This document shows positions 1 through 55,686 of a stretch of DNA of 55,686 nucleotides, in pieces. The stretch lies in assembly GCF_000337135.1 (NCBI RefSeq), contig NZ_AOIN01000091.1:16334-72019 (forward strand). Reading direction: 5' to 3'. Under the pieces are notes generated by a model, which saw only the letters and a list, made by a program, of their open reading frames with translations, was not told where the DNA came from and did no database searches. Numbering within the stretch: position 1 is the stretch's first letter; each line of letters opens with the position of its first letter. A program made the translations under genes and the position numbers. This DNA comes from Natrialba chahannaoensis JCM 10990 (GTDB lineage Archaea > Halobacteriota > Halobacteria > Halobacteriales > Natrialbaceae).

Positions 1-79
1 GTAGCGATCTGTGACTAGTGACCGGCGAGTCGTGACGACTATCGACAACTATCGACGAACAAGCATGGAACGAGAGACA

Positions 80-122
80 GGAACAGGAATAGGAACAGGA
101 ATAGGAACAGGAATAGGAACAA
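80..122. repeat. 12-bp tandem repeat GGAACAGGAATA, about three copies
   Basis: The unit GGAACAGGAATA is repeated head to tail about three and a half times. The first 202 bases otherwise hold no gene I can support. Simple repeats of this kind recur in many intergenic regions of this window. Confidence 0.85.
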
Positions 123-202
123 GTAGTACTCGAGTACGAAAGTGCGACGGTGCAACGATGCGACGATACGACACTGAGACGGGTCGAAGGAAGAGAAAAC
201 CG

Positions 203-388
203 TTACTCGTCGTCGCCGTCGTCTCGCATCTCGCCGAGCTGGGAGACGAGTTCGTCGGTGGAGACATCGGATTCGAAGGACATCTGTCCGTCGTGGTCGT
301 TCTGGTGGACGTTGACTGCTTCCACGTCTTCGTCGTCCTCAGTCGTCTGTTGCTGCTGCTCGGATTCGTCGTAGCTACCAAAACCCAT
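203..388 (-). CDS. Small acidic protein, DUF5786 family
   Basis: This 61-residue protein begins MGFGSYDESEQQQQ and continues with mostly Asp, Glu and Gln. I recognise the start and the composition as the haloarchaeal DUF5786 family, whose function is unknown. The second half (roughly residues 35-55, with SFESDVSTDELVSQLGEM) could form a short amphipathic helix; there is no membrane segment or metal motif. It lies 90 bases downstream of the antiporter on the same strand. The gap holds a small inverted repeat (GCGGTT/AACCGC, 422-436), so it probably has its own promoter. The length fits the family. Confidence 0.8.
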   Translation of the reverse strand: MGFGSYDESEQQQQTTEDDEDVEAVNVHQNDHDGQMSFESDVSTDELVSQLGEMRDDGDDE

Positions 389-421
389 AGGCTATCTGGG
401 GCGAGGTTCCTGATAGGTGTG

Positions 422-436
422 GCGGTTCGAAACCGC
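422..436. terminator. Short inverted repeat between the antiporter and the DUF5786 gene
   Basis: GCGGTT and AACCGC flank a 3-base loop just beyond the antiporter stop codon. It may be a weak terminator or simply part of the DUF5786 upstream region; no T-run follows it directly. Confidence 0.3.
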
Positions 437-478
437 TCTGCAACGCGTTCGCACGTGTTTTTCCGTTGAATGGTCGAT

Positions 479-2539
479 TCACTCCAGTCGGAGGTACTGC
501 CGGTCGTACTCCGGTTCGCCCTGTCGCGGATGGATCGTGATGAACGACTCCGGCGGCAACTCGGCGAGGCGCGCTGGCAGGTCCTCGAGTTCGGAGTGCC
601 AACCGACGTCGCCGCGGCGCGGGGCAATGGAGACGATCAGGTCATCCTCTTCGGTCTGGCTCTCAAGTCGCGGCAGGAGCCGCCCCCAGTTGTCGATCTC
701 GTCGAACTCGGCGGGGGTATCCTCTTCGACGAGCCCGAACAGCTGTTCGTACTGGTGTGCAGAGCCCTCGACGACGATCACGTTCAGTTCGGCACCGAGA
801 GTGGAGGCAAGCCGCTTGACGATGTGGACGGCCTCGTAGAACCCCTCGTGGTGGTCTGCGCCGATCGGGACGACGACGAAGAGCCGGCGCGTCGTGTTGA
901 TCGGGTGGCCGAGCCGAGAGATCAGGACGGGGAGTGTCGTCTGCTCTAAGACCTGGTCGATGATGCTGCCGAAGATGCGGTGGCGGAAGCTTTCGCCCGC
1001 GTCCCAGCCCATGAGGATCTGGTTTGCCTGTACCTCGACGGCACCCTGGACGACACCGGAAGCGACGTTGTGGTTGACGCGGGTCTCGGTCTCGACGGGG
1101 ACCTCCGCGGCGCTGCCAGCGGCTGCAAGCTCGTCGAGTTCGGACTGGACGCCGGCGACCTGCTGTTCCGTCGGTGAGGAGCCGTCCGGCTGGACGACAG
1201 TCATCACGTTGATCGGCTCACTGCTGCGCTCACCTTTGAGCACGAACGCGAGTTCGAGGAGCCGTTGCTGGAGGTCAGCGTGGTGTGAGAGTGGCAGCAG
1301 GATCGAGGGGTCACGGCCGTCGTCGTCGTCTTCCCCGACCTCGCTCTCGTAGGCGAGATCCGTTGCGGCGCGTTCAGTGATCCACGGACTCAAAATTGCA
1401 GTCACGAGCAACAGCAACACGACGGCGTTGAGGATTTCAGACGTAAACAGCCCCATATCGAAACCGATCAGCGTGATCGCCAACGCGGCTGCGGCTTGTC
1501 CGGTCGACAGTCCGAAGATGACGTTTCGCTCGTTCGGTGTGTACCCCTGTATCGTTGCGACAAGCAGTGCCGCTGCCCCCTTCGTGACGACCATGATCCC
1601 GACGATCAGGGCTGTGATCTGCAGTGTCTCTGGGCCGGCCATGATAACGGTGGGGTCGACGAGCATCCCGACGTGCAACAGGAAGAACGGAATGAAGAAG
1701 GCGTTCCCGACGAACTCGATCCGGTTCATTAGTGTCCCGCCCTGCGGGATGAGCTGGTTGATCGCGATTCCGGCGACGAACGCACCGAGAATGGCGTCCA
1801 ATCCGAGAATCTCTGCGAGCGTCGCTGCAGCGAAGATAGCGACCATGACGAAGAGGAACTCGAAGTAACTCTCCTGACTAAAGTTCTGGAAGAACCACCG
1901 CGAGACCGGTGGAACGACGAGCCAGGCGCTCCCGAACAGGAGGACGATCGAGAGGGCGACCTCACCGAACAGCAGGAACGAGAACCCGTCCTCGACAGCG
2001 CCAGTCACGACCGCGAGGACCACGAGCGCGAGCGTGTCCGTGAAGAGAATTCCGCCGAAAACGGCCGCAACGGCCCGGTTTTTCGTTACGCCGAGCCGGT
2101 TGACGATCGGGTACGCGAGCAGGGTGTGCGAGGCGAACACCGCCGATAGCAGGAGGGCACCTTCGAGACTGAGTCCGAGAACCGTATGCGTCGCGAACGT
2201 GCCAACGGTAAATGGGATGAAGAAACTCGCCAAACCGAACAGTGTCGCGTTTTCCGGAGCCTCCTTGAACGTCCGAATGTCGAGTTCCAGCCCGACAGTG
2301 AACAGCAGATAGACGAGGCCGACCTCACCGAGCAACTCGATCGCGTCCGAATGCTCGACGATCTCGAGTGCGTCCGGTCCGATAATTGCACCGAAGAGAA
2401 CGATGCCGACGATACCGGGTTGACCGAGTCGTTTGATCAGTAGTGGACCGACGAGAAACACGATCATCGCAGCCGTAAAGACGAAAATCGGCTCCTCGAC
2501 CGGGAGTGACACCGATTCGACGACGAGTGGTGAGAGCAT
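479..2539 (-). CDS. Cation/proton antiporter (CPA2, Kef/NapA type) with UspA-like cytoplasmic tail
   Basis: A 686-residue membrane protein expected to exchange Na+ or K+ for protons across the cell membrane. Residues about 15-395 form roughly a dozen hydrophobic segments with the CPA2 pattern: LGQPGIVGIVLFGAIIGPDAL near the start, a GLELD motif near residue 85, and LGLDAILGAFVAGIAINQ near 250, where the Asp would be the ion-binding residue. After an acidic linker, residues about 405-686 resemble one or two universal-stress-protein folds (ILLPLSHHADL; VVQGAVEVQANQILMGWD), as in haloarchaeal antiporters with nucleotide-sensing tails. There is no RCK/TrkA_N domain. The upstream region has an AT-rich GCATAACTT about 60 bases before the start. 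The transported ion cannot be told from sequence. Confidence 0.88.
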   Translation of the reverse strand: MLSPLVVESVSLPVEEPIFVFTAAMIVFLVGPLLIKRLGQPGIVGIVLFGAIIGPDALEIVEHSDAIELLGEVGLVYLLFTVGLELDIRTFKEAPENATLFGLASFFIPFTVGTFATHTVLGLSLEGALLLSAVFASHTLLAYPIVNRLGVTKNRAVAAVFGGILFTDTLALVVLAVVTGAVEDGFSFLLFGEVALSIVLLFGSAWLVVPPVSRWFFQNFSQESYFEFLFVMVAIFAAATLAEILGLDAILGAFVAGIAINQLIPQGGTLMNRIEFVGNAFFIPFFLLHVGMLVDPTVIMAGPETLQITALIVGIMVVTKGAAALLVATIQGYTPNERNVIFGLSTGQAAAALAITLIGFDMGLFTSEILNAVVLLLLVTAILSPWITERAATDLAYESEVGEDDDDGRDPSILLPLSHHADLQQRLLELAFVLKGERSSEPINVMTVVQPDGSSPTEQQVAGVQSELDELAAAGSAAEVPVETETRVNHNVASGVVQGAVEVQANQILMGWDAGESFRHRIFGSIIDQVLEQTTLPVLISRLGHPINTTRRLFVVVPIGADHHEGFYEAVHIVKRLASTLGAELNVIVVEGSAHQYEQLFGLVEEDTPAEFDEIDNWGRLLPRLESQTEEDDLIVSIAPRRGDVGWHSELEDLPARLAELPPESFITIHPRQGEPEYDRQYLRLE

Positions 2540-3359
2540 CGATAGATCGACTGGGTAGCGTAGGGCGACAGCAACTGCTCAGTGATTCCGGCAAGTTATG
2601 CAACTTTTGTCGGCGTTCGGTGGGAGACAGCGTACTCATCGCGACAAACTAGTGGGGGTGCTAATAAAATGCAGGATTTCGTTCGGGGAATATCGATACG
2701 TGCCCAGTTTTCGGACTGGGAATGGCTCAGAAACTGGATACTCGACCGATTTCAATGATGACATCGACCTAATCGTCTCTTTTTTCAGGCAGTTACGGCT
2801 GGCACGAAGCAGTGGGTGGCTGGGAACAGGACACCAACTGACCGTTGTCGCGACACGGGCCGTGGGCACTCCATACCGTTGGTTGGGCGACGAATACAGC
2901 GTCGTTCGGCACGCCATACTCGAGTTGATCTCTCGCGTTTGGTTGACATACTCCTGAAATTGTGAGGATTTGGTGCGGATGTTCGGAGCGATTGGGTGCG
3001 AAGAGAACGATTCTCAGGAAATCGTTCACGAACGTAGAACGATCGAGGCTACGACGCTGTGGACGGTGTAGCGAGGAACTGGCAGCAACTGTGTCTGGGG
3101 GCCGTTCAGTAGTCAATCTATAGTAATGGGTTCGGCTTGCTTGAGAAGCAACCATGTCCGCACACCGTTTCAACGCCCGCCGGGCCGCGACGGATGGTCG
3201 ATCGATCCGCCGCCGATCGACCGTTCAGTCTCGGTCCTGTGTCCGGTCCGACTCCCGGTCTCAGTCCCTCGATGTCTGCGATGCTCACGAGACCGGAGAC
3301 AGTCAGGAACCGTTCGACGCAGCCACGCACTCGCTGAAGATGAAAAGAGTGATCGACTA
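2540..3359. other. Intergenic region between antiporter and glmS, no gene supported
   Basis: About 820 bases between divergent genes. The frame open upstream of glmS (from 3126) gives Arg/Pro/Ser-rich peptide without family character, so I do not extend glmS into it. One inverted repeat (CCCAGT/ACTGGG, 2703-2720, 6-base loop) and AT-rich patches near 2660-2690 are visible. I recognise no RNA gene. Confidence 0.6.
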
Positions 3360-5174
3360 ATGTGTGGAATTATCGGCCACGTCGGCACCGACGACGCACT
3401 GGATACGCTCCTGACCGGCCTGGAGAATCTCGAGTATCGCGGCTACGACTCCGCCGGAATCGCCGTCCAGAACGGCGCTGGCATCGCCGTCCAGAAACGC
3501 TCTGGCAAGGTCGAGGAGCTAAAGAATTCGATCGGAGACAAACATATCGAGGGTAACGTCGGCATCGGCCACACCCGCTGGTCTACCCACGGGCCGCCGA
3601 CCGACGAAAACGCCCATCCACACACCGACGGCACCGAAGACGTCGCCGTCGTCCACAACGGCATCATCGAGAACTACGCCGAACTCAAAGACTGGCTCCG
3701 CGCACGCGGCCACGAGTTCACGAGCGACACCGACACCGAAGTCATCCCCCACCTCATCCAGCACCACCTCGACGAGGGAATGGAGAGTGAAGCTGCCTTC
3801 CGGCGCGCCATCGACGAACTCGAGGGGAGCTACGCCGTGACTGCGATGCTCGACGGGGAACACGTCCTCTACGCGGCCCGCAAGGGGTCCCCGCTCGTCG
3901 TCGGCGTCGAGGACGATGAGTTCTTCCTCGCCAGCGACGTGCCGGCGTTTCTCGAGTACACCGACACTGTCGCCTATCTAGAGGACGGCGACGTGGCGAT
4001 CATCGACGAAGCGGGTGTCGAGTTCACCGATCTCGCGGGCGATTCGATCTCGCGCGACCTCGAGACGGTTGAGTGGGACCCTGAGCAGGCCGGCAAGGGA
4101 GAGTACGATCACTTCATGCTGAAGGAGATCCACGAACAGCCAACTGCACTCGCCCAGGCCATCGAGGGGCGGATCGACCCCACTAACGGACGAATCGCGC
4201 TGGAGGACTTCCCACCGGGAACGTTCGACGGCGTCGAAAACGTGCAGCTCATCGCGTGCGGTACCTCCTACCACGCGGCTCTGTACGGCTCGCTTGCGCT
4301 GAACCAGGCCGGCATCCGCGCGACGGCGCTGCTCGCAAACGAGTACAGCGTGACGGCACCGCCGGTCGACGACGACACGCTCGTGATCGCGGTTTCCCAA
4401 AGCGGCGAGACGGCAGACACCCTGAGTGCCCTCCGGCAGGCAACCGCCGCGGGTGCCGACACACTCACCGTCACGAACGTCGTCGGCTCGACCGCCGCCC
4501 GCGAAGCCGACGAGACGCTGTTCATTCGCGCCGGCCCCGAAATCGGCGTCGCTGCAACCAAGACGTTCTCCTCGCAGGCCGTCATGCTCACGCTGCTCGC
4601 CCAGCGGATCGCCGCCGACTCCCGCGGCGAGCCCCCGGCAGACCTGCAGTCGCTCCTCCCCGATCTGGCCCAGATGCCGAGCCAACTCGAGGACTTACTC
4701 GCCACCGACGACGCCGCACACATTGCGCGCCAGTACCAGGGCAGCCAGTCGTACTTCTTCATCGGCCGCGGTCTCGGCTATCCGGTCGCACTCGAGGGCG
4801 CGCTCAAATTCAAGGAGATTACCTACGAGCACGCGGAGGGCTTTGCCTCGGGCGAACTCAAGCATGGCCCGCTCGCGCTGGTGACACCCGATACGCCGGT
4901 GTTTGCGGTCTTCACCGGCGAAGAGGACGAGAAGACGCTGAAAAACGCCGAGGAAGCTCAGACACGCGGTGCGCCGGTCATCGCAGTCTGCCCTGAGGGA
5001 CACCGCGCAGTCGAGGTCGCAGACGAGCATCTCGAGATTCCTGACACTGACGACGAACTGGCGGGGCTACTCGCGAACGTGCAACTTCAGCTTGTCTCCT
5101 ATCACGCAGCGGAGTTGCTCGATCGGCCGATCGACAAGCCGCGCAACCTCGCCAAGAGCGTCACCGTCGAGTAG
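3360..5174 (+). CDS. glmS: Glutamine--fructose-6-phosphate aminotransferase (isomerizing)
   Basis: Cytoplasmic enzyme converting fructose-6-phosphate and glutamine to glucosamine-6-phosphate, the entry to UDP-GlcNAc. The start ATG gives MCGIIGHVG, placing the glutaminase nucleophile Cys at position 2, which fixes the start although the frame stays open upstream. Residues 2 to about 220 form the class II amidotransferase domain (TRWSTHGPPTDENAHPH, VVHNGIIENY). Two SIS sugar-isomerase domains follow, with AVSQSGETADT in the first and the TYEHAEGFASGELKHGPLA stretch in the second. It ends with the canonical LAKSVTVE. At 604 residues it has normal family length. glmU lies convergently downstream and glmM is nearby, so all three steps to UDP-GlcNAc are in this window. 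Confidence 0.97.
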   Translation: MCGIIGHVGTDDALDTLLTGLENLEYRGYDSAGIAVQNGAGIAVQKRSGKVEELKNSIGDKHIEGNVGIGHTRWSTHGPPTDENAHPHTDGTEDVAVVHNGIIENYAELKDWLRARGHEFTSDTDTEVIPHLIQHHLDEGMESEAAFRRAIDELEGSYAVTAMLDGEHVLYAARKGSPLVVGVEDDEFFLASDVPAFLEYTDTVAYLEDGDVAIIDEAGVEFTDLAGDSISRDLETVEWDPEQAGKGEYDHFMLKEIHEQPTALAQAIEGRIDPTNGRIALEDFPPGTFDGVENVQLIACGTSYHAALYGSLALNQAGIRATALLANEYSVTAPPVDDDTLVIAVSQSGETADTLSALRQATAAGADTLTVTNVVGSTAAREADETLFIRAGPEIGVAATKTFSSQAVMLTLLAQRIAADSRGEPPADLQSLLPDLAQMPSQLEDLLATDDAAHIARQYQGSQSYFFIGRGLGYPVALEGALKFKEITYEHAEGFASGELKHGPLALVTPDTPVFAVFTGEEDEKTLKNAEEAQTRGAPVIAVCPEGHRAVEVADEHLEIPDTDDELAGLLANVQLQLVSYHAAELLDRPIDKPRNLAKSVTVE

Positions 5175-5492
5175 GCGGGGCGCTGGTTCACTGGTTCGTT
5201 TGACTGTCGTGCGTTGGGACGGTCTCGCAGAAACCGATCGCCACCGGAGCCGAGGCCACCCCCGTAGCCCCAGCTCCGTGCAGCGCCGGGTGATCGAGAC
5301 CCGCACTCGAACGATGTCGAACTCGAGTCGGCTGGAAGAGCGGCGATCGAGCAACGGTGTGGTACTGACCGGCACTCCTCCACTGTGACTAGCCGAAGCA
5401 GGTTCATAAAATCGGCCCCTGGGAGCGTCGGCTTCGGTGGTTGTGGCAGTTTCAGTGATCTAATTAGTGTTCGAAGGAGAAACAGATTCGCC
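5175..5492. other. Intergenic region between convergent glmS and glmU
   Basis: About 318 bases between convergent stop codons. A 7-base inverted repeat (CCGAAGC 5393-5399, GCTTCGG 5431-5437) with a 31-base loop could help termination; the evidence is weak. No gene is seen. Confidence 0.45.
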
Positions 5493-6674
5493 TTACCGAT
5501 CCCGCTCGACTACTTCACCGGGCTTTGACGTCGCACCGGCGTCGAGTTTTAGCCCAGGTGTCAGACTCGTATTGATCCCCGTCTTGACCTCGTCGCCGGC
5601 GACGACGCCGAACTTCCGGCGTCCCGTCGAAATCCGTTCGCCCTTGACGGTGAACTTGATCGCCTCGTCGTCGTGGCGGAGATTGGCAACCGTCGTCCCC
5701 GCACCGAAGTTGACGTTACGGCCGAGCACGCTGTCGCCGACGTAGGAGAGGTGGCTGACAGATGTTCCACGAGAGAGGACGCTGTTTTTGATCTCGACCG
5801 CGTTGCCGACCGACGCATCCTCGTCGACGAGCGTGGCACCACGGACGTACGCGTTTGGCCCAACCGTCGCACCCGAGCGAACCAGTGCCGGACCCTCGAT
5901 CACGACTCCCGGCTTCACCGTTGCACCCTCCTCGACGACGACATCGCCCTCAAGTTGGGCCGCGTCGCTGACCTCACCCTCGATGCGCCGGTCGAGCTCG
6001 CCGAGCTTCCACTCGTTGGCCTCGAGGAGTTCCCACGGACGGCCAACGTCCATCCAGCGGTCGGTCGTGACCGGTGTGACCGCAAACTCGTCGATGACGC
6101 GGGCGAGCACGTCCGTGATCTCGTGTTCACCACGTTCGCTTGTGGGGACCTCGAGCCACTCGCGGGCGCGCTCTGGGAAGGCGTACGCGCCGGCATTGGC
6201 GAGATTCGTCGGCGGCTCGGCGGGTTTCTCGACAATGTCGACGATGGTGTCGTCCTCGGTACTCAGTACGCCGTAGTTGCTTGGGTTCTCGACCTCGACG
6301 GCACAGACAGCCGGACAGGCGTCAAAGAGCGCGTCGATCGCAGCGGGGTCGTAGAGATTGTCGCCGTTGAGGACCGCGAAGGGACCATCGAGGTGTTCGC
6401 TGGCGGCGTTGACGGCATCCGCGGTGCCGTCCTGCCCCTCCTGAATGGCGTAGGTGACCGGGACGCCACGATAGCTGTCCTCGAAATATTCTCTGACGGT
6501 GTCGGCCTCGTAGCCCACGACGAGGACGAGTTCCTCGGCCCCGGCGTCGATCGCGGCGTCGACGGTGTGTGCGACAAGCGGTCGGTCGGCGACTGGCAAC
6601 ATCGGTTTCGGGACAGATCCGGAGAGCGGCCGAATCCTGGTGCCCTCTCCCGCTGCGAGAACGACTGCTTTCAT
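5493..6674 (-). CDS. glmU: Bifunctional sugar-1-phosphate nucleotidylyltransferase/acetyltransferase (archaeal GlmU type)
   Basis: A 393-residue protein predicted to acetylate glucosamine-1-phosphate and transfer UMP to make UDP-GlcNAc. Residues 1 to about 230 are a nucleotidyltransferase with the signature MKAVVLAAGEGTRIRPLS and KPMLPVADRPLVAHT. From about 245 to 390 come left-handed beta-helix hexapeptide repeats (VVEEGATVKPGVVIEGPALVR and on), the acetyltransferase half. This order matches characterised archaeal bifunctional enzymes related to ST0452. A relative making dTDP-glucose cannot be excluded by sequence, but nearby glmS and glmM support the GlmU role. A clear TATA element lies about 31 bases before the ATG, so the transcript is probably leaderless. 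Confidence 0.88.
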   Translation of the reverse strand: MKAVVLAAGEGTRIRPLSGSVPKPMLPVADRPLVAHTVDAAIDAGAEELVLVVGYEADTVREYFEDSYRGVPVTYAIQEGQDGTADAVNAASEHLDGPFAVLNGDNLYDPAAIDALFDACPAVCAVEVENPSNYGVLSTEDDTIVDIVEKPAEPPTNLANAGAYAFPERAREWLEVPTSERGEHEITDVLARVIDEFAVTPVTTDRWMDVGRPWELLEANEWKLGELDRRIEGEVSDAAQLEGDVVVEEGATVKPGVVIEGPALVRSGATVGPNAYVRGATLVDEDASVGNAVEIKNSVLSRGTSVSHLSYVGDSVLGRNVNFGAGTTVANLRHDDEAIKFTVKGERISTGRRKFGVVAGDEVKTGINTSLTPGLKLDAGATSKPGEVVERDR

Positions 6675-6700
6675 GACGCTGACCTACGGCGATGCAGGGG

Positions 6701-6710
6701 TTAAATATAC
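6701..6710 (-). promoter_or_regulatory. TATA box of the glmU gene
   Basis: Read on the minus strand the sequence is GTATATTTAA, centred about 31 bases before the glmU ATG. This is the expected archaeal TATA position for a leaderless transcript. Confidence 0.7.
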
Positions 6711-6958
6711 AGGATCTAATCGCACGAACGGAGCGCGAGAAAAAACCGTTCACGAGAGGCGGGATGGGCGATACGTCCGTCGTGTCGTCGTTGTGCTGGC
6801 CGCAAGTCGTTCCGATTGGGTGATAAAATCGTTTGGTCGGGTGTCGTGTACGACTACTCTGGACCCGACGGTGACTCGATCGGCGAGTGGGTCCAACGAA
6901 CATCGGCTGATCGAGAAATTCCGTCAAAATCACCCGGTGAAACGAGCTATTACCTTCA

Positions 6959-7020
6959 GGAAATATTGAATTTCGCGACGTAGAACTGGTTACAGTGTCG
7001 ATTTCCACAACTACGTGGAA
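6959..7020. promoter_or_regulatory. Two inverted repeats upstream of the first DUF7563 gene
   Basis: GGAAATATTGAATTTCG (6959-6975) is a near-palindrome with GAAAT/ATTTC arms. TTCCAC/GTGGAA with a 6-base spacer follows at 7003-7020. Both lie between glmU and the DUF7563 gene and resemble operators. The first closely resembles a palindrome at 50673-50689. The rest of 6675-7109 holds promoters and no gene. Confidence 0.45.
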
Positions 7021-7077
7021 CCGGGTAAATTCGGCATAAACGCCGGCACGACCGTATAGAACTCGAGTTATGCGGTC

Positions 7078-7088
7078 TATATTAAATA
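7078..7088 (+). promoter_or_regulatory. TATA box of the first DUF7563 gene
   Basis: The element TATATTAAATA is centred about 27 bases before the ATG at 7110, the usual haloarchaeal spacing for a leaderless transcript. Confidence 0.75.
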
Positions 7089-7109
7089 CCGTTCTGTGGC
7101 TACGGCCTG

Positions 7110-7322
7110 ATGATGTCGACGGAACCAACTGATGCGAAGTGGACGCCGATGACGTCTCGCCAGCAAACGAGCTCCCCCCGCTGTGTCAACTGCGGCAACC
7201 AGGTCACCCGTCAGTTCGCCCGTGTCTTTGGTGACAATCGCGACGTTGTCCACGCCTGCCCCGACTGTGCGACGTACCGCGAGATGAAGACCTCCGATTT
7301 CATCCCCAAAGAGCAGCGCTAG
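7110..7322 (+). CDS. Small zinc-ribbon-like protein, DUF7563 family (copy 1)
   Basis: A 70-residue protein with two CxxC pairs: CVNC near residue 25 and CPDC near residue 50, separated by GNQVTRQFARVFGDNRDVVHA. The four cysteines should bind zinc in a ribbon fold. I recognise the core QFARVFGDN..VVH.CP.C.TYREM as haloarchaeal DUF7563, whose function is unknown. A second copy lies at 51413-51613 with the core almost unchanged. The start could be either of two adjacent ATGs; I take the first, 27 bases after a strong TATA box. It stands alone between glmU and glmM. Confidence 0.82.
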   Translation: MMSTEPTDAKWTPMTSRQQTSSPRCVNCGNQVTRQFARVFGDNRDVVHACPDCATYREMKTSDFIPKEQR

Positions 7323-7460
7323 ACGCACAAATACGTCGAAAAACGCGAGCATACGCCAGAAGTTTCGACTCCGTGGCAGGATCGCCCGTCTGCGTTCCCG
7401 TCCCACCATCCGGTTGGGAGGCTCGTGCTCATCGACTTCCCACTTCCGTCTGATGGACGG

Positions 7461-7588
7461 TCCACCGTCCCCTTTCATTTTCTCGCTTCCTCCTCCCTCC
7501 CTTCCACCACTGTTTCCTTTCCCCCCTTTCTCAGTTCACACTCTCGTCTCTCACCGCCGTTTCACACTCCATACTCTCCACTCTCAGC
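7461..7588. repeat. Polypyrimidine tract between the DUF7563 gene and glmM
   Basis: The plus strand is almost entirely C and T for about 125 bases, with runs such as TTTCCTTTCCCCCCTTTC. It fills most of the 374-base gap 7323-7696 between convergent genes, where no gene is seen. Such a tract could form triplex DNA. A similar one lies at 49311-49420. Confidence 0.75.
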
Positions 7589-7696
7589 ACGGTTCCCACT
7601 CAACCCCAAAACGAGACGTCAGGCCGAGCGAGGCAAATACCAGGAGAGTCAGCCGAGCCGGCAGGCCGAGAACCGCCCGAACACACCGCTGTCCCG

Positions 7697-9043
7697 CTAC
7701 TGGTCGACTACCTCGACCCCGTCAATCGCCCCCTCGACTAGTGCCTGTGCCTCGTCGAAGACGCGCTCTGCGGCCGCTGCAGAGCGGGCCTCGGCCGTCA
7801 CCCGGACGAGCGGCTCCGTCCCACTCGCACGGAGCAAGAACCAGCCCTCGTCCGTTTCCACGCGGACTCCGTCCAGCGTGTCCACATCATCGTAGGCCTC
7901 GGTCACGCGCTCCTGTACGGCCGCCATCACCGCTTCCTTCTCGGCCACCTCGATCGACGTGCGGCGGATCGGATACTGCTCGATCTCACCCGCGAGTTTG
8001 GAAAGCGGCCCCACTGTATCGACGAACTCCACCAGCTTGCAGGCCGCGAGCGGGCCGTCGGGACAGAGCGTCTCCGCTGGCCAGATCCAGGCCCCGCTGG
8101 GTTCGCCGCCGAAAGTCACGTCGCCCTCGGTCGCTCGCTCCGCGACGTAGACGTCACCGACCTGCGTCCGCGTGACTGACGCGCCAACGGCTGCGAGCGC
8201 GTCGTCGACTGCGAGACTTGTATCGACCGGCGCGGCGACCCGCTCCCCGTCGCTCGCCGCTTTGCGCGCGAACAGGGCGAGCAACGCATCCTTCGGGACG
8301 AACGTCCCCGTCTCGTCGATCGCCATCATCCGATCCGCGTCGCCGTCATGGCCAATTCCGAGATCCGCACCGGTGTGCTCGACCATCGCGGCAAGGGACT
8401 CGAGTGTCTCCGCGTTCGGCTCGCTCGGCCGACCAGGGAACGAGCCGTCGGGCTGGCCGTTCAGCGTTTCGACGATGCAGCCGAGGTCGTCGAGGACGGA
8501 GGCGGTGATTCCGCCGGCTCCGTTGCCGATGTCGACGATCACGTGCGGGGTGCCCTCGATGGAGACCGCTAATTCGAGCTGTGCTGCGTGGAGTTCGGTC
8601 GCATCCTCGTACTGACGGCGCGTGCCGAGTTCGTCCCAGGCGGCGAGATCGTAGTCAGACTCCAGGATTCGGCGTTCGATTTCATCGCGCTGGTCGGGAC
8701 CGAACGCCTTCCCAGAAGGCGTCCAGAGTTTGAGACCGTTGTCTGTCTCCGGGTTGTGCGAGGCCGTCACGACGATGCCGGCGTCCGCATCGAGGTGATC
8801 GATCGCGCGAGCGACGGTCGGCGTCGCCGCGACTCCGACCTCGATAACGTCCGCACCGCACTCCCGCAAGCCGGCCGCAACCGCGTCAGCTAGCAACACG
8901 CCGCTCTCGCGGACATCTCGTCCGAGGACGACCGTCTCGTACCCATCCGAGGCAACCGCTCGGCCGACGGCGAGTGCAAGGTCTGCCGTTACCTCCTCGC
9001 CGACCGTCCCGCGGATGCCACTCGTTCCGAACATACCGATCAT
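7697..9043 (-). CDS. glmM: Phosphoglucosamine mutase
   Basis: Cytoplasmic enzyme interconverting glucosamine-6-phosphate and glucosamine-1-phosphate, the step between GlmS and GlmU. All four landmarks of the alpha-D-phosphohexomutase family are present: the phosphoserine loop VTASHNPETDNG with the active Ser at residue 95, the metal loop DGDADRM near 235, the sugar-binding GGEPSGAW near 315, and the phosphate-binding RASGTEPLVRV near 405. The protein begins MIGMFGTSGIRG; the second Met is also possible. At 448 residues it has normal length. Phosphomannomutases share these motifs, so substrate is assigned by the FGTSGIRGTVGE start and by glmS and glmU nearby. Confidence 0.9.
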   Translation of the reverse strand: MIGMFGTSGIRGTVGEEVTADLALAVGRAVASDGYETVVLGRDVRESGVLLADAVAAGLRECGADVIEVGVAATPTVARAIDHLDADAGIVVTASHNPETDNGLKLWTPSGKAFGPDQRDEIERRILESDYDLAAWDELGTRRQYEDATELHAAQLELAVSIEGTPHVIVDIGNGAGGITASVLDDLGCIVETLNGQPDGSFPGRPSEPNAETLESLAAMVEHTGADLGIGHDGDADRMMAIDETGTFVPKDALLALFARKAASDGERVAAPVDTSLAVDDALAAVGASVTRTQVGDVYVAERATEGDVTFGGEPSGAWIWPAETLCPDGPLAACKLVEFVDTVGPLSKLAGEIEQYPIRRTSIEVAEKEAVMAAVQERVTEAYDDVDTLDGVRVETDEGWFLLRASGTEPLVRVTAEARSAAAAERVFDEAQALVEGAIDGVEVVDQ

Positions 9044-9180
9044 GACGCGATCCAGCGCCTTACTATGTTGTGGTTAACAGCGCTCACTCCACAAACTACT
9101 GGCATCGATCGTTTATCTGCGAAGAACGGAGGGCCAACTTTCGGTTAGCACAACCCTATGATTCTGAACCGTCGAAACGG

Positions 9181-9186
9181 TATAGA
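9181..9186 (+). promoter_or_regulatory. TATA element of the winged-helix gene at 9218
   Basis: TATAGA sits about 35 bases before the ATG at 9218, between divergent glmM and the regulator gene. Confidence 0.5.
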
Positions 9187-9217
9187 AGTGCCCCACGGTA
9201 CGCCAAGATAGTTGACT

Positions 9218-9529
9218 ATGAGTGCTACAGACTCCGAACCCGAACCCGAACCAGAACAAGACCCAGAGCCGGAACTTGATTCCGAATCCAAACCCGAATC
9301 CGAACCGCACCCGAACACCGCCCTCACCGGCCTCCCCCCAAGCGCCAAACTCGTCTACAAGGTACTCGAGTACGAGGGCTCGCTCACCCAGGAGGAACTC
9401 GCCGCGGAGTCGCGGCTGTGCTCGCGGACGGTTCGGTACGCGCTCGGCAAACTAGAGAAGGCAGAGCAGGTCGACAGTCGGGTCTGTTTGCAGGATGCGC
9501 GACAGTCGAAGTACCAAATCGTCGAGTAA
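9218..9529 (+). CDS. Winged-helix transcriptional regulator (MarR/TrmB-like) with acidic N-terminal tail
   Basis: A 103-residue predicted DNA-binding protein. Residues 1 to about 35 are a low-complexity acidic stretch of Glu-Pro and Asp-Ser repeats encoded by a degenerate hexanucleotide repeat. From about 38 on, PPSAKLVYKVLEYEGSLTQEELAAESRLCSRTVRYALGKLEKAEQVDSRV forms a helix-turn-helix with recognition helix SRTVRYALGKL and a short wing ending in YQIVE. I recognise it as a common small haloarchaeal winged-helix protein. I chose the ATG at 9218 over a TTG six bases upstream. No target is known; glmM is divergent. Confidence is high for the fold, low for role. Confidence 0.78.
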   Translation: MSATDSEPEPEPEQDPEPELDSESKPESEPHPNTALTGLPPSAKLVYKVLEYEGSLTQEELAAESRLCSRTVRYALGKLEKAEQVDSRVCLQDARQSKYQIVE

Positions 9530-9546
9530 CGGCGGTTGAGCGGCGA

Positions 9547-10569
9547 TCACCGGTACTTCCGATATCGATCCACCACCAGATCGAACCCGAACGCCCCCGA
9601 CGTGATCACGTAGTTCGTTACTAGCCGGGGATTGAACTTTGCCTTGTAGCGGTTGATGCTCGGTACACCTGCCCCGACGAGATCGTAGTACTCGAGTCCG
9701 TCCCGGAGGCCATCGCGCATGACGTGCCAATCGAGGAGATCGTTGATGTCGAGATCGGTGGAGATGGTAGTGTCCGCATCGGGCCTCACACCGCCCTGCC
9801 ACCGGTAGCGGGTCGTCTCGGATTCGACGACGAGGATGCCGCCAAGGAACTCGCCGTCGACGAGACAGACGTAAGGGCGGATCGAGCCGTCGGGAAGCGC
9901 CCGGTGCAGTGACCGGGCGAAGTCGGGGCTGAGGTGGAACGCACGACCTTGGTTCTCGTAGCGGGCGGCGACCTGGTCGACGATTCGTTCGACCTCGTCG
10001 GTGTCGCCCTCCTCGATGGTGTAGGCGTCCTCGTCGGCGTTTCGAATGTTGCTCCGTGCATCGCTGCTGAACCGGTCGAGGAGATCGTCTTCCGAACCCT
10101 CGAGGTCGACGATGTAGGTGTACTCCGGCTCCACGTCGAACTCGTTCCAGACGAACGGGCGAACGTCGGCGAACTCGGCTGCGACGAACCGCGTGTACAG
10201 CGGCGAGAGTTCGGTTTCAAGCCACTCGAAGCAGCCCTCGAGAAAGCGCTCGATCCGCTGGTCAGCTTTGCGCTGTTTGAGCTTGTCGACGTTCAACAGC
10301 GCGGGGCCGAGGTAACACGACCACGACTGCGGGGCTGGCGAGAACGCACCCGTAACCGGCCCGCTGGTGAACTCGAAGATTGGGAAGATGCCGACCGCCT
10401 CCTGACCTTTGAAGCCGACGAGCAGGTGCGGCGTCGTCCCCGTATCCTGTGCCTGTAACCGAATCGCATCCGCCCGAAAGAACGGGTTCGTCCCGTCCGA
10501 GCGCTCGACGTACCGGTCCCACTCTGCGGCGTCCTGCCACGGGTCAAGTTCGGTGACCTCGAGACTCAT
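9547..10569 (-). CDS. FemAB-like GNAT-fold transferase
   Basis: A 340-residue cytoplasmic protein with two tandem GNAT-type halves, as in the FemAB / BioF2-like acyltransferases (PF13480). Visible features are FFRADAIRLQAQ near the start, SDARSNIRNADEDAYTIEEGDTDEVERIVDQ in the middle, and YVCLVDGEFLGGILVVESETTRYRWQGG, the usual acceptor-binding strand, near residue 245. Family members transfer amino acids or acyl groups to cell-wall or polysaccharide precursors. The ATG at 10569 overlaps the upstream phosphoesterase stop by ATGA, so the two are translationally coupled; that overlap decided the start. Its place beside surface-glycan genes suggests modification of a glycan or lipid precursor, but the substrate is unknown. 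Confidence 0.8.
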   Translation of the reverse strand: MSLEVTELDPWQDAAEWDRYVERSDGTNPFFRADAIRLQAQDTGTTPHLLVGFKGQEAVGIFPIFEFTSGPVTGAFSPAPQSWSCYLGPALLNVDKLKQRKADQRIERFLEGCFEWLETELSPLYTRFVAAEFADVRPFVWNEFDVEPEYTYIVDLEGSEDDLLDRFSSDARSNIRNADEDAYTIEEGDTDEVERIVDQVAARYENQGRAFHLSPDFARSLHRALPDGSIRPYVCLVDGEFLGGILVVESETTRYRWQGGVRPDADTTISTDLDINDLLDWHVMRDGLRDGLEYYDLVGAGVPSINRYKAKFNPRLVTNYVITSGAFGFDLVVDRYRKYR

Positions 10570-12200
10570 AGGTACCCCAGGTCCGAGAGGCGGTCCTCGA
10601 CCGCCCTGTCGTCGGTCACAGTGATCGGGTCGGATTCGTAGGCCGGATACGCCGTCCGCGAACTCTCTTCGATCACTGGGAGTGCGGTCCCGTCCATCTC
10701 GGCGTCGATGGGCACGTCGAACAGCGAACAGATCGTCGGCGCGATATCGAGAATCGTCGCATCCGCGACGCCGGCACGCTCGTCGAACGCCTCGCCCGTC
10801 GCCGCGACCACACCGGTTTGCTTGTGGTTCCACGGCTCCATCGGCTCGCCGAACTGCGCCTGGCCGAGGGAAACGTCGACGGCCGTGTCGAAGTCTGCCG
10901 GGACGGTGACGATATCCGGTGCGTGCTCGATGTATGGGCCGTCGAAGTAGGCCTCCCGTGGCGCGACCGCATCGAACATCGGTTCACCGTCCGGCGTTCG
11001 TACATCCGCCAGCGCGTCGATCACCTCATCTCGCACCCGTTCGTAGTCGGTCGCCGGCACCTGCCCGTTCGGCTCGCGCCCCTCGAGGTTGATCCGCAAC
11101 CCGAGTTCGCTCTTCGAGCGCATGTAGACCATCGAATTCGGGAAGTCCACCTGTTCGCTTGCCGCACGGATCATGTCGTTTGGCACCCGCCGACCGATCG
11201 GTTCCTTGAGCCCGACGTACTCGAGTGCGTTGGCGACTCGCTGCGTTGTAATCCCGACCCTGGCGGCAGCGTTCATCGCTCGTTCTACCGGGCCTGCCTC
11301 GTGATCGCTGGCATCCTCGCCTTCGAGAAGATCGTTCTGCCAGGCGGTCGACCAGTTGGGCATTCCTTCGCCGCCCTTCTGGCCGTCCAGATAGCCCTGG
11401 TCGCGCAGGAACTCGTTGACACGGAACTCGGGGCCGGAAACAGGACCCATCCCGTGATCGCTGACGACCAGAACGTTGTCGGGGTCGGTCTCCTCGAGCG
11501 TTTCGGCGAGTTGGTTGTCGACCTCGCGGTAGACCGCCTCGATCGCCTTCTTGTCGCCTGGGCGCTCGTGGAAGACGGAGTCGGTGAGCTGGAACTGGAG
11601 GAAGCCAAAGCCGGGTTCGAACCGCCGACAGAGGTAGCGAAACGCCTTCCCACGGAGTTCGAGCGTTCGCTCGTAGCCCTCGATCGATCGGTCGGGTTCG
11701 GGACCGCTCTGCGGGTAGATTCGGTAGTCACCGCAGGCGAGTTTCACGTCCTCGAGTATCCCTTCCGGGTGGCAGTCAGGGTCTTCAGGTGCGGTCATCC
11801 CCGGAATCAGCGCGCCGTCGAACTCCCCCGCGGGATGGGTGACTGGCATGTTGACGACGACACTCGAGATGTCGTGGTCGGAGAGCAGTTCCCAGACGGG
11901 CCGTTCGCGCACGTGCGTTGCGTTCACTACGTCCCAGTCGTAGCCATCGAACGAGAGAAAGTCGAAGACACCGTGTTTGCCGGGGTTCTTCCCGGTGTAC
12001 ATCGACGGCCAAGCGCTAGCCGTCCACGGCGGAATCTGGGACTCGAGTGGTCCGCTGGCGCTGTCTTCGAACAGTTGCTGGAGCGTCGGAACCTGGCCGT
12101 CTTCGAACAGTCGATGAAGAATCGGTCGGCAGCCGGCGTCGAGACCGACGACCAGCAATCGAAGCCCAGGTTCGTCTGTCGAATCGTCCATGGGTGACAT
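10566..12200 (-). CDS. Alkaline-phosphatase-superfamily phosphoesterase (type I phosphodiesterase/nucleotide pyrophosphatase-like)
   Basis: A 544-residue enzyme of the metal-dependent superfamily that cleaves phosphate esters and diesters. The first metal Asp lies in LLVVGLDAGCRPIL, the likely nucleophile region in PPWTASAWPSMYTGKNPGKHGVFDF, and further metal ligands in VLVVSDHGMGPV and APDIVTVPADF. The protein ends VEDRLSDLGYL, close to the end of the second such enzyme in this window (29807-31405). There is no signal peptide, so it probably acts inside the cell. I start at ATG 12200 (MSPMDDST); ATG 12191 is also possible. It is the first gene of a two-gene operon with the FemAB-like protein. 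An ATAACAAA element lies only 16 bases upstream. Confidence 0.85.
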   Translation of the reverse strand: MSPMDDSTDEPGLRLLVVGLDAGCRPILHRLFEDGQVPTLQQLFEDSASGPLESQIPPWTASAWPSMYTGKNPGKHGVFDFLSFDGYDWDVVNATHVRERPVWELLSDHDISSVVVNMPVTHPAGEFDGALIPGMTAPEDPDCHPEGILEDVKLACGDYRIYPQSGPEPDRSIEGYERTLELRGKAFRYLCRRFEPGFGFLQFQLTDSVFHERPGDKKAIEAVYREVDNQLAETLEETDPDNVLVVSDHGMGPVSGPEFRVNEFLRDQGYLDGQKGGEGMPNWSTAWQNDLLEGEDASDHEAGPVERAMNAAARVGITTQRVANALEYVGLKEPIGRRVPNDMIRAASEQVDFPNSMVYMRSKSELGLRINLEGREPNGQVPATDYERVRDEVIDALADVRTPDGEPMFDAVAPREAYFDGPYIEHAPDIVTVPADFDTAVDVSLGQAQFGEPMEPWNHKQTGVVAATGEAFDERAGVADATILDIAPTICSLFDVPIDAEMDGTALPVIEESSRTAYPAYESDPITVTDDRAVEDRLSDLGYL

Positions 12201-12216
12201 GTTTCGGCGTTTGGGC

Positions 12217-12224
12217 TTTGTTAT
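12217..12224 (-). promoter_or_regulatory. ATAACAAA element upstream of the phosphoesterase/FemAB-like operon
   Basis: Minus-strand context is GCATAACAAAGCCC, 16 bases before the ATG at 12200. It is one of ten such elements (one with a single mismatch), all pointing toward the downstream gene. Confidence 0.65.
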
Positions 12225-12352
12225 GCGAGCGCTTGGCCGGCTGTAAGCCTGGTCTGCAGGCGGCAACGGTCGACGATCGAGGACCGCCTCCAGCACTGTA
12301 AGATCGGCTTTCGCGACCGCTGTCGCCTGTATCGGCTGCATCACTAAGCCCC

Positions 12353-12565
12353 TCATTGGCGACCATGTGCGTATGGTGTGTGTATTGATAACAAGGAGAT
12401 CGGGCTGGCTTCCGAATCGATGATCAGCGACACGCCATCACTGCTCGTGGCGTCGGCGGTGTCCACACCTGGCCGCGACTCGCTGGTCGCGTCCTCGGGG
12501 ATCCCGACTACAAAACGGCGACGCGACTCTGACACGAACTCGTGACACTGCCGGTACACCAGCAC
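12353..12565 (-). CDS. Possible small hypothetical protein
   Basis: An open frame of 70 residues starting MLVYRQCHEFVSESRRRFVVGIP, 39 bases downstream of the HerA-like gene and on the same strand. Up to about residue 55 its codons end mainly in G or C, as in real genes here; the last dozen do not. I recognise no family, membrane segment or motif. It might be a real small gene following the ATPase, or the remains of one. I give it low confidence. Confidence 0.33.
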   Translation of the reverse strand: MLVYRQCHEFVSESRRRFVVGIPEDATSESRPGVDTADATSSDGVSLIIDSEASPISLLSIHTPYAHGRQ

Positions 12566-12603
12566 GTTGATCCGGCTGCACTCGAGTGGGTCAGTGACGT
12601 GCT

Positions 12604-14535
12604 TCAGTGGGAGTGAGTTTCTCGCTGGTCTCGTGCATGACCCCCCTGTGATTGCTCACTGTCGTCTCTGTCGACGATCTCGTTTCCCTGTTCCGTCTGC
12701 TCGTCGGAACGCTCTGCATCGTACTCGTCCGTCGCCAACGCGTGCAACTTCGCCCGCACTGGTCCCTCGAGTTCGTACGACCGCACGTCCGTGCGATCGA
12801 GGATCGACTCCGTCCGGAGCTCCGAAAGCAGGCTCTGGACTGCCACCGTCGATCGGTCAACCTTGGTCGCGATCTGCTCCGTCTCGAGTGCCCCCTCGCG
12901 TGCGAGCACCTCCAGAACGTGCGCGGCAGTTTCGACGGTACAGCGAGAACCTTCGCTGGCACGGTGGAGTCGATCGCCGATCCAGGTGGTCTCGAAGAGG
13001 GTGACGACATCGCGCAGGTCGTACTCGTCCTGACCGTTGGCGACGATGAAGCGGGTGTGGGTGTCGTCACGGGCATCGCCGTCCGCCTCGTCCTCGCTGT
13101 CGACTGTCACGTAGCCGAGTTCGACCGGCGTGCCGCCCGCCTGGACGATCGTGTCAGTCGACGACTCCGTTTCAGCGGCGGAATCTGTGTCTGAATCAGC
13201 AGCGACACCATCAGACACAGTTTCGTCACTCCGAAGCTCCCGTTCCAGCTCTCGCACTCGCGAGCGCAACTGATCCCGCTGGGACCGCAACTGCTCTATC
13301 GTTTCCGACCGCGACTCGAGTGTCCCCGTGAGTGACTCGATGCGTTCCTCGCGGGACTCGAGTTGCTTGCGTACCTCGTCGCGCTCGGTCTCCAACGCAT
13401 CTCGCTCGTCCGCCAGTTCATCCCGTTCATCCTCCAGTTCGACCACCTCTTCGTGCAATCGCCGCAACTCCTCATCGCTTCCGCCGCCGAGTTGCGTCTG
13501 CACCGTACTCCGACCGCTCAGCGCGTCGGCCATCTGCTTTGCCGCACTCGAGACGTCGCGGGCCGACTCGAGTTCGTCCTCTAAGGTCTCGATTCGTTTC
13601 TCCTTCTTCTCGAGTTCGTTCTCGAGTTCGTGGATGCGGTCCTGTTCGCGGTCCTTGCGCTCTGAGATGTCCTGTAAGTCGCCGACGAGGGCGTCGGAGA
13701 CAGACTTGAGTTCGGGGCGTTCGAAGTCGTCGAGACCGGGCGTCGCGCCGGCGTCGAAAGTGCGCTTGCGCCGGAACTGGATCTTGCGGACGTCGATATC
13801 GGTCCAGTCAGTCTGGACGAACGCCTGGCCGTCGTCGAGGTCGGAGACCATCTCCGAGTACTCGGTGTCGATAATCCGGCCGACGACCTTGGTGTCGTTG
13901 TCCCAGGTCAGCCGGTGCCAGACGAGCCAGTTCGCCTGCGTGATGAAGTCCTTCTTGACGTCGGCGGGGCGCTGGCTGATGCCGAGGATACCGAGGCCGT
14001 GCTTGCGGCCACGCTTGCTGATCTTGATCAGGAGGTTGCCGGTTTCACCGACACCGCCGCCCTCGGGGATGTACTCGTGGACCTCCTCGACGACGAGGAG
14101 GAATGGCTTCTTGAGTTTCTTCTCCTTGACGAACAGCTGGCGGGCGATCTTGCGCAACAGCTCGTTTGCAACGTCCTCGTCCAGATAGCCCGAAACGTCG
14201 AGGATGACGGGGACGTTCTCCTCCAGGGCGAGGGTCGCCATCTGTTCGGCGTGCTCGGGCCCGATCTGGATATCACACTCCTCGTCGGCCCCGGCGTGGA
14301 GCATTTCGTACTCTTCCTTGAGGCCGTAGTACTCGCCGTCGGTGTCGACGATCAGCAGCGGGAAGCCAGCCTCGAGCAACTCCTCCGCGATGACGGAGGC
14401 GGTGTTCGACTTTCCCGATCCAGACTTGCCGGTGACGAACCCGCGGCCGGTCAGCAGTTCGACGACCGGCAGGTGTAGATCCGTGCCGTCGGCCGTTTTA
14501 CCTACAAGCACCTCGCGTTGCTCACTCACCGCCAT
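12604..14535 (-). CDS. HerA/DUF87-type ATPase with coiled coil and C-terminal winged helix
   Basis: A 643-residue ATP-binding protein of the HerA/FtsK-like superfamily. Walker A is GKSGSGKSN at residues 36-44; Walker B is in KPFLLVVEEVHEYIPEG near 145; ISKRGRKHGLGILGISQRPADVKK is the conserved sensor region. From about 285 to 435 lies a long coiled coil (ELENELEKKEKRIETLEDELE and similar). The C-terminus (VETAAHVLEVLAREGALETEQIATKVDRSTVAVQSLLSEL) is a winged-helix DNA-binding domain. HerA proteins translocate DNA, some with NurA in end resection, but no NurA is present here and this architecture is not the classic repair HerA. It is cytoplasmic, and its precise role is open. Confidence 0.85.
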   Translation of the reverse strand: MAVSEQREVLVGKTADGTDLHLPVVELLTGRGFVTGKSGSGKSNTASVIAEELLEAGFPLLIVDTDGEYYGLKEEYEMLHAGADEECDIQIGPEHAEQMATLALEENVPVILDVSGYLDEDVANELLRKIARQLFVKEKKLKKPFLLVVEEVHEYIPEGGGVGETGNLLIKISKRGRKHGLGILGISQRPADVKKDFITQANWLVWHRLTWDNDTKVVGRIIDTEYSEMVSDLDDGQAFVQTDWTDIDVRKIQFRRKRTFDAGATPGLDDFERPELKSVSDALVGDLQDISERKDREQDRIHELENELEKKEKRIETLEDELESARDVSSAAKQMADALSGRSTVQTQLGGGSDEELRRLHEEVVELEDERDELADERDALETERDEVRKQLESREERIESLTGTLESRSETIEQLRSQRDQLRSRVRELERELRSDETVSDGVAADSDTDSAAETESSTDTIVQAGGTPVELGYVTVDSEDEADGDARDDTHTRFIVANGQDEYDLRDVVTLFETTWIGDRLHRASEGSRCTVETAAHVLEVLAREGALETEQIATKVDRSTVAVQSLLSELRTESILDRTDVRSYELEGPVRAKLHALATDEYDAERSDEQTEQGNEIVDRDDSEQSQGGHARDQRETHSH

Positions 14536-14765
14536 CCCACCCCGACTGCGCGCGACTTGATCATTATCAGTACAGTCCGAACACGTGACCTTGAATATTG
14601 GCCTCGACGGAATACCACCATTTGTTATCGATTACGAGTCAAATCCTGAGGATTGGTTGAGAAACGCATCCGTCATCGTGGCCGATATTCTCGTAACAAC
14701 TGGAACTGTGTCCACACTGACTTTATCATATTCTTGCGTTCTGGTGTATGTGGGCTTCCAGTGGC

Positions 14766-14921
14766 CTACTGTAGTTCATTGGACAACCCAACAATCCCAA
14801 TGAGTAAGCCGACGAGGATAATGACCGGAGAAAACTCTCTACCGGGCCCACCGCTGATTTCGAGCACACCTGCGAATAGGAGGACGGTCATCGAAAATCG
14901 CTGTAATGCTGCACCGTTCAT
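14766..14921 (-). CDS. Small two-helix membrane protein
   Basis: A 51-residue frame in an AT-richer stretch. It begins MNGAALQRFSMTVLLFAG, has a first hydrophobic segment at about residues 11-21 and a second at about 32-46 (PVIILVGLLIGIVGL), separated by a polar EISGGPGREFS turn. This is the pattern of a real small membrane protein rather than chance. It lies 230 bases upstream of the HerA-like gene on the same strand. I recognise no family. No membrane topology or function can be assigned beyond this. Confidence 0.5.
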   Translation of the reverse strand: MNGAALQRFSMTVLLFAGVLEISGGPGREFSPVIILVGLLIGIVGLSNELQ

Positions 14922-15444
14922 ACTGCATGATATTCATTCAACAAGATAAGTTCTCGGAGTGTCAATACCGATCATACAGGGACACACTTGTCTATCTACA
15001 CACAGAGTTGTCGTTGTAATCTATTAACACACCTGAGAAAGGATTATGTCACTGCCGCTCAACGTATCGATCGTTCCGATGATCCCGACCACGCCACCGT
15101 GCACTCGCCATCCGGCAGCCATCGCTGTCGGCAAGGGAGTGCTTGCGTCCATCTCCAGTGTCTATCTCACTGGAAATGGACTGCTTGGTGGTGGTGGACG
15201 GGACCGCTGACGGCACCGCGCCGTCGATTCGACCCCGTCCGCACCGCGCACGTGTTCGCCGGTCGGGGTCGCCGCGACTTTTCTCAGCCTCTCCGTCTCC
15301 CCTCGGAGGCTGTCTGTCTCTGCGATGCCGGCCAGCGACACCTGCGCGGGCACACCGCTCCCGCAGCATACTGGACTGGCACCGATCGCCGCAAGAACTC
15401 GGCAGCGACGATCCGACTCGAGTTCGACTCTCGACGGGAGCCTC
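14922..15444. other. Intergenic region, AT-richer left half, no gene supported
   Basis: About 520 bases. The left part up to 15045 is AT-rich. The rest is GC-rich and open in several frames, but the predicted peptides are Arg/Pro/Ser-rich and look non-coding. It could be a decayed gene. Confidence 0.4.
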
Positions 15445-15801
15445 ATGAACAGTACCCAGACTGCAGTCGTTGCAACGCTCACCGTTCGCGTACCGATCAA
15501 CGCGGCCGGTAGCCTCGCCGATGGTGCGACCACCGTCGTCGAGCGAATCGACGCCGTCGATCGGCTTGAGGAGGCGACCGTTCGAGGACTCAACCCGGCA
15601 CTGAACGAGACGACGGTCGACCTCCGCGTTCGGCTCGTGCTCACAGCAACTCCTGTCGACGAGCGTCCCGACGCCACAACCGTGCGAACCGAACTCGAAG
15701 ATGGCGTTGGTATCAAAGCAGTCGAAGACGTGCGGACGGACACCGTCGAGACGGCAGACGCGGATAGACCGCCGACACAGACCGCTTCGGTGGTTGATTA
15801 G
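15445..15801 (+). CDS. Conserved small haloarchaeal protein of unknown function
   Basis: A 118-residue protein starting MNSTQTAVVATLTVRVPINAAGSLADGATTVVERIDAVDRLEEATVRGLNPALNETTVDLRVRL. It reads as alternating beta strands and one helix, ending in an acidic tail. It has no signal, membrane segment or cysteine. The frame is open upstream, but that peptide looks non-coding, so I chose the ATG that begins the conserved-looking part. Its last four bases overlap the convergent helicase gene. I think relatives occur in other haloarchaea, but I cannot name a family. Confidence 0.65.
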   Translation: MNSTQTAVVATLTVRVPINAAGSLADGATTVVERIDAVDRLEEATVRGLNPALNETTVDLRVRLVLTATPVDERPDATTVRTELEDGVGIKAVEDVRTDTVETADADRPPTQTASVVD

Positions 15802-17831
15802 CCGTCAGTGGCGGTGTCCGAGCCGCCAGCGGTATCGCCATCGACAGTAGCATCTGACTCACCACTGCCATCGTCCGCAGAACGATCCCCACCGCCAGTA
15901 TCGACATCCCGCTCGATAGTCTCCTCACGCACCGTCATCCCCTTTCGGCCGAGATGCTGCAACTGCCGCCGGGCGAAGTCCTCCTCGCGCGTCCCACGCG
16001 TCGCGAGCACGTAGACGAGCGCGCCACCTGCCGGCCGCATCGTCCGCCCCGCGCGCTGGGTCCCCTGCCGGCGCGAGCCACCGAGTCCGGAGGCAACGAT
16101 CGCCAGATCCGCTGTCGGAAGGTCGATTCCCTCGTCACCCACGCGCGAAACGATCAGCAGGTCGCGCTCGTCGCGACGGAACTCCTCGAGTAGCCGCCGG
16201 CGCTCGTGGTGGGGGGTCTCCCCGCTGAGGAAGGGGACGTCGAGCGCGTCGGCGAGGTCACGCCCCTGGTCGAGGTAGTCGACGAAGACGAGTGCCTTCG
16301 AGTCGGCATGGGCGGAGAGCAGGTACCGCACGTCGTCGACCTTCCCACGATTTCGGGCGGCGATCCGGTACTTCTCGCGGCCGTCGGCGGAGGCGTAGGC
16401 GTTCGACTGCTCGTCGTCGCCCCACGGCACGTAGCGAATCTCGAGTTCCGGTTCGGCGACGAAGCCAGCCTCGAACAGGGCCTGCCAGTCGGTGCCGATC
16501 GGCGGCCCGACGAGTGTGAATATCTCGGTCTGGCGGTCGTCCTCCCGAATCGGACTGGCTGAGAGGCCGAGCCGGTGCCGGGACTGCAGGTGCGTACTCC
16601 GTCGGTAGACGTCTGAGGGCACGTGCTGGCACTCGTCGAACACGACGAGCCCCCACTCGCGGTCGTCGAACAGCGACCGGTGGCGATCCATCCCGGCGAT
16701 CTGGTAGGTCGCGATCGTCACGGGCCGGACGTTCTTCTGCCCGCCGTGGTACTGACCGATCTGATGCGGTTCGAGCGAGGTGTACTCCTCGATGGCCTCG
16801 GCCCACTGGCGCGCAAGATCTCGGCTCGGAACCAACACCAGCGTTTCGCCGCCGACGTGGGCCATCGCGCCCATCGCGGCGACGGTCTTTCCACTTCCCG
16901 GCGGGCCGACGAAGACACCCTCGCCGGCCTCGGCGAAGCGGTCAACCCACGTCTGCTGGTAGTCGCGCAGCGAGACACCGAGTTCGATGTCCAGTTGCTC
17001 GCCGGCCTCCAGCTCGCGGTGGTCCTGCACCGGATAGCCCGCCTCGTAGAGAATCCGTTTGATCGCCGCCTCCGCACCCTCTCGGACCCACTCTTCGGTT
17101 TCGGAGATGGGTGCATGGACGTGCTCCTCGTCGAGTTTCTGGCGGGCGACGTTGCCCATCACTTCGGGGCTCTTTGCCTCCAGCACGGTGTAGCCCTCCT
17201 CGTGCGTCGCGAGCCGGAACTGGTGGGCTCGATCCCACTGGCTCTCGACCCAGTCCTCGAGTTGGTCCGAGCGCTGGCCGAGTGCCTGGCGCATGGTTCG
17301 TTCGAGTTCGTCGAAGGAGTCGTGGGGGGCCTGCCAGACGTCCTCCGGTCTGACGACGTAGCGGTAGCTCTCTTCGCCGTTGCCGTCCGCGAGGTGAGCG
17401 AACTGTGCGAGCTGGGCGCGGGTGAACTGGGACGGTCGGTCGACGATGATCTCCCGGCGCTTCGGGAAGACGACCACGCGCTCGCGATCGGTCAGGTCCT
17501 CGAGTTCGCTCGGATACCAGACGACGGGATCGGTCGAGACGGAGAGGCGCTCGAGTGTCCCCTGTTCCGTGAGCGTGTCGAGTTCCTCGCTGATCGCCTC
17601 GTGGGGCCGGTCGAGCGCGCGGGCGACGGCCCCGGCGGTGAGGACGGGGCGGCCGGCCTGCTGACAGGCGTCGTGGAAGGATTCGAGTGAGAGAGAGTGG
17701 CTGGTCGCCCCATTGGCCGGGGTCGACTCGCCGGTGTCCCCATCGTTGGAGGGAGTGTCAGACGGAGTGTCGGAGGAAGCATCTGAGGGATGCTCGCCGC
17801 TTCGTGTCGCTGACGAACGTTCGTCGGTCAC
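15798..17831 (-). CDS. rad25: XPB/Rad25-type DNA helicase
   Basis: A 677-residue superfamily 2 helicase, counterpart of the TFIIH XPB subunit and expected to open DNA in repair or transcription. After a low-complexity acidic N-terminus (1-40), residues about 45-110 look like a winged helix. The helicase core follows: Walker A VGPPGSGKTVAA near 310, motif II DECQH, motif III LSASPIRED, then the second RecA domain with VSRVGDEGIDLP and the arginine-finger motif QRAGRTMRP. Motif II reads DECQH where many XPB proteins have DEVHH. The start codon is GTG. The C-terminus ends in an acidic repeat tail. It overlaps the convergent 15445 gene by four bases. Confidence 0.9.
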   Translation of the reverse strand: MTDERSSATRSGEHPSDASSDTPSDTPSNDGDTGESTPANGATSHSLSLESFHDACQQAGRPVLTAGAVARALDRPHEAISEELDTLTEQGTLERLSVSTDPVVWYPSELEDLTDRERVVVFPKRREIIVDRPSQFTRAQLAQFAHLADGNGEESYRYVVRPEDVWQAPHDSFDELERTMRQALGQRSDQLEDWVESQWDRAHQFRLATHEEGYTVLEAKSPEVMGNVARQKLDEEHVHAPISETEEWVREGAEAAIKRILYEAGYPVQDHRELEAGEQLDIELGVSLRDYQQTWVDRFAEAGEGVFVGPPGSGKTVAAMGAMAHVGGETLVLVPSRDLARQWAEAIEEYTSLEPHQIGQYHGGQKNVRPVTIATYQIAGMDRHRSLFDDREWGLVVFDECQHVPSDVYRRSTHLQSRHRLGLSASPIREDDRQTEIFTLVGPPIGTDWQALFEAGFVAEPELEIRYVPWGDDEQSNAYASADGREKYRIAARNRGKVDDVRYLLSAHADSKALVFVDYLDQGRDLADALDVPFLSGETPHHERRRLLEEFRRDERDLLIVSRVGDEGIDLPTADLAIVASGLGGSRRQGTQRAGRTMRPAGGALVYVLATRGTREEDFARRQLQHLGRKGMTVREETIERDVDTGGGDRSADDGSGESDATVDGDTAGGSDTATDG

Positions 17832-17927
17832 TGCAGGGCCGTAACGGTGGTGAGAGTAAACCGATTTCGCCTCGCCTCGATTCGGCTACTGGAGCAGTCG
17901 CTGGTAGCAATCCGTGACAGTGCAACA

Positions 17928-17935
17928 CTATATGG
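17928..17935 (+). promoter_or_regulatory. TATA box of the small gene at 17959
   Basis: CTATATGG is centred about 28 bases before the ATG at 17959. This spacing favours that ATG over the upstream GTG and ATG in the same frame. Confidence 0.55.
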
Positions 17936-17958
17936 ACCGCGGCGTCGTATTTTCTCGC

Positions 17959-18135
17959 ATGTTCCGTGCGATCCTCCCCGAGGGACAGATCATGTGCGAG
18001 GACTACGACCGAACAGACGACGGGCTCAGGTTGTATGACGAGTCGGGTAATTTCATCGCGTTCGTGCCGTATGCAAACCTACACGCATTGCTCAACGAGG
18101 ATGTCTACAACGAAAGTGAGCGGTCGATCATGTAG
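17959..18135 (+). CDS. Small conserved haloarchaeal protein of unknown function
   Basis: A 58-residue protein starting MFRAILPEGQIMCEDYDRTDDGLRLYDESGNFIAFVPYANLHALLNEDVY. The pattern of short strands (AILPEGQIMC, GLRLYDESGNFIAFVPY) followed by a helix looks like a small beta-sheet domain. I have seen this type of protein in haloarchaea but cannot name the family. The frame is open 15 codons upstream, but the TATA box position makes 17959 the natural leaderless start. Its end overlaps the convergent TFB gene by eight bases. Confidence 0.65.
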   Translation: MFRAILPEGQIMCEDYDRTDDGLRLYDESGNFIAFVPYANLHALLNEDVYNESERSIM

Positions 18136-19081
18136 CTGGCGACTGATCGATCGCATCGAGCTGTTCCCGGTAACGGTTTCTGACGGTTACCACGGTCGTC
18201 TGCGCTGTATCAGCGACCGCGCGCTGCGGGATGGTTTCATCACAGAGCAAGCCGGCAGCGTAGATCGCTGCCGCGGCGAAGCCGGTCGGTGACTTGCCGG
18301 AGTGGAGCCCCTTGTCGGTCGTCTGGTTGATAATCTCGACCGCTCTGGTTTCGACCTCCTTGCTCACGTCGAGTTCCGAACAGAACCGCGGCACGAACTG
18401 TCGTGGGTTCGTCGGCTCGAGATTGATATCGAGTTCGTCCGCGATGTAGCGGTAGGTGCGGCCGATCTCGCGTTGATCGACCCGCGAAACGGAGGTGACC
18501 TCCTCGAGACTGCGCGGAATGCCCTCCTTTCGGCAGGCGGTGTAGAGCGCACTGGTTGCGACGCCCTCAATGGAGCGGCCGCGAATGAGGTCCTGCTCGA
18601 GTGCCCGTCGGTAGATCACGCTGGCGGTCTCCTTGACCGGTTTTGGGACACCGAGGGCGCTGACCATGCGATCGATCTCGGAGAGTGCGTACTTGAGATT
18701 GCGTTCGCCCGCGTTCTTCGTGCGAATGCGTTCTTGCCAGACGCGCAACCGGTGGAGTTGGCCGTGCTTATCGGCCGACATCGAGTGGCCGTTTGCGTCC
18801 TTGTTGCGCCAGTCGATCGTCGTCGTCAGCCCCCGGTCGTGCATGGATTGCGTAAGGGGTGCGCCGACGCGGGAGAGTTCGTCGTGTTCCTGAGCGTTGA
18901 ACGCGCGCCACTCCGGTCCGTAGTCAATCGGGTCCTCAGTCAGAACGAGCCCGCATTCATCACAGACGCGCTCGCCGCGATCCGGATCGTGGACGATGGT
19001 ATCCGTTTCGCAGTCTGGACATAATCCAGGCTCTGACTCCTGGACCTCGCTTCTGGTGTGGTCGATGATGGACTGCGTCAT
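18128..19081 (-). CDS. tfb: Transcription initiation factor IIB
   Basis: A 317-residue archaeal general transcription factor that binds the TBP-TATA complex and the BRE and recruits RNA polymerase. The N-terminal zinc ribbon has cysteines at 21, 24, 40 and 43 (CPDC...CDEC). The B-reader/linker region follows (DYGPEWRAFNAQEHDELSRVGAPLTQSMHDRGLTT), then two cyclin-like repeats at about 120-210 and 215-310, with GRSIEGVATSALYTACRKEGIPRSLEEV and GKSPTGFAAAAIYAAGLLCDE. Haloarchaea carry several TFB paralogues with different promoter preferences, so this may be the main or an alternative one; sequence alone does not say. Confidence 0.96.
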   Translation of the reverse strand: MTQSIIDHTRSEVQESEPGLCPDCETDTIVHDPDRGERVCDECGLVLTEDPIDYGPEWRAFNAQEHDELSRVGAPLTQSMHDRGLTTTIDWRNKDANGHSMSADKHGQLHRLRVWQERIRTKNAGERNLKYALSEIDRMVSALGVPKPVKETASVIYRRALEQDLIRGRSIEGVATSALYTACRKEGIPRSLEEVTSVSRVDQREIGRTYRYIADELDINLEPTNPRQFVPRFCSELDVSKEVETRAVEIINQTTDKGLHSGKSPTGFAAAAIYAAGLLCDETIPQRAVADTAQTTVVTVRNRYREQLDAIDQSPAT

Positions 19082-19698
19082 CAGTAGTGGACGGAAGCCG
19101 TGCAGTCACTGTAAGGGGTTCACATGGTTTCGAGAGAAACCCCGACTTACTGTGGCGTGCATTTTGCCCCGGCGACGGCAGGGACGAAGATAAAGCTGTT
19201 CCGTGCATGCACCGGCGACGGTCGGGTCATGGTTGCGAAAACGAGGCGCTGCCTCGGAAAAGCGAGCAACTGAACAGGCGGAGTAACTTGTTGCCGGCCC
19301 GATACGAGAACGGCCACGTACACGGACCGACGGGTCGACGTGCGTGTTCTATTCGAGAGTGCTCCCCCACTTGCACCCCATTACGAGCACAAGTAACGCT
19401 ATTGTTCTCCGCGTAAAGCTCGCTTTCGAGACCAAACCGTCAGGAGATTTTATGTCGCTCGAGTCGAACGTTTCGTAGCAGTGCTGTGTCGCCGATCCGG
19501 ACTCCAACATCGTCTCGCGCATCGCCAGCGACAACGTAGCAACGGCCGTACGCTGTCGGTACACAAACCCAATCGCTCGATACTACGGGGACCAACACGC
19601 GCTGTTGCTCGCCGAAACGCCAAACAACAGCGACGCGAGGGTCGCCATCCGGGAAGTTGGTCCGTACCCACTTTGCAGCCGGTGCGAAACGTGACCGT
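19082..19698. other. Intergenic region upstream of TFB and the DUF7344 gene
   Basis: About 620 bases between divergent TFB and DUF7344 genes, before the likely DUF7344 promoter. Several frames are open, but the peptides are Arg-rich and resemble nothing I know. No RNA gene is recognised. Confidence 0.5.
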
Positions 19699-19777
19699 GC
19701 TTAAGAGTATCTCTGTTGGTGTACCACTTGGTGTGTCAATCGTGACTGCGAATCGCCGTTTGAGCGTACAGGGGTCG

Positions 19778-19859
19778 CTGTCGGTTCGACAGCCCGGTGG
19801 TGGTTTCACCACCCGAAGCTGGCTCCCCACAATCGGGACTGTTCGACCCGGTCGAACAG
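19778..19859 (+). promoter_or_regulatory. Three consecutive hairpins in the leader of the DUF7344 gene
   Basis: CTGTCG/CGACAG with a 3-base loop (19778-19792), GGTGGTG/CACCACC with a 4-base loop (19796-19813) and CTGTTCGACC/GGTCGAACAG around one central base (19839-19859). The last ends 16 bases before the ATG. A TATA-like TTAAGAGTAT at 19701 would put all three inside the transcript. They could be RNA structures or DNA operators. Confidence 0.55.
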
Positions 19860-19875
19860 CCGGAGGGGCACGATA

Positions 19876-20475
19876 ATGTCTTCCGTCGATACCTCGCTTC
19901 CGGACGAACTCTCTTCTTCCGTAAGCGATGCCGAGACCGATGACCAGCTGTCGAAAGACGTTATCTTTGAACTCCTGAAGAATCGCCGTCGCCGCGAGGT
20001 ACTCACGTACTTACTCGAGGCCGACGAGACTGTCACCCTCGGCGAACTCGCCGAGCAAATCGCCGCCTGGGAGAACGATACCAGCGTCAACGCGCTGAGC
20101 TCTGATCAGCGAAAGCGCGTCTACGTCGCACTCTACCAGACCCATCTCCCGAAGATGGATGATGCCGGAATCGTCGAGTACGACCAGGATCGTGGGCTGA
20201 TCTCACTGTCGGACAACGCCGACCTGCTGATGATGTATCTTGATACGGACGCACATCGACAGGATCGGTGGGACCGGTGGTATGCTGGTCTGAGTATCGG
20301 CGGCGGCGTACTCATTGCTGCGGCATTGCTCGGTGTACCCGGCCTCACTGCCCTCCCGACGCTCGCGCTCGCGGGCGGCGTCGTGCTCGCGTTCTTCGCC
20401 CTCTCGCTGGCTCACGCCGCGACGAACCGCGAGCACGAGCGGACCGTCGATGGAAAACTCTCACGCATCGAGTAG
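19876..20475 (+). CDS. DUF7344-type winged-helix membrane protein (copy 1)
   Basis: A 199-residue predicted regulator. Residues about 28-125 form a winged helix: LSKDVIFELLKNRRRREVLTYLLEADETVTLGELAEQIAAWEND, then RKRVYVALYQTHLPKMDDAGIVEYDQDRGLISLSDNADLLMMYL. Two hydrophobic segments follow (about 143-163 and 165-185), suggesting anchoring in the membrane with the DNA-binding part inside the cell. I recognise the block AAWEND...R.RVYVALYQTHLP..D..GIV.YD as the haloarchaeal DUF7344 domain, which recurs at 46450-46992 and 51916-52419. Upstream are three hairpins that might bind it. Downstream are genes for exported beta-helix proteins; any regulatory link to them is inference. Confidence 0.85.
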   Translation: MSSVDTSLPDELSSSVSDAETDDQLSKDVIFELLKNRRRREVLTYLLEADETVTLGELAEQIAAWENDTSVNALSSDQRKRVYVALYQTHLPKMDDAGIVEYDQDRGLISLSDNADLLMMYLDTDAHRQDRWDRWYAGLSIGGGVLIAAALLGVPGLTALPTLALAGGVVLAFFALSLAHAATNREHERTVDGKLSRIE

Positions 20476-20583
20476 CGACTGTTGCGCTCGATCCGAACAG
20501 TGAGTAGCGGTTCCCAGACCGTTACAACTACTGATCTGTTTCGTCAACGGGTGTTCTCAGATTCGAACAGGATCAAGAAGGAC

Positions 20584-20590
20584 TTTTATT
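20584..20590 (+). promoter_or_regulatory. TATA-like element ahead of the structured RNA candidate
   Basis: TTTTATT, preceded by a purine-rich stretch, is centred 26 bases before 20613, exactly where the first strand of the outer stem begins. Confidence 0.45.
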
Positions 20591-20612
20591 CATCCCGTTC
20601 GTAGTAAGCAAT

Positions 20613-20682
20613 GGCTCCCGGCGACCGTCATCCAGTACCGGGACAGTTCGCGTGCCAGCTTGCTGTTCCACGCGCGGGAGCC
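20613..20682 (+). ncRNA. Candidate structured RNA
   Basis: GGCTCCCG (20613-20620) pairs with CGGGAGCC (20675-20682). Directly inside it CGCGTG (20649-20654) pairs with CACGCG (20669-20674), so the two stems would stack end to end. A TATA-like element lies 26 bases upstream. It is not a tRNA, as there is no T-arm. I recognise no known RNA family. The rest of the gap 20476-20856 holds no gene I can support. Confidence 0.4.
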
Positions 20683-20856
20683 ACCTTCTCACTACGTCGA
20701 TATGTTGACACTGCCGACTCCTCACCGAGACAGAGAGACCCGTCGGTTGGATGCGTCGACTGATCGTACTCGAGAGCGGCGAGTCAGAGACGCCGCGGTT
20801 GTCATCGTCTAAAAGCGCAACACGCAAACCGCAATCGGCGCTACTGGAACGACTGC

Positions 20857-22644
20857 CTACTGGTTCCGTGCGTTGTACTGCACGTCGACTGCCGCCGGTC
20901 CACACAGTGTGAAGTCGTCGATTGTCCCCTCGAACCAGTATGCGTCGAGTTCGTTGTCGACAACACCACGGACGTAGCGGTCGTCGATGATATCCTCGTC
21001 GTCGATCGTTGCCGAGCGATAGTCCGACTTGACGACCGTTCCGTCGATACGGAACGAGTACGTACTCGGCTCGTCACTGTCACCCCCGTCGATGACGAGC
21101 GCGTGGGGAAGCAGTTCGGTTTCCCCGTACTCGGATGGATCGATCTCCTCGCCGTCGAGGAAAACCGCCGCCTCGCCGTCGATAAACGTGACATCGGCGA
21201 GTGCACCCGAGAAGCGGAACGTCTGCGTGGCGTTCGTCACCGAGCTCTGGACCGTCGAGCCGGAAACCGTCGTCACTTCATCATCCGGATTCTCGTCTGC
21301 GTCGAGTTCAATCGTGCCGTCGACCGTGATCTCGTAACTTGTTGGTGCGCCACGGCCCTCGATCTCGAGTACGTGTGGGAGGTCCTCACCGTAGTCAGAC
21401 GGATCGACTTCCTCACCGTTGACGAAGACCGTTCCCGGTCCGTCGACGGTCAGCGTGAGCAGGTCGCCGTCGAACCGGAAAGCGTCCTTCCAATCGGCGA
21501 CGACGCCGTATGCCACGCCGTCGTCGATACCCGCAGCCGCGTCGATCGTCGCACCCTCTGCCGTCGATGGCTCGACATCGCCCTCGGCTTCGAACTCGTA
21601 ACGAGTCACGTCCGACTCATCACCCTCGACGAGCAGGAGGTTCTCGAGTGCGGGTCCGTCGTCGTCCTCGTCTGCGTCGTTGCCGTTCACACTATCTCCC
21701 GTCTCGTTCGTCTCGCCCGACGCGGCTTCGATGGCCGACGTTGGGGTTCCTTCGGGGACCGAGAGCTCGGGGGAACTCGAGACGTTCGATCGATTGAGGC
21801 CACCGCCCTGAACGCTACCGCTGATTGCGCCGCCGGTCATCTGGGCAGTTGCGTTACCACGCAGGATGATCGCGTGTGGGTAGCCCCCGCTTGCGAAGTG
21901 TGAATCCTCGATCGAGACGGTGCTGCCGGGCCAGACCCAGACTGGCCGGCCGCTATCTTCAGTGTAGCCGCCCCAGCCGGGACCGTAGTCGGTGTTGTCG
22001 TTGTACGCGACCGAGTCGACGATGGCGTCGTTGCCGCCGGCAACGCGGTAGGTGCTGACGCCGTTGTTCTTGCCGTAACAGTGTTCGAATCGCGCGGAGC
22101 CGCCCGAAGCGGTGTTTGAACAGTAGAAGCCGTTGTTCGGCCACCCCTGAACGTTGCAGTGACGGAATGTGACGTCACAGGAGGCGTCGCGGTGGTAGAA
22201 CACCGCGCCGGGTCCGTGGACGAAACTCTCGCCTTCCTTGGTCGATCCGTCGCCGAGGTAGACGTTCTCGATCAGGACATCCCCACTCGGTGCCGTGATC
22301 GAGATCATGAACCCGTCCCCACGGTGGAGTCCCTCGAATCCGACGTTCCGGATCACGGAGTTGCCACCCTCGACGAGGAGGACGACGCTGTTGCCGTTGG
22401 TCAGGTCGATTAGTTTGTTCTCGAAGGTTTCACCCTGCCCGATGCGGATGACCTGTCCGTTGGCGGTGATCGTCTCGTAGTCGTCACTGTTTGCCGCGCC
22501 GGCGGTTGCGCCGAACGCGGTCGCTGCAGTCGTTGCCCCGGCCAGTTTCATGTACGAACGACGGTCGAGTAATCCACTATTACTCTCTGTCGTCGCGTCG
22601 TTCCCGGATGAACCGTCACCCGGTACCGAACGTTCACGTGCCAT
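20857..22644 (-). CDS. Tat-exported right-handed beta-helix protein with tandem C-terminal modules
   Basis: A 595-residue secreted protein. The signal region DRRSYMKLAGATTAATAFGATAGAANS carries twin Arg at 28-29, indicating Tat export of a folded protein. Residues about 55-290 look like a parallel beta-helix with repeated strands (VIRNVGFEGL, VLIENVYLGDGS, FRHCNVQGWPNNGFYCSN, VSIEDSHF). After an acidic linker, residues about 340-595 hold two to three copies of a roughly 95-residue module with the repeated core VDGTV...FRF.G.L and VFVNGEEVDPSDYGE...HVLEIEG. Beta-helix proteins often bind or cleave polysaccharide, but I see no catalytic signature. A paralogue of the first half lies immediately upstream. 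The upstream region is rich in inverted repeats. Confidence 0.8.
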   Translation of the reverse strand: MARERSVPGDGSSGNDATTESNSGLLDRRSYMKLAGATTAATAFGATAGAANSDDYETITANGQVIRIGQGETFENKLIDLTNGNSVVLLVEGGNSVIRNVGFEGLHRGDGFMISITAPSGDVLIENVYLGDGSTKEGESFVHGPGAVFYHRDASCDVTFRHCNVQGWPNNGFYCSNTASGGSARFEHCYGKNNGVSTYRVAGGNDAIVDSVAYNDNTDYGPGWGGYTEDSGRPVWVWPGSTVSIEDSHFASGGYPHAIILRGNATAQMTGGAISGSVQGGGLNRSNVSSSPELSVPEGTPTSAIEAASGETNETGDSVNGNDADEDDDGPALENLLLVEGDESDVTRYEFEAEGDVEPSTAEGATIDAAAGIDDGVAYGVVADWKDAFRFDGDLLTLTVDGPGTVFVNGEEVDPSDYGEDLPHVLEIEGRGAPTSYEITVDGTIELDADENPDDEVTTVSGSTVQSSVTNATQTFRFSGALADVTFIDGEAAVFLDGEEIDPSEYGETELLPHALVIDGGDSDEPSTYSFRIDGTVVKSDYRSATIDDEDIIDDRYVRGVVDNELDAYWFEGTIDDFTLCGPAAVDVQYNARNQ

Positions 22645-22650
22645 GTACTA

Positions 22651-22861
22651 CGGGTAATACAGAACTACCGCAATAAACTTTCCCTTTCACCGAACCTAAA
22701 ATTTACAGACAGTAGCTATGGTCAGATAGTTCGTTCACAAAACTATCTATGTTTTTAACCGGAAGGAGCTCATATACAGCCATCTCTGGCAGGTAATAGC
22801 TTATTACCCAAAATCACCGTAAATACCGCAGCAAAAATTGACGGGTAAAACAAAATTACCC
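22651..22861. promoter_or_regulatory. Cluster of inverted repeats upstream of the beta-helix gene
   Basis: In an AT-rich stretch lie AGATAGTT/AACTATCT with a 9-base spacer (22724-22748), GGTAATA/TATTACC with a 3-base spacer (22792-22808) and GGGTAA/TTACCC with a 7-base spacer (22843-22861). A further GGGTAATA occurs at 22652, next to the start codon. They look like binding sites of one or more regulators. Confidence 0.5.
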
Positions 22862-23437
22862 TCAAATTCTAACACGTTCTGCATAGCCAACTATGCGTCT
22901 GGTCGCGGGACCGACACACCCCATTCAGACAGTAGACGAGATCGAAGAAGCAATCATCGTATAAGATTGATGTGATCGGTTGGCGTTCGATACCGCAGCG
23001 ATAGGCCCCGCACGTGCGAAGGACGGTATCCAGTCCCCAGTATCGGTCAGGTCCAGGTCCAGGACCGGGGCCGGGCCCAAGTCCAAAATCGCGGGAAACG
23101 AACCAGTCGCTCGTCCAGTCGTGTGAAAATGGAACGCAAAATTGGACCGCAGCGGCGGGAGGGCCGTCGGTCAGCGGAGCGTCTCGGTCGACGGTCGACA
23201 CCGGATAGCTATCGACGGACGACAGCCCGGAGCGACCGCCCGTGGAGGGCCGTCGTCAGCGGGTTCCAAACGGAACATCACAGTGAACCGCTCACCCCAT
23301 CCCATAGCGGGTGTGCAGTTCACCGTTCGGAATCGGCAGAACGGCGGAACCGGCCTCGCCGCCACATCCCCTTGGCAGCGGTGGCCGACTTCCTGTCGCG
23401 CGTTGCGCGTTGTGCGTTGTGCGTTGTGTGTCTCTCG
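22862..23437. other. Intergenic region between the beta-helix paralogues
   Basis: Beyond the inverted-repeat cluster, about 575 bases carry no gene I can support. Near 23048-23085 is a short imperfect repeat of GGTCCA and GGCCGG words. Long frames here are Arg-rich and look non-coding. Confidence 0.5.
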
Positions 23438-24382
23438 TCAGTTCGCGTCGCCGGCAGCCGCTTCCTCGGCACTCGTCGGCGTTCCATCCGGAATGAAGGC
23501 GGACGGATCGGTGCCAACGTCGTCGCCAAGCTGGACCGTCGAACCAGCGTTTTCACCGACGCCAGCCTGCTCGTCGTAGTCAGTGTCGGTGACGACGACA
23601 TCAGTTGGGTTGCCGTTCGCACCGGCGTCGATCGCGACGTTCTGCCCGTTCATCTCGAGCTGGCAGTTGTCGACCTCGACGGTGCCGGGTGCCCAGGCCC
23701 AGATTCCACGGCCCTGGTATCCCTCCTCGTTGATGTAGACACTCGAGTTGGTGACTTTGCTTCCCGCCGTCGCGAGACGGAAGTGGGAGACATAACAGTT
23801 CGCAGCGAAACAGCGGTCGATGTGGACCGTGCCACCGCCGGCGTTGCCGGGTGCGGAGGCGTAGATCGCGTTGTCCGCGAAGCCCTGAATGTTGACGTTC
23901 TGGAAGTCAATGTGACCGGCGTGGTCGGGATCGACCCAGAAGGCAGTCTGGCCGTGACCGCTGGAGCTGCCGTTGCGCTCGTCGGAGCCATCACCGAGGT
24001 AGACGTTCTCGATGGTACTCGAGCCACCGGAGTCGGAGATACCGAACGTCGCGGAGCCGGAGCCGGAGGTGTTCTCACCGGTGAAGCCGACGTTCCGGAC
24101 GGTCCAGTCCTCACCGTGTGCGGTGATGATGATGTCCTGACCGGTGGTCATGTCGATAAGCTTGTTCTCCCAGGTCTCACCGGAACCGATCGTAATCGTC
24201 TGGTTGTCGGCTTCGATGAGTTCGTAGTCCGTCTGGCCCGTTGCCGTACCGGCTACGCCAAGGGTCGTCGCTGCGGTTGCGACCGCTGCGATCGATTGGA
24301 CGTAATTGCGGCGTGTTAAGCTTGAATTACGGCCGGTAGTCGGAGTATTCTCCGTATCGGACGGACGGGAATTCTGCGCCAT
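23438..24382 (-). CDS. Tat-exported right-handed beta-helix protein, short paralogue
   Basis: A 314-residue secreted protein similar over its length to the first 310 residues of the neighbour at 20857-22644. Both share YE.I.A..Q.I.IG.GET.ENKLID.T.G, VRNVGF.G, IENVYLGDGS and the closing PDGTPTSAEEAA. The twin-Arg signal LTRRNYVQSIAAVATAATTLGVAGTATGQ (Arg 24-25) points to Tat export. The rest is a parallel beta-helix with Asn-rich turns. It lacks the C-terminal modules of its longer paralogue. I chose ATG 24382 (MAQNSRPSD), the start nearest the signal peptide. The pair probably arose by tandem duplication. Confidence 0.8.
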   Translation of the reverse strand: MAQNSRPSDTENTPTTGRNSSLTRRNYVQSIAAVATAATTLGVAGTATGQTDYELIEADNQTITIGSGETWENKLIDMTTGQDIIITAHGEDWTVRNVGFTGENTSGSGSATFGISDSGGSSTIENVYLGDGSDERNGSSSGHGQTAFWVDPDHAGHIDFQNVNIQGFADNAIYASAPGNAGGGTVHIDRCFAANCYVSHFRLATAGSKVTNSSVYINEEGYQGRGIWAWAPGTVEVDNCQLEMNGQNVAIDAGANGNPTDVVVTDTDYDEQAGVGENAGSTVQLGDDVGTDPSAFIPDGTPTSAEEAAAGDAN

Positions 24383-24786
24383 ACACAACCGTAACATCAC
24401 CTTATACGCATAAACCTTTCTTTGTCCAATTGGGTTAAATTAATAGATAGTATTGTGAACAGTACAGAAGAGATCACAATGAAAGACGATTCGGTCACGA
24501 ACATACGAACGAAAAACCGTCTAAACGGCTCTCATAATACCCTGTTTCCGAGTAAATAGTTTTTTAATCGACCTCTGACGGCCACTATCGGCTGTTTTGC
24601 TGGCTGCTGTCGACTATCGTTCGAACCGGAGTGTGCAATTGTTTATCGTCGAAACGATCGGTCCAGTTGCTGGTTACCCACAACACTCCGGACCGATATC
24701 CAGTTCCCTCACGCGAGAAGCGAGTGAAAACTGGACACTGACGGTACTGAACAGAAGGCGAGAAGGTCAGTCGTTCCGACTCGTGT
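24383..24786. promoter_or_regulatory. AT-rich upstream region of the short beta-helix gene with inverted repeat
   Basis: About 400 bases without a gene. The first 180 are AT-rich and include ATTGTGA (24452-24458) and TCACAAT (24474-24480), a perfect inverted repeat with a 15-base spacer. CTTATACGCATAAACC near 24400 may hold the promoter. Confidence 0.45.
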
Positions 24787-26598
24787 CTACGCTGGCGCGT
24801 CACTCCCGTCCGATGAACTGACGGCGTACATTTCGAACTCACTGTTCGAGATCACCTTGTTCACGCCCGGCTGCTGTGAGGTGTGCTCGAGTGCGGCCTC
24901 GCTGTAATGGAGTTCCTGATAGACATCGATCTCTCGAGTGACGTCATACTCTGTGACGATGAAATAGTAATCGAGGTCGTTGTAGGCACTAGTGTAGTTT
25001 CCAGCCTCCCATAACTCGGGATCGACCTCACCGCTCGCCGTTCCCGCACCCGATAGTGGTGCATCACGGTTTTCGAGACCATACAGACCGTGGTCGTACC
25101 GGAACGGATCGTAGCCGAGGCCAACGTGTGGTCGGTCCTCTGCGCCGTGGTCGAAGGCGGTTTCGTAACCGCTGAATTTCTCGTCGGTGATGTGCTGCGT
25201 TGGACTGTAGATGAGTGGCGACGCGTAGATCGTCATGAGACCCAGGACGAGACAGGCACCGAGCGCCACCGCAGCGACCGCGCTCGCACCCGGTGTCGTG
25301 ATGTATCGCGAGAGACCTCCAATCGCGTGTGCGATGGCAATCCCGCCAAGGATAGTCAACAGGACATAGATGAAGCCGACCTGCCGGAACGCCATCGTCG
25401 GTGTTCCGACGAAGTAAACGAGGAAAACCCCGCCAAGTGGGACGAGCGAGAGCGCGAGGTAGGTGACGAGTGTCGACGTTTCGCGGTCGGTCGCCGTCCA
25501 GCCGAGCCACATAACAAGCACGAAGAGACCGGCAACGAGGCCGATCACGGCAGCATCAAGAAAGAGAATAACGAACATTTCACCAAGGCTGCCGCCGATC
25601 TCGGTGAGTGAGCCACCGCGCTGATCGACCGTCTCACCGCCGCCGATATCGGCGGAGAACATTCCGTAAATGAGTCCAGAGACGGCGCTCCGGAACCGGT
25701 CGTTCGACACCGCCCAGACGGTGAAGATGAGGCCGAGTACGACCGCGTGCGTGTACGTCGTCGGATGGTCAACCACAGGGTGATCCTCGTACCGCCAGCG
25801 AGCGAGGTACTGCAGGCCCGCTATCGTCCCGACGAGGATGACGACGTTGATCATCTGTTGTGGGTGGACGAGCAGGAGCGTGATCCCCGTAACGTAGATG
25901 AGCAAACTGAACGGCGAGAGTCCGAACGGCAACCGTTCGATCGTCGACCGGCGGTGCAGGTAGGCGACGAACGCGAAGATGACGACCGGAACCAGAAACA
26001 GTGCGTTTGAATTCGTGTGTATCCCCATATGGGTCGCGATATTGTTGATCGGCAACACCATCCAGGAGATCACCGCGGCGACACCGACCGCGAGTCCGTT
26101 GCCAGTCAGATCCCGAACGACGAGCGGAACGAACACCAGGAACGGGATGAACAGGATAACGACGCTGAGTAACAGCGCCCGCTCGATTGGAACGCCTGCG
26201 AGGAAGTGAATCACGGTCGCAATCGAGTGCACCCCCGGGTAGAACAGTTCGTGGGGTTGTAAGCCACCGTCGACGATGTCCCGCGTCCAGCCGAGGTGCG
26301 TGAGCGCGTCGCCCATGCCGGAGAACCGATAGTCGCGGATCAACGGCAGGCTCACGATGGCCGTTACCGTCGTCGCACCAAGTGCGATCGCAATAGCCTG
26401 CTGTCGGCCGCGACAGGCAAGCGCCAACACGACCGCGATCGCGAGCGCAACCGCAAACCCGACCCAGGTCGCAGTCGGCGTTCCCGCAAAGATCGACGGC
26501 TCGTAGCCAGTCGCCGGATTCGCACGTGCAATGATGAGTCCGACGGCGAGGGCGAAAAATCCACCCGCGAACACGGCGTTGAGCGCCGATCGGTTCAT
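24787..26598 (-). CDS. Large multi-spanning membrane protein, GT-C glycosyltransferase-like
   Basis: A 603-residue integral membrane protein with about 12-13 hydrophobic segments up to residue 475 and a polar C-terminal domain of about 130 residues facing the outside. An acidic pair in the first loop (GMGDALTHLGWTRDIVDGG, near 95) sits where GT-C oligosaccharide and mannosyl transferases carry their catalytic acid, and FYPGVHSIATVIHFLAGVP follows. I therefore read it as a lipid-linked sugar transferase or related surface-glycan membrane protein; the exact family is uncertain. Start ATG 26598 (MNRSALNAVFAGGFF) is the one followed by the first membrane helix; the long upstream extension is not credible. 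An ATAACAAA element lies 73 bases upstream. Confidence 0.75.
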   Translation of the reverse strand: MNRSALNAVFAGGFFALAVGLIIARANPATGYEPSIFAGTPTATWVGFAVALAIAVVLALACRGRQQAIAIALGATTVTAIVSLPLIRDYRFSGMGDALTHLGWTRDIVDGGLQPHELFYPGVHSIATVIHFLAGVPIERALLLSVVILFIPFLVFVPLVVRDLTGNGLAVGVAAVISWMVLPINNIATHMGIHTNSNALFLVPVVIFAFVAYLHRRSTIERLPFGLSPFSLLIYVTGITLLLVHPQQMINVVILVGTIAGLQYLARWRYEDHPVVDHPTTYTHAVVLGLIFTVWAVSNDRFRSAVSGLIYGMFSADIGGGETVDQRGGSLTEIGGSLGEMFVILFLDAAVIGLVAGLFVLVMWLGWTATDRETSTLVTYLALSLVPLGGVFLVYFVGTPTMAFRQVGFIYVLLTILGGIAIAHAIGGLSRYITTPGASAVAAVALGACLVLGLMTIYASPLIYSPTQHITDEKFSGYETAFDHGAEDRPHVGLGYDPFRYDHGLYGLENRDAPLSGAGTASGEVDPELWEAGNYTSAYNDLDYYFIVTEYDVTREIDVYQELHYSEAALEHTSQQPGVNKVISNSEFEMYAVSSSDGSDAPA

Positions 26599-26671
26599 CG
26601 TTTCACACCCAGAACAGGTTGGTGCCGCGTATCGATACGCATCTCTTGGCGTCACCACACTGAATCTGCGG

Positions 26672-26679
26672 TTTGTTAT
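26672..26679 (-). promoter_or_regulatory. ATAACAAA element upstream of the GT-C-like membrane protein
   Basis: Minus-strand context GTATAACAAACCGC, 73 bases before the ATG at 26598. The 400-base gap 26599-26998 holds this element and otherwise no gene. Confidence 0.6.
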
Positions 26680-26998
26680 ACGGAACTTATCAACAACGGT
26701 GTGAAAGTGCAGTTTCGGATCCGCTCGCAGAGGACCGCTGGGTGTTGTGAACGAACGAGCGCCAACTTCTTGACCTCGGGTACGACGGTCATACAGAACC
26801 GGAGCGACGGATACCACTACAAAACCGAACGGTGAGAGCGCCACCGCACGAATACGACTGCTGACCGAGTTGACACTGTACGACCTCGTTGTCACAAACT
26901 GGAGGGTCGACTATGCATCGATTTCACAGTTGGCGACCGATCAACGGTTCTGATGGTTTTTGTAGCCGCTCGTGGTTCGTCCAGGCGATACAACCCCC

Positions 26999-28330
26999 AT
27001 GTCATCGATCACTGTCGACCCACCAACCGTCTCCGGCTCGACACTCGAGTGCGACATCAGCACGTCCTCAGATCTGTGCCGTTTCTTTACCGACGAACCG
27101 TTCCGGGTGAGTTACGACCGACCGCTCGAGGGCGTACCGGAAGGCATTCTCGTGATCCCCGTCCTCGCGCAAGTTTGTCCGGTCGCGTGGGCCAACGGCG
27201 CAGACGTCTACGTCGAGGAAGTGGACGCAGCGTTCGCGCACGCACTTGAAGACGTGCAGGCGTCACTGTGTGCAATGCACGGCTTCCTCGAGGGCGGGGA
27301 GCTGTACGCGAAGCAAGTAACGGAACAGGAGCCTGCGGCAGACGAAACCAATGGTACGGACGCCGACAGCGCCCTTCTTTTCACCGGCGGCGTCGATTCC
27401 ACCTGCTCGTACGTCCGCCACCGCAAGGAGACCCCGACGCTCGTCAGCATCCGCGGCTGGACCATCACCATGGACCCCACAGACGACCAGGACTGGACCC
27501 ACCTCCGCGATCGCGTCACCGATTTCGCTGCCGAGCGCGATCTCGACACCGCCTTCATCGAAACCAACGCCCTCTCCGCGCTCGACCACGCCATGCTGCT
27601 CGCCCACTACAAGCGCTACGTCGACGGTGCCTGGTACAGCTCCGTCGGCCACGGACTGGGCCTCCTCGGTCTCTGTGCGCCTATGGCGTACACTCGAAAC
27701 ATCGACGACCTCTACGTCGCCGCCACTCACTGGGACGGCATCGAACTCGAGTGGGGCTCGCGCCCAGATATCGACGACAACGTGCGCTGGACGGGGACGC
27801 AGTGTCACCACGACGCCTACGAGCTGACCCGACAGGAACGCCTCGACGCGATTGCAGAGTACGTCGCAAGCGACGCGCCCGAACTGGAACTGCAGACCTG
27901 CAACACGCGGATGGATGGCAACTGCGGGCGCTGTGAGAAGTGTTATCGGACCGCCGTCGGCCTGCGCCTGTCGGGACTCGAACCGACGGCGCATGGCTAC
28001 CCGTTCGACGAGTCGGACTACCGTGAGCTACGGACCGCACTCGAGCGTGGGCGGTGGGTTCTCGGCCAGGACGAACGGTACATGTGGGAGGATATCCGCG
28101 AGCGGGTTCGCGAGACCGACCGCGAGCCAGAGTCGGCCGCCGAGCATGAGTTTTTCGAGTGGCTGGAGACGGCGGATTTGAACGCGCTCGTCTCAGAGTC
28201 GGGGCCGCCGCTCTCCCATCGAGTGCTACGCGCGGGCGCGAGGAACGCACCGACGCCGGTCTATAATGCGGCGTATCCAGCCTGGAAGGCGATGAAAACG
28301 GGATTGCATCGAGTTCGGATAGGGCGATAG
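26999..28330 (+). CDS. PP-loop ATP pyrophosphatase (QueC-like) in a surface-glycan region
   Basis: A 443-residue cytoplasmic protein. After a 120-residue N-terminal domain of unknown type, residues 128-135 (FTGGVDST) form the PP-loop that binds ATP for adenylation. Further on, cysteines 301, 309, 312 and 315 (CNTRMDGNCGRCEKC) have the spacing of the zinc site in QueC, the 7-cyano-7-deazaguanine synthase. However, the protein is twice the length of QueC and has its own N-terminal domain, so I do not call it QueC. PP-loop enzymes adenylate a carboxylate or amide and then replace AMP with a nucleophile. Neighbours suggest a sugar or surface-polymer substrate. ATG 26999 fits the domain start. Confidence 0.75.
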   Translation: MSSITVDPPTVSGSTLECDISTSSDLCRFFTDEPFRVSYDRPLEGVPEGILVIPVLAQVCPVAWANGADVYVEEVDAAFAHALEDVQASLCAMHGFLEGGELYAKQVTEQEPAADETNGTDADSALLFTGGVDSTCSYVRHRKETPTLVSIRGWTITMDPTDDQDWTHLRDRVTDFAAERDLDTAFIETNALSALDHAMLLAHYKRYVDGAWYSSVGHGLGLLGLCAPMAYTRNIDDLYVAATHWDGIELEWGSRPDIDDNVRWTGTQCHHDAYELTRQERLDAIAEYVASDAPELELQTCNTRMDGNCGRCEKCYRTAVGLRLSGLEPTAHGYPFDESDYRELRTALERGRWVLGQDERYMWEDIRERVRETDREPESAAEHEFFEWLETADLNALVSESGPPLSHRVLRAGARNAPTPVYNAAYPAWKAMKTGLHRVRIGR

Positions 28331-28384
28331 GGAGAGAGTATCGGTGACGCGCAGAATTATGTCCCGGACGGTCGTAGCACACCT

Positions 28385-28615
28385 ATGGAGTCTGCGCCTG
28401 GGAACTCGGCAGGGTCGACTCGGAACGAGATGCTCGATCTCGTGTTGTTGGCCGTCTTCTGGTTGTTCTTCGCGCTGCTTACAGCGACCGTTGCCGTCGT
28501 CGTTCTCTCGATAGCCGGCGTGGACGGGGATGCCTATTTCACGGAAGTGTACGTCGGGGTGATGCTTCTCGGGCTGGGCTGGTACGTTTTCGCCGGCAGA
28601 TCGCTCCGCGCGTGA
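28385..28615 (+). CDS. Small two-helix membrane protein
   Basis: A 76-residue protein with a polar N-terminus, one long hydrophobic stretch at about 17-43 (MLDLVLLAVFWLFFALLTATVAVVVLSIAGV) and another at about 54-69. It begins 55 bases downstream of the PP-loop gene on the same strand and may share its transcript. I recognise no family. The hydrophobic pattern and codon use support a real gene. Confidence 0.6.
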   Translation: MESAPGNSAGSTRNEMLDLVLLAVFWLFFALLTATVAVVVLSIAGVDGDAYFTEVYVGVMLLGLGWYVFAGRSLRA

Positions 28616-28665
28616 GGGTAATACACATGGATTCTGTCGATCCCAAACCGGAGACACAGGAGTTG

Positions 28666-29100
28666 TTACCCGTCCAGTTCCTCGTCAGGATCATCGTCCC
28701 GGTTGACCTCACCGGGCGTGATTTCGATGGGGTGAACATCGCCTTCGCCCCCACCTTCACCGGCCCGGCCGCGCTCGCCGCGGCCACCCTCTTTCTCCCC
28801 GCCGACCGGAATTTTTGTTCGGAGCGAGGAGGCGAACGACTGCACCTGATCCGCAACCGTCTGGACCTCTGACTGGAACTCCTCGACGGAGCGTTCGACG
28901 TAGTGAACGCGACGGGAGGGAATCCGGCGAACGATGTCGTTTCCCTCATCGTCCTCGTCCGTCTTGATGATCCAGTGGTCCTGGAAGTACGCAATGTGCT
29001 CGTTCGGGACCGTCTTGCTGACTGCGTCTTCGTTCGGTTCGTCATAGACGATCGTTGCCTCACCGAGGTCGCGCTCGAGTTCGAGGTCCTCGTCGACCAT
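28666..29100 (-). CDS. Conserved haloarchaeal protein of unknown function
   Basis: A 144-residue acidic protein starting MVDEDLELERDLGEATIVYDEPNEDAVSKTVPNEHIAYFQDHWIIKTDEDDEGNDIVRRIPSRRVHYVERSVEEFQSEVQTVADQVQSFASSLRTKI. The first 75 residues look like a small beta domain; residues 76-98 form a helix. The last 45 are a Gly/Glu/Arg low-complexity tail (GGRGERGRAGEGGGEG). I chose ATG 29100; the frame runs further upstream, but that part looks non-coding. I believe close relatives occur in other haloarchaea but cannot name the family. Confidence 0.65.
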   Translation of the reverse strand: MVDEDLELERDLGEATIVYDEPNEDAVSKTVPNEHIAYFQDHWIIKTDEDDEGNDIVRRIPSRRVHYVERSVEEFQSEVQTVADQVQSFASSLRTKIPVGGEKEGGRGERGRAGEGGGEGDVHPIEITPGEVNRDDDPDEELDG

Positions 29101-29228
29101 AGTGAATAAACGAACGCGAGTGGCGTAGCCGCTGTGCTTGCAAGGCGCTGTCCCTAGTGAATCCGGACAGTTGCGTCGTGTGGGGAGAACGAAGAATGGA
29201 GAGAAGAAAACGATGAAAAACAGCGACC

Positions 29229-29708
29229 TTACTCCGCTTTCTCCCGTTCTGCAGAACACTCAAAGCTTCGCCAGATGCTGAGTGTCGATCCAAGGTCCAT
29301 CCGCGGGTCGCCGATTAGCACCCGCATCTCGACACAGTCATACTCGTACTCGCGCAGGTCTACCGTCCGACCCTCATCTCGAGACTGGGTGTCTAACCAG
29401 GTACGGATCCTGTACGCACCAGCCTCGGTTGGGTAGCCTTCGAACGCGCCGTCGGACCAGTTGTCGTTCCCCCACTCGGTCGTGTCTTCATCGGCTGACG
29501 GAACTTCGACTGAGTCGCGATACACACGCTCATCATCGTCGGTGATTTCCACGGAGACTGTCTGGGATTCCTGAACGTAGTTCACAACCTGAAGCTGTTC
29601 CAGTCGCATCTCGTTCGGTGAGCTCTCACCAGTTAGACAGCCAGCAAGTACCAGCGATGAACAGACACCAACTGCCCGAAGTGCCTGCCGTCTGGTGTGT
29701 GGGGACAT
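29229..29708 (-). CDS. Predicted Tat-exported lipoprotein of unknown function
   Basis: A 159-residue protein with the signal MSPHTRRQALRAVGVCSSLVLAGCLTGESS. Twin arginines at 6-7 and the lipobox LAGC (Cys near 24) predict Tat export and lipid anchoring outside the cell, as is common for haloarchaeal lipoproteins. The mature part looks like a single beta-sandwich: LQVVNYVQESQTVSVEITDDDERVYRDSVEVP, then AGAYRIRTWLDTQSRDEGRTVDLREYEYDCVEMRVLI. No enzyme motif is seen. It lies between the 28666 gene and the phosphoesterase, all on the same strand but spaced about 100 bases apart. Confidence 0.75.
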   Translation of the reverse strand: MSPHTRRQALRAVGVCSSLVLAGCLTGESSPNEMRLEQLQVVNYVQESQTVSVEITDDDERVYRDSVEVPSADEDTTEWGNDNWSDGAFEGYPTEAGAYRIRTWLDTQSRDEGRTVDLREYEYDCVEMRVLIGDPRMDLGSTLSIWRSFECSAEREKAE

Positions 29709-29806
29709 ACAGGAAAAATAACTGATCCGCGGTATAACTTTTTTCGTCCCAAGATATTTAGTGGGCAACGAGACCGACGGGAAGCAGTGATCGAGAGTTG
29801 AGTGTG

Positions 29807-31405
29807 CTACTCCATGTACCCAAGTCCCTTCAACCGATCCTCAACGTCGGTAAAGTCATCGTCGACCGAATCGGCTGTCTGGGGTTGGTCGACCGACGTT
29901 CGCTCGACTTTCGTCTTCGACGGAGTCGCCGATGTCTCGAAGGCGTCGAACAGCACCCGCCCGTCGACGTTCTGTGGAACCGGCTCGCCGATCCCATGTA
30001 AGAGCGTCGGCGCAACGTCGACTACGCGCGCGCCGCGGAGCGTAGCCCCGGGTTCGATCGACGGTCCGCGACAGAGGATGATCCCTTCGTTTCGGTGGCT
30101 CGCAGCGTAGGTTCCGGTGTCGCCGAACGGCTGGTCCGTAATCGCATTTCGGCAATCGTAACCATGGACACCGTTGACGACAAGATCTGGCGAGTCCGGA
30201 TCGGTCGGGAACAGCTCGTCACCGTCGTCGATTCTGAGCACTGGCTCGTCGTCCTCGTCGGTGACCGACTCGAAGAGGTCCACCAGTTCCGCCTTGACCC
30301 GCGGTACCTCAGACGGCGAGACGGTGCCGTCCGCAAAGCGCTCGCTGTCGTTGATGTAACAGTTTCCTGCCCCGTGGACGAACGCCGTCGTCTCCTCGTA
30401 ATTCACGTCGTAAAGCGCGTGGTCTCCCGGAATCTGCTCGGCTACCGAGTCGACCAGCTTCCGCGGCAGCGTCGAGACCAGCAACTCCTCGGAGATGCCG
30501 ATTTTTCCGAGGAAATCGGTAATTCGATCCCGAGAAATCCCCAGGCTTGCGAGCGCACCCCGCGTTCCCTCGTCCTCGCGTCGCACCAGGTAGCCCTCTC
30601 GCTCCAGAATGTGATTGATGTAGACGAGTTCGTGAATCGGCCCGAAGCCGTGATCCGAGACGACGTAGAGGTCCGCCTCGTGTCGGTCGGTGTACTCGAG
30701 TACCTCGCCGAGGATGTCGTCGAGCTTTCGGTAGTGGGCGAGGATTCGGTCCATGTCCCAGATAAGGTGCTGGAACCGGTCGGGAGCGGTGTAGACGAAG
30801 AAGAACAGTCGCCAGTCGTCGCCGGCGCGGTCCATCTGGAGTTGCATGAGTTCACGCCGCGTCGCGAGCATGTCGTCGACGGCGACCTCGAAGTCGTCGA
30901 GGCGGTCGGCGTACTCGGGGTAGTCGAGACTGATCTCGTAGTCGGGAATCTGGGCCTCGATCTCGGACTGGAGGTCGGCAGGGACGGCGAACTGCTGGTC
31001 GGTCGAGGGAGTCATCATGCCGGTAACCATGCTCCCGCCATCCTCGGGATCGTGTGCGGGATAGGTCATTGGCACGTTACCGACATGGGCGGGCGGGAGG
31101 AGCTCCCAGAGTGTAGGTTGGGTGATGTCGTGACTCGTGTACATTTCGTGTGAGTACTCACTCGAGAGGTTCTGGAAGCCGTAGACACCGTGCTTGTCGG
31201 CCCAGACGCCGGTCGCGATAGAGGGCCAGGCGAGTGGTGTCGTTGGCGGGCGGGTGCTCTCGAGTGTGCCGCTCGCGCCTTCCTCGCGGAGTCTGGCGAA
31301 GTTGGGTAGTTCCCCCTCGTCGCTCCATCGTTCGATCAATCGCCACGGTACGCCGTCGAGTCCGAGCACGAATGCTTGCCCGGAGGGGTGAGTAGATCCG
31401 CTCAT
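29807..31405 (-). CDS. Alkaline-phosphatase-superfamily phosphoesterase (copy 2)
   Basis: A 532-residue enzyme of the same superfamily as the product of 10566-12200. Metal and nucleophile regions are visible: FVLGLDGVPWRLI near residue 15, STRPPTTPLAWPSIATGVWADKHGVYGF at about 50-77, and LYVVSDHGFGPIHELVYINHIL near 245. It ends VEDRLKGLGYME, matching its homologue. There is no signal peptide, so it is likely cytoplasmic. Superfamily members hydrolyse phosphomonoesters or diesters, including nucleotide sugars and lipid-linked phosphates; which one applies here is unknown. An ATAACAAA element lies 44 bases upstream and another, divergent, serves the deacetylase operon. Confidence 0.85.
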   Translation of the reverse strand: MSGSTHPSGQAFVLGLDGVPWRLIERWSDEGELPNFARLREEGASGTLESTRPPTTPLAWPSIATGVWADKHGVYGFQNLSSEYSHEMYTSHDITQPTLWELLPPAHVGNVPMTYPAHDPEDGGSMVTGMMTPSTDQQFAVPADLQSEIEAQIPDYEISLDYPEYADRLDDFEVAVDDMLATRRELMQLQMDRAGDDWRLFFFVYTAPDRFQHLIWDMDRILAHYRKLDDILGEVLEYTDRHEADLYVVSDHGFGPIHELVYINHILEREGYLVRREDEGTRGALASLGISRDRITDFLGKIGISEELLVSTLPRKLVDSVAEQIPGDHALYDVNYEETTAFVHGAGNCYINDSERFADGTVSPSEVPRVKAELVDLFESVTDEDDEPVLRIDDGDELFPTDPDSPDLVVNGVHGYDCRNAITDQPFGDTGTYAASHRNEGIILCRGPSIEPGATLRGARVVDVAPTLLHGIGEPVPQNVDGRVLFDAFETSATPSKTKVERTSVDQPQTADSVDDDFTDVEDRLKGLGYME

Positions 31406-31449
31406 GATTGTCGAGAAACCTGCTGTCGTGGAGGTGGCCCGATGAGCGC

Positions 31450-31457
31450 TTTGTTAT
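31450..31457 (-). promoter_or_regulatory. ATAACAAA element upstream of phosphoesterase copy 2
   Basis: Minus-strand context CTATAACAAAGCGC, 44 bases before the ATG at 31405. It is one half of a divergent pair with 31636-31643. Confidence 0.65.
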
Positions 31458-31635
31458 AGGGAACGTTCACGGACCATTCAGACGAAAATAACGTTGTTCG
31501 GTGACGTTACCGAAAGTGGGTTCGATTCTGACCGCAGCGACGGCAGCGCAAGGAGTCAGCGGCGGCTGATCTTCGAGCGTCGTGTTCGCTCACCATACCA
31601 GCCGTAGTCCGCCGACTGCAGGACAAAAGCAATCA

Positions 31636-31643
31636 ATAACAAA
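31636..31643 (+). promoter_or_regulatory. ATAACAAA element upstream of the polysaccharide deacetylase
   Basis: Plus-strand context AATAACAAAACCGG, 48 bases before the ATG at 31692. Confidence 0.65.
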
Positions 31644-31691
31644 ACCGGCAGGTCGAATCCGTCCAGCGTATGATACGACCGCGTGGTGACC

Positions 31692-32645
31692 AAGATGGGT
31701 AGCGTCGTCTGCTCGTTGGATGCGGAACTTGGGTGGGGGTTTCACGACCTAGAGCCGCTTCCAGCAGAGCGCGTCGAAGCCGGACGGCGCGGCTGGTCGA
31801 CGATGCTCGAGCTGTGCGAAGAGTTCGAGATTCCGGCGACCTGGGCCGTCGTCGGCCACCTCATGCTCGAAAGCTGTGACGGGATTCACGAGGATCACCC
31901 CGCACCCGAGGGCTGGTTCGAGCGCGAACGAACCGACTGGTGGGACCGTCCCGACCTCCGCTTCGGCCGCGATCTCGTCGACGACCTCCTTCAGTCCAGT
32001 GTCGACCACGAGTTTGCCAGCCACTCCTTCTCGCACGTGCTCTTCGGTGCACCCTCAACCGACCGCGAGCTCGCCGTCGCCGAACTCGAGCGCAGCCTCG
32101 AACTCGCCAACCAGTGGGGCCAACACGTCGACTCGTTTATTTACCCCCGAAACGACATCGGCCACCGGGACGTGCTCGCCGAGTTCGGTCTCAGCGCCTA
32201 CCGCGGCACGTCACCGACATACGACGGCGTTCGTGGCCTGTTCGACTCGACCGTCCGCGACCAACCCATGCTCGTCGAGCCGACCGTCGATAAATACGAT
32301 CTGGTGAACGTCCCCGCCTCGATGTTCCTCTTCGGCTTCGAAGGCCCCGCACGAACCGTCGCCGAATCCATCTGGCAGGACCCGATGGTGCTCCAGGCCA
32401 AGCGCGGCATCGACGAGGCCGTCCGAAACGACGGCCTCTTCCACATGTGGTTGCACCCGAACAACCTCACCCACCCCCGCGACAACCGGCGAATGCGCGC
32501 CATACTCGAGTACCTGTCCCGGCGACGAGCGGAGACGGATCTCACGGTGGAAACGATGGCCGACGTTGCCCGGCGAGTGCGTGTTCCACGCGGCGTCGAC
32601 GGTGGAACGGTTGCCGCAGACGGTGGGACGATGGGCGACGATTGA
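31692..32645 (+). CDS. Polysaccharide deacetylase family protein (NodB-like)
   Basis: A 317-residue carbohydrate esterase 4-type protein that would remove N-acetyl groups from glycans using a bound metal. MGSVVCSLDAELGWGFHD carries the first acidic motif, which replaces the usual TFDDG; FASHSFSHVLFG carries the metal-binding His-x-x-x-His; RNDIGHRDVLAEFGLSAYRG and the final MWLHPNNLTHPRDNR fit the family. There is no signal peptide, so it may act on cytoplasmic precursors. I took ATG 31692 rather than the GTG nine bases earlier. It is the first gene of a same-strand run with the oxidoreductase, DUF362 and epimerase genes, though it has its own ATAACAAA element and the next gene has another. 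Confidence 0.82.
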   Translation, partial: KMGSVVCSLDAELGWGFHDLEPLPAERVEAGRRGWSTMLELCEEFEIPATWAVVGHLMLESCDGIHEDHPAPEGWFERERTDWWDRPDLRFGRDLVDDLLQSSVDHEFASHSFSHVLFGAPSTDRELAVAELERSLELANQWGQHVDSFIYPRNDIGHRDVLAEFGLSAYRGTSPTYDGVRGLFDSTVRDQPMLVEPTVDKYDLVNVPASMFLFGFEGPARTVAESIWQDPMVLQAKRGIDEAVRNDGLFHMWLHPNNLTHPRDNRRMRAILEYLSRRRAETDLTVETMADVARRVRVPRGVDGGTVAADGGTMGDD

Positions 32646-32717
32646 TGGAACCAGTTTGACGGTGCGTTCGCACTCTCAGCCGTCTGGTATCCAGTGCGTG
32701 CGGAGAGTACGGCGGCG

Positions 32718-32725
32718 ATAACAAA
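32718..32725 (+). promoter_or_regulatory. ATAACAAA element upstream of the Gfo/Idh oxidoreductase operon
   Basis: Plus-strand context CGATAACAAAGCCCG, 28 bases before the ATG at 32754. Its position supports 32754 over an upstream GTG (32694) that would place it inside the gene. Confidence 0.65.
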
Positions 32726-32753
32726 GCCCGCATACGGCCGGGTATTGGCTACG

Positions 32754-33863
32754 ATGCTCTCGTCAACGATTGGCCGACTAACCGGGACCGGTTCCGACGA
32801 CCTCGCGCTCGGGGTACTCGGCGTCGGAAACATCGGCATGGTTCATCTGAAGTCTGCGCGCTCGATGCCTGGCGTCGAGGTTTGCGCGGTCGCCGACGCA
32901 CTCCCCGAGAACCGCGCCCGAGCAGAGCGCGTCGGCGTTCCCCAGACGTACGACGACTATACGACCCTGCTCGAGCGCGAGGAGCTCGACGCCGCCGTGA
33001 TCGCGCTGCCGCCGTTTCTCCACGCCGACGCGGTCGAACGGGCCGCAGCTGCGGGCGTCGACGTCTTCGTCGAAAAGCCCCTCGCGCGCTCGACCGAGGA
33101 GGCAGATCGCATGCTGGACACCGCACGCGAGGCCGGCATCGCCGTCGGCGTCGATCACACGCTGCGCTACCAGCCCGACATGATCGGCGTCAAGTCAGAG
33201 TTCGAGGACGGCACCGTCGGCCACGTCCCGTACGCATCGATTACCCGGCTCAACGACGGTCCCCTGGGTCGCCCACCCGTCGAGAATGCACCTCCTTCGT
33301 GGCCGCTTGATCCCGACGCTGCCGGCGGCGGCTCGCTACTCGAACTCGGCATCCATTGTTTCGACGTCCTCGAGTGGCTCTTCGGCGAGCTCGAGGTGCA
33401 GGATGCGTCGACCGATTCGACGCTCGATATTCCGGTTGAGGACGCGGCGACGGTGCTCCTGCGGGCACCAGAAACGGAGACATCGATCACGCTGCACTGT
33501 GGCTCCTACCAGTGGGAACAGCTCCCCGAAGTGAACACCAGACTCCGACTCGAGGGGATCACCGGGACGATCAGCAATCAGGACCACCTGCCGCAGAACT
33601 TCTATGCTGGTGCGGCGAAATCGGCGCTGACCAACGTCCTGGGCCGGTTCACAGGCGACGAGCCCGACGTTTTCGGACCCACGTTCTATCTGCAGGCTCA
33701 CTACGAGGCGCTCTCGGCGTTCTGTGAGGCGATTCGCGACGGTGAACGGCCACCAATCGACGGCGAGGACGGCCGGCGAAGCCTCGCACTCGCCGAAACT
33801 GCCGCCGAGCTAGCCGCGGAGAAGAACACCGCAGAACTCGAGCCACTGGAGGTGACCCGGTAA
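32754..33863 (+). CDS. Gfo/Idh/MocA family NAD(P)-dependent sugar oxidoreductase
   Basis: A 369-residue cytoplasmic dehydrogenase acting on sugars or nucleotide sugars. The Rossmann start is ALGVLGVGNIGMVHLKSARSMPGVEVCAVAD (GxGxxG near residue 25). The conserved EKPLARSTEEADRM holds the family Lys of the EKP motif near 105, and GGGSLLELGIHCFDVLEWLFGE near 200 carries the catalytic-region His. It ends LELAEKN-like in ALAETAAELAAEKNTAELEPLEVTR. The stop overlaps the DUF362 gene start by one base (TAATG), showing tight coupling. It differs from the second Gfo/Idh gene at 42923-43945, so the two probably act on different sugars. Confidence 0.85.
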   Translation: MLSSTIGRLTGTGSDDLALGVLGVGNIGMVHLKSARSMPGVEVCAVADALPENRARAERVGVPQTYDDYTTLLEREELDAAVIALPPFLHADAVERAAAAGVDVFVEKPLARSTEEADRMLDTAREAGIAVGVDHTLRYQPDMIGVKSEFEDGTVGHVPYASITRLNDGPLGRPPVENAPPSWPLDPDAAGGGSLLELGIHCFDVLEWLFGELEVQDASTDSTLDIPVEDAATVLLRAPETETSITLHCGSYQWEQLPEVNTRLRLEGITGTISNQDHLPQNFYAGAAKSALTNVLGRFTGDEPDVFGPTFYLQAHYEALSAFCEAIRDGERPPIDGEDGRRSLALAETAAELAAEKNTAELEPLEVTR

Positions 33864-34924
33864 TGGGCCAGTCGAACACTGTTCGTGGCGCACTCGGTAC
33901 CGACGCTGATGGTTCTGCCGGCTCCGATCGTTCCACCCACCCAACTCCCCACGGAAGCTGGACCCCCTCCCTCGACGAACGCCTGTCCGCACTCGAGTCC
34001 CCCGTCGGTGAGGCACTCGGTCCGGTACTCGAGTCCATCGCGGACGAGCCCGACCGGATCACCGTCGTTCCTGACGCGCACTACCCGTTCCATCCCTCGA
34101 CGGGTATGGTAACAGATCCCGCCGTGGTCGGCGCGGTGCTCGATCACCTGTCCTGGCGAACCGACGCCGATCTCGCCGTCGCCGGCGTGAGCACCGAGTG
34201 CATGCCGTTCGAGCGAACAGCGGAGTATCTCGGCTATCCCGATCTCTGCGAGCGAACCGGCGCGGAACTCGTCGACCTCGCGCCGGACAGCCCCGACGGA
34301 GACTTCACGCGACAGGTTTTTCCGGTCGATGACCGCTCGGTTGCGGTTTCGGTCCCGGAACAACTCCACGAGGATACTGTCCTGGTTGTGCCGTCGCTGC
34401 GGCCGACCGACGAGGGGAACGTTGCCGGCGGGATGCGAACGCTTGGCGGGTTCGCAGACGCGGTCGCCGAGTCAGCACCGACCGCCGTCGCCGCAACGCG
34501 TGCGATCGAACCGGCCTGTTGTCTGTTCGACGCGATGACGGCCTACGGTGACGAGCCCTACGCAGCCAACGCGCTGTTCGCGGGGCCAACACCCGTCGTC
34601 GACGCGCTCGCCGCGTCGCTGTTCGGCGCGGGATTCGACGACCGCGTAATCGAACTCGCCCCCGATGCGACCGAGTCGGCGACCGGCGTAGAACCCAGAT
34701 CAGGCTCGTCGCCCCAGATTCGCGTCGAAGCTGTCGGCCGCACGGCAACCGATCCCGCGGTGGATTTCGGGGCTCAACTCGACACCCTCGAAACGCGCCT
34801 GAAAGGAGGGACGCTGCCGCCATCGGACGAGACACATCCTGCCGTCTCGATCGCCTACCGACTGTACGCTGCCGTGGGCGGCGACGCGGTCCCGCCCCAA
34901 CTCGAGTTGCGGGGTGGCAGCTAA
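33863..34924 (+). CDS. DUF362 domain protein
   Basis: A 353-residue protein whose middle part (ITVVPDAHYPFHPSTGMVTDPAVVGAVLDHLSWRTDADLAVAGVSTECMPFERTAEYLGYPDLCERTGAELVDLAPD) has the order of DUF362 proteins: a substrate-like loop, TDP, a helix, an AGVS strand and a helix. Further on, VVPSLRPTDEGNVAGGMRTLGGF and EPACCLFDAMTAYGDEPYAANALFAGPTPVVDALAASLFG fit the same family. The function of DUF362 is largely unknown, and the iron-sulfur clusters present in some members are absent here. It is coupled by TAATG overlaps to both neighbours, so it should act in the same sugar pathway. Its role in a glycan operon is worth testing. Confidence 0.75.
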   Translation: MGQSNTVRGALGTDADGSAGSDRSTHPTPHGSWTPSLDERLSALESPVGEALGPVLESIADEPDRITVVPDAHYPFHPSTGMVTDPAVVGAVLDHLSWRTDADLAVAGVSTECMPFERTAEYLGYPDLCERTGAELVDLAPDSPDGDFTRQVFPVDDRSVAVSVPEQLHEDTVLVVPSLRPTDEGNVAGGMRTLGGFADAVAESAPTAVAATRAIEPACCLFDAMTAYGDEPYAANALFAGPTPVVDALAASLFGAGFDDRVIELAPDATESATGVEPRSGSSPQIRVEAVGRTATDPAVDFGAQLDTLETRLKGGTLPPSDETHPAVSIAYRLYAAVGGDAVPPQLELRGGS

Positions 34925-35973
34925 TGGCGACGGAGACCCCACCCGGAACGGACGCTGGTCCCGAAACGGGACAGGCGAGCACGGCGAGTGCGACGAGCGC
35001 CGAGGACAGCGAGCGTGTCGCAGCCGTCACCGGCGCGACTGGCTTCCTCGGCTCCGCGCTCTGCGAGCGCCTGCTCGCCGAGGGCTGGACCGTTCGCGGT
35101 CTCTCCCGCCCGACATCGGACCGCGGCGACCTCGACGACGTCGAGTGGTACGTCGGCGACCTCTTCGAGCCGGAAACGCTGCGCTCGCTGGTCGACGGAG
35201 CCGACGCGGTCTTTCACCTCGCGGGGATCGGCCTCTGGAGCGCCGACGCCGACACTGTCGAACGGGTCAACCGCGAGGGCACCGGGTACGTGCTCGACGC
35301 CTGCCGTGCCGGTGACGTGGGCCGACTGGTCTTCACCAGCACGGCCGGCACGCGGCGAGCTGTCGGGGACGACGAGTTCGCGACCGAAGCGGACATCGCT
35401 GAGCCGATTGGGGCCTACCAGCGCTCGAAGGCGACCGCCGAGCGCTTCGTCGACCGGTACGCCGCCGGCGACGGCGACGCCGTGACCGTCCACCCAACCT
35501 CGATCTTCGGCCCGGGCGACACCGCTTTCACGGCCCAGTTGCTCTCGATGGGGCTCGAACCAACCATGCCGGCGTACCTCCCCGGCGGACTGAGCATCGT
35601 CGGCCTTGAGGACGTGATCGACGGCATCCTCGCCGCCTACGAACACGGCGGAAACGGCGAGCACTACATCCTCGGCGGCGAAAACCTCACCTACGACCGC
35701 GCCGTCGATCGTATCGCCACGTTCGCCGGCGGCTCACCCGCTCGCCTGCCCGTTCCGGCGGCTGCCATCCACGCTGCAGGCCCGGTGGCCGAAGTCGTCG
35801 GCACCGTGACTGATCGGCAAGTGTTCCCCTTCGACCGCCAGATGGCCCGACTCGCGACCGACCGGATGTTCTACAGTTCCCGCAAAGCCCACGAGGAACT
35901 GGGCTACGAGTACCAGCCGCTGGAGGCGCATCTGCCCCCTGCACTCGAGTGGTATCGAACTGCGTGTCAGTGA
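34924..35973 (+). CDS. NAD-dependent epimerase/dehydratase (extended SDR)
   Basis: A 349-residue cytoplasmic enzyme that modifies nucleotide sugars or related substrates. After an acidic 35-residue tail, VAAVTGATGFLGSALCERLLAEGWTVRGL gives the GxxGxxG nucleotide-binding motif. VFHLAGIGLWSADADTVERVNREGTGYVLDAC follows; TSTAGT and the YxxxK pair YQRSK (near residue 160) are catalytic. HPTSIFGPGDTAF and ILGGENLTYDRAVDRI are typical of the C-terminal substrate domain. The start overlaps the DUF362 stop by TAATG. The reaction could be epimerisation, dehydration or reduction; sequence alone does not decide. Confidence 0.85.
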   Translation: MATETPPGTDAGPETGQASTASATSAEDSERVAAVTGATGFLGSALCERLLAEGWTVRGLSRPTSDRGDLDDVEWYVGDLFEPETLRSLVDGADAVFHLAGIGLWSADADTVERVNREGTGYVLDACRAGDVGRLVFTSTAGTRRAVGDDEFATEADIAEPIGAYQRSKATAERFVDRYAAGDGDAVTVHPTSIFGPGDTAFTAQLLSMGLEPTMPAYLPGGLSIVGLEDVIDGILAAYEHGGNGEHYILGGENLTYDRAVDRIATFAGGSPARLPVPAAAIHAAGPVAEVVGTVTDRQVFPFDRQMARLATDRMFYSSRKAHEELGYEYQPLEAHLPPALEWYRTACQ

Positions 35974-36307
35974 CGGTCTGATGGTCAAAACAGCGCGTGC
36001 GAAGACTGGAAAGAGAGACGACGACGGGAGTGTTGGCAGGCTGTTCGTCAGCTCTTCCCTACTATCTATAGTAACAACTGCAACTAGTTACACACTGATC
36101 GCACGTTCGCGGTTCTCACTCAGTTCACTCGCTCCGAACCGCGCTGCCGTCGTGCGATCAGGTGTGCAGTGACTTGCAGTGGCTACTATAGCGCACGACA
36201 ATCGTCGTGTCGTACTCGAGTAGCCGCCGGCCCGCGATTCGGGACGGATGAAAGAGACGAGACTGATGGACCGGACCAGCACAGCGAGACTGGTCGGGCA
36301 TGTGGGA
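35974..36307. other. Intergenic region, no gene supported
   Basis: About 330 bases after the epimerase. An AT-rich stretch at 36055-36105 may hold a promoter for the downstream small gene. I see no other structure. Confidence 0.5.
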
Positions 36308-36586
36308 ATGAGTGACGACGCCGAAGGTGAACGTGGGGGTGAGGGAGAAGGTGAAGGTGAAGGTGAAGGCACGTTCGAGAACAAACCCAACTCGGACGGC
36401 AACCGCCTGGATCCAGAATTCGAACTCGATCCCGAGGACACACCACTTCCCAACTGCCTGCGTTGTAACCGTCCTGTCGCACGGACCACGATGATCGATC
36501 CCACCGATGCGGTCGCCGGCCCCTGCAGCTGTCGAGTCGCACCCGGGTTCAGCACCCGGAGCCAGTCTGACACCCGCGACGAGTAG
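36308..36586 (+). CDS. Small putative zinc-binding protein with GE-repeat N-terminus
   Basis: A 92-residue acidic protein. MSDDAEGERGGEGEGEGEGEGTF is encoded by a GGTGAA-type tandem repeat (36347-36370). Then comes a CxxC pair in PLPNCLRCNRPVARTTMIDPTDAVAGPCSCRVAPG, with a CxC following; four cysteines could hold one zinc ion. I do not recognise a family. ATG 36308 is preferred over 36248 because the earlier residues lack acidic character. Opposite-strand frames here are mirror products of the repeat. Confidence 0.55.
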   Translation: MSDDAEGERGGEGEGEGEGEGTFENKPNSDGNRLDPEFELDPEDTPLPNCLRCNRPVARTTMIDPTDAVAGPCSCRVAPGFSTRSQSDTRDE

Positions 36587-36769
36587 CGCCCCACACCCCA
36601 ACTGCAGAGTGAATACGACCGGCCGCAGCTGCTTGTGCCGGTCGCAACCGCTCGCCATCGACGACATCCGACAGCAACGGACTGGAATCCGAACTCGAGT
36701 TACAGCGAGACGCTGGGCAGTGCCTGTGGCCTTGGGTGGGTGTGATTGCTGCGTGTTGGGTCTGTGGTC

Positions 36770-36888
36770 ACCACCACCATCAACACTATCAACACTATCA
36801 ACACCATCAACACCACCACCACCATCAACACCATCAACACCACCACCACCATCAACACCATCAACACCACCACCACCATCAACACCGT
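36770..36888. repeat. Tandem repeat, 27-bp unit of CAC/CAT/CAA triplets, about three copies
   Basis: Each unit has four CAC, then CAT CAA CAC CAT CAA, giving a 27-base period from 36811 onward; a shorter CAACACTATCAA form precedes it. All plus-strand frames give His/Gln/Thr/Asn repeats and the minus strand gives Val/Leu/Met repeats. I believe none is a gene. It lies in the 417-base gap 36587-37003. Confidence 0.9.
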
Positions 36889-37003
36889 CACGAAACCACC
36901 GAAACGCAGACCCAACCCCAGATCAATCGCTCGTCCGCCCGCTGCACTTCCACGGATCGTCTCCGCAACTCGAGTACCGGTTTCGTGCAGTACGACACGC
37001 CGG

Positions 37004-37234
37004 TCAGGTTGCGAGCGAGTAGCTACAGAAGCCGCCGAGTACTGCGAGCAAGACCGAGTACACGAGAATCAGAACGATCCAGTAGAGCGCATTCCCCTCG
37101 GCTCCAAGCAGCGTGATCGTCGTCCAACTCGCGAGCAGCGGGCTGATCTGGAACAGGTTGACCAGCGCGAAGACGAGGACTGCCGGTGCGACGAACCACT
37201 TCAGCACCGTCACCGTGTCGTCATGTTCGAGCAT
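37004..37234 (-). CDS. Small membrane protein
   Basis: A 76-residue protein starting MLEHDDTVTVLKWFVAPAVLVFALVNLFQISPL. It has two hydrophobic segments (about 13-30 and 48-70: NALYWIVLILVYSVLLAVLGGFCSY) joined by a short polar loop. It is divergent from the next small membrane protein at 37450. The start ATG 37234 directly precedes the first acidic cytoplasmic residues. I recognise no family. Confidence 0.6.
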   Translation of the reverse strand: MLEHDDTVTVLKWFVAPAVLVFALVNLFQISPLLASWTTITLLGAEGNALYWIVLILVYSVLLAVLGGFCSYSLAT

Positions 37235-37449
37235 GTAGACTGAATGAGGTGTGGTGACGAAAACGCTACTGGTTGTGATTGGACTGGGGCAGTGACCAAC
37301 TGGACAGCAACGGATACCCGAAACGACGACCACGGTATCCATCTTTTCAGAAAGCCACTCTAGCAAAGTGGCAATCTCAGTTGCCAAAGCGGCGTCCTAC
37401 AGGTGGACCAGTACCCTTTTCCTTGGGTCTCACAAGCGTCTACTATACG

Positions 37450-37668
37450 ATGGTCGTGCGCGAGTATTTCGAGTCCGACATCCGGTTCTACTACGCGGTG
37501 GGTGCCTTCATCATCCTCGTCTACTGTCTCGCAATCGCCGGCGCGGCGCTGTTGGACCTCGCGATTGTCGACCGGCGACTGCTGCCGCTCACCGTCGGCT
37601 TCTTCATGTTCATGTTCGTCTACTTCATCTCGATCAGCATCCAGTTGCTCGAGCCAGAGGACGCGTAG
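37450..37668 (+). CDS. Small membrane protein
   Basis: A 72-residue protein starting MVVREYFESDIRFYYAVGAFIILVYCLAIAGAALLDLAIVDRRLLPLTVGFFMFMFVYFISISIQLLEPEDA. It has two clear membrane spans at about 14-38 and 45-66, with Arg-Arg between them. ATG 37450 is chosen as the start nearest the charged N-terminus; the frame stays open upstream without coding character. It converges on the GT4 gene. No family is known to me. Confidence 0.6.
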   Translation: MVVREYFESDIRFYYAVGAFIILVYCLAIAGAALLDLAIVDRRLLPLTVGFFMFMFVYFISISIQLLEPEDA

Positions 37669-37705
37669 TCGAGAACAGTCGGTTCACCCAGTATTCCTCC
37701 TCAAC

Positions 37706-38623
37706 TCACGCAACCCGCTCGTACACCTCGAGCAATCGGTCCGCCGTCTGCTCCACGCTAATCTCTCGCGCTACGTCCCGGCCATCCGAACGCTCACCGG
37801 ACTCGAGTACCACCCGAAGCCCGTCGATCAGCGCTTCGTCACTGTCCGCGACGACGGAGTTCGAGACACCGGTGAGGCGCTCGCGAACATCGCCTACGTC
37901 GACCGCGACGACGGGGAGGTTGCACGCGAGGGCTTCCTTGACCGAGTTCGGCGACCCCTCGCTGTGCGAGGTCAACAGCAGGGCGTCGGCGGCGTTCATG
38001 TAGTCCGGCACCGTTTCGTGGGGCACGTCATAGACCGTGTGCAGGTACACTGGATCGTCGAGCAGGCCGTTGACCGCGTTGACGACCCGCCGCGCTCGCG
38101 GGTAGTTCTTCACCTCGCGCTCGGGCGTGTAGGGAAAGAGCACATGGTCGGCGTCGGGGTCCCAGCCAATCGCCTCCTGGGCCGTCTCCTGGGGCGCTGG
38201 CTGGAACTTCTCGAGGTCGATCCCGTCCGGAATAACGGCACAGTCTCGCCCGAGGTGGGTTCGCATCGCTTCGGACATGACGACCAGCTCGTCACAGAGC
38301 GGCGCACAGGCCCGACTCACGGGTTCAATCGGGCCGTACACGTCAGACCCCCAAAGAGAGAGCACAACGGGTGTGCGCCGCTGTGCGACCGCCATCGGCC
38401 CCGTCAGACCGTAGTGGGCGTGGATTAGGTCGTAACCGTTGGCCGACTCCTTCAGTACCGAGGGAAAAAACTTGAGGTACTCGAGTGGACTCCGTGACGT
38501 CCCACCGTCGACCTCGCCAGCAACCGAGAGCGTCGAGAAGGTAACGCCACGACGTTCGAGCGCGCGCATCTGCTCAGTCATGAACGGCGCGTCGGCGTTC
38601 GTCGTCAGCGTGAGGACGTGCAT
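37706..38623 (-). CDS. Glycosyltransferase family 4 (GT-B)
   Basis: A 305-residue cytoplasmic enzyme that transfers a sugar from a nucleotide donor. The N-terminal half holds LTTNADAPFMTEQMRALERRGVTF and HAHYGLTGPMAVAQRRTPVVLSLWGSDVYG; the C-terminal half begins VIPDGIDLEKF, with EREVKNYPRARRVVNAV and the donor-binding SHSEGSPNSVKEALACNLPVVAVDVGDV, which matches the E-x7-E motif of GT4. It is shorter than average GT4 (about 350-400) but has both Rossmann halves. Start 38623 (MHVLTLTTN) fits the family. An ATAACAAA element lies 30 bases upstream. It is divergent from the DUF354 gene. Confidence 0.88.
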   Translation of the reverse strand: MHVLTLTTNADAPFMTEQMRALERRGVTFSTLSVAGEVDGGTSRSPLEYLKFFPSVLKESANGYDLIHAHYGLTGPMAVAQRRTPVVLSLWGSDVYGPIEPVSRACAPLCDELVVMSEAMRTHLGRDCAVIPDGIDLEKFQPAPQETAQEAIGWDPDADHVLFPYTPEREVKNYPRARRVVNAVNGLLDDPVYLHTVYDVPHETVPDYMNAADALLLTSHSEGSPNSVKEALACNLPVVAVDVGDVRERLTGVSNSVVADSDEALIDGLRVVLESGERSDGRDVAREISVEQTADRLLEVYERVA

Positions 38624-38653
38624 CTCGGGTCTACACCAAGCCGCCGTCAGCGT

Positions 38654-38661
38654 TTTGTTAT
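38654..38661 (-). promoter_or_regulatory. ATAACAAA element upstream of the GT4 gene
   Basis: Minus-strand context GGATAACAAAACGC, 30 bases before the ATG at 38623. Confidence 0.65.
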
Positions 38662-38740
38662 CCGCAACTTTTTCTGAACGGTCGTCCTGAGTGAAATGTG
38701 TCGAAATCAGCAACGACAGACGTCCTACTGTACTTGTATG

Positions 38741-38748
38741 ATTACAAA
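38741..38748 (+). promoter_or_regulatory. ATTACAAA, a one-base variant of ATAACAAA, upstream of the DUF354 gene
   Basis: Plus-strand context TGATTACAAAGCAG, 26 bases before the ATG at 38775. Spacing and following GC match the other elements, and it forms a divergent pair with 38654-38661. Confidence 0.55.
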
Positions 38749-38774
38749 GCAGCACAAGCGTCTACCCCTGTGCG

Positions 38775-39878
38775 ATGCGAATTCTCGTCTTTGCGAACAC
38801 CCCTGCGCACGTGCACCTGTACCGTCACGCCGTCGATCGGCTCGACGCGGCCGGCCACGACGTGCTCGTGTTGACCCGGGAGTACGCCTGTACGACCGAC
38901 CTACTCGAGTTCTTCGGGCTTCCCTATCGCCGCTACGGTACCCACGAGACACACGCGCCGTCGAAGCCGGAACTGGCCCGCGAACTGGGTGAGCAGTTCG
39001 GTCGGATCGGCTGGGAGTCACGGCGGTTCGATCCCGATGTCGTCTTCGGTCGCGGCCCCTACGCCGCGCTGGCGGGGACCGTCACCCGCACACCGACCGT
39101 CCTCGTCCTGGACGACGAGCCAGGCGATTTCAACCACACTGTCTCGCGGCCGTTTGCCGACTGCATACTCTCACCGGATGTCACGCGCCGCGACCTCGGC
39201 GACGACCACTACACCTTCGAGGGGTTCAAGGAGTGCGCCTACCTCCACCCCGACGTTTTCGAGGCGGATCGGGCGATTCACGAGTACCTCGCGATCGACC
39301 CCGACGGGCCATACGTGCTGGTTCGGTTCAACGCGATGGACGCGCTCCACGACGCCGGCATCGAGGGCTTCTCGCAGGCCCAGCGACGGGATCTTCTCGA
39401 GCACCTGAGCGAGCACGCGACCGTCTTCGTCTCGGACGAGAGCGGGACGATGGACTTCAACGACCTCCCTGCTCGGCCGTACGACCTCCATCCCGCACTG
39501 ATCCACGACGCGATGGCGGGTGCGGACCTGCTTGTGGCCGACACGGGAACGATGGTCAACGAAGCCGGGCTGCTCGGGACACCCGCGCTGCGCTTCCAGG
39601 GTACCGACGACCACGAGTACGGTGAGTTCGCCGAACTCGAGCGCGCGGGCCTCGCGGAACAGTTCGACGACTACACGGCTGTCCGTGATCGGGCGGTTGA
39701 CCTGCTGACGACAGACGCAGCCGCCGGCAAGCGCTGGCAGCAACGGCGAGCGAAGTACGTCGGCGACCTCGTCAACCTGACCGATCTCATTGTCGCCGTC
39801 GCAGAAGCCGGCGGCGAGTTGGAGGGACTCGAGTCCGACGTGCGCGAGGCGTTGCAGCCGCGCACGCCGGTACAGTAG
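38775..39878 (+). CDS. DUF354 family protein (GT-B fold, nucleotide-sugar epimerase-like)
   Basis: A 367-residue cytoplasmic protein of the DUF354 family, related in fold to UDP-GlcNAc 2-epimerase and GT-B transferases. It begins MRILVFANTPAHVHLYRHAVDRLDAAGHDVLVLTREYACTTDLL, with the family Asn/Thr loop, and VVFGRGPYAALAGTVTRTPTVLVLDDE and GFKECAYLHPDVFEAD follow. The C-terminal half has FVSDESGTMDFNDLP and DAMAGADLLVADTGTMVNEAGLLGTPALRFQGTDDHEYGEFAEL, where the donor would bind. Members sit in polysaccharide loci, and their reaction is not established. A variant ATAACAAA element lies 26 bases upstream. Confidence 0.82.
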   Translation: MRILVFANTPAHVHLYRHAVDRLDAAGHDVLVLTREYACTTDLLEFFGLPYRRYGTHETHAPSKPELARELGEQFGRIGWESRRFDPDVVFGRGPYAALAGTVTRTPTVLVLDDEPGDFNHTVSRPFADCILSPDVTRRDLGDDHYTFEGFKECAYLHPDVFEADRAIHEYLAIDPDGPYVLVRFNAMDALHDAGIEGFSQAQRRDLLEHLSEHATVFVSDESGTMDFNDLPARPYDLHPALIHDAMAGADLLVADTGTMVNEAGLLGTPALRFQGTDDHEYGEFAELERAGLAEQFDDYTAVRDRAVDLLTTDAAAGKRWQQRRAKYVGDLVNLTDLIVAVAEAGGELEGLESDVREALQPRTPVQ

Positions 39879-39985
39879 CCCGGGTAGGGGTGTGGTGTGG
39901 ATAGGGGGTGAACGGTGGCTGGCCACTGGTTGGCCACGAGCAATGATGGGGGCAACTGGCGAACAGCGAACGGAGAGAAAACGCG

Positions 39986-41353
39986 TTACTCGAACGAACG
40001 TGCCGGACTCGGTTCGGCAGGCTGTTCGAGGTCGGCTTCGGGTTCTGATTCGGAGCTGCTGTCGATGTCGCGTTCGGGAGTATCGACAGCGTCAGTGTCT
40101 GTCTCTGTTGTCTCTGTCTCATCTGCAACATCGTCGCCACCAGCCACGGCCACCGACTCGGACCCAGACCCGGACCCTGACTCAGTCGTCTCCGATTGCG
40201 CCGGCTGCGCGGCCGCCTCCGAACGAGTCTGCTCCCGACCAGCACTGTCCTCGTACCAGGTACACTGCAGCGCTTCGTTCTCCTCGGCGTCCATCGCGAT
40301 CGCGATGCCGATCGAAACGAGCCCCACGAGGACCGTTAGGATCGACGCGAGCGCGCCGGTAAAGCCACCGCGACCACGGGCGGCCTGCGCGATCGAGCCT
40401 GCGAGACCGCTGCTCCCGATGGCGATCCCGGCCGTTCCAGTACCGTAGAACAACGCGGCCGGATGGAACCGTTCGATCACGTACTGGCGCTTGAGTCGCC
40501 AGTAGAAGCTCCCAAGCAAGAGTAACGAGACGTACCGAATGAACGGCACGTACCGGATACTGCTCTCCTCGTCGCCGTAGATTGCAGACATCGAGACGTC
40601 TGCAACCCGGCAGTCGTTGACGTTGAGGTGCGTGAGGATGTGATTGAGAAAGCCGTACTGGTCGGTGATCGCGTCCAGGTCGAGTTCCTCGATCGTCTCG
40701 CGCGAAATTGCGGTGTAGCCATTTTGCGGGTCACTGATTGTCCAGTAGCCCGAGGAGAACTTCGAGAGCCCCGAGAGGATCGCGTTGCCAACGAAACGGA
40801 ACGTGGACATCCCCTCCCGGTCGTCACGATAGAGCAGCCGATTCCCCTTCGCATAGTCCGCCTCGCCCGCAACGACGGGATCGATGATCCGGTCGAGAAT
40901 CGTGGGGTCCATCTGGCCGTCGCCGTTCATCACGGCGACCACGTCGATCCCGTCGGCTGCGGCGCGCTCGTAGCCGGTCTTGACCGCACCGCCGTAGCCG
41001 CAATTCTCCTCGTGGCGGATCGGGACGACGCGGCGGTTGTCGCCGCCGTCGGCGACCGCGTGGGTTGGTTCTGATTCCGACTCCGATTGTGACCCGGACT
41101 CCGTGTCCGGCTCTGGCCCCGATTTCGATCCGGACCCGGACTCTCCGTCAGATTCCGTCTCAGTATCTCGTTCGGCGTGAGCGTTCAGGCGCTCCGCAAC
41201 CCGTTGAATCTCCGCCCAGCTTCCGTCAGGCGAGGCGTCATCAACCGCATAGATTCGATCCACGTACGACGGCACCGTCTCGATGACTTCGCCGACGAAC
41301 GGCTCCTCGTTGTAGGACGTGACGACGACGCCAATCGAATGCCCGTTATACAT
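39986..41353 (-). CDS. Glycosyltransferase family 2 with membrane anchor and a serine/acid-rich insertion
   Basis: A 455-residue enzyme predicted to transfer a sugar from a nucleotide donor to a lipid such as dolichyl phosphate. The GT-A core shows GVVVTSYNEEPFVGEVIETVP, YAVDDASPDGSW, NCGYGGAVKTGYERA and the metal-binding VVAVMNGDGQMDP. Three hydrophobic segments follow near 275-295, 310-330 and 340-360. At residues about 60-105 a Ser/Asp/Glu/Gly tract interrupts the core, encoded by a hexanucleotide-like repeat; a similar acidic tail closes the protein. I prefer ATG 41353 to the GTG nine bases upstream. It overlaps the dehydrogenase end by eight bases and is the last gene of the five-gene operon. 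Confidence 0.85.
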   Translation of the reverse strand: MYNGHSIGVVVTSYNEEPFVGEVIETVPSYVDRIYAVDDASPDGSWAEIQRVAERLNAHAERDTETESDGESGSGSKSGPEPDTESGSQSESESEPTHAVADGGDNRRVVPIRHEENCGYGGAVKTGYERAAADGIDVVAVMNGDGQMDPTILDRIIDPVVAGEADYAKGNRLLYRDDREGMSTFRFVGNAILSGLSKFSSGYWTISDPQNGYTAISRETIEELDLDAITDQYGFLNHILTHLNVNDCRVADVSMSAIYGDEESSIRYVPFIRYVSLLLLGSFYWRLKRQYVIERFHPAALFYGTGTAGIAIGSSGLAGSIAQAARGRGGFTGALASILTVLVGLVSIGIAIAMDAEENEALQCTWYEDSAGREQTRSEAAAQPAQSETTESGSGSGSESVAVAGGDDVADETETTETDTDAVDTPERDIDSSSESEPEADLEQPAEPSPARSFE

Positions 41354-42923
41354 CGGTCCCACCGTCGGTTCGATTCGTCGCAGTGTCGATCACGTGCTCA
41401 TCCTCGCTTTTCTCCTGCCCGTCCCCCTGGGTCGCCTCGATACCGGCTCCCGTAGGGCTGTCACCCTTCTCACTACTCGCATTGTGGCTGCCGGTGTCAT
41501 TCGTCGTGACCGCATCGACACCAGACCCTGGAGGCCGACCGTCCGCTGACCCGGCAAGCGTGTAGACGCGATGACCGGCCGTCTCGAGTACACCCCGATC
41601 TAGCGCGTCCCGACCGTCGATTACGACCGTCGGGTCAAGCGCGTCCCAATCAATCGCGTCGAACTCCTCGTGTGGCGTAACGACGACTGCGGCGTCAACC
41701 GACGCGGATTCGAACGCGTCGATCGAGCACGGTTGTGCGCCGTACTCGGACGGGTCGACGAGCGGATCGATGCCCGAAATGTCGACACCGCGGTCGCGAA
41801 GCTGCTCGATAACGCCGATCGCGGGCGACGCGCGCGTCTCCTCGACGCCAGGTCGGTATGTAATCCCGAGGACTGCGACCGACGCGTCGGCCAGGTCGGT
41901 CCCAGTCGCAGCCAGTTCGGACTCGAGTCGATCGACGACGACCGAGGGCATGTCCTGGTTGACTCGCCGGGCAGTTCGGGTAAGGTCCATCGACTCGTCC
42001 ATCCGCGAGAGCAGGAAGTGCGGGTAGTAGGGGATACAATGACCGCCGACGCCGGGGCCGGGATCGTGTAGCTGGCACATCGGCAGGTCGTTCGCGGTCT
42101 CGATGGCTTCGCGGGCGGAAATGTCGAGATCGTCCGCCAGGCGGCCGAGTTCGTTCGCCAACCCGATGTTGACGTCGCGGTAGATCCCCTCGAAGACTTT
42201 GACGGCCTCCGCGGTCGTCGCGTCGACGACGGGGTGGACCTCGTTCTCGGAGAGTTCGTCGTAGAGTACCGTCGCGGCGCGGGTGCTCTCGTCGTCGACG
42301 CCGCCGACGACCTTGGGATACGCCCCGCGGATGTCCTGGAGCGCACGCCCGCTCGAGGTCCGCTCCGGGCAGAACGCGAGCCCGAACTGGTCGGTGTCGA
42401 GACCGCTCTCGGCGGCCAGGAAGGGCTGGATCACGTCCCGGCAGGTACCCGGCGGGAGCGTCGACTCGGCGATTACCAGGTCGCCCGGCGAGAGGCCGGC
42501 TGCGATATCCGAAGCGACGGACTCGACGGTCGTCAGGTCCGGTTCGTTGTCGTCGTCGAGCAGCGTCGGGACGATGATGACGTGAATCCGCGCCTGCGCG
42601 GCGGCAGCGCTGCCGTCAGTGGTCGCCTCGAAACGGCTCCGTTCGACCTGTTCGGCGACCAGATCGGCGAGTCCGGGTTCACCGACGACGTGGCTCTCGC
42701 CAGCGTTGATCGTCTCGACGACATCCGGGTCGACGTCGACACCGGTCACGTTCCCGGTCGTCTCGGCGTAGACGGCCGCGAGCGGCAGCCCCATCTTGCC
42801 GAGGCCGTAGACGGCAACTGGGACATCGCCGCCGGTCAGCGCCGCTCGCTGGTCCGCTTCGTCGGCCTCTGTGCCGTACAGCGCGGTCGTTCGATCCGCC
42901 GGTGGCGTGTTGTCGGCACGCAT
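41346..42923 (-). CDS. Nucleotide-sugar 6-dehydrogenase (UDP-GlcNAc/UDP-ManNAc dehydrogenase type)
   Basis: A 525-residue cytoplasmic enzyme that oxidises the sugar C6 alcohol to a carboxylate with two NAD. The Rossmann motif VAVYGLGKMGLPLAAVYA has Gly 40, 42 and 45. The catalytic Cys is 296 in GPGVGGHCIPYYPHF, and the first half carries AESTLPPGTCRDVIQPFL and FCPERTSSGRALQDI. The first 440 residues cover the family; the last 80 form an unusual disordered tail rich in Gly, Asp and Ser. The start shares one base with the preceding stop (TGATG). Next to an oxidoreductase, aminotransferase and acetyltransferase, the best-fitting role is UDP-GlcNAc to UDP-GlcNAcA. Confidence 0.85.
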   Translation of the reverse strand: MRADNTPPADRTTALYGTEADEADQRAALTGGDVPVAVYGLGKMGLPLAAVYAETTGNVTGVDVDPDVVETINAGESHVVGEPGLADLVAEQVERSRFEATTDGSAAAAQARIHVIIVPTLLDDDNEPDLTTVESVASDIAAGLSPGDLVIAESTLPPGTCRDVIQPFLAAESGLDTDQFGLAFCPERTSSGRALQDIRGAYPKVVGGVDDESTRAATVLYDELSENEVHPVVDATTAEAVKVFEGIYRDVNIGLANELGRLADDLDISAREAIETANDLPMCQLHDPGPGVGGHCIPYYPHFLLSRMDESMDLTRTARRVNQDMPSVVVDRLESELAATGTDLADASVAVLGITYRPGVEETRASPAIGVIEQLRDRGVDISGIDPLVDPSEYGAQPCSIDAFESASVDAAVVVTPHEEFDAIDWDALDPTVVIDGRDALDRGVLETAGHRVYTLAGSADGRPPGSGVDAVTTNDTGSHNASSEKGDSPTGAGIEATQGDGQEKSEDEHVIDTATNRTDGGTDV

Positions 42924-43945
42924 CAGGCTTCCACCTCCCGTTCACGCTCTGGACGCGGCGTTTCGCCGGCAACGAGTGCGTCGATATCCTGTACTGTCTG
43001 CAGCGCTCTAACGCCGTCTTCTGCCGTGACAGCCGGTTCGACGCCGGTCTGAACCGTCTTGACGAACGACTCGAGTTCGTGGCGCAGCGGCTCGCCGTTG
43101 TCGACGCGCGCATTTTCGACGACGCTCTCGTGACGATACCGGTTCGGGCCGTCGTCCGTGAGATACTCGGGGTAGGAGTCGCGGTAGATCAGTACCGACT
43201 GCTCTAGATAATCGACCTCGACGAGACACTCCCGGGCCGTAACGGTGAGTTTGCGCACCTTCTTCTGTGTGACGCGACTCGCCGTTAGCGAGGCGACCAC
43301 GTCGTCGTACTGCATCGTCGCGGTCGCATACTGACCGTCGTCCGTGCCGATTGCGTTGATCGTCGATGGCCGCCCGTCGAGAATCGAGCTGACAATGTCG
43401 ACATCGTGGACCATCAGATCGAAGATAACGTCGTCACGCGCGGTTCGGTCGACCGGCGGCCCAAGGCGCTCAGCCTCAAGGCTGATCACGTCCAGATCGT
43501 CGATCAATTCCATCACCGTCTGTACCGCCGGATTGAACCGTTCGATGTGGCCAACCTGCAGAACGAGGCCGGCCTCCCGGGCCTGTTCGGCCAGCGCACG
43601 GCCCTCCTCGACGGTCTGGGCAATCGGTTTCTCGACCAGCACGTGGACGCCGGCGTCGAGACAGGTCGAGACAGTCTCGTAGTGGGCGTGGGTCGGCACG
43701 GCGACCGTGACAACATCACACTCACTGAGCAGCGCGTCGAACTCGAGTGCGGCCGTGCCGTACTCGGTAGCGACCTGTTGGGCGACGCTCGCGTCGTGGT
43801 CGGTGACGCCGACGAGGTCGACGCCGGAGAGTTCGTTGTAGACGCGCGCGTGATTCTGTCCCATCGAGCCGACGCCGATGACGCCGGCGCGAACCGGCGT
43901 TGGTGAGGTGGCTGCGGTCGTGTGTCGTGTTCGTTCCGTACTCAT
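42923..43945 (-). CDS. Gfo/Idh/MocA oxidoreductase, probable UDP-GlcNAcA 3-dehydrogenase type
   Basis: A 340-residue NAD-dependent enzyme. RAGVIGVGSMGQNHARVYNELSGVDLVGVTDHD gives the GxGxxG motif. HVLVEKPIAQTVEEGRALAEQA holds the EKP lysine, VGHIERFNPAVQTVMELI the conserved Gly-His region, and IFDLMVHDVDIVSSIL the catalytic His/Asp segment. These suit the WbpB/WlbA group that oxidises C3 of UDP-GlcNAc uronic acid before transamination. Its start overlaps the aminotransferase stop by ATGA, and it is coupled by TGATG to the dehydrogenase. The substrate assignment rests on operon context. Confidence 0.82.
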   Translation of the reverse strand: MSTERTRHTTAATSPTPVRAGVIGVGSMGQNHARVYNELSGVDLVGVTDHDASVAQQVATEYGTAALEFDALLSECDVVTVAVPTHAHYETVSTCLDAGVHVLVEKPIAQTVEEGRALAEQAREAGLVLQVGHIERFNPAVQTVMELIDDLDVISLEAERLGPPVDRTARDDVIFDLMVHDVDIVSSILDGRPSTINAIGTDDGQYATATMQYDDVVASLTASRVTQKKVRKLTVTARECLVEVDYLEQSVLIYRDSYPEYLTDDGPNRYRHESVVENARVDNGEPLRHELESFVKTVQTGVEPAVTAEDGVRALQTVQDIDALVAGETPRPEREREVEA

Positions 43946-45339
43946 AGATTGTAGTGGTCGTGGACGGCTTCGACGACAGTGCGGCGCTCCTGGGTCGAGA
44001 GAGAGGGATGAACGGGCAGCGAGAGCACCGTCTCGGCGGCGTGCTCAGCGTCGGGGAACGAGGCAGCCGCGGTGCTCACCGACTCGTAGGCCGGCTGGCG
44101 GTGGATCGGCGGATCGTAGTAGACAGACGAATCCACGTTTCGCGCCGCGAGCGACTCTGCGAGTGCGTCACGCTCGTCGGGGCTCTCGGTCCGAACTGTG
44201 TACTGGTGGTAGACGTGACCGTATCCGTCCGGCACTGTGGGGGTCTCGAGTGGCACCGCCTCAAGGTGCTCGTCGTAGTATGCCGCGTTCGCCTGGCGCG
44301 CGTCGTTGAACTCGAGGAGACGCTGGAGTTGGACGCGGCCGATGGCGGCGGCGAGGCTGGTCAGCCGGTAGTTGTGTCCGAGTTCGGTGTGGTCGTAGCC
44401 GCCCTCGCCGGGGTCGCGACCGTGGTTGACGTAGCGTCTGACGCCGTCGGCGATGTCGTCGCGGTCAGTCGTGACGACGCCGCCCTCGCCGGTCGTCATG
44501 TTCTTCGTCGGGTAGAACGAGAAGCAGGCGGCGTCGCCGAGGCCGCCGACGCGTTTGCCGTCGACGGTCGCGCCGTGGGCCTGACAGGCGTCCTCGAGGA
44601 CGAACAGGTCGTGTTCGTTGGCGATGGCACAGAGTTCCGGCATCTGCGCTGGCAGGCCGTAGAGGTGGACTGGCAGCAAACCGACGATGTCGTCGCGGTC
44701 GTCGAGGACGCGCTCCACGTCGGCTGGGTCGAGCGTGTACGTTTCGGGGTCGATATCCGCGAAGACAGGCGTCGCGCCCGCAAGGCGGATCGCGTTCGCG
44801 CTCGCGACGAACGAGAACGGGGAGGTGACGACGGCATCGCCCTCCTCGACGCCGAAGGACTCGAGTGCGGCGTGCAGCGCCGTCGTTCCGTTGGAAGTGG
44901 CGACCGCGTGTTGGGTGCGACAGAAGCCAGAGAACTCTCCCTCGAAGGCCCTGACTTCTGGCCCGTCGGCAAGCATACCGTCCTCGAGGACAGCTTCCAC
45001 GCGCTCGAGTACTGTGTCGCTCAGCGAGGGGTCAGCGATGGGGACGTGCTCGACTGGTTCGGCGGCCTGCTGGCCGTTGCTCGTTTCGGTTCTGGTGGGA
45101 GCACTGGCGTCAGCTTCGGTTTCGGCACCGGTGTCAGTCTCAGGGTCAGTTCCGATTCCGCCGTCGGTTGCCCGTTCCGTCGGCCGCGTCTGCTCTCGTT
45201 CACGCTCGCGTCCGCAATTGTGGTTGCGGTCGCGGTCATCGTTCGCGCCACGATTGGAGTTGCGATCCAGTTCGCGCGCTGCGTCTCGATCCGTGTGATC
45301 TGTCGAGTCCGTGGAGTGCGGGGGTGTTCGGTCTGTCAT
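43942..45339 (-). CDS. DegT/DnrJ/EryC1/StrS aminotransferase with low-complexity N-terminal extension
   Basis: A 465-residue PLP enzyme predicted to aminate the C3 keto group of a UDP-sugar. The family starts near residue 99 with VPIADPSLSDTVLERVEAVLEDGMLADGPEV. HAVATSNGTTALHAAL binds PLP phosphate; HLYGLPAQMPEL and LEDACQAHGA are the cofactor-contacting motifs; Lys 279 in SFYPTKNMTTGEGG forms the Schiff base. The C-terminal half with GHNYRLTSLAAAIGRVQL is standard. The first 95 residues are an Asp/Arg/Asn/Thr-rich extension not typical of the family. The ATGA overlap with the upstream acetyltransferase stop supports this long start. It is the second gene of the five-gene operon. Confidence 0.88.
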   Translation of the reverse strand: MTDRTPPHSTDSTDHTDRDAARELDRNSNRGANDDRDRNHNCGREREREQTRPTERATDGGIGTDPETDTGAETEADASAPTRTETSNGQQAAEPVEHVPIADPSLSDTVLERVEAVLEDGMLADGPEVRAFEGEFSGFCRTQHAVATSNGTTALHAALESFGVEEGDAVVTSPFSFVASANAIRLAGATPVFADIDPETYTLDPADVERVLDDRDDIVGLLPVHLYGLPAQMPELCAIANEHDLFVLEDACQAHGATVDGKRVGGLGDAACFSFYPTKNMTTGEGGVVTTDRDDIADGVRRYVNHGRDPGEGGYDHTELGHNYRLTSLAAAIGRVQLQRLLEFNDARQANAAYYDEHLEAVPLETPTVPDGYGHVYHQYTVRTESPDERDALAESLAARNVDSSVYYDPPIHRQPAYESVSTAAASFPDAEHAAETVLSLPVHPSLSTQERRTVVEAVHDHYNL

Positions 45340-45914
45340 TCGAGCTGGTTCGGGCCCTCGAGTGGGGCAGGAAGCGGCCTGATCGTCGCCGGTGCACCGA
45401 GTGCGAGACTGTTCGCCGGCACGTCGTCCGTGACGAGCGCGCCGGCCGCGACGAAGGCGTTCTCACCGACCGTGACGCCGGGCAGCAGCGTCGCGTTCGC
45501 GCCGACCGAGGCACCGTCTTCGATCGTCGGGCCCTCGAGTCCGGCGTCGGTACGGACTGGATACTCGTCGTTGGTCATCACTGCGGCCGGGCCGACGAAC
45601 ACGTTCGAGCCGATTTGGGTGTCGGTCGGCACGTAGACGTTCGTCTGGAGGCTAACGTTCGAGCCGATGGTCGTCTGGCCGTCGATGACGGTCTTCGTGC
45701 CGACGAGCACGTCGTCGCCGATGTCGGTTGATTCGCGGACAAGAATATCGTGACCCGTGGTGAAGCCGTCGCCGACGGTCACGTCGCCGTAGACGATCGA
45801 ACCGGCCCTGATCGTTGCGTCGTTGCCGAGCAGCGTCGGCTCGTCGAAATCCCCGTAGCCAACCGTCGCCTCGGGGTCGATGGTACAGTTTTCGCCGCAT
45901 TCGTAGGCCGTCAT
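45336..45914 (-). CDS. Hexapeptide-repeat N-acetyltransferase (WbpD-like)
   Basis: A 192-residue left-handed beta-helix acetyltransferase, first confident gene of the five-gene operon. MTAYECGENCTIDPEATVGYGDFDEPTLLGNDATIRAGSIVYGDVTVGDGFTTGHDILVRESTDIGDDVLVGTKTVIDGQTTIGSNVSLQTNVYVPTDTQIGSNVFVGP shows the six-residue periodicity throughout. It would acetylate the 3-amino group after the aminotransferase step. The stop overlaps the aminotransferase start by ATGA. The frame also runs upstream to a GTG at 46121 through a Thr/Ala-rich low-complexity stretch, and the operon ATAACAAA element is beyond it, so a longer protein or a long leader is possible. Confidence 0.85.
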   Translation of the reverse strand: MTAYECGENCTIDPEATVGYGDFDEPTLLGNDATIRAGSIVYGDVTVGDGFTTGHDILVRESTDIGDDVLVGTKTVIDGQTTIGSNVSLQTNVYVPTDTQIGSNVFVGPAAVMTNDEYPVRTDAGLEGPTIEDGASVGANATLLPGVTVGENAFVAAGALVTDDVPANSLALGAPATIRPLPAPLEGPNQLE

Positions 45915-46166
45915 CGGCAGCTCCCCTCGGTTGGTTGTGGTTGTGGTTGCGGTTGCGGTCGCGGTTGCAATCGCTGTCGAGAACGATCGTCGTACTGCCG
46001 TCGCTCGGTCCGCATCTGGCGTGGCCGGGACGCCACGGGAGTAGCGCGCTCGCAGCCGAGAAGTCCCGTCGTACACGGCCACACCCCGGACCGTCGTCGG
46101 TTCTGTCGTGTCATTGGTTACTCGATACCCGCGTGGGAATCGTCCAGATACAGCCGGTAACGAGGT
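45915..46166. other. Leader or extension region of the five-gene operon
   Basis: About 250 bases between the ATAACAAA element and ATG 45914. It contains a GGTTGTGGTTGCGGTTGCGG-type simple repeat. Two overlapping open frames cross it (GTG 46121 in frame with the acetyltransferase; ATG 46114 ending with an ATGA overlap). Both are low-complexity and I trust neither. The rest of the gap, to 46449, holds no other gene. Confidence 0.45.
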
Positions 46167-46174
46167 TTTGTTAT
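46167..46174 (-). promoter_or_regulatory. ATAACAAA element upstream of the five-gene nucleotide-sugar operon
   Basis: Minus-strand context GGATAACAAAACCTC. It is 252 bases before ATG 45914, but 45 before GTG 46121, which would match the spacing seen elsewhere. Confidence 0.6.
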
Positions 46175-46449
46175 CCCCGTCTTGACGGGTCCGTAGCCAC
46201 GAACTACAGCAACGAGAACCGATCAGTCTCTCCGTACACCAGACCAATTTCGCCCCACCGCGCTCGCTCGGCGAGCCAACAGCGACGCCTCGAATCGTTG
46301 GATTTGCCGTCTTTCACGAGCACTAACCGGTACAATTGGCTTTCGACAGGGTAGCCGTGCGATAGTAAAGGGCGAGTCCGTGTGACTCCATGCTGTGAGG
46401 TATTCGAACATCCCCGATCGCCAGCCGATTCGGGAACGTGAGGGCACCC

Positions 46450-46992
46450 ATGTCCATGTCTGAGGACGATTTCACTCAGGCCGAGCTGTTCGACGTGTTC
46501 AGCAACGCCAGACGACGACGTACAGTGCAGTTTCTCAAACGACAGGGGAGTTCCTGCGACCTCGCTCCACTCGTCGAACAGGTCGCCGCCTGGGAGAACG
46601 ATACCGATCCCGACGATGTCACGCGCACCCAGCGCCGGCGCGTCTACATTTCGCTGTACCAGACACACCTGCCGATGCTCGAAGACCACGGCATCGTCGA
46701 CTGGGATCCGGACAGCCACACCATCACACTCTTGCCAAACGACGACCTGTTCGAACCGTACCTCGACCGCCAACTCGGCTCACAGCGCCCGTGGCACCGG
46801 TTCTACGCCGCTGTCGCCACCGTCGGTGCCGCCGCGTTCGCACTCGCGGCACTCGCCGTCGGTCCGGTGACAACTGCCGCAGCCCCTATCGTCGCACTCG
46901 CCGTCTGTGTCGCTATCCTCGCGATCTCGATCGCCCAGCACGTCTCGCGCCGCCCCGAACTCGAGTTCCCGTTCGGGTTGGCGAGCATGTAG
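46450..46992 (+). CDS. DUF7344-type winged-helix membrane protein (copy 2)
   Basis: A 180-residue predicted regulator with the same plan as 19876-20475. Winged-helix part: AELFDVFSNARRRRTVQFLKRQGSSCDLAPLVEQVAAWENDTDPDDVTRTQRRRVYISLYQTHLPMLEDHGIVDWDPDSHTITLLPNDDLFEPYL. Two membrane segments follow (about 127-145 and 147-165). It is divergent from the five-gene operon, so the space between them may hold sites for it. Start is the first ATG of an ATG TCC ATG pair; an upstream GTG is less likely. A role in controlling surface-glycan genes is inference. Confidence 0.83.
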   Translation: MSMSEDDFTQAELFDVFSNARRRRTVQFLKRQGSSCDLAPLVEQVAAWENDTDPDDVTRTQRRRVYISLYQTHLPMLEDHGIVDWDPDSHTITLLPNDDLFEPYLDRQLGSQRPWHRFYAAVATVGAAAFALAALAVGPVTTAAAPIVALAVCVAILAISIAQHVSRRPELEFPFGLASM

Positions 46993-47376
46993 GTGGTCAT
47001 GGCGACGATCGCACCTGTGACGACGGTCGTGGCTGCAGCATCCCGCGTGTGGATTGCGGGCGTTCGCGAGCCGGCGAACCGACGATGCCAGAGGAGTGAG
47101 CACCGCGAAGCAAACGACCACCAGGACGCCCGAGACGGGACAGTCCACCCCGAAGCGCCCTCGACACTGTTCGACGTTCGAACACCGATTTTTGAGTCGC
47201 GATCACAGAACGAGCCCAGCTATGCGGGAGTGACACCGCTGTGCAAACACGCGACCAGGGTCACGATTACGATCATGCTCCTGATCACTGCCACAGTCAG
47301 AACCGCCAGAACACCACCAACAGCCCGGTGTCTCCTCGGGAGTGCACTGTCTCTCAGGAGTTCGGTTCAGTCTCCG
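46993..47376. other. Intergenic region, no gene supported
   Basis: About 380 bases between convergent genes. Frames here are low in haloarchaeal character. A hydrophobic minus-strand peptide near 47222-47345 lacks a credible start codon. Confidence 0.45.
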
Positions 47377-47733
47377 TCAGTTGTTTTCGACTCGAGTCGG
47401 CGAGTCGGCCGACACAACGTCGCCCTCTGTAGTTGATTCTATCCCGGGGGTATCGCTACTGCCAGTCCCGGCATCGACACTCGACGTATCGTCGCTTACA
47501 GCATCGTCATTTGCAACCTCGTCACTCGCAACCTCGTCAGTACTCGAGAGCGACCGCCGTTTCGAAATGTAGGCGGGGACGACGAGGATCCCACCCATCG
47601 GAACGAGAATGCCGAGTTCGTACATCTCCGGGTTGTCGAATCCCTGACGGCGAGCGTCGAACCGGACGAGCAAGGCGATCGGGATCTGGATGAGAAGAGC
47701 GGCCGTCAAGAGGACGACGACGAGAGATTCCAT
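47377..47733 (-). CDS. Small membrane protein with acidic tail
   Basis: A 118-residue protein. MESLVVVLLTAALLIQIPIALLVRFDARRQGFDNPEMYELGILVPMGGILVVPAYISKRR gives two membrane segments (about 4-22 and 41-56) with charged residues between. The last 55 residues are a Ser/Asp/Glu/Thr-rich tail partly encoded by a GTCATTTGCAACCTC-like repeat. It is not in the known glycan families. It lies 235 bases from the DUF1616 gene on the same strand. I recognise the RFDARRQGFDNPEMY.LGI..P..G stretch as typical of small haloarchaeal membrane proteins of unknown function. Confidence 0.65.
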   Translation of the reverse strand: MESLVVVLLTAALLIQIPIALLVRFDARRQGFDNPEMYELGILVPMGGILVVPAYISKRRSLSSTDEVASDEVANDDAVSDDTSSVDAGTGSSDTPGIESTTEGDVVSADSPTRVENN

Positions 47734-47856
47734 GGTTCAGTGTCGTGTTCGGCGGACTCACAAAAGAAGATTCGTCATTTGACGGATGGGTTTCGACTCA
47801 CGCTGTGGCAATGTGTCCTGTGGTGATGCCGTGGGTGATCACTTCAATTCTGACGC

Positions 47857-47932
47857 TGGCACGGATACCGACGCCGACGCCGATACCCGCACCGACGCCA
47901 ATACCTGTACCCGCACCCACACCGAAACCAAT
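47857..47932. repeat. Degenerate hexanucleotide repeat (CGACGC/GATACC/CACCGA words)
   Basis: The plus strand repeats six-base words such as ACCGAC, GCCGAT and ACCCGC for about 75 bases, just beyond the DUF1616 stop. It encodes nothing credible. Confidence 0.7.
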
Positions 47933-47967
47933 TCACGAGCGCGATTACGGAGCGCCGTCCGCCAGAG

Positions 47968-48981
47968 TCAGTTGTCCTCCTCCGCAGCCGGCTCAGTCAC
48001 CGTCACCCAGAAGTTCGTATCCGCAACCGCATCCTCGGCCGTCGGCACTCCCGACGGTTCCTCGTCGTACAGCAACACCGCAATCCGGACCGTCTCACCC
48101 GGCTCCGCTGCCGGCACCACATCGAACTCCTCGAGTTCCTGCTCGCCATCCGCCACCGACACCGCCCGCGTTTCGAGTGCCGCCCGCTCCGTGACGGCAC
48201 CGTTCTCGAGTACTTGCTGCTGGACGACGACGGTGTAGGTCTCGTCCGACCCTTCCTGGTTATCGATCTCAATTGTCGGCGAGACCGGTTCGCCGGGTTC
48301 GAGTTCGTCCTCGAGTTCGCCGGCAACGAGTTCGCCGCCGTCGCCCTGAGAGTAGAGAGCGAGTTGCGTGAAGCCGCCGGCTGAGAGTGGAGCGATAAGC
48401 CCGACGAGCAGCGCCCCGATAGCAGCGACGATGGCAACGGCCAGGATGGCCGAGGTCACCGTCCCAGCGGCAGTCTCGTCCCTGCGAAAGCGAGAGAGCG
48501 CTGCGAGGGGGGCAACAGAGAACCGCTTGGCTTCGGGGATCCGAAGCCGACGGATTGCACCGAGTTGTGCGAGTCCAATGGTAAGCACTGCGAAGGTGGC
48601 AGCGATCGGATCGGTCGCCAGTCCCCACTCGGTGACGGCTAACACGAGCGCGACGACGGGGGCGATACCGATCGACAGCGCAAACGACAGTCCAAGACGC
48701 TCTGCGAGGTCGATTCCGCGGGGGTACGTCTCGATGTCGGGTGCGGTCACCGTCGTCTCCTGAGCGGTACGTTCGTGCGCCGGGAACAGGGTGGAGACGA
48801 GTGCGTAGCCTGGGAGAAACAGAACGAGCGGGAGTGTCGCGAGCAGGCGGAGTACACTGCCCTCGGCGACGCTCGTTACAACGAGGTAGGTGATAACGGC
48901 CAGCACCGAAATCGTCGCGAGATCGCTGGGATACTGCCGGACGGTACCCAGTCGAGTCTGTGTGTCCGTTCGCAAACTCAT
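47968..48981 (-). CDS. DUF1616 family membrane protein
   Basis: A 337-residue membrane protein that I recognise as archaeal DUF1616. Residues 15-60 give two membrane spans (LATISVLAVITYLVVTSVAEG, LRLLATLPLVLFLPGYALVSTLFP), followed by GLSFALSIGIAPVVALVLAVTEWGLATDPI and TSAILAVAIVAAIGALLVGLIAPLSAGGFTQLALYSQ. After that comes an extracellular beta-sandwich-like domain (GEPVSPTIEIDNQEGSDETYTVVVQQQVLENGAV). The family is found near glycosyltransferases in archaea; its function is not known. Start is ATG 48981; an ATG 27 bases upstream is possible. An ATAACAAA element lies 86 bases upstream. Confidence 0.83.
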   Translation of the reverse strand: MSLRTDTQTRLGTVRQYPSDLATISVLAVITYLVVTSVAEGSVLRLLATLPLVLFLPGYALVSTLFPAHERTAQETTVTAPDIETYPRGIDLAERLGLSFALSIGIAPVVALVLAVTEWGLATDPIAATFAVLTIGLAQLGAIRRLRIPEAKRFSVAPLAALSRFRRDETAAGTVTSAILAVAIVAAIGALLVGLIAPLSAGGFTQLALYSQGDGGELVAGELEDELEPGEPVSPTIEIDNQEGSDETYTVVVQQQVLENGAVTERAALETRAVSVADGEQELEEFDVVPAAEPGETVRIAVLLYDEEPSGVPTAEDAVADTNFWVTVTEPAAEEDN

Positions 48982-49067
48982 CGGGACGACACCACCGATT
49001 GGATACAATACCCGTCAGTCGACGGTGTTCTCAGAACCATTTGGGCGGATAAACCGGCCGTGTCCGC

Positions 49068-49075
49068 TTTGTTAT
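49068..49075 (-). promoter_or_regulatory. ATAACAAA element upstream of the DUF1616 gene
   Basis: Minus-strand context ACATAACAAAGCGG, 86 bases before ATG 48981, or 59 if ATG 49008 is the true start. Confidence 0.6.
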
Positions 49076-49310
49076 GTCCGCGATATTCACGGAGGATGAC
49101 CTGCTGTGAGTGAGTATGGCTCCGTGACGGCTCAATGTGGGCAAATCGAACAAAACGATCAGCACGCGGGCGACTGTATGCACCGATGAACGCTGACCGA
49201 CTCACACATCGACAGCTAGGGTGTGCGACGGCCCTGTGGGTGAAACTCGGCCTTGATGAAGCGTAGCGTCATGTTCTGTGGGCAGGCCGTCAGTACGTTG
49301 CTCCCGTCTT

Positions 49311-49420
49311 TCCGGTTCTTTCGGTCTTCTCCATCCTCACCACCCCTGTCTTTTTCGTCCTTTCGGTCTTCTCCATCCCGTCTCTTCTTTCCCGTCCCCT
49401 CCGTTCTCTGCTCTCTGCCC
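49311..49420. repeat. Polypyrimidine tract with an internal direct repeat
   Basis: The plus strand is mostly C and T for about 110 bases and contains CTTTCGGTCTTCTCCATCC twice, about 45 bases apart. It lies in the 672-base gap 48982-49653 between the DUF1616 and padR genes, where I see no gene. It resembles the tract at 7461-7588. Confidence 0.7.
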
Positions 49421-49653
49421 TCACCAGAGACATGCACGAATATACCATCTCTGACCATACTACAGCAACCACCCGGAACGCAATACAGCCGTAGTACAGG
49501 TCAATCAAAACTACGCGATGTCTCGCTGTTCTCACTGAACTCATAGCTGTCAGCATCTACAGCCGTCGCCGCACATGGTCTCCACTACCTCTATCAGCAC
49601 ACTCATCCGTCAACGAACACCCTCACGAACTCCCGTGTGTATCCGTCAAAAAC

Positions 49654-49929
49654 TCAGAACTCCACGTACTGGCCTTCCCACTCGCGACGCTTGTCGATCT
49701 GCTGACGCCCATCCTCCGTGATCGCATAATAGTTCGTTCGTCTGTCCAGTTGTCCTTTCTCGACGAGCTCTTTGTTGACGAGCGTGTCCAGATTCGGATA
49801 CAACCGCCCGTGGTTTATCTCTGAACTGTAGTACTTTTCCACCTCATCCTTAACCGTTTGTCCAGATGGCTGGTCAGCTCCTGCGATCACGTACAACAAA
49901 TCTCGCTGAAAGCCGGTCAGATCGTGCAT
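49654..49929 (-). CDS. PadR family transcriptional regulator
   Basis: A 91-residue DNA-binding protein. MHDLTGFQRDLLYVIAGADQPSGQTVKDEVEKYYSSEINHGRLYPNLDTLVNKELVEKGQLDRRTNYYAITEDGRQQIDKRREWEGQYVEF has the PadR winged helix, with GRLYPNLDTLVNKELVEKG as the recognition helix and following turn. PadR-type proteins are usually repressors, and in haloarchaea many are short and lack the C-terminal dimer domain. An ATAACAAA element lies 35 bases upstream, the same element found before the glycan genes, so this protein is a candidate to bind it and regulate itself as well. That link is inference. Confidence 0.88.
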   Translation of the reverse strand: MHDLTGFQRDLLYVIAGADQPSGQTVKDEVEKYYSSEINHGRLYPNLDTLVNKELVEKGQLDRRTNYYAITEDGRQQIDKRREWEGQYVEF

Positions 49930-49964
49930 TGCTCAATCACAGTGACCGTACCATTGAGTAGATA

Positions 49965-49972
49965 TTTGTTAT
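49965..49972 (-). promoter_or_regulatory. ATAACAAA element upstream of padR
   Basis: Minus-strand context CGGATAACAAATATC, 35 bases before the ATG at 49929. Confidence 0.6.
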
Positions 49973-50150
49973 CCGTATCATACAGGGCTGTTAGTACTGC
50001 TTTCAATATGTTTCAGACTGTCTAAATCGATTGTTCTCGTGACAACGGTTTGGTCGTGACTGTTCACCCTACCGTACAGTCAACCGCAGCGGTCGACGGC
50101 ATCGAATACGAGTGAGTTTCTATCAGCCACCCGCCAGGAACGTCAACCCC

Positions 50151-50483
50151 TCACTCGTCCATCGCCGAGAGCGCTACGTCAATGCCGTCGGCGTCGATCT
50201 GGACTTCCACGTGCTCGACGGTTGCCTCATAGGCGGTCGTGTGGGAGCCGTCGCTTTCGAATCGAACACACTCGGCGAGCAGATTGCTCTCGAGTAGGTT
50301 GTTGATTCGGCGGTAGACGGTTGCCGAGGAACTGTCGGTTCGGTCGGTCAGCTCCTTGGCTGTTTTTGGTCCTGCGCTCGTTGCGACGAGGATCGTTCGC
50401 GCACACTCGTCGCCGAGGACATCGAGCTGAATTGTTGGATCGGTCGTCGGGGTCGTCTGAGAGTTGGTCGCTTTCGTTGACAT
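50151..50483 (-). CDS. ArsR-like winged-helix transcriptional regulator
   Basis: A 110-residue cytoplasmic DNA-binding protein. TIQLDVLGDECARTILVATSAGPKTAKELTDRTDSSSATVYRRINNLLESNLLAECVRFESDGSHTTAYEATVEHVEVQIDADGIDVAL shows the winged helix, with ATVYRRINNLLESNLL as the recognition helix. No metal-binding cysteines are present, so it is not a metal sensor by sequence. The start ATG 50483 follows a Ser/Thr-rich head; an upstream in-frame start is possible. The region upstream to 50732 carries a TATA box and palindromes, suggesting tight or self-regulation. Confidence 0.82.
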   Translation of the reverse strand: MSTKATNSQTTPTTDPTIQLDVLGDECARTILVATSAGPKTAKELTDRTDSSSATVYRRINNLLESNLLAECVRFESDGSHTTAYEATVEHVEVQIDADGIDVALSAMDE

Positions 50484-50624
50484 TGGTCTCACCTGTCTGC
50501 GGAGGCTAGTCTGGTTCGCTCTCGGTGTCGAGAGGTGGCGGTCGGGAACGATCGAATCGGTGTTGCCGCGCCGTCGCGGCGACCGGGAGTACGTTCCAAC
50601 AATACAACCGGTAAGCGAGAGTGG

Positions 50625-50635
50625 TATTTTATAAC
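50625..50635 (-). promoter_or_regulatory. TATA-like element upstream of the ArsR-like gene
   Basis: Minus-strand sequence GTTATAAAATA, about 145 bases before the ATG. This would give a leader of about 120 bases, or serve an unseen transcript. Confidence 0.45.
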
Positions 50636-50672
50636 GATGTGCCTTCTCGCTGGAAAGTCACGCATTCCGCTG

Positions 50673-50732
50673 CGAAATATTGTATTTCGGTCGCGAAATA
50701 TCGTGTTTCGGTCGCTCGAACAGAGTGTTTCG
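50673..50732. promoter_or_regulatory. Array of three palindromes spaced 21-23 bases
   Basis: CGAAATA/TATTTCG with a 3-base spacer (50673-50689) is perfect. CGAAATA/TGTTTCG (50694-50710) and CGAACA/TGTTTCG (50717-50732) are imperfect copies. The period of 21-23 bases is two helical turns, as expected for cooperative binding of dimers. Confidence 0.6.
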
Positions 50733-50842
50733 CTCGCCGATGAGATGCGAACGGCGAGCAATCGAACCAAATTCTGCTTGACAATCGGAGAGCGTATCGT
50801 CGACCTGCACCCTCGAAATGACTTCTGGGACGGGTGTAACCG

Positions 50843-50882
50843 CTGGAAATTCGGCATTTCCAGTACTGTCCGGCAACCAGTA
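50843..50882. promoter_or_regulatory. Two further inverted repeats
   Basis: CTGGAAAT/ATTTCCAG with a 5-base loop (50843-50863), overlapping GTACTG/CAGTAC with a 9-base spacer (50863-50882 approximately). The rest of 50484-51412, about 930 bases, holds no gene that I can support. Confidence 0.5.
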
Positions 50883-51412
50883 CAGTGAACGGACGCCGTC
50901 CTTTATTCGGATCTAACCCCCTCGGTCGTAGTGATGCCGAGTCGCACGCTCTCGTCACCACAGGTCGTCCTCAGTCGGTACAGACCAAGCAATCGGTCTG
51001 GTGGTCGAACTGACCGCCACGGTGTCGCCGACTGTGAGAGCTGGGGCCGCCGCTGGCAGACTGATTGCGGTGCGCACTCGGATACACTAGCATTCATCCC
51101 TGGTTGGCTGGCGAACTGTGAGTTGCACCGTGGTCGTGATCGTGCTCATAGTCGTCCCCGGACACACACCGGGCGACGTACGATCGCCCACGGCCGCGCT
51201 CTCTCGATTGCACCGACTGGCGACCATACTGACCGCCAGTCCGGTTCAGCGACCGCAGCGATAGTTGCAGTGTCTCCCTACAACAACGTCATGACACTGC
51301 TGTCGACCGATGACGGCGACCGCCACCACCCACGAGCATCGACCGACGACCGTACTCGAGACACCACTTGTCCGCACCGACAGCCACAATCCACAATCAC
51401 AACACGATCACT

Positions 51413-51613
51413 ATGAAACCATCACAACAGAACTGGCGTCCGATGGAATCGTCGACAGCAGGCGCTCGCTGTCGAAACTGTGACACCCACGTTACCCAGC
51501 AGTTTGCCCGCGTCTTCGGTGACAACGGCGACGTCGTCCACGGCTGTCCAGCCTGTACGACGTATCGAGAGATGCAATCCGGTGGCCACCTGCCGGGCGA
51601 AGAACGAGAGTGA
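51413..51613 (+). CDS. Small zinc-ribbon-like protein, DUF7563 family (copy 2)
   Basis: A 66-residue protein with the same core as 7110-7322: CRNCDTHVTQQFARVFGDNGDVVHGCPACTTYREM. The four cysteines (CxxC ... CPxC) should bind zinc. Compared with copy 1 the middle block is nearly unchanged, while both ends differ. ATG 51413 is chosen because residues before it look non-coding. It stands alone between regulators. No function is known for the family. Confidence 0.8.
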   Translation: MKPSQQNWRPMESSTAGARCRNCDTHVTQQFARVFGDNGDVVHGCPACTTYREMQSGGHLPGEERE

Positions 51614-51915
51614 GTAGCGCTCTCTTCGCTCGGAACCGCTGTTTCACTCGAGAGACTGACTCGTGAAGTGGTACTACAGTGACACAGGCGAAACAGTAGC
51701 GACATCGACTATCCAGTACCGAACACAGCCAGCGAATCCGAACTCTCCTCGCGTCGAACCAGTCGCCGTTCATACCGTAGCCAGCTAGTTTCTACACCAT
51801 TATGCAAGGACAAAATACCGCAGGTTAAAGTCAGTGGTTCGCAAATTGGATGACGTGTATGAGGGCCGACGACGAACTGCTCGCCGAGACGCGACCACTG
51901 ACGTCACACTAAGCA
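51614..51915. other. Intergenic region between DUF7563 copy 2 and DUF7344 copy 3
   Basis: About 300 bases. An AT-richer stretch at 51785-51835 may hold the DUF7344 promoter. I see no gene. Confidence 0.45.
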
Positions 51916-52419
51916 ATGTCTGTGCAGAGGACTAGATCTGAGACGCTCGCGGAAAGCGAGGTGTTTCACATCCTCGGTAACGACAGGCGGCGTGCAATCG
52001 TCCAGTTGCTCGCACGCCAGTCCGGACACGTCGACGTCTCGGACGTCGCAACGGAGATCGCTGCAACCGAATCCGACACGACGCCCGTTCCGAACAACCT
52101 CTACAAGAGCGTCTACGTCTCCCTGCAACAGACACATCTCCCGCAACTCGAGGAGGATGCCGTCATCGAGTACGACTCTGACGCGAAAACCATCCAATCC
52201 GGTCCGAACTTCGAGACCGTCGTCGGCTACATCGACGGCCACGACGGCGACCGCTCGACTGTCTTGCAGTTCCACCTTGCCGCCTGTTTTCTCGGCCTCG
52301 GACTGATCGCGCTAGCCGGCCTCGATCTGCCAGTGTTCTCGAGTGTAGATCCAGTCTTCTGGAGCGTCCTCATTCTGCTTGCCGTCGCGGTGAGCAGCCT
52401 CTATCGACTGTTTTACTGA
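51916..52419 (+). CDS. DUF7344-type winged-helix membrane protein (copy 3)
   Basis: A 167-residue predicted regulator like copies 1 and 2. ESEVFHILGNDRRRAIVQLLARQSGHVDVSDVATEIAATESDTTPVPNNLYKSVYVSLQQTHLPQLEEDAVIEYDSDAKTIQSGPNFETVVGYI forms the winged helix. Two membrane segments follow (about 120-137 and 144-163: FWSVLILLAVAVSSLYRLF). Here the AAWEND block reads AATESD and the linker is shorter, so it is the most divergent copy. It stands alone on the plus strand, with no strong operator-like repeats upstream. Confidence 0.82.
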   Translation: MSVQRTRSETLAESEVFHILGNDRRRAIVQLLARQSGHVDVSDVATEIAATESDTTPVPNNLYKSVYVSLQQTHLPQLEEDAVIEYDSDAKTIQSGPNFETVVGYIDGHDGDRSTVLQFHLAACFLGLGLIALAGLDLPVFSSVDPVFWSVLILLAVAVSSLYRLFY

Positions 52420-52736
52420 TCGAGTCTCGGACTCCGTCCCGGGCCCGTATCCGGACCCGGTATCGTGGTTCAATGAGTGGGCAGAAGCCGACCAGTCTCG
52501 AGTAGTAGCGCACGCTAATCGGCCTGATTGTGGTCAGAAGAACAGTTGGATGCACTGCAACAGTGATCAGTGGGGAACAGGTGTGCCGAAGGAGGTCTAT
52601 CGACTGGAAGAAGTGCGTGACCGTGTGGTAGCGGTGTTCGTTGACGTGTGGTTCGTCGAATGTCGTCGGAATCCGTCGGGAATTTGTCGAGATTCTTCGC
52701 GGGAAATGAGGAGACGCGAATAAACGTGTGACGCGC
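52420..52736. other. Intergenic region, no gene supported
   Basis: About 317 bases. CCCGGGCCCGTATCCGGACC-like palindromic words near 52437 are seen; nothing else. Confidence 0.45.
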
Positions 52737-53984
52737 TTAGGCGAGCGCGGCGGTCACGTCGTCAGTAGTCTCGTTCTCGGTCGGTGATGGACAGTCGCCG
52801 TTGGTGGCGATTTCGTCCTCGTCATCGTTGACGTACTCGGCTTCGTCACCGTTCTCATCGACGCCATTCTCCGGCTCTTCGATCACGTCTCCGATCATGT
52901 CGTGGTCCGCAATGATGACTATGATCGTTGCCTGTTCGACGGTTACGTCGAATGCACCGGTGGCTGACTCGTCGTCAGCGTCAATGGGATCGTCCCTGTC
53001 GTCGGTGCCAGCGTCGTCGGGTCCGGGACAGTCGGTTCCGATTTCGGTATCGGTGTCTGCGTCAGTGTCAGTGTCAGTGTCAGTGTCTGCGTCAGTTTCT
53101 GTTTCGGTGTCGGTTTCAGCATCGGTCTCGGTCTCCGCAATACCGTCCATCGCACTGTGATCGTCGAACACGACGAAGACGGTCGCCTGTTCGATCGTCA
53201 CGTCGAACGAGTCGTCTTCGTCAGTATCGTCGGCGCGGTCGTCATCGGTTTCGTCGCACTCGTTAATTTCGTCGTCAACATCGTACTCATCGTCAGTGTC
53301 CGCTGGCTCATCGTGGTCGTCAGCCGAGCCACAGCAGACACCGTCATCAGTTTCTGTGGCCTCATCGTCGTTGACCGCCTCATCAGTGTCTGTCTCTGTC
53401 TCAGTATCTGTCTCGTCGTGATCAACATCGTCAGCTTCGTCCAGCGAATCGCCATCGTCGACGCCGTGGGTAACCACGACGATCGTCGCGGACTCGAGTG
53501 TGAGCTCGTCCTGACCCTCGGTCATGGCCGCCTCGTCTATGAGGTCATCCTCGATGATGACGAGAATCGATGCGCTGTCGATATCGTGTTCTCCGGCGGT
53601 TTCGTCGCCGGCTTCGGCGAGACCGGTGATCGTTGGCTCTTCAATGGTGACCTCGAGCTGGTGGTCGGCCATGGCACCGTTGTAGTTGTTCTGCTGGTCG
53701 TTGTGGTTGTGTTCCTCGTGTTCGTGGTTATCGTGACCGTGTTCGTAGTCTCCGTACTGGCCGTACAGACCGTGCACAACGAGGAGTGCACGGTCGATAG
53801 TAACAGTTAGTTCGCCGTCGGTCGGCCTCTCAACTGGCTCCTCATCATCGACGGGTGGTTCGGGGACGTCGACAGGTTCATCGTCGGTTTCGTCGGGTTT
53901 GTCGTAGTCGTCTGGTTTCTCGTTTTCCTTGTTGTCCGTGTCGTCTACCGCGTCCTCGTCGTCTTTTTCATCCTTCGGCCGTGT
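52737..53984 (-). pseudogene. Acidic repeat protein, 5' end lost at an insertion sequence
   Basis: The frame runs to a stop codon (TAA at 53985) belonging to the neighbouring transposase remnant. It has no natural start: the peptide begins TRPKDEKDDEDAVDDTDNKENEK, already acidic and repetitive. At least five beta-strand-like units recur, e.g. GELTVTIDRALLVVHG, DELTLESATIVVVTHG, SFDVTIEQATVFVVFDDH and AFDVTVEQATIIVIIADHD, separated by Asp/Glu/Thr linkers. Similar VTIEQATI strands occur in haloarchaeal surface proteins. A GTG at 53777 could still start a 346-residue product. No signal peptide is visible; it would have been in the lost part. Confidence 0.65.
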
Positions 53985-54713
53985 TTAATCGCATGATGGG
54001 AGCGGAATTTCCTGTTTTGCAGCCTTCTTAATGTTGTAAACCGCACACATCAGCGCGATCTCACGAAATTCTCGATACCAGGTTCGCGCTCGCAGGGCGA
54101 CGCCCAGCGAGCGCTTGACAGAAGAGAAAACGGTTTCTGACATTGCTCGTTGGTCGTAGAGCTTGTCATCAATCCGCGCGTTGTGCGGGTGCATGGACGC
54201 AGTGCTTGATCAACGGTCGAATGTCGAATTCTCGGAGGTTTTCTCGAAGCTAGTTACAGTCATAGCCCTTGTCCGCCGTGAGGACGCGCAACTCGCCCGC
54301 GTGCTTGCGGGCGAGTTGATCACAGATCTCTGCATCATTCCCTTCCCACGTCGTAGTACAGTGCAAATCAAGAATCGCTTGCGTATCTGTATCGACGAGT
54401 TTCGTCACTTTCGTCGTTTGAACGCAGTAGTTTGTCCGTCGGCAGTAGTGGCGACTTGCACGGGAGCGGTCGAAGTACGTTGCGTCGATCGCCCCGATCT
54501 CACCGGCTCGTGCAGCTCCGCTGAATAGCGCAGCAGCACTCGGCACACACGCATTTCGAGCCTATCGAACGCTAGATATAACGTGCATGGATGAGGGAGA
54601 TCGGCCGGTTCAAGGCCGATCTCCCGAGTTATTCGTGGTATCTCCGTCAGGATGTCGATGGTCATCCGATAGGACGTCCCAAGGTAAATCCGTAAGCAGT
54701 GAAGCGGAGTCAT
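53985..54713 (-). mobile_element. Decayed IS5-like insertion sequence transposase
   Basis: Three minus-strand fragments read together as one IS5-type DDE transposase. N-terminal part (54547-54713): MTPLHCLRIYLGTSYRMTIDILTEIPRITREIGLEPADLP. Middle part in another frame (54250-54546): GAIDATYFDRSRASRHYCRRTNYCVQTTKVTKLVDTDTQAILDLHCTTTWEGNDAE...LTADKGYDCN, with two catalytic Asp. C-terminal part (53985-54194): DKLYDQRAMSETVFSSVKRSLGVALRARTWYREFREIALMCAVYNIKKAAKQ. Frameshifts near 54546 and a stop near 54250 make it inactive. Terminal repeats were not found with certainty. Confidence 0.8.
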
Positions 54714-54724
54714 CGCATAATCGG

Positions 54725-54759
54725 CGAATCCGCCGCCCCGGTAGGTGGCGGCGGATTCG
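54725..54759. repeat. Perfect 13-bp inverted repeat between the two insertion sequences
   Basis: CGAATCCGCCGCC (54725-54737) and GGCGGCGGATTCG (54747-54759) flank a 9-base loop. It lies beyond the stop of the second transposase and before the start of the first. It could terminate transcription or be an element end. Confidence 0.7.
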
Positions 54760-54791
54760 TTCGTATCGTCGAGGGTGTCATAGAACTCTTG

Positions 54792-55686
54792 TCACACCGT
54801 GATGATTGTGCTTCCCGGATTGTCTCCGCGTTCATAGTTGGTGATTGCAATAACAAGGCGAAGGCACAGCGCGAGGAACACCTGTGCACGTGCGTGGACG
54901 CGGCCTCGGGCGAACGCACGCCCGAGGCCGCAGTCCTTGACTGATTCGTTGGTTCGTTCGACGCCTATTCAGCGGTTATACGTCTCGTCTAGTGTCGGTT
55001 GCTTCAGCTGAACGTCCTCGCTGTGTTCCTCGATACGGTCTTCGACCCTGTACTCGATGTCCTTCGGGTTATCAGTGTTGCGTGGGTTATAGGGGGTGAC
55101 TGGCACGACCCCTGCGGCCAGCAGGTGGTCGTGCCAGTCAAGTGTATCGTACGCGCTGTCACCAAGCATCCACATCGGTTTAGCGACGGCGAGCGCGTCA
55201 CCCGTGACGCGCATCTGGTGCTTGTTTGCTCTCGGTGAACTCCGCTGCAATCGGAATCTTCGACCCGGTCGAAACGATCGTGCAACCGTAGCCGTAGTAG
55301 TACTCTTCAGCCGTTGGATCGTAGCATTTTGATGCGTCAGGATCGGCAGGCATTGCTCTCACGTCTGTCGAATCAATCGAGTAGGTCAAGTTGAGCAGGC
55401 CCCGCAAGGCGGCCTGCTCGACGAGATGGTCGAAAATCACGTCGATGACGTGTTCGAGATCGGTGAGGAAGCGATCGACCGCGTCTCTCGACGGCGGTCG
55501 ATCGAAGCCACAGCTGAGCCAGACGACTGTGTTGTTCAGTTCTCGTGCAACCGGACGGATGCCGTAGATGTCCTTGTAGTAGCAGTGCAGAAACCCACGC
55601 ATCATCTCGGGTGGTTCGTGATCTCGTGTTCGCCCCGTCTCCGCCGGGGCGAACACGTCGAACTCTTCGAGAAACTCGAAGGAGAG
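54792..55686 (-). mobile_element. Decayed DDE transposase of a second insertion sequence, running off the window
   Basis: A minus-strand transposase remnant open to the window edge, where LSFEFLEEFDVFAPAETG continues from outside. Fragments are MMRGFLHCYYKDIYGIRPVARELNN, YSIDSTDVRAMPADPDASKCYDPTAEEYYYGYGCTIVSTGSKIPIAAEFTESKQ, then after a frameshift near 55215 MRVTGDALAVAKPMWMLGDSAYDTLDWHDHLL, and a premature TGA near 54970 followed by GVERTNESVKDCGLGRAFARGRVHARAQVFLALCLRLVIAITNYERGDN up to the final TGA (54792). The two catalytic Asp and the Glu region are recognisable. I know the family from haloarchaea but do not name the element. Confidence 0.8.

Follow-up and report, generated by a model that had tools for sequence, protein, structure and literature searches.

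A structured small RNA of the Natrialbaceae with covarying two-block complementarity to the start of a beta-helix-like gene

Comparison among relatives of Natrialba chahannaoensis shows that a short intergenic segment of the window (the whole 55,686-nucleotide stretch of DNA analysed here) corresponds to a predicted structured RNA read from the + strand, which carries two blocks of complementarity that covary with the start of the nearby gene BH1. Positions 20612–20683 quite probably encode a trans-acting antisense small RNA (sRNA) that would cover the start codon of BH1-type mRNAs and repress the proteins they encode; expression, pairing in the cell and repression are what we infer from the comparative evidence set out below.

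A conserved RNA gene in the Natrialbaceae

The element is a small-RNA gene that is conserved, present in a single copy and served by a promoter of its own; it and its surroundings lie in the window as follows:

19876–20475 (+): DUF7344 gene (Pfam DUF7344), a co-inherited neighbour that adjoins the RNA in 72 of 76 loci
20577–20590 (+): promoter of the RNA gene, GAAGGACTTTTATT, with a TATA-like box at 20584–20590; conserved across 78 loci
20612–20683 (+): small RNA gene body, from DNA search, alignment and covariance model; 56–77 nt in relatives
20684–20695 (+): tail with some T, a weak candidate for a terminator (mean of 4.4 T per 12 nt over 78 loci)

DNA searches with positions 20480–20860 and further stretches returned 79 places, the window's own counted, of which 78 were kept and one (L086, genome G096), a chance match in coding-like sequence, was left out. 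The 78 loci share the consensus promoter GAAGGACTTTTATTCA, followed after some 20 nt that include CGTA by GGCTCCCG...TTCGCGTGCCAGC...CGGGAGCC, with one loop T missing in 6 of them; the T-run begins 29–30 nt 5′ of the stem in 74 of the 78. Applied to a draw of 392 genomes of the order, a covariance model (R1) matched 86 of the 96 Natrialbaceae genomes (family f1), with one copy each, and outside this family the same draw gave a single 29-nt match (E = 0.0084) that we read as chance, as we did weak matches of the model in G009, G015 and G377. A pattern scan of named genomes yielded 48 stretches, 47 of which we take to be Natrialbaceae MAGs or genera placed in Natrialbaceae; the remaining one, from a Planctomycetaceae MAG (L132), was read as chance. 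The exact element pattern was absent from viral contigs and present on 11 plasmid records of 131–402 kb, which carry Natrialbaceae taxonomy. In Haloterrigena, Natronorubrum and others, the locus comprising TFB, DUF7344 and the RNA (L251–L254) is carried by a plasmid or second replicon, and glycosyltransferase or flippase genes of the surface-polysaccharide type stand near the element in three of the four plasmid records inspected.

Rfam 15 covariance models gave no match at the gathering score in the window and none at E ≤ 10 in 20500–20800, and ARAGORN found no tRNA or tmRNA genes. Literature searches, which covered open papers without their supplements, returned no description of the RNA, which may be among the halite sRNAs listed for PMC7002113; papers containing an 11- to 13-nt piece of its sequence were unrelated by title.

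Where DUF7344 adjoins the RNA it lies upstream on the same strand, the other four loci having an ortholog 3–7 kb away, and flanks that are long enough show a TFB gene still further upstream. Among 42 f1 genomes, 28 have both the RNA and a DUF7344 ortholog, 2 have DUF7344 only, 12 have neither and none has the RNA only (Fisher p = 8e-9), in a set that includes 26 genomes from a non-random draw and in which physical linkage alone could give the co-occurrence. Our literature search found no papers on DUF7344, and a role for it in the same control would be a guess.

Two other explanations of the locus were tried and rejected. A cis-regulatory leader or riboswitch would sit before a constant same-strand downstream gene, which is absent from the 76 loci; a BH1 match was found downstream on the other strand in 50 of them and on the RNA's own strand in 4 (2 of these upstream), and the short flank of the other 22 had none. 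A leaderless small protein, the 50-aa ORF from 20611, has its ATG in 13 of 78 loci and changes length through indels, bearing out by comparison the statement of an earlier sequence-only reading that nothing here encodes protein.

Fold of the RNA

RNAalifold, applied to 45 sequences, gave an outer stem (P1) and an inner stem (P2); alignment A1 omits 33 of the 78 loci, namely 12 with long 3′ linkers misaligned by MAFFT, 2 degenerate ones (L072 and L085) and 19 near-duplicates. The strands of both stems are placed by the alignment and the consensus fold, and the parts of the RNA in the window are:

20612–20620 (+): P1 5′ strand
20621–20639 (+): linker; antisense block 2 is 20624–20640, complementary to nt 17–33 of the BH1 mRNA
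20640–20646 (+): P2 5′ strand
20647–20662 (+): P2 loop; antisense block 1 is 20646–20657, with its complement at BH1 starts
20663–20669 (+): P2 3′ strand
20675–20683 (+): P1 3′ strand

The conserved inner stem reads GGRACAG/CUGUUCC and displays the loop UUCGCGUGCCAGC. Together P1 and P2 pair in 97.3% of cells, with double changes at four pairs and a covariation score reached by 3 of 500 shuffles; support from covariation is only moderate because six of the nine P1 pairs (in the nine-pair drawing) never vary among 44 distinct sequences and hence cannot covary. Over the helix pairs of 78 loci, the outermost pair excluded, G-U outnumbers A-C by 87 to 2, and transcription of the + strand therefore fits. 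An 81-nt fold (z = −2.9) was equalled in stability by none of 200 shuffles and the 72-nt core (z = −2.4) by 4 of 200; over a 124-nt stretch the fold was not special (z = −0.7). TCGCGTGCCAGC occurs in 78 of 78 hand-aligned loci, which it had also served as an anchor to locate, and GUGCCAGC may resemble the 530 loop of 16S rRNA.

The sequence-only reading had proposed a promoter-linked structured RNA with an outer stem, an inner hairpin stacked on it and an alternative third arm. All the motifs it named are in the sequence: TTTTATT at 20584–20590, the outer stem GGCTCCCG/CGGGAGCC at 20613–20620 and 20675–20682, CGCGTG/CACGCG at 20649–20654 and 20669–20674, abutting the outer stem, and CCCGG/CCGGG at 20618–20622 and 20638–20642. 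In homologous regions, whose covariation analysis it had named as a check, the outer stem holds and the other two proposed helices fail. The inner CGCGTG/CACGCG helix pairs in 64% of cells with no double change, two of its six pairs being unpaired in 32 and 31 of 44 sequences (the same helix shifted by two columns pairs in 90% of cells, with double changes still absent), and the third arm was not above shuffles, its outer pair being unpaired in 41 of 44. A promoter-linked structured RNA as such is well supported by family-wide conservation, fixed promoter spacing, the G-U excess and moderate covariation; the two additional helices of that proposal are not supported.

Complementarity to the start of BH1

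We attribute the conservation of the loop and linker to their complementarity to the start of the neighbouring BH1, which the earlier reading had not noticed. The features concerned are:

20857–22644 (−): BH1, exported beta-helix-like protein and main predicted target (weak Pfam Beta_helix match below the cut-off)
22612–22643 (−): predicted target site on the BH1 mRNA, nt 2–33 from the start codon, by complementarity to loop and linker
22672–22677 (−): TATA-like box of BH1, 33 nt 5′ of the ATG

One relative of BH1 is annotated as a right-handed parallel beta-helix protein and the others as hypothetical. TATA-like boxes begin 29–33 nt 5′ of the BH1 ATG in 61 of 64 relatives; under the usual archaeal promoter spacing a box at that distance predicts a leader of a few nucleotides at most and hence an almost leaderless BH1 mRNA. 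In the window this mRNA starts AUGGCACGUGAACGUUCGGUACCGGGUGACGGU, and the RNA matches its nt 2–13 in 12 pairs, one of them U-G, and its nt 17–33 over 17 positions with one mismatch and one G-U. The mRNA bases between the two blocks lie opposite the P2 5′ strand, where it is the pairing within P2 that is preserved.

Nearly all BH1 starts with the loop complement read ATGGCACG(C/T)GA, and exact 10-mers of the loop complement off the RNA numbered 57 at named loci versus 12 for a reversed control. Relative to the RNA, tagged starts lie downstream on the − strand (60), downstream on the + strand (8) or upstream on the + strand (3). They were present in 65 of the 78 fetched loci, 64 with a long frame; for the 13 loci without one, BH1 was sought elsewhere in 5, and a longer stretch of one more (G040, L254) showed it. 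In five genomes (G011, G020, G031, G038 and G057) a tagged BH1 relative is separated from the RNA by distances that range from about 8 kb to over 500 kb. The RNA gene, which in the window stands some 2 kb away from BH1, has as in trans-encoded antisense sRNAs its own place away from the target site, and the complementarity accompanies BH1 whichever way that gene is oriented and over separations ranging from 2 kb to hundreds of kb.

Scans with the full loop complement GCTGGCACGCGA (16 extra sites versus 22 in the control, 10 genomes) and with loop 8-mers in the window (27, the RNA's own 7 counted, versus 20 in the reversed control) missed the BH1 site, since an A in the mRNA stands at the position of a C in the loop complement and codon 3 in the window is CGT. 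Exact 12-mer complements of BH1 starts occur outside the RNA and tagged starts at 9 places in 8 loci, and block 1 is absent from some BH1 copies, such as the second copy in L128/L283.

Duplex energies over 64 genomes set BH1 apart: the median was −55.3 at BH1 starts (the best start where there were several), −30.8 at starts of the BH2 paralogs (n = 44) and −26.9 at other ORF starts (n = 624), with BH1 the best-pairing start of its own locus in 61 of 64 genomes. An exact complement of at least 10 nt lies inside the RNA for 60 of 64 BH1 starts and for 0 of 44 BH2 starts. Only 37 of 3840 synonymous recodings of the BH1 start were equally stable. Codon 2 is GCA in 71 of 71 BH1 starts versus 423 of 3826 (11%) Ala codons in gene bodies, and codon 3 is CGC or CGT in 71 of 71 versus 999 of 1925 Arg codons; starts for the energy and codon tests were picked by ATGGCNCGNGA, which leaves only third positions free and excludes BH1 copies with other starts. 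Conservation of BH1 is 0.97 over nt 4–12, partly set by this selection, 0.85 over nt 17–26 and 0.55 from nt 27 onward. Less favourably to this target, an energy scan of the 12-kb loci put a tagged start as the top window of all in 42 of 78, and ungapped scoring did so in only 26 of 78.

As in trans-encoded antisense sRNAs, the complementarity is conserved through covariation. Own RNA–BH1 pairs average −53.6 versus −50.1 for permuted pairs, a value as low being reached in 0 of 5000 permutations (first start used); when each of 22 genera was represented by a single genome, p was ≤ 0.0005 in 20 draws (best own start used, a slight bias). Joint changes include RNA CCUCGUCCGG with mRNA CGGACGAGG in G032, where most loci have CCAGUACCGG with CGGUACUGG; RNA AUUCAGUAC with mRNA GUACUGAAU in G058; and RNA CCAAUACCG with mRNA CGGUAUUGG in G082. 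One loop U is lost in six loci of one genus, and there codon 4 is GAC in 6 of 6 versus 5 of 58 elsewhere. Poor own pairs exist as well, L300 and L306 ranking 60 and 61 of 64.

Genomes G064 and G073 keep DUF7344 and BH1 and lack the RNA, and their BH1 starts are damaged (ATGACACGCGAC and ATGCCCCACGAACGG), an argument from loss that comprises two genomes. In G064, 3′ of DUF7344 (L198), a promoter-like remnant GGAAAGGACTGTTACC...CGTACG stands where the RNA body is missing, which suggests recent loss of the RNA. Model search at E ≤ 1 found no diverged RNA in G052, G064, G067 or G073, and the loop with two mismatches was no commoner than the control in three of these and stood at 40 versus 39 in G064.

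Other candidate targets within the locus were rejected. Compared by eye, DUF7344 leaders did not conserve the loop-pairing sequence present in the window (AAGCUGGC), and the region upstream of TFB looked like a promoter with an inverted repeat instead. The DUF7344 leader itself is about 130 nt long (window 19700–19875), its first part, TTGGTGTACAACTTGGTGTGTCAATCGTGA in relatives, being strongly conserved, and the window adds strong hairpins that relatives lack. Upstream of TFB (18128–19081, −), positions 19126–19141 hold a GGTTTC-N4-GAAACC inverted repeat with conserved flanks CATGTGAACCCCTTACAGTG, kept in most of 44 relatives and perhaps a regulator site in the TFB promoter.

The start tag also occurs beyond BH1. 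Its pattern ATGGCACGYGA was found 63 times versus 24 for the control in 12 genomes with the RNA, but was somewhat above control, at 40 versus 29, in 12 RNA-less genomes too; among 20 chosen sites in seven genomes, 6 belong to a family of 109-aa proteins, 6 to Tat-type exported or BH1-like proteins and 8 to short or internal frames. The 109-aa family, for which we found no fitting Pfam or NCBIfam family, occurs in 12 of 12 searched genomes with the RNA and 4 of 12 without, and 11 of the former carry the tag on a copy. Its pairing, compared with 300 other starts, was matched or beaten by 0–5 of them in eight genomes with the RNA, by 11–23 in three and by 58 in one; in RNA-less genomes the tagged copies are 1 of 1 (G073), 1 of 2 (G052), 1 of 3 (G067) and 0 of 2 (G064). 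This uncharacterised family (L393:272–598, G000 C46) resembles the C-terminal repeats of BH1 and has the same start tag. BH2 paralogs begin ATGGCGCAG; BH2 itself starts at window 24382 (−), and BH2-type paralogs share a conserved start, ATGGCGCAGAAYCCCCGTACGTCC, and an upstream GTTAC motif as in BH1. A second RNA opposite BH2 starts was not found in the 12-kb loci (0 of 44 inside the RNA; two isolated 12-mers elsewhere).

Tentatively, then, one sRNA may have as its regulon a set of nearly leaderless mRNAs, each addressed by a nucleotide tag in its first eleven or so codons, a tag spanning otherwise different families (BH1, the 109-aa family and other Tat-type exported proteins), with the RNA dictating an N-terminal MAR[E/D] across an archaeal family; the regulon is uncertain because three RNA-less genomes (G073, G052 and G067) retain a tagged copy of the second family.

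Predicted action and known systems

In the antisense mechanism we favour, P1 would close the RNA, with the P2 loop displaying one antisense block and the linker 5′ of P2 the second. Both blocks together would cover the start codon and roughly eleven codons at the beginning of the BH1 mRNA, itself almost leaderless, and probably do likewise on a few other mRNAs whose 5′ ends carry the tag (AUGGCACGYGA...CGGUAC). Such a duplex, beginning at the second base of the start codon, would keep ribosomes off and lower the synthesis of these exported proteins.

The identical pairing evidence applies if the RNA instead activates or stabilizes BH1-type mRNAs, for instance by protecting their 5′ ends against nucleases, and a review describes the archaeal sRNA154 as stabilizing several mRNAs (PMC5867862); we consider this unlikely, as the blocks cover the start codon itself and should hinder initiation on a nearly leaderless mRNA. 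Considerably less probable still, the start tag could owe its conservation to the needs of the protein or of initiation (MAR[E/D]), with the RNA gene as an inverted copy of it that DNA exchange keeps similar. The tag does persist in some genes of the RNA-less G052, G067 and G073, and gene conversion could also yield joint changes, but constraint reaches third codon positions, promoter and stems of the RNA are conserved in their own right, the P2 5′ strand is kept for P2 rather than for the mRNA, and BH2 paralogs begin ATGGCGCAG. Least credible is an RNA acting mainly by protein binding, perhaps to DUF7344, with BH1 complementarity secondary: the co-occurrence in 42 genomes (28/2/12/0) and the nearly invariant P1 5′ strand would accord with it, but physical linkage alone can explain the former and the covariation with BH1 would go unexplained.

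Set among known systems, the predicted antisense RNA shares with the bacterial MicC and RybB pairing in the early coding region, by which they repress; unlike it they are bacterial, Hfq-dependent and act on leadered mRNAs. The nearest mechanism found is that of Methanosarcina mazei sRNA162 as described in PMC3510493, likewise an archaeal trans-acting sRNA whose unpaired region masks a translation initiation region and which uses two domains for its targets. Compared by description, sRNA162 masks a predicted ribosome-binding site on a bicistronic mRNA, whereas the RNA here would place two blocks over the start codon and the codons just after it, on an mRNA with almost no leader, and shows family-wide covariation. 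According to PMC5867862, M. mazei sRNA154 is also an intergenic sRNA of archaea that is conserved, has two loops and serves several targets, but it is nitrogen-regulated, is said to stabilize some targets and block translation of another, and belongs to another lineage with other targets. Haloferax volcanii sRNA132 and s479 are likewise intergenic haloarchaeal sRNAs with proposed mRNA targets, set apart by the place of those targets in phosphate and zinc transport. We therefore file the RNA as a variant of trans-acting antisense sRNA, new as far as the Rfam and literature searches reach.

According to the review PMC5867862, 72% of haloarchaeal transcripts are leaderless, and masking of a ribosome-binding site therefore cannot be their rule. 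The RNA described here would offer a concrete mode for sRNA control of nearly leaderless messages, two antisense blocks laid over the start codon and first codons, and, if this holds, it would exemplify constraint on the N-termini of proteins by a regulatory RNA.
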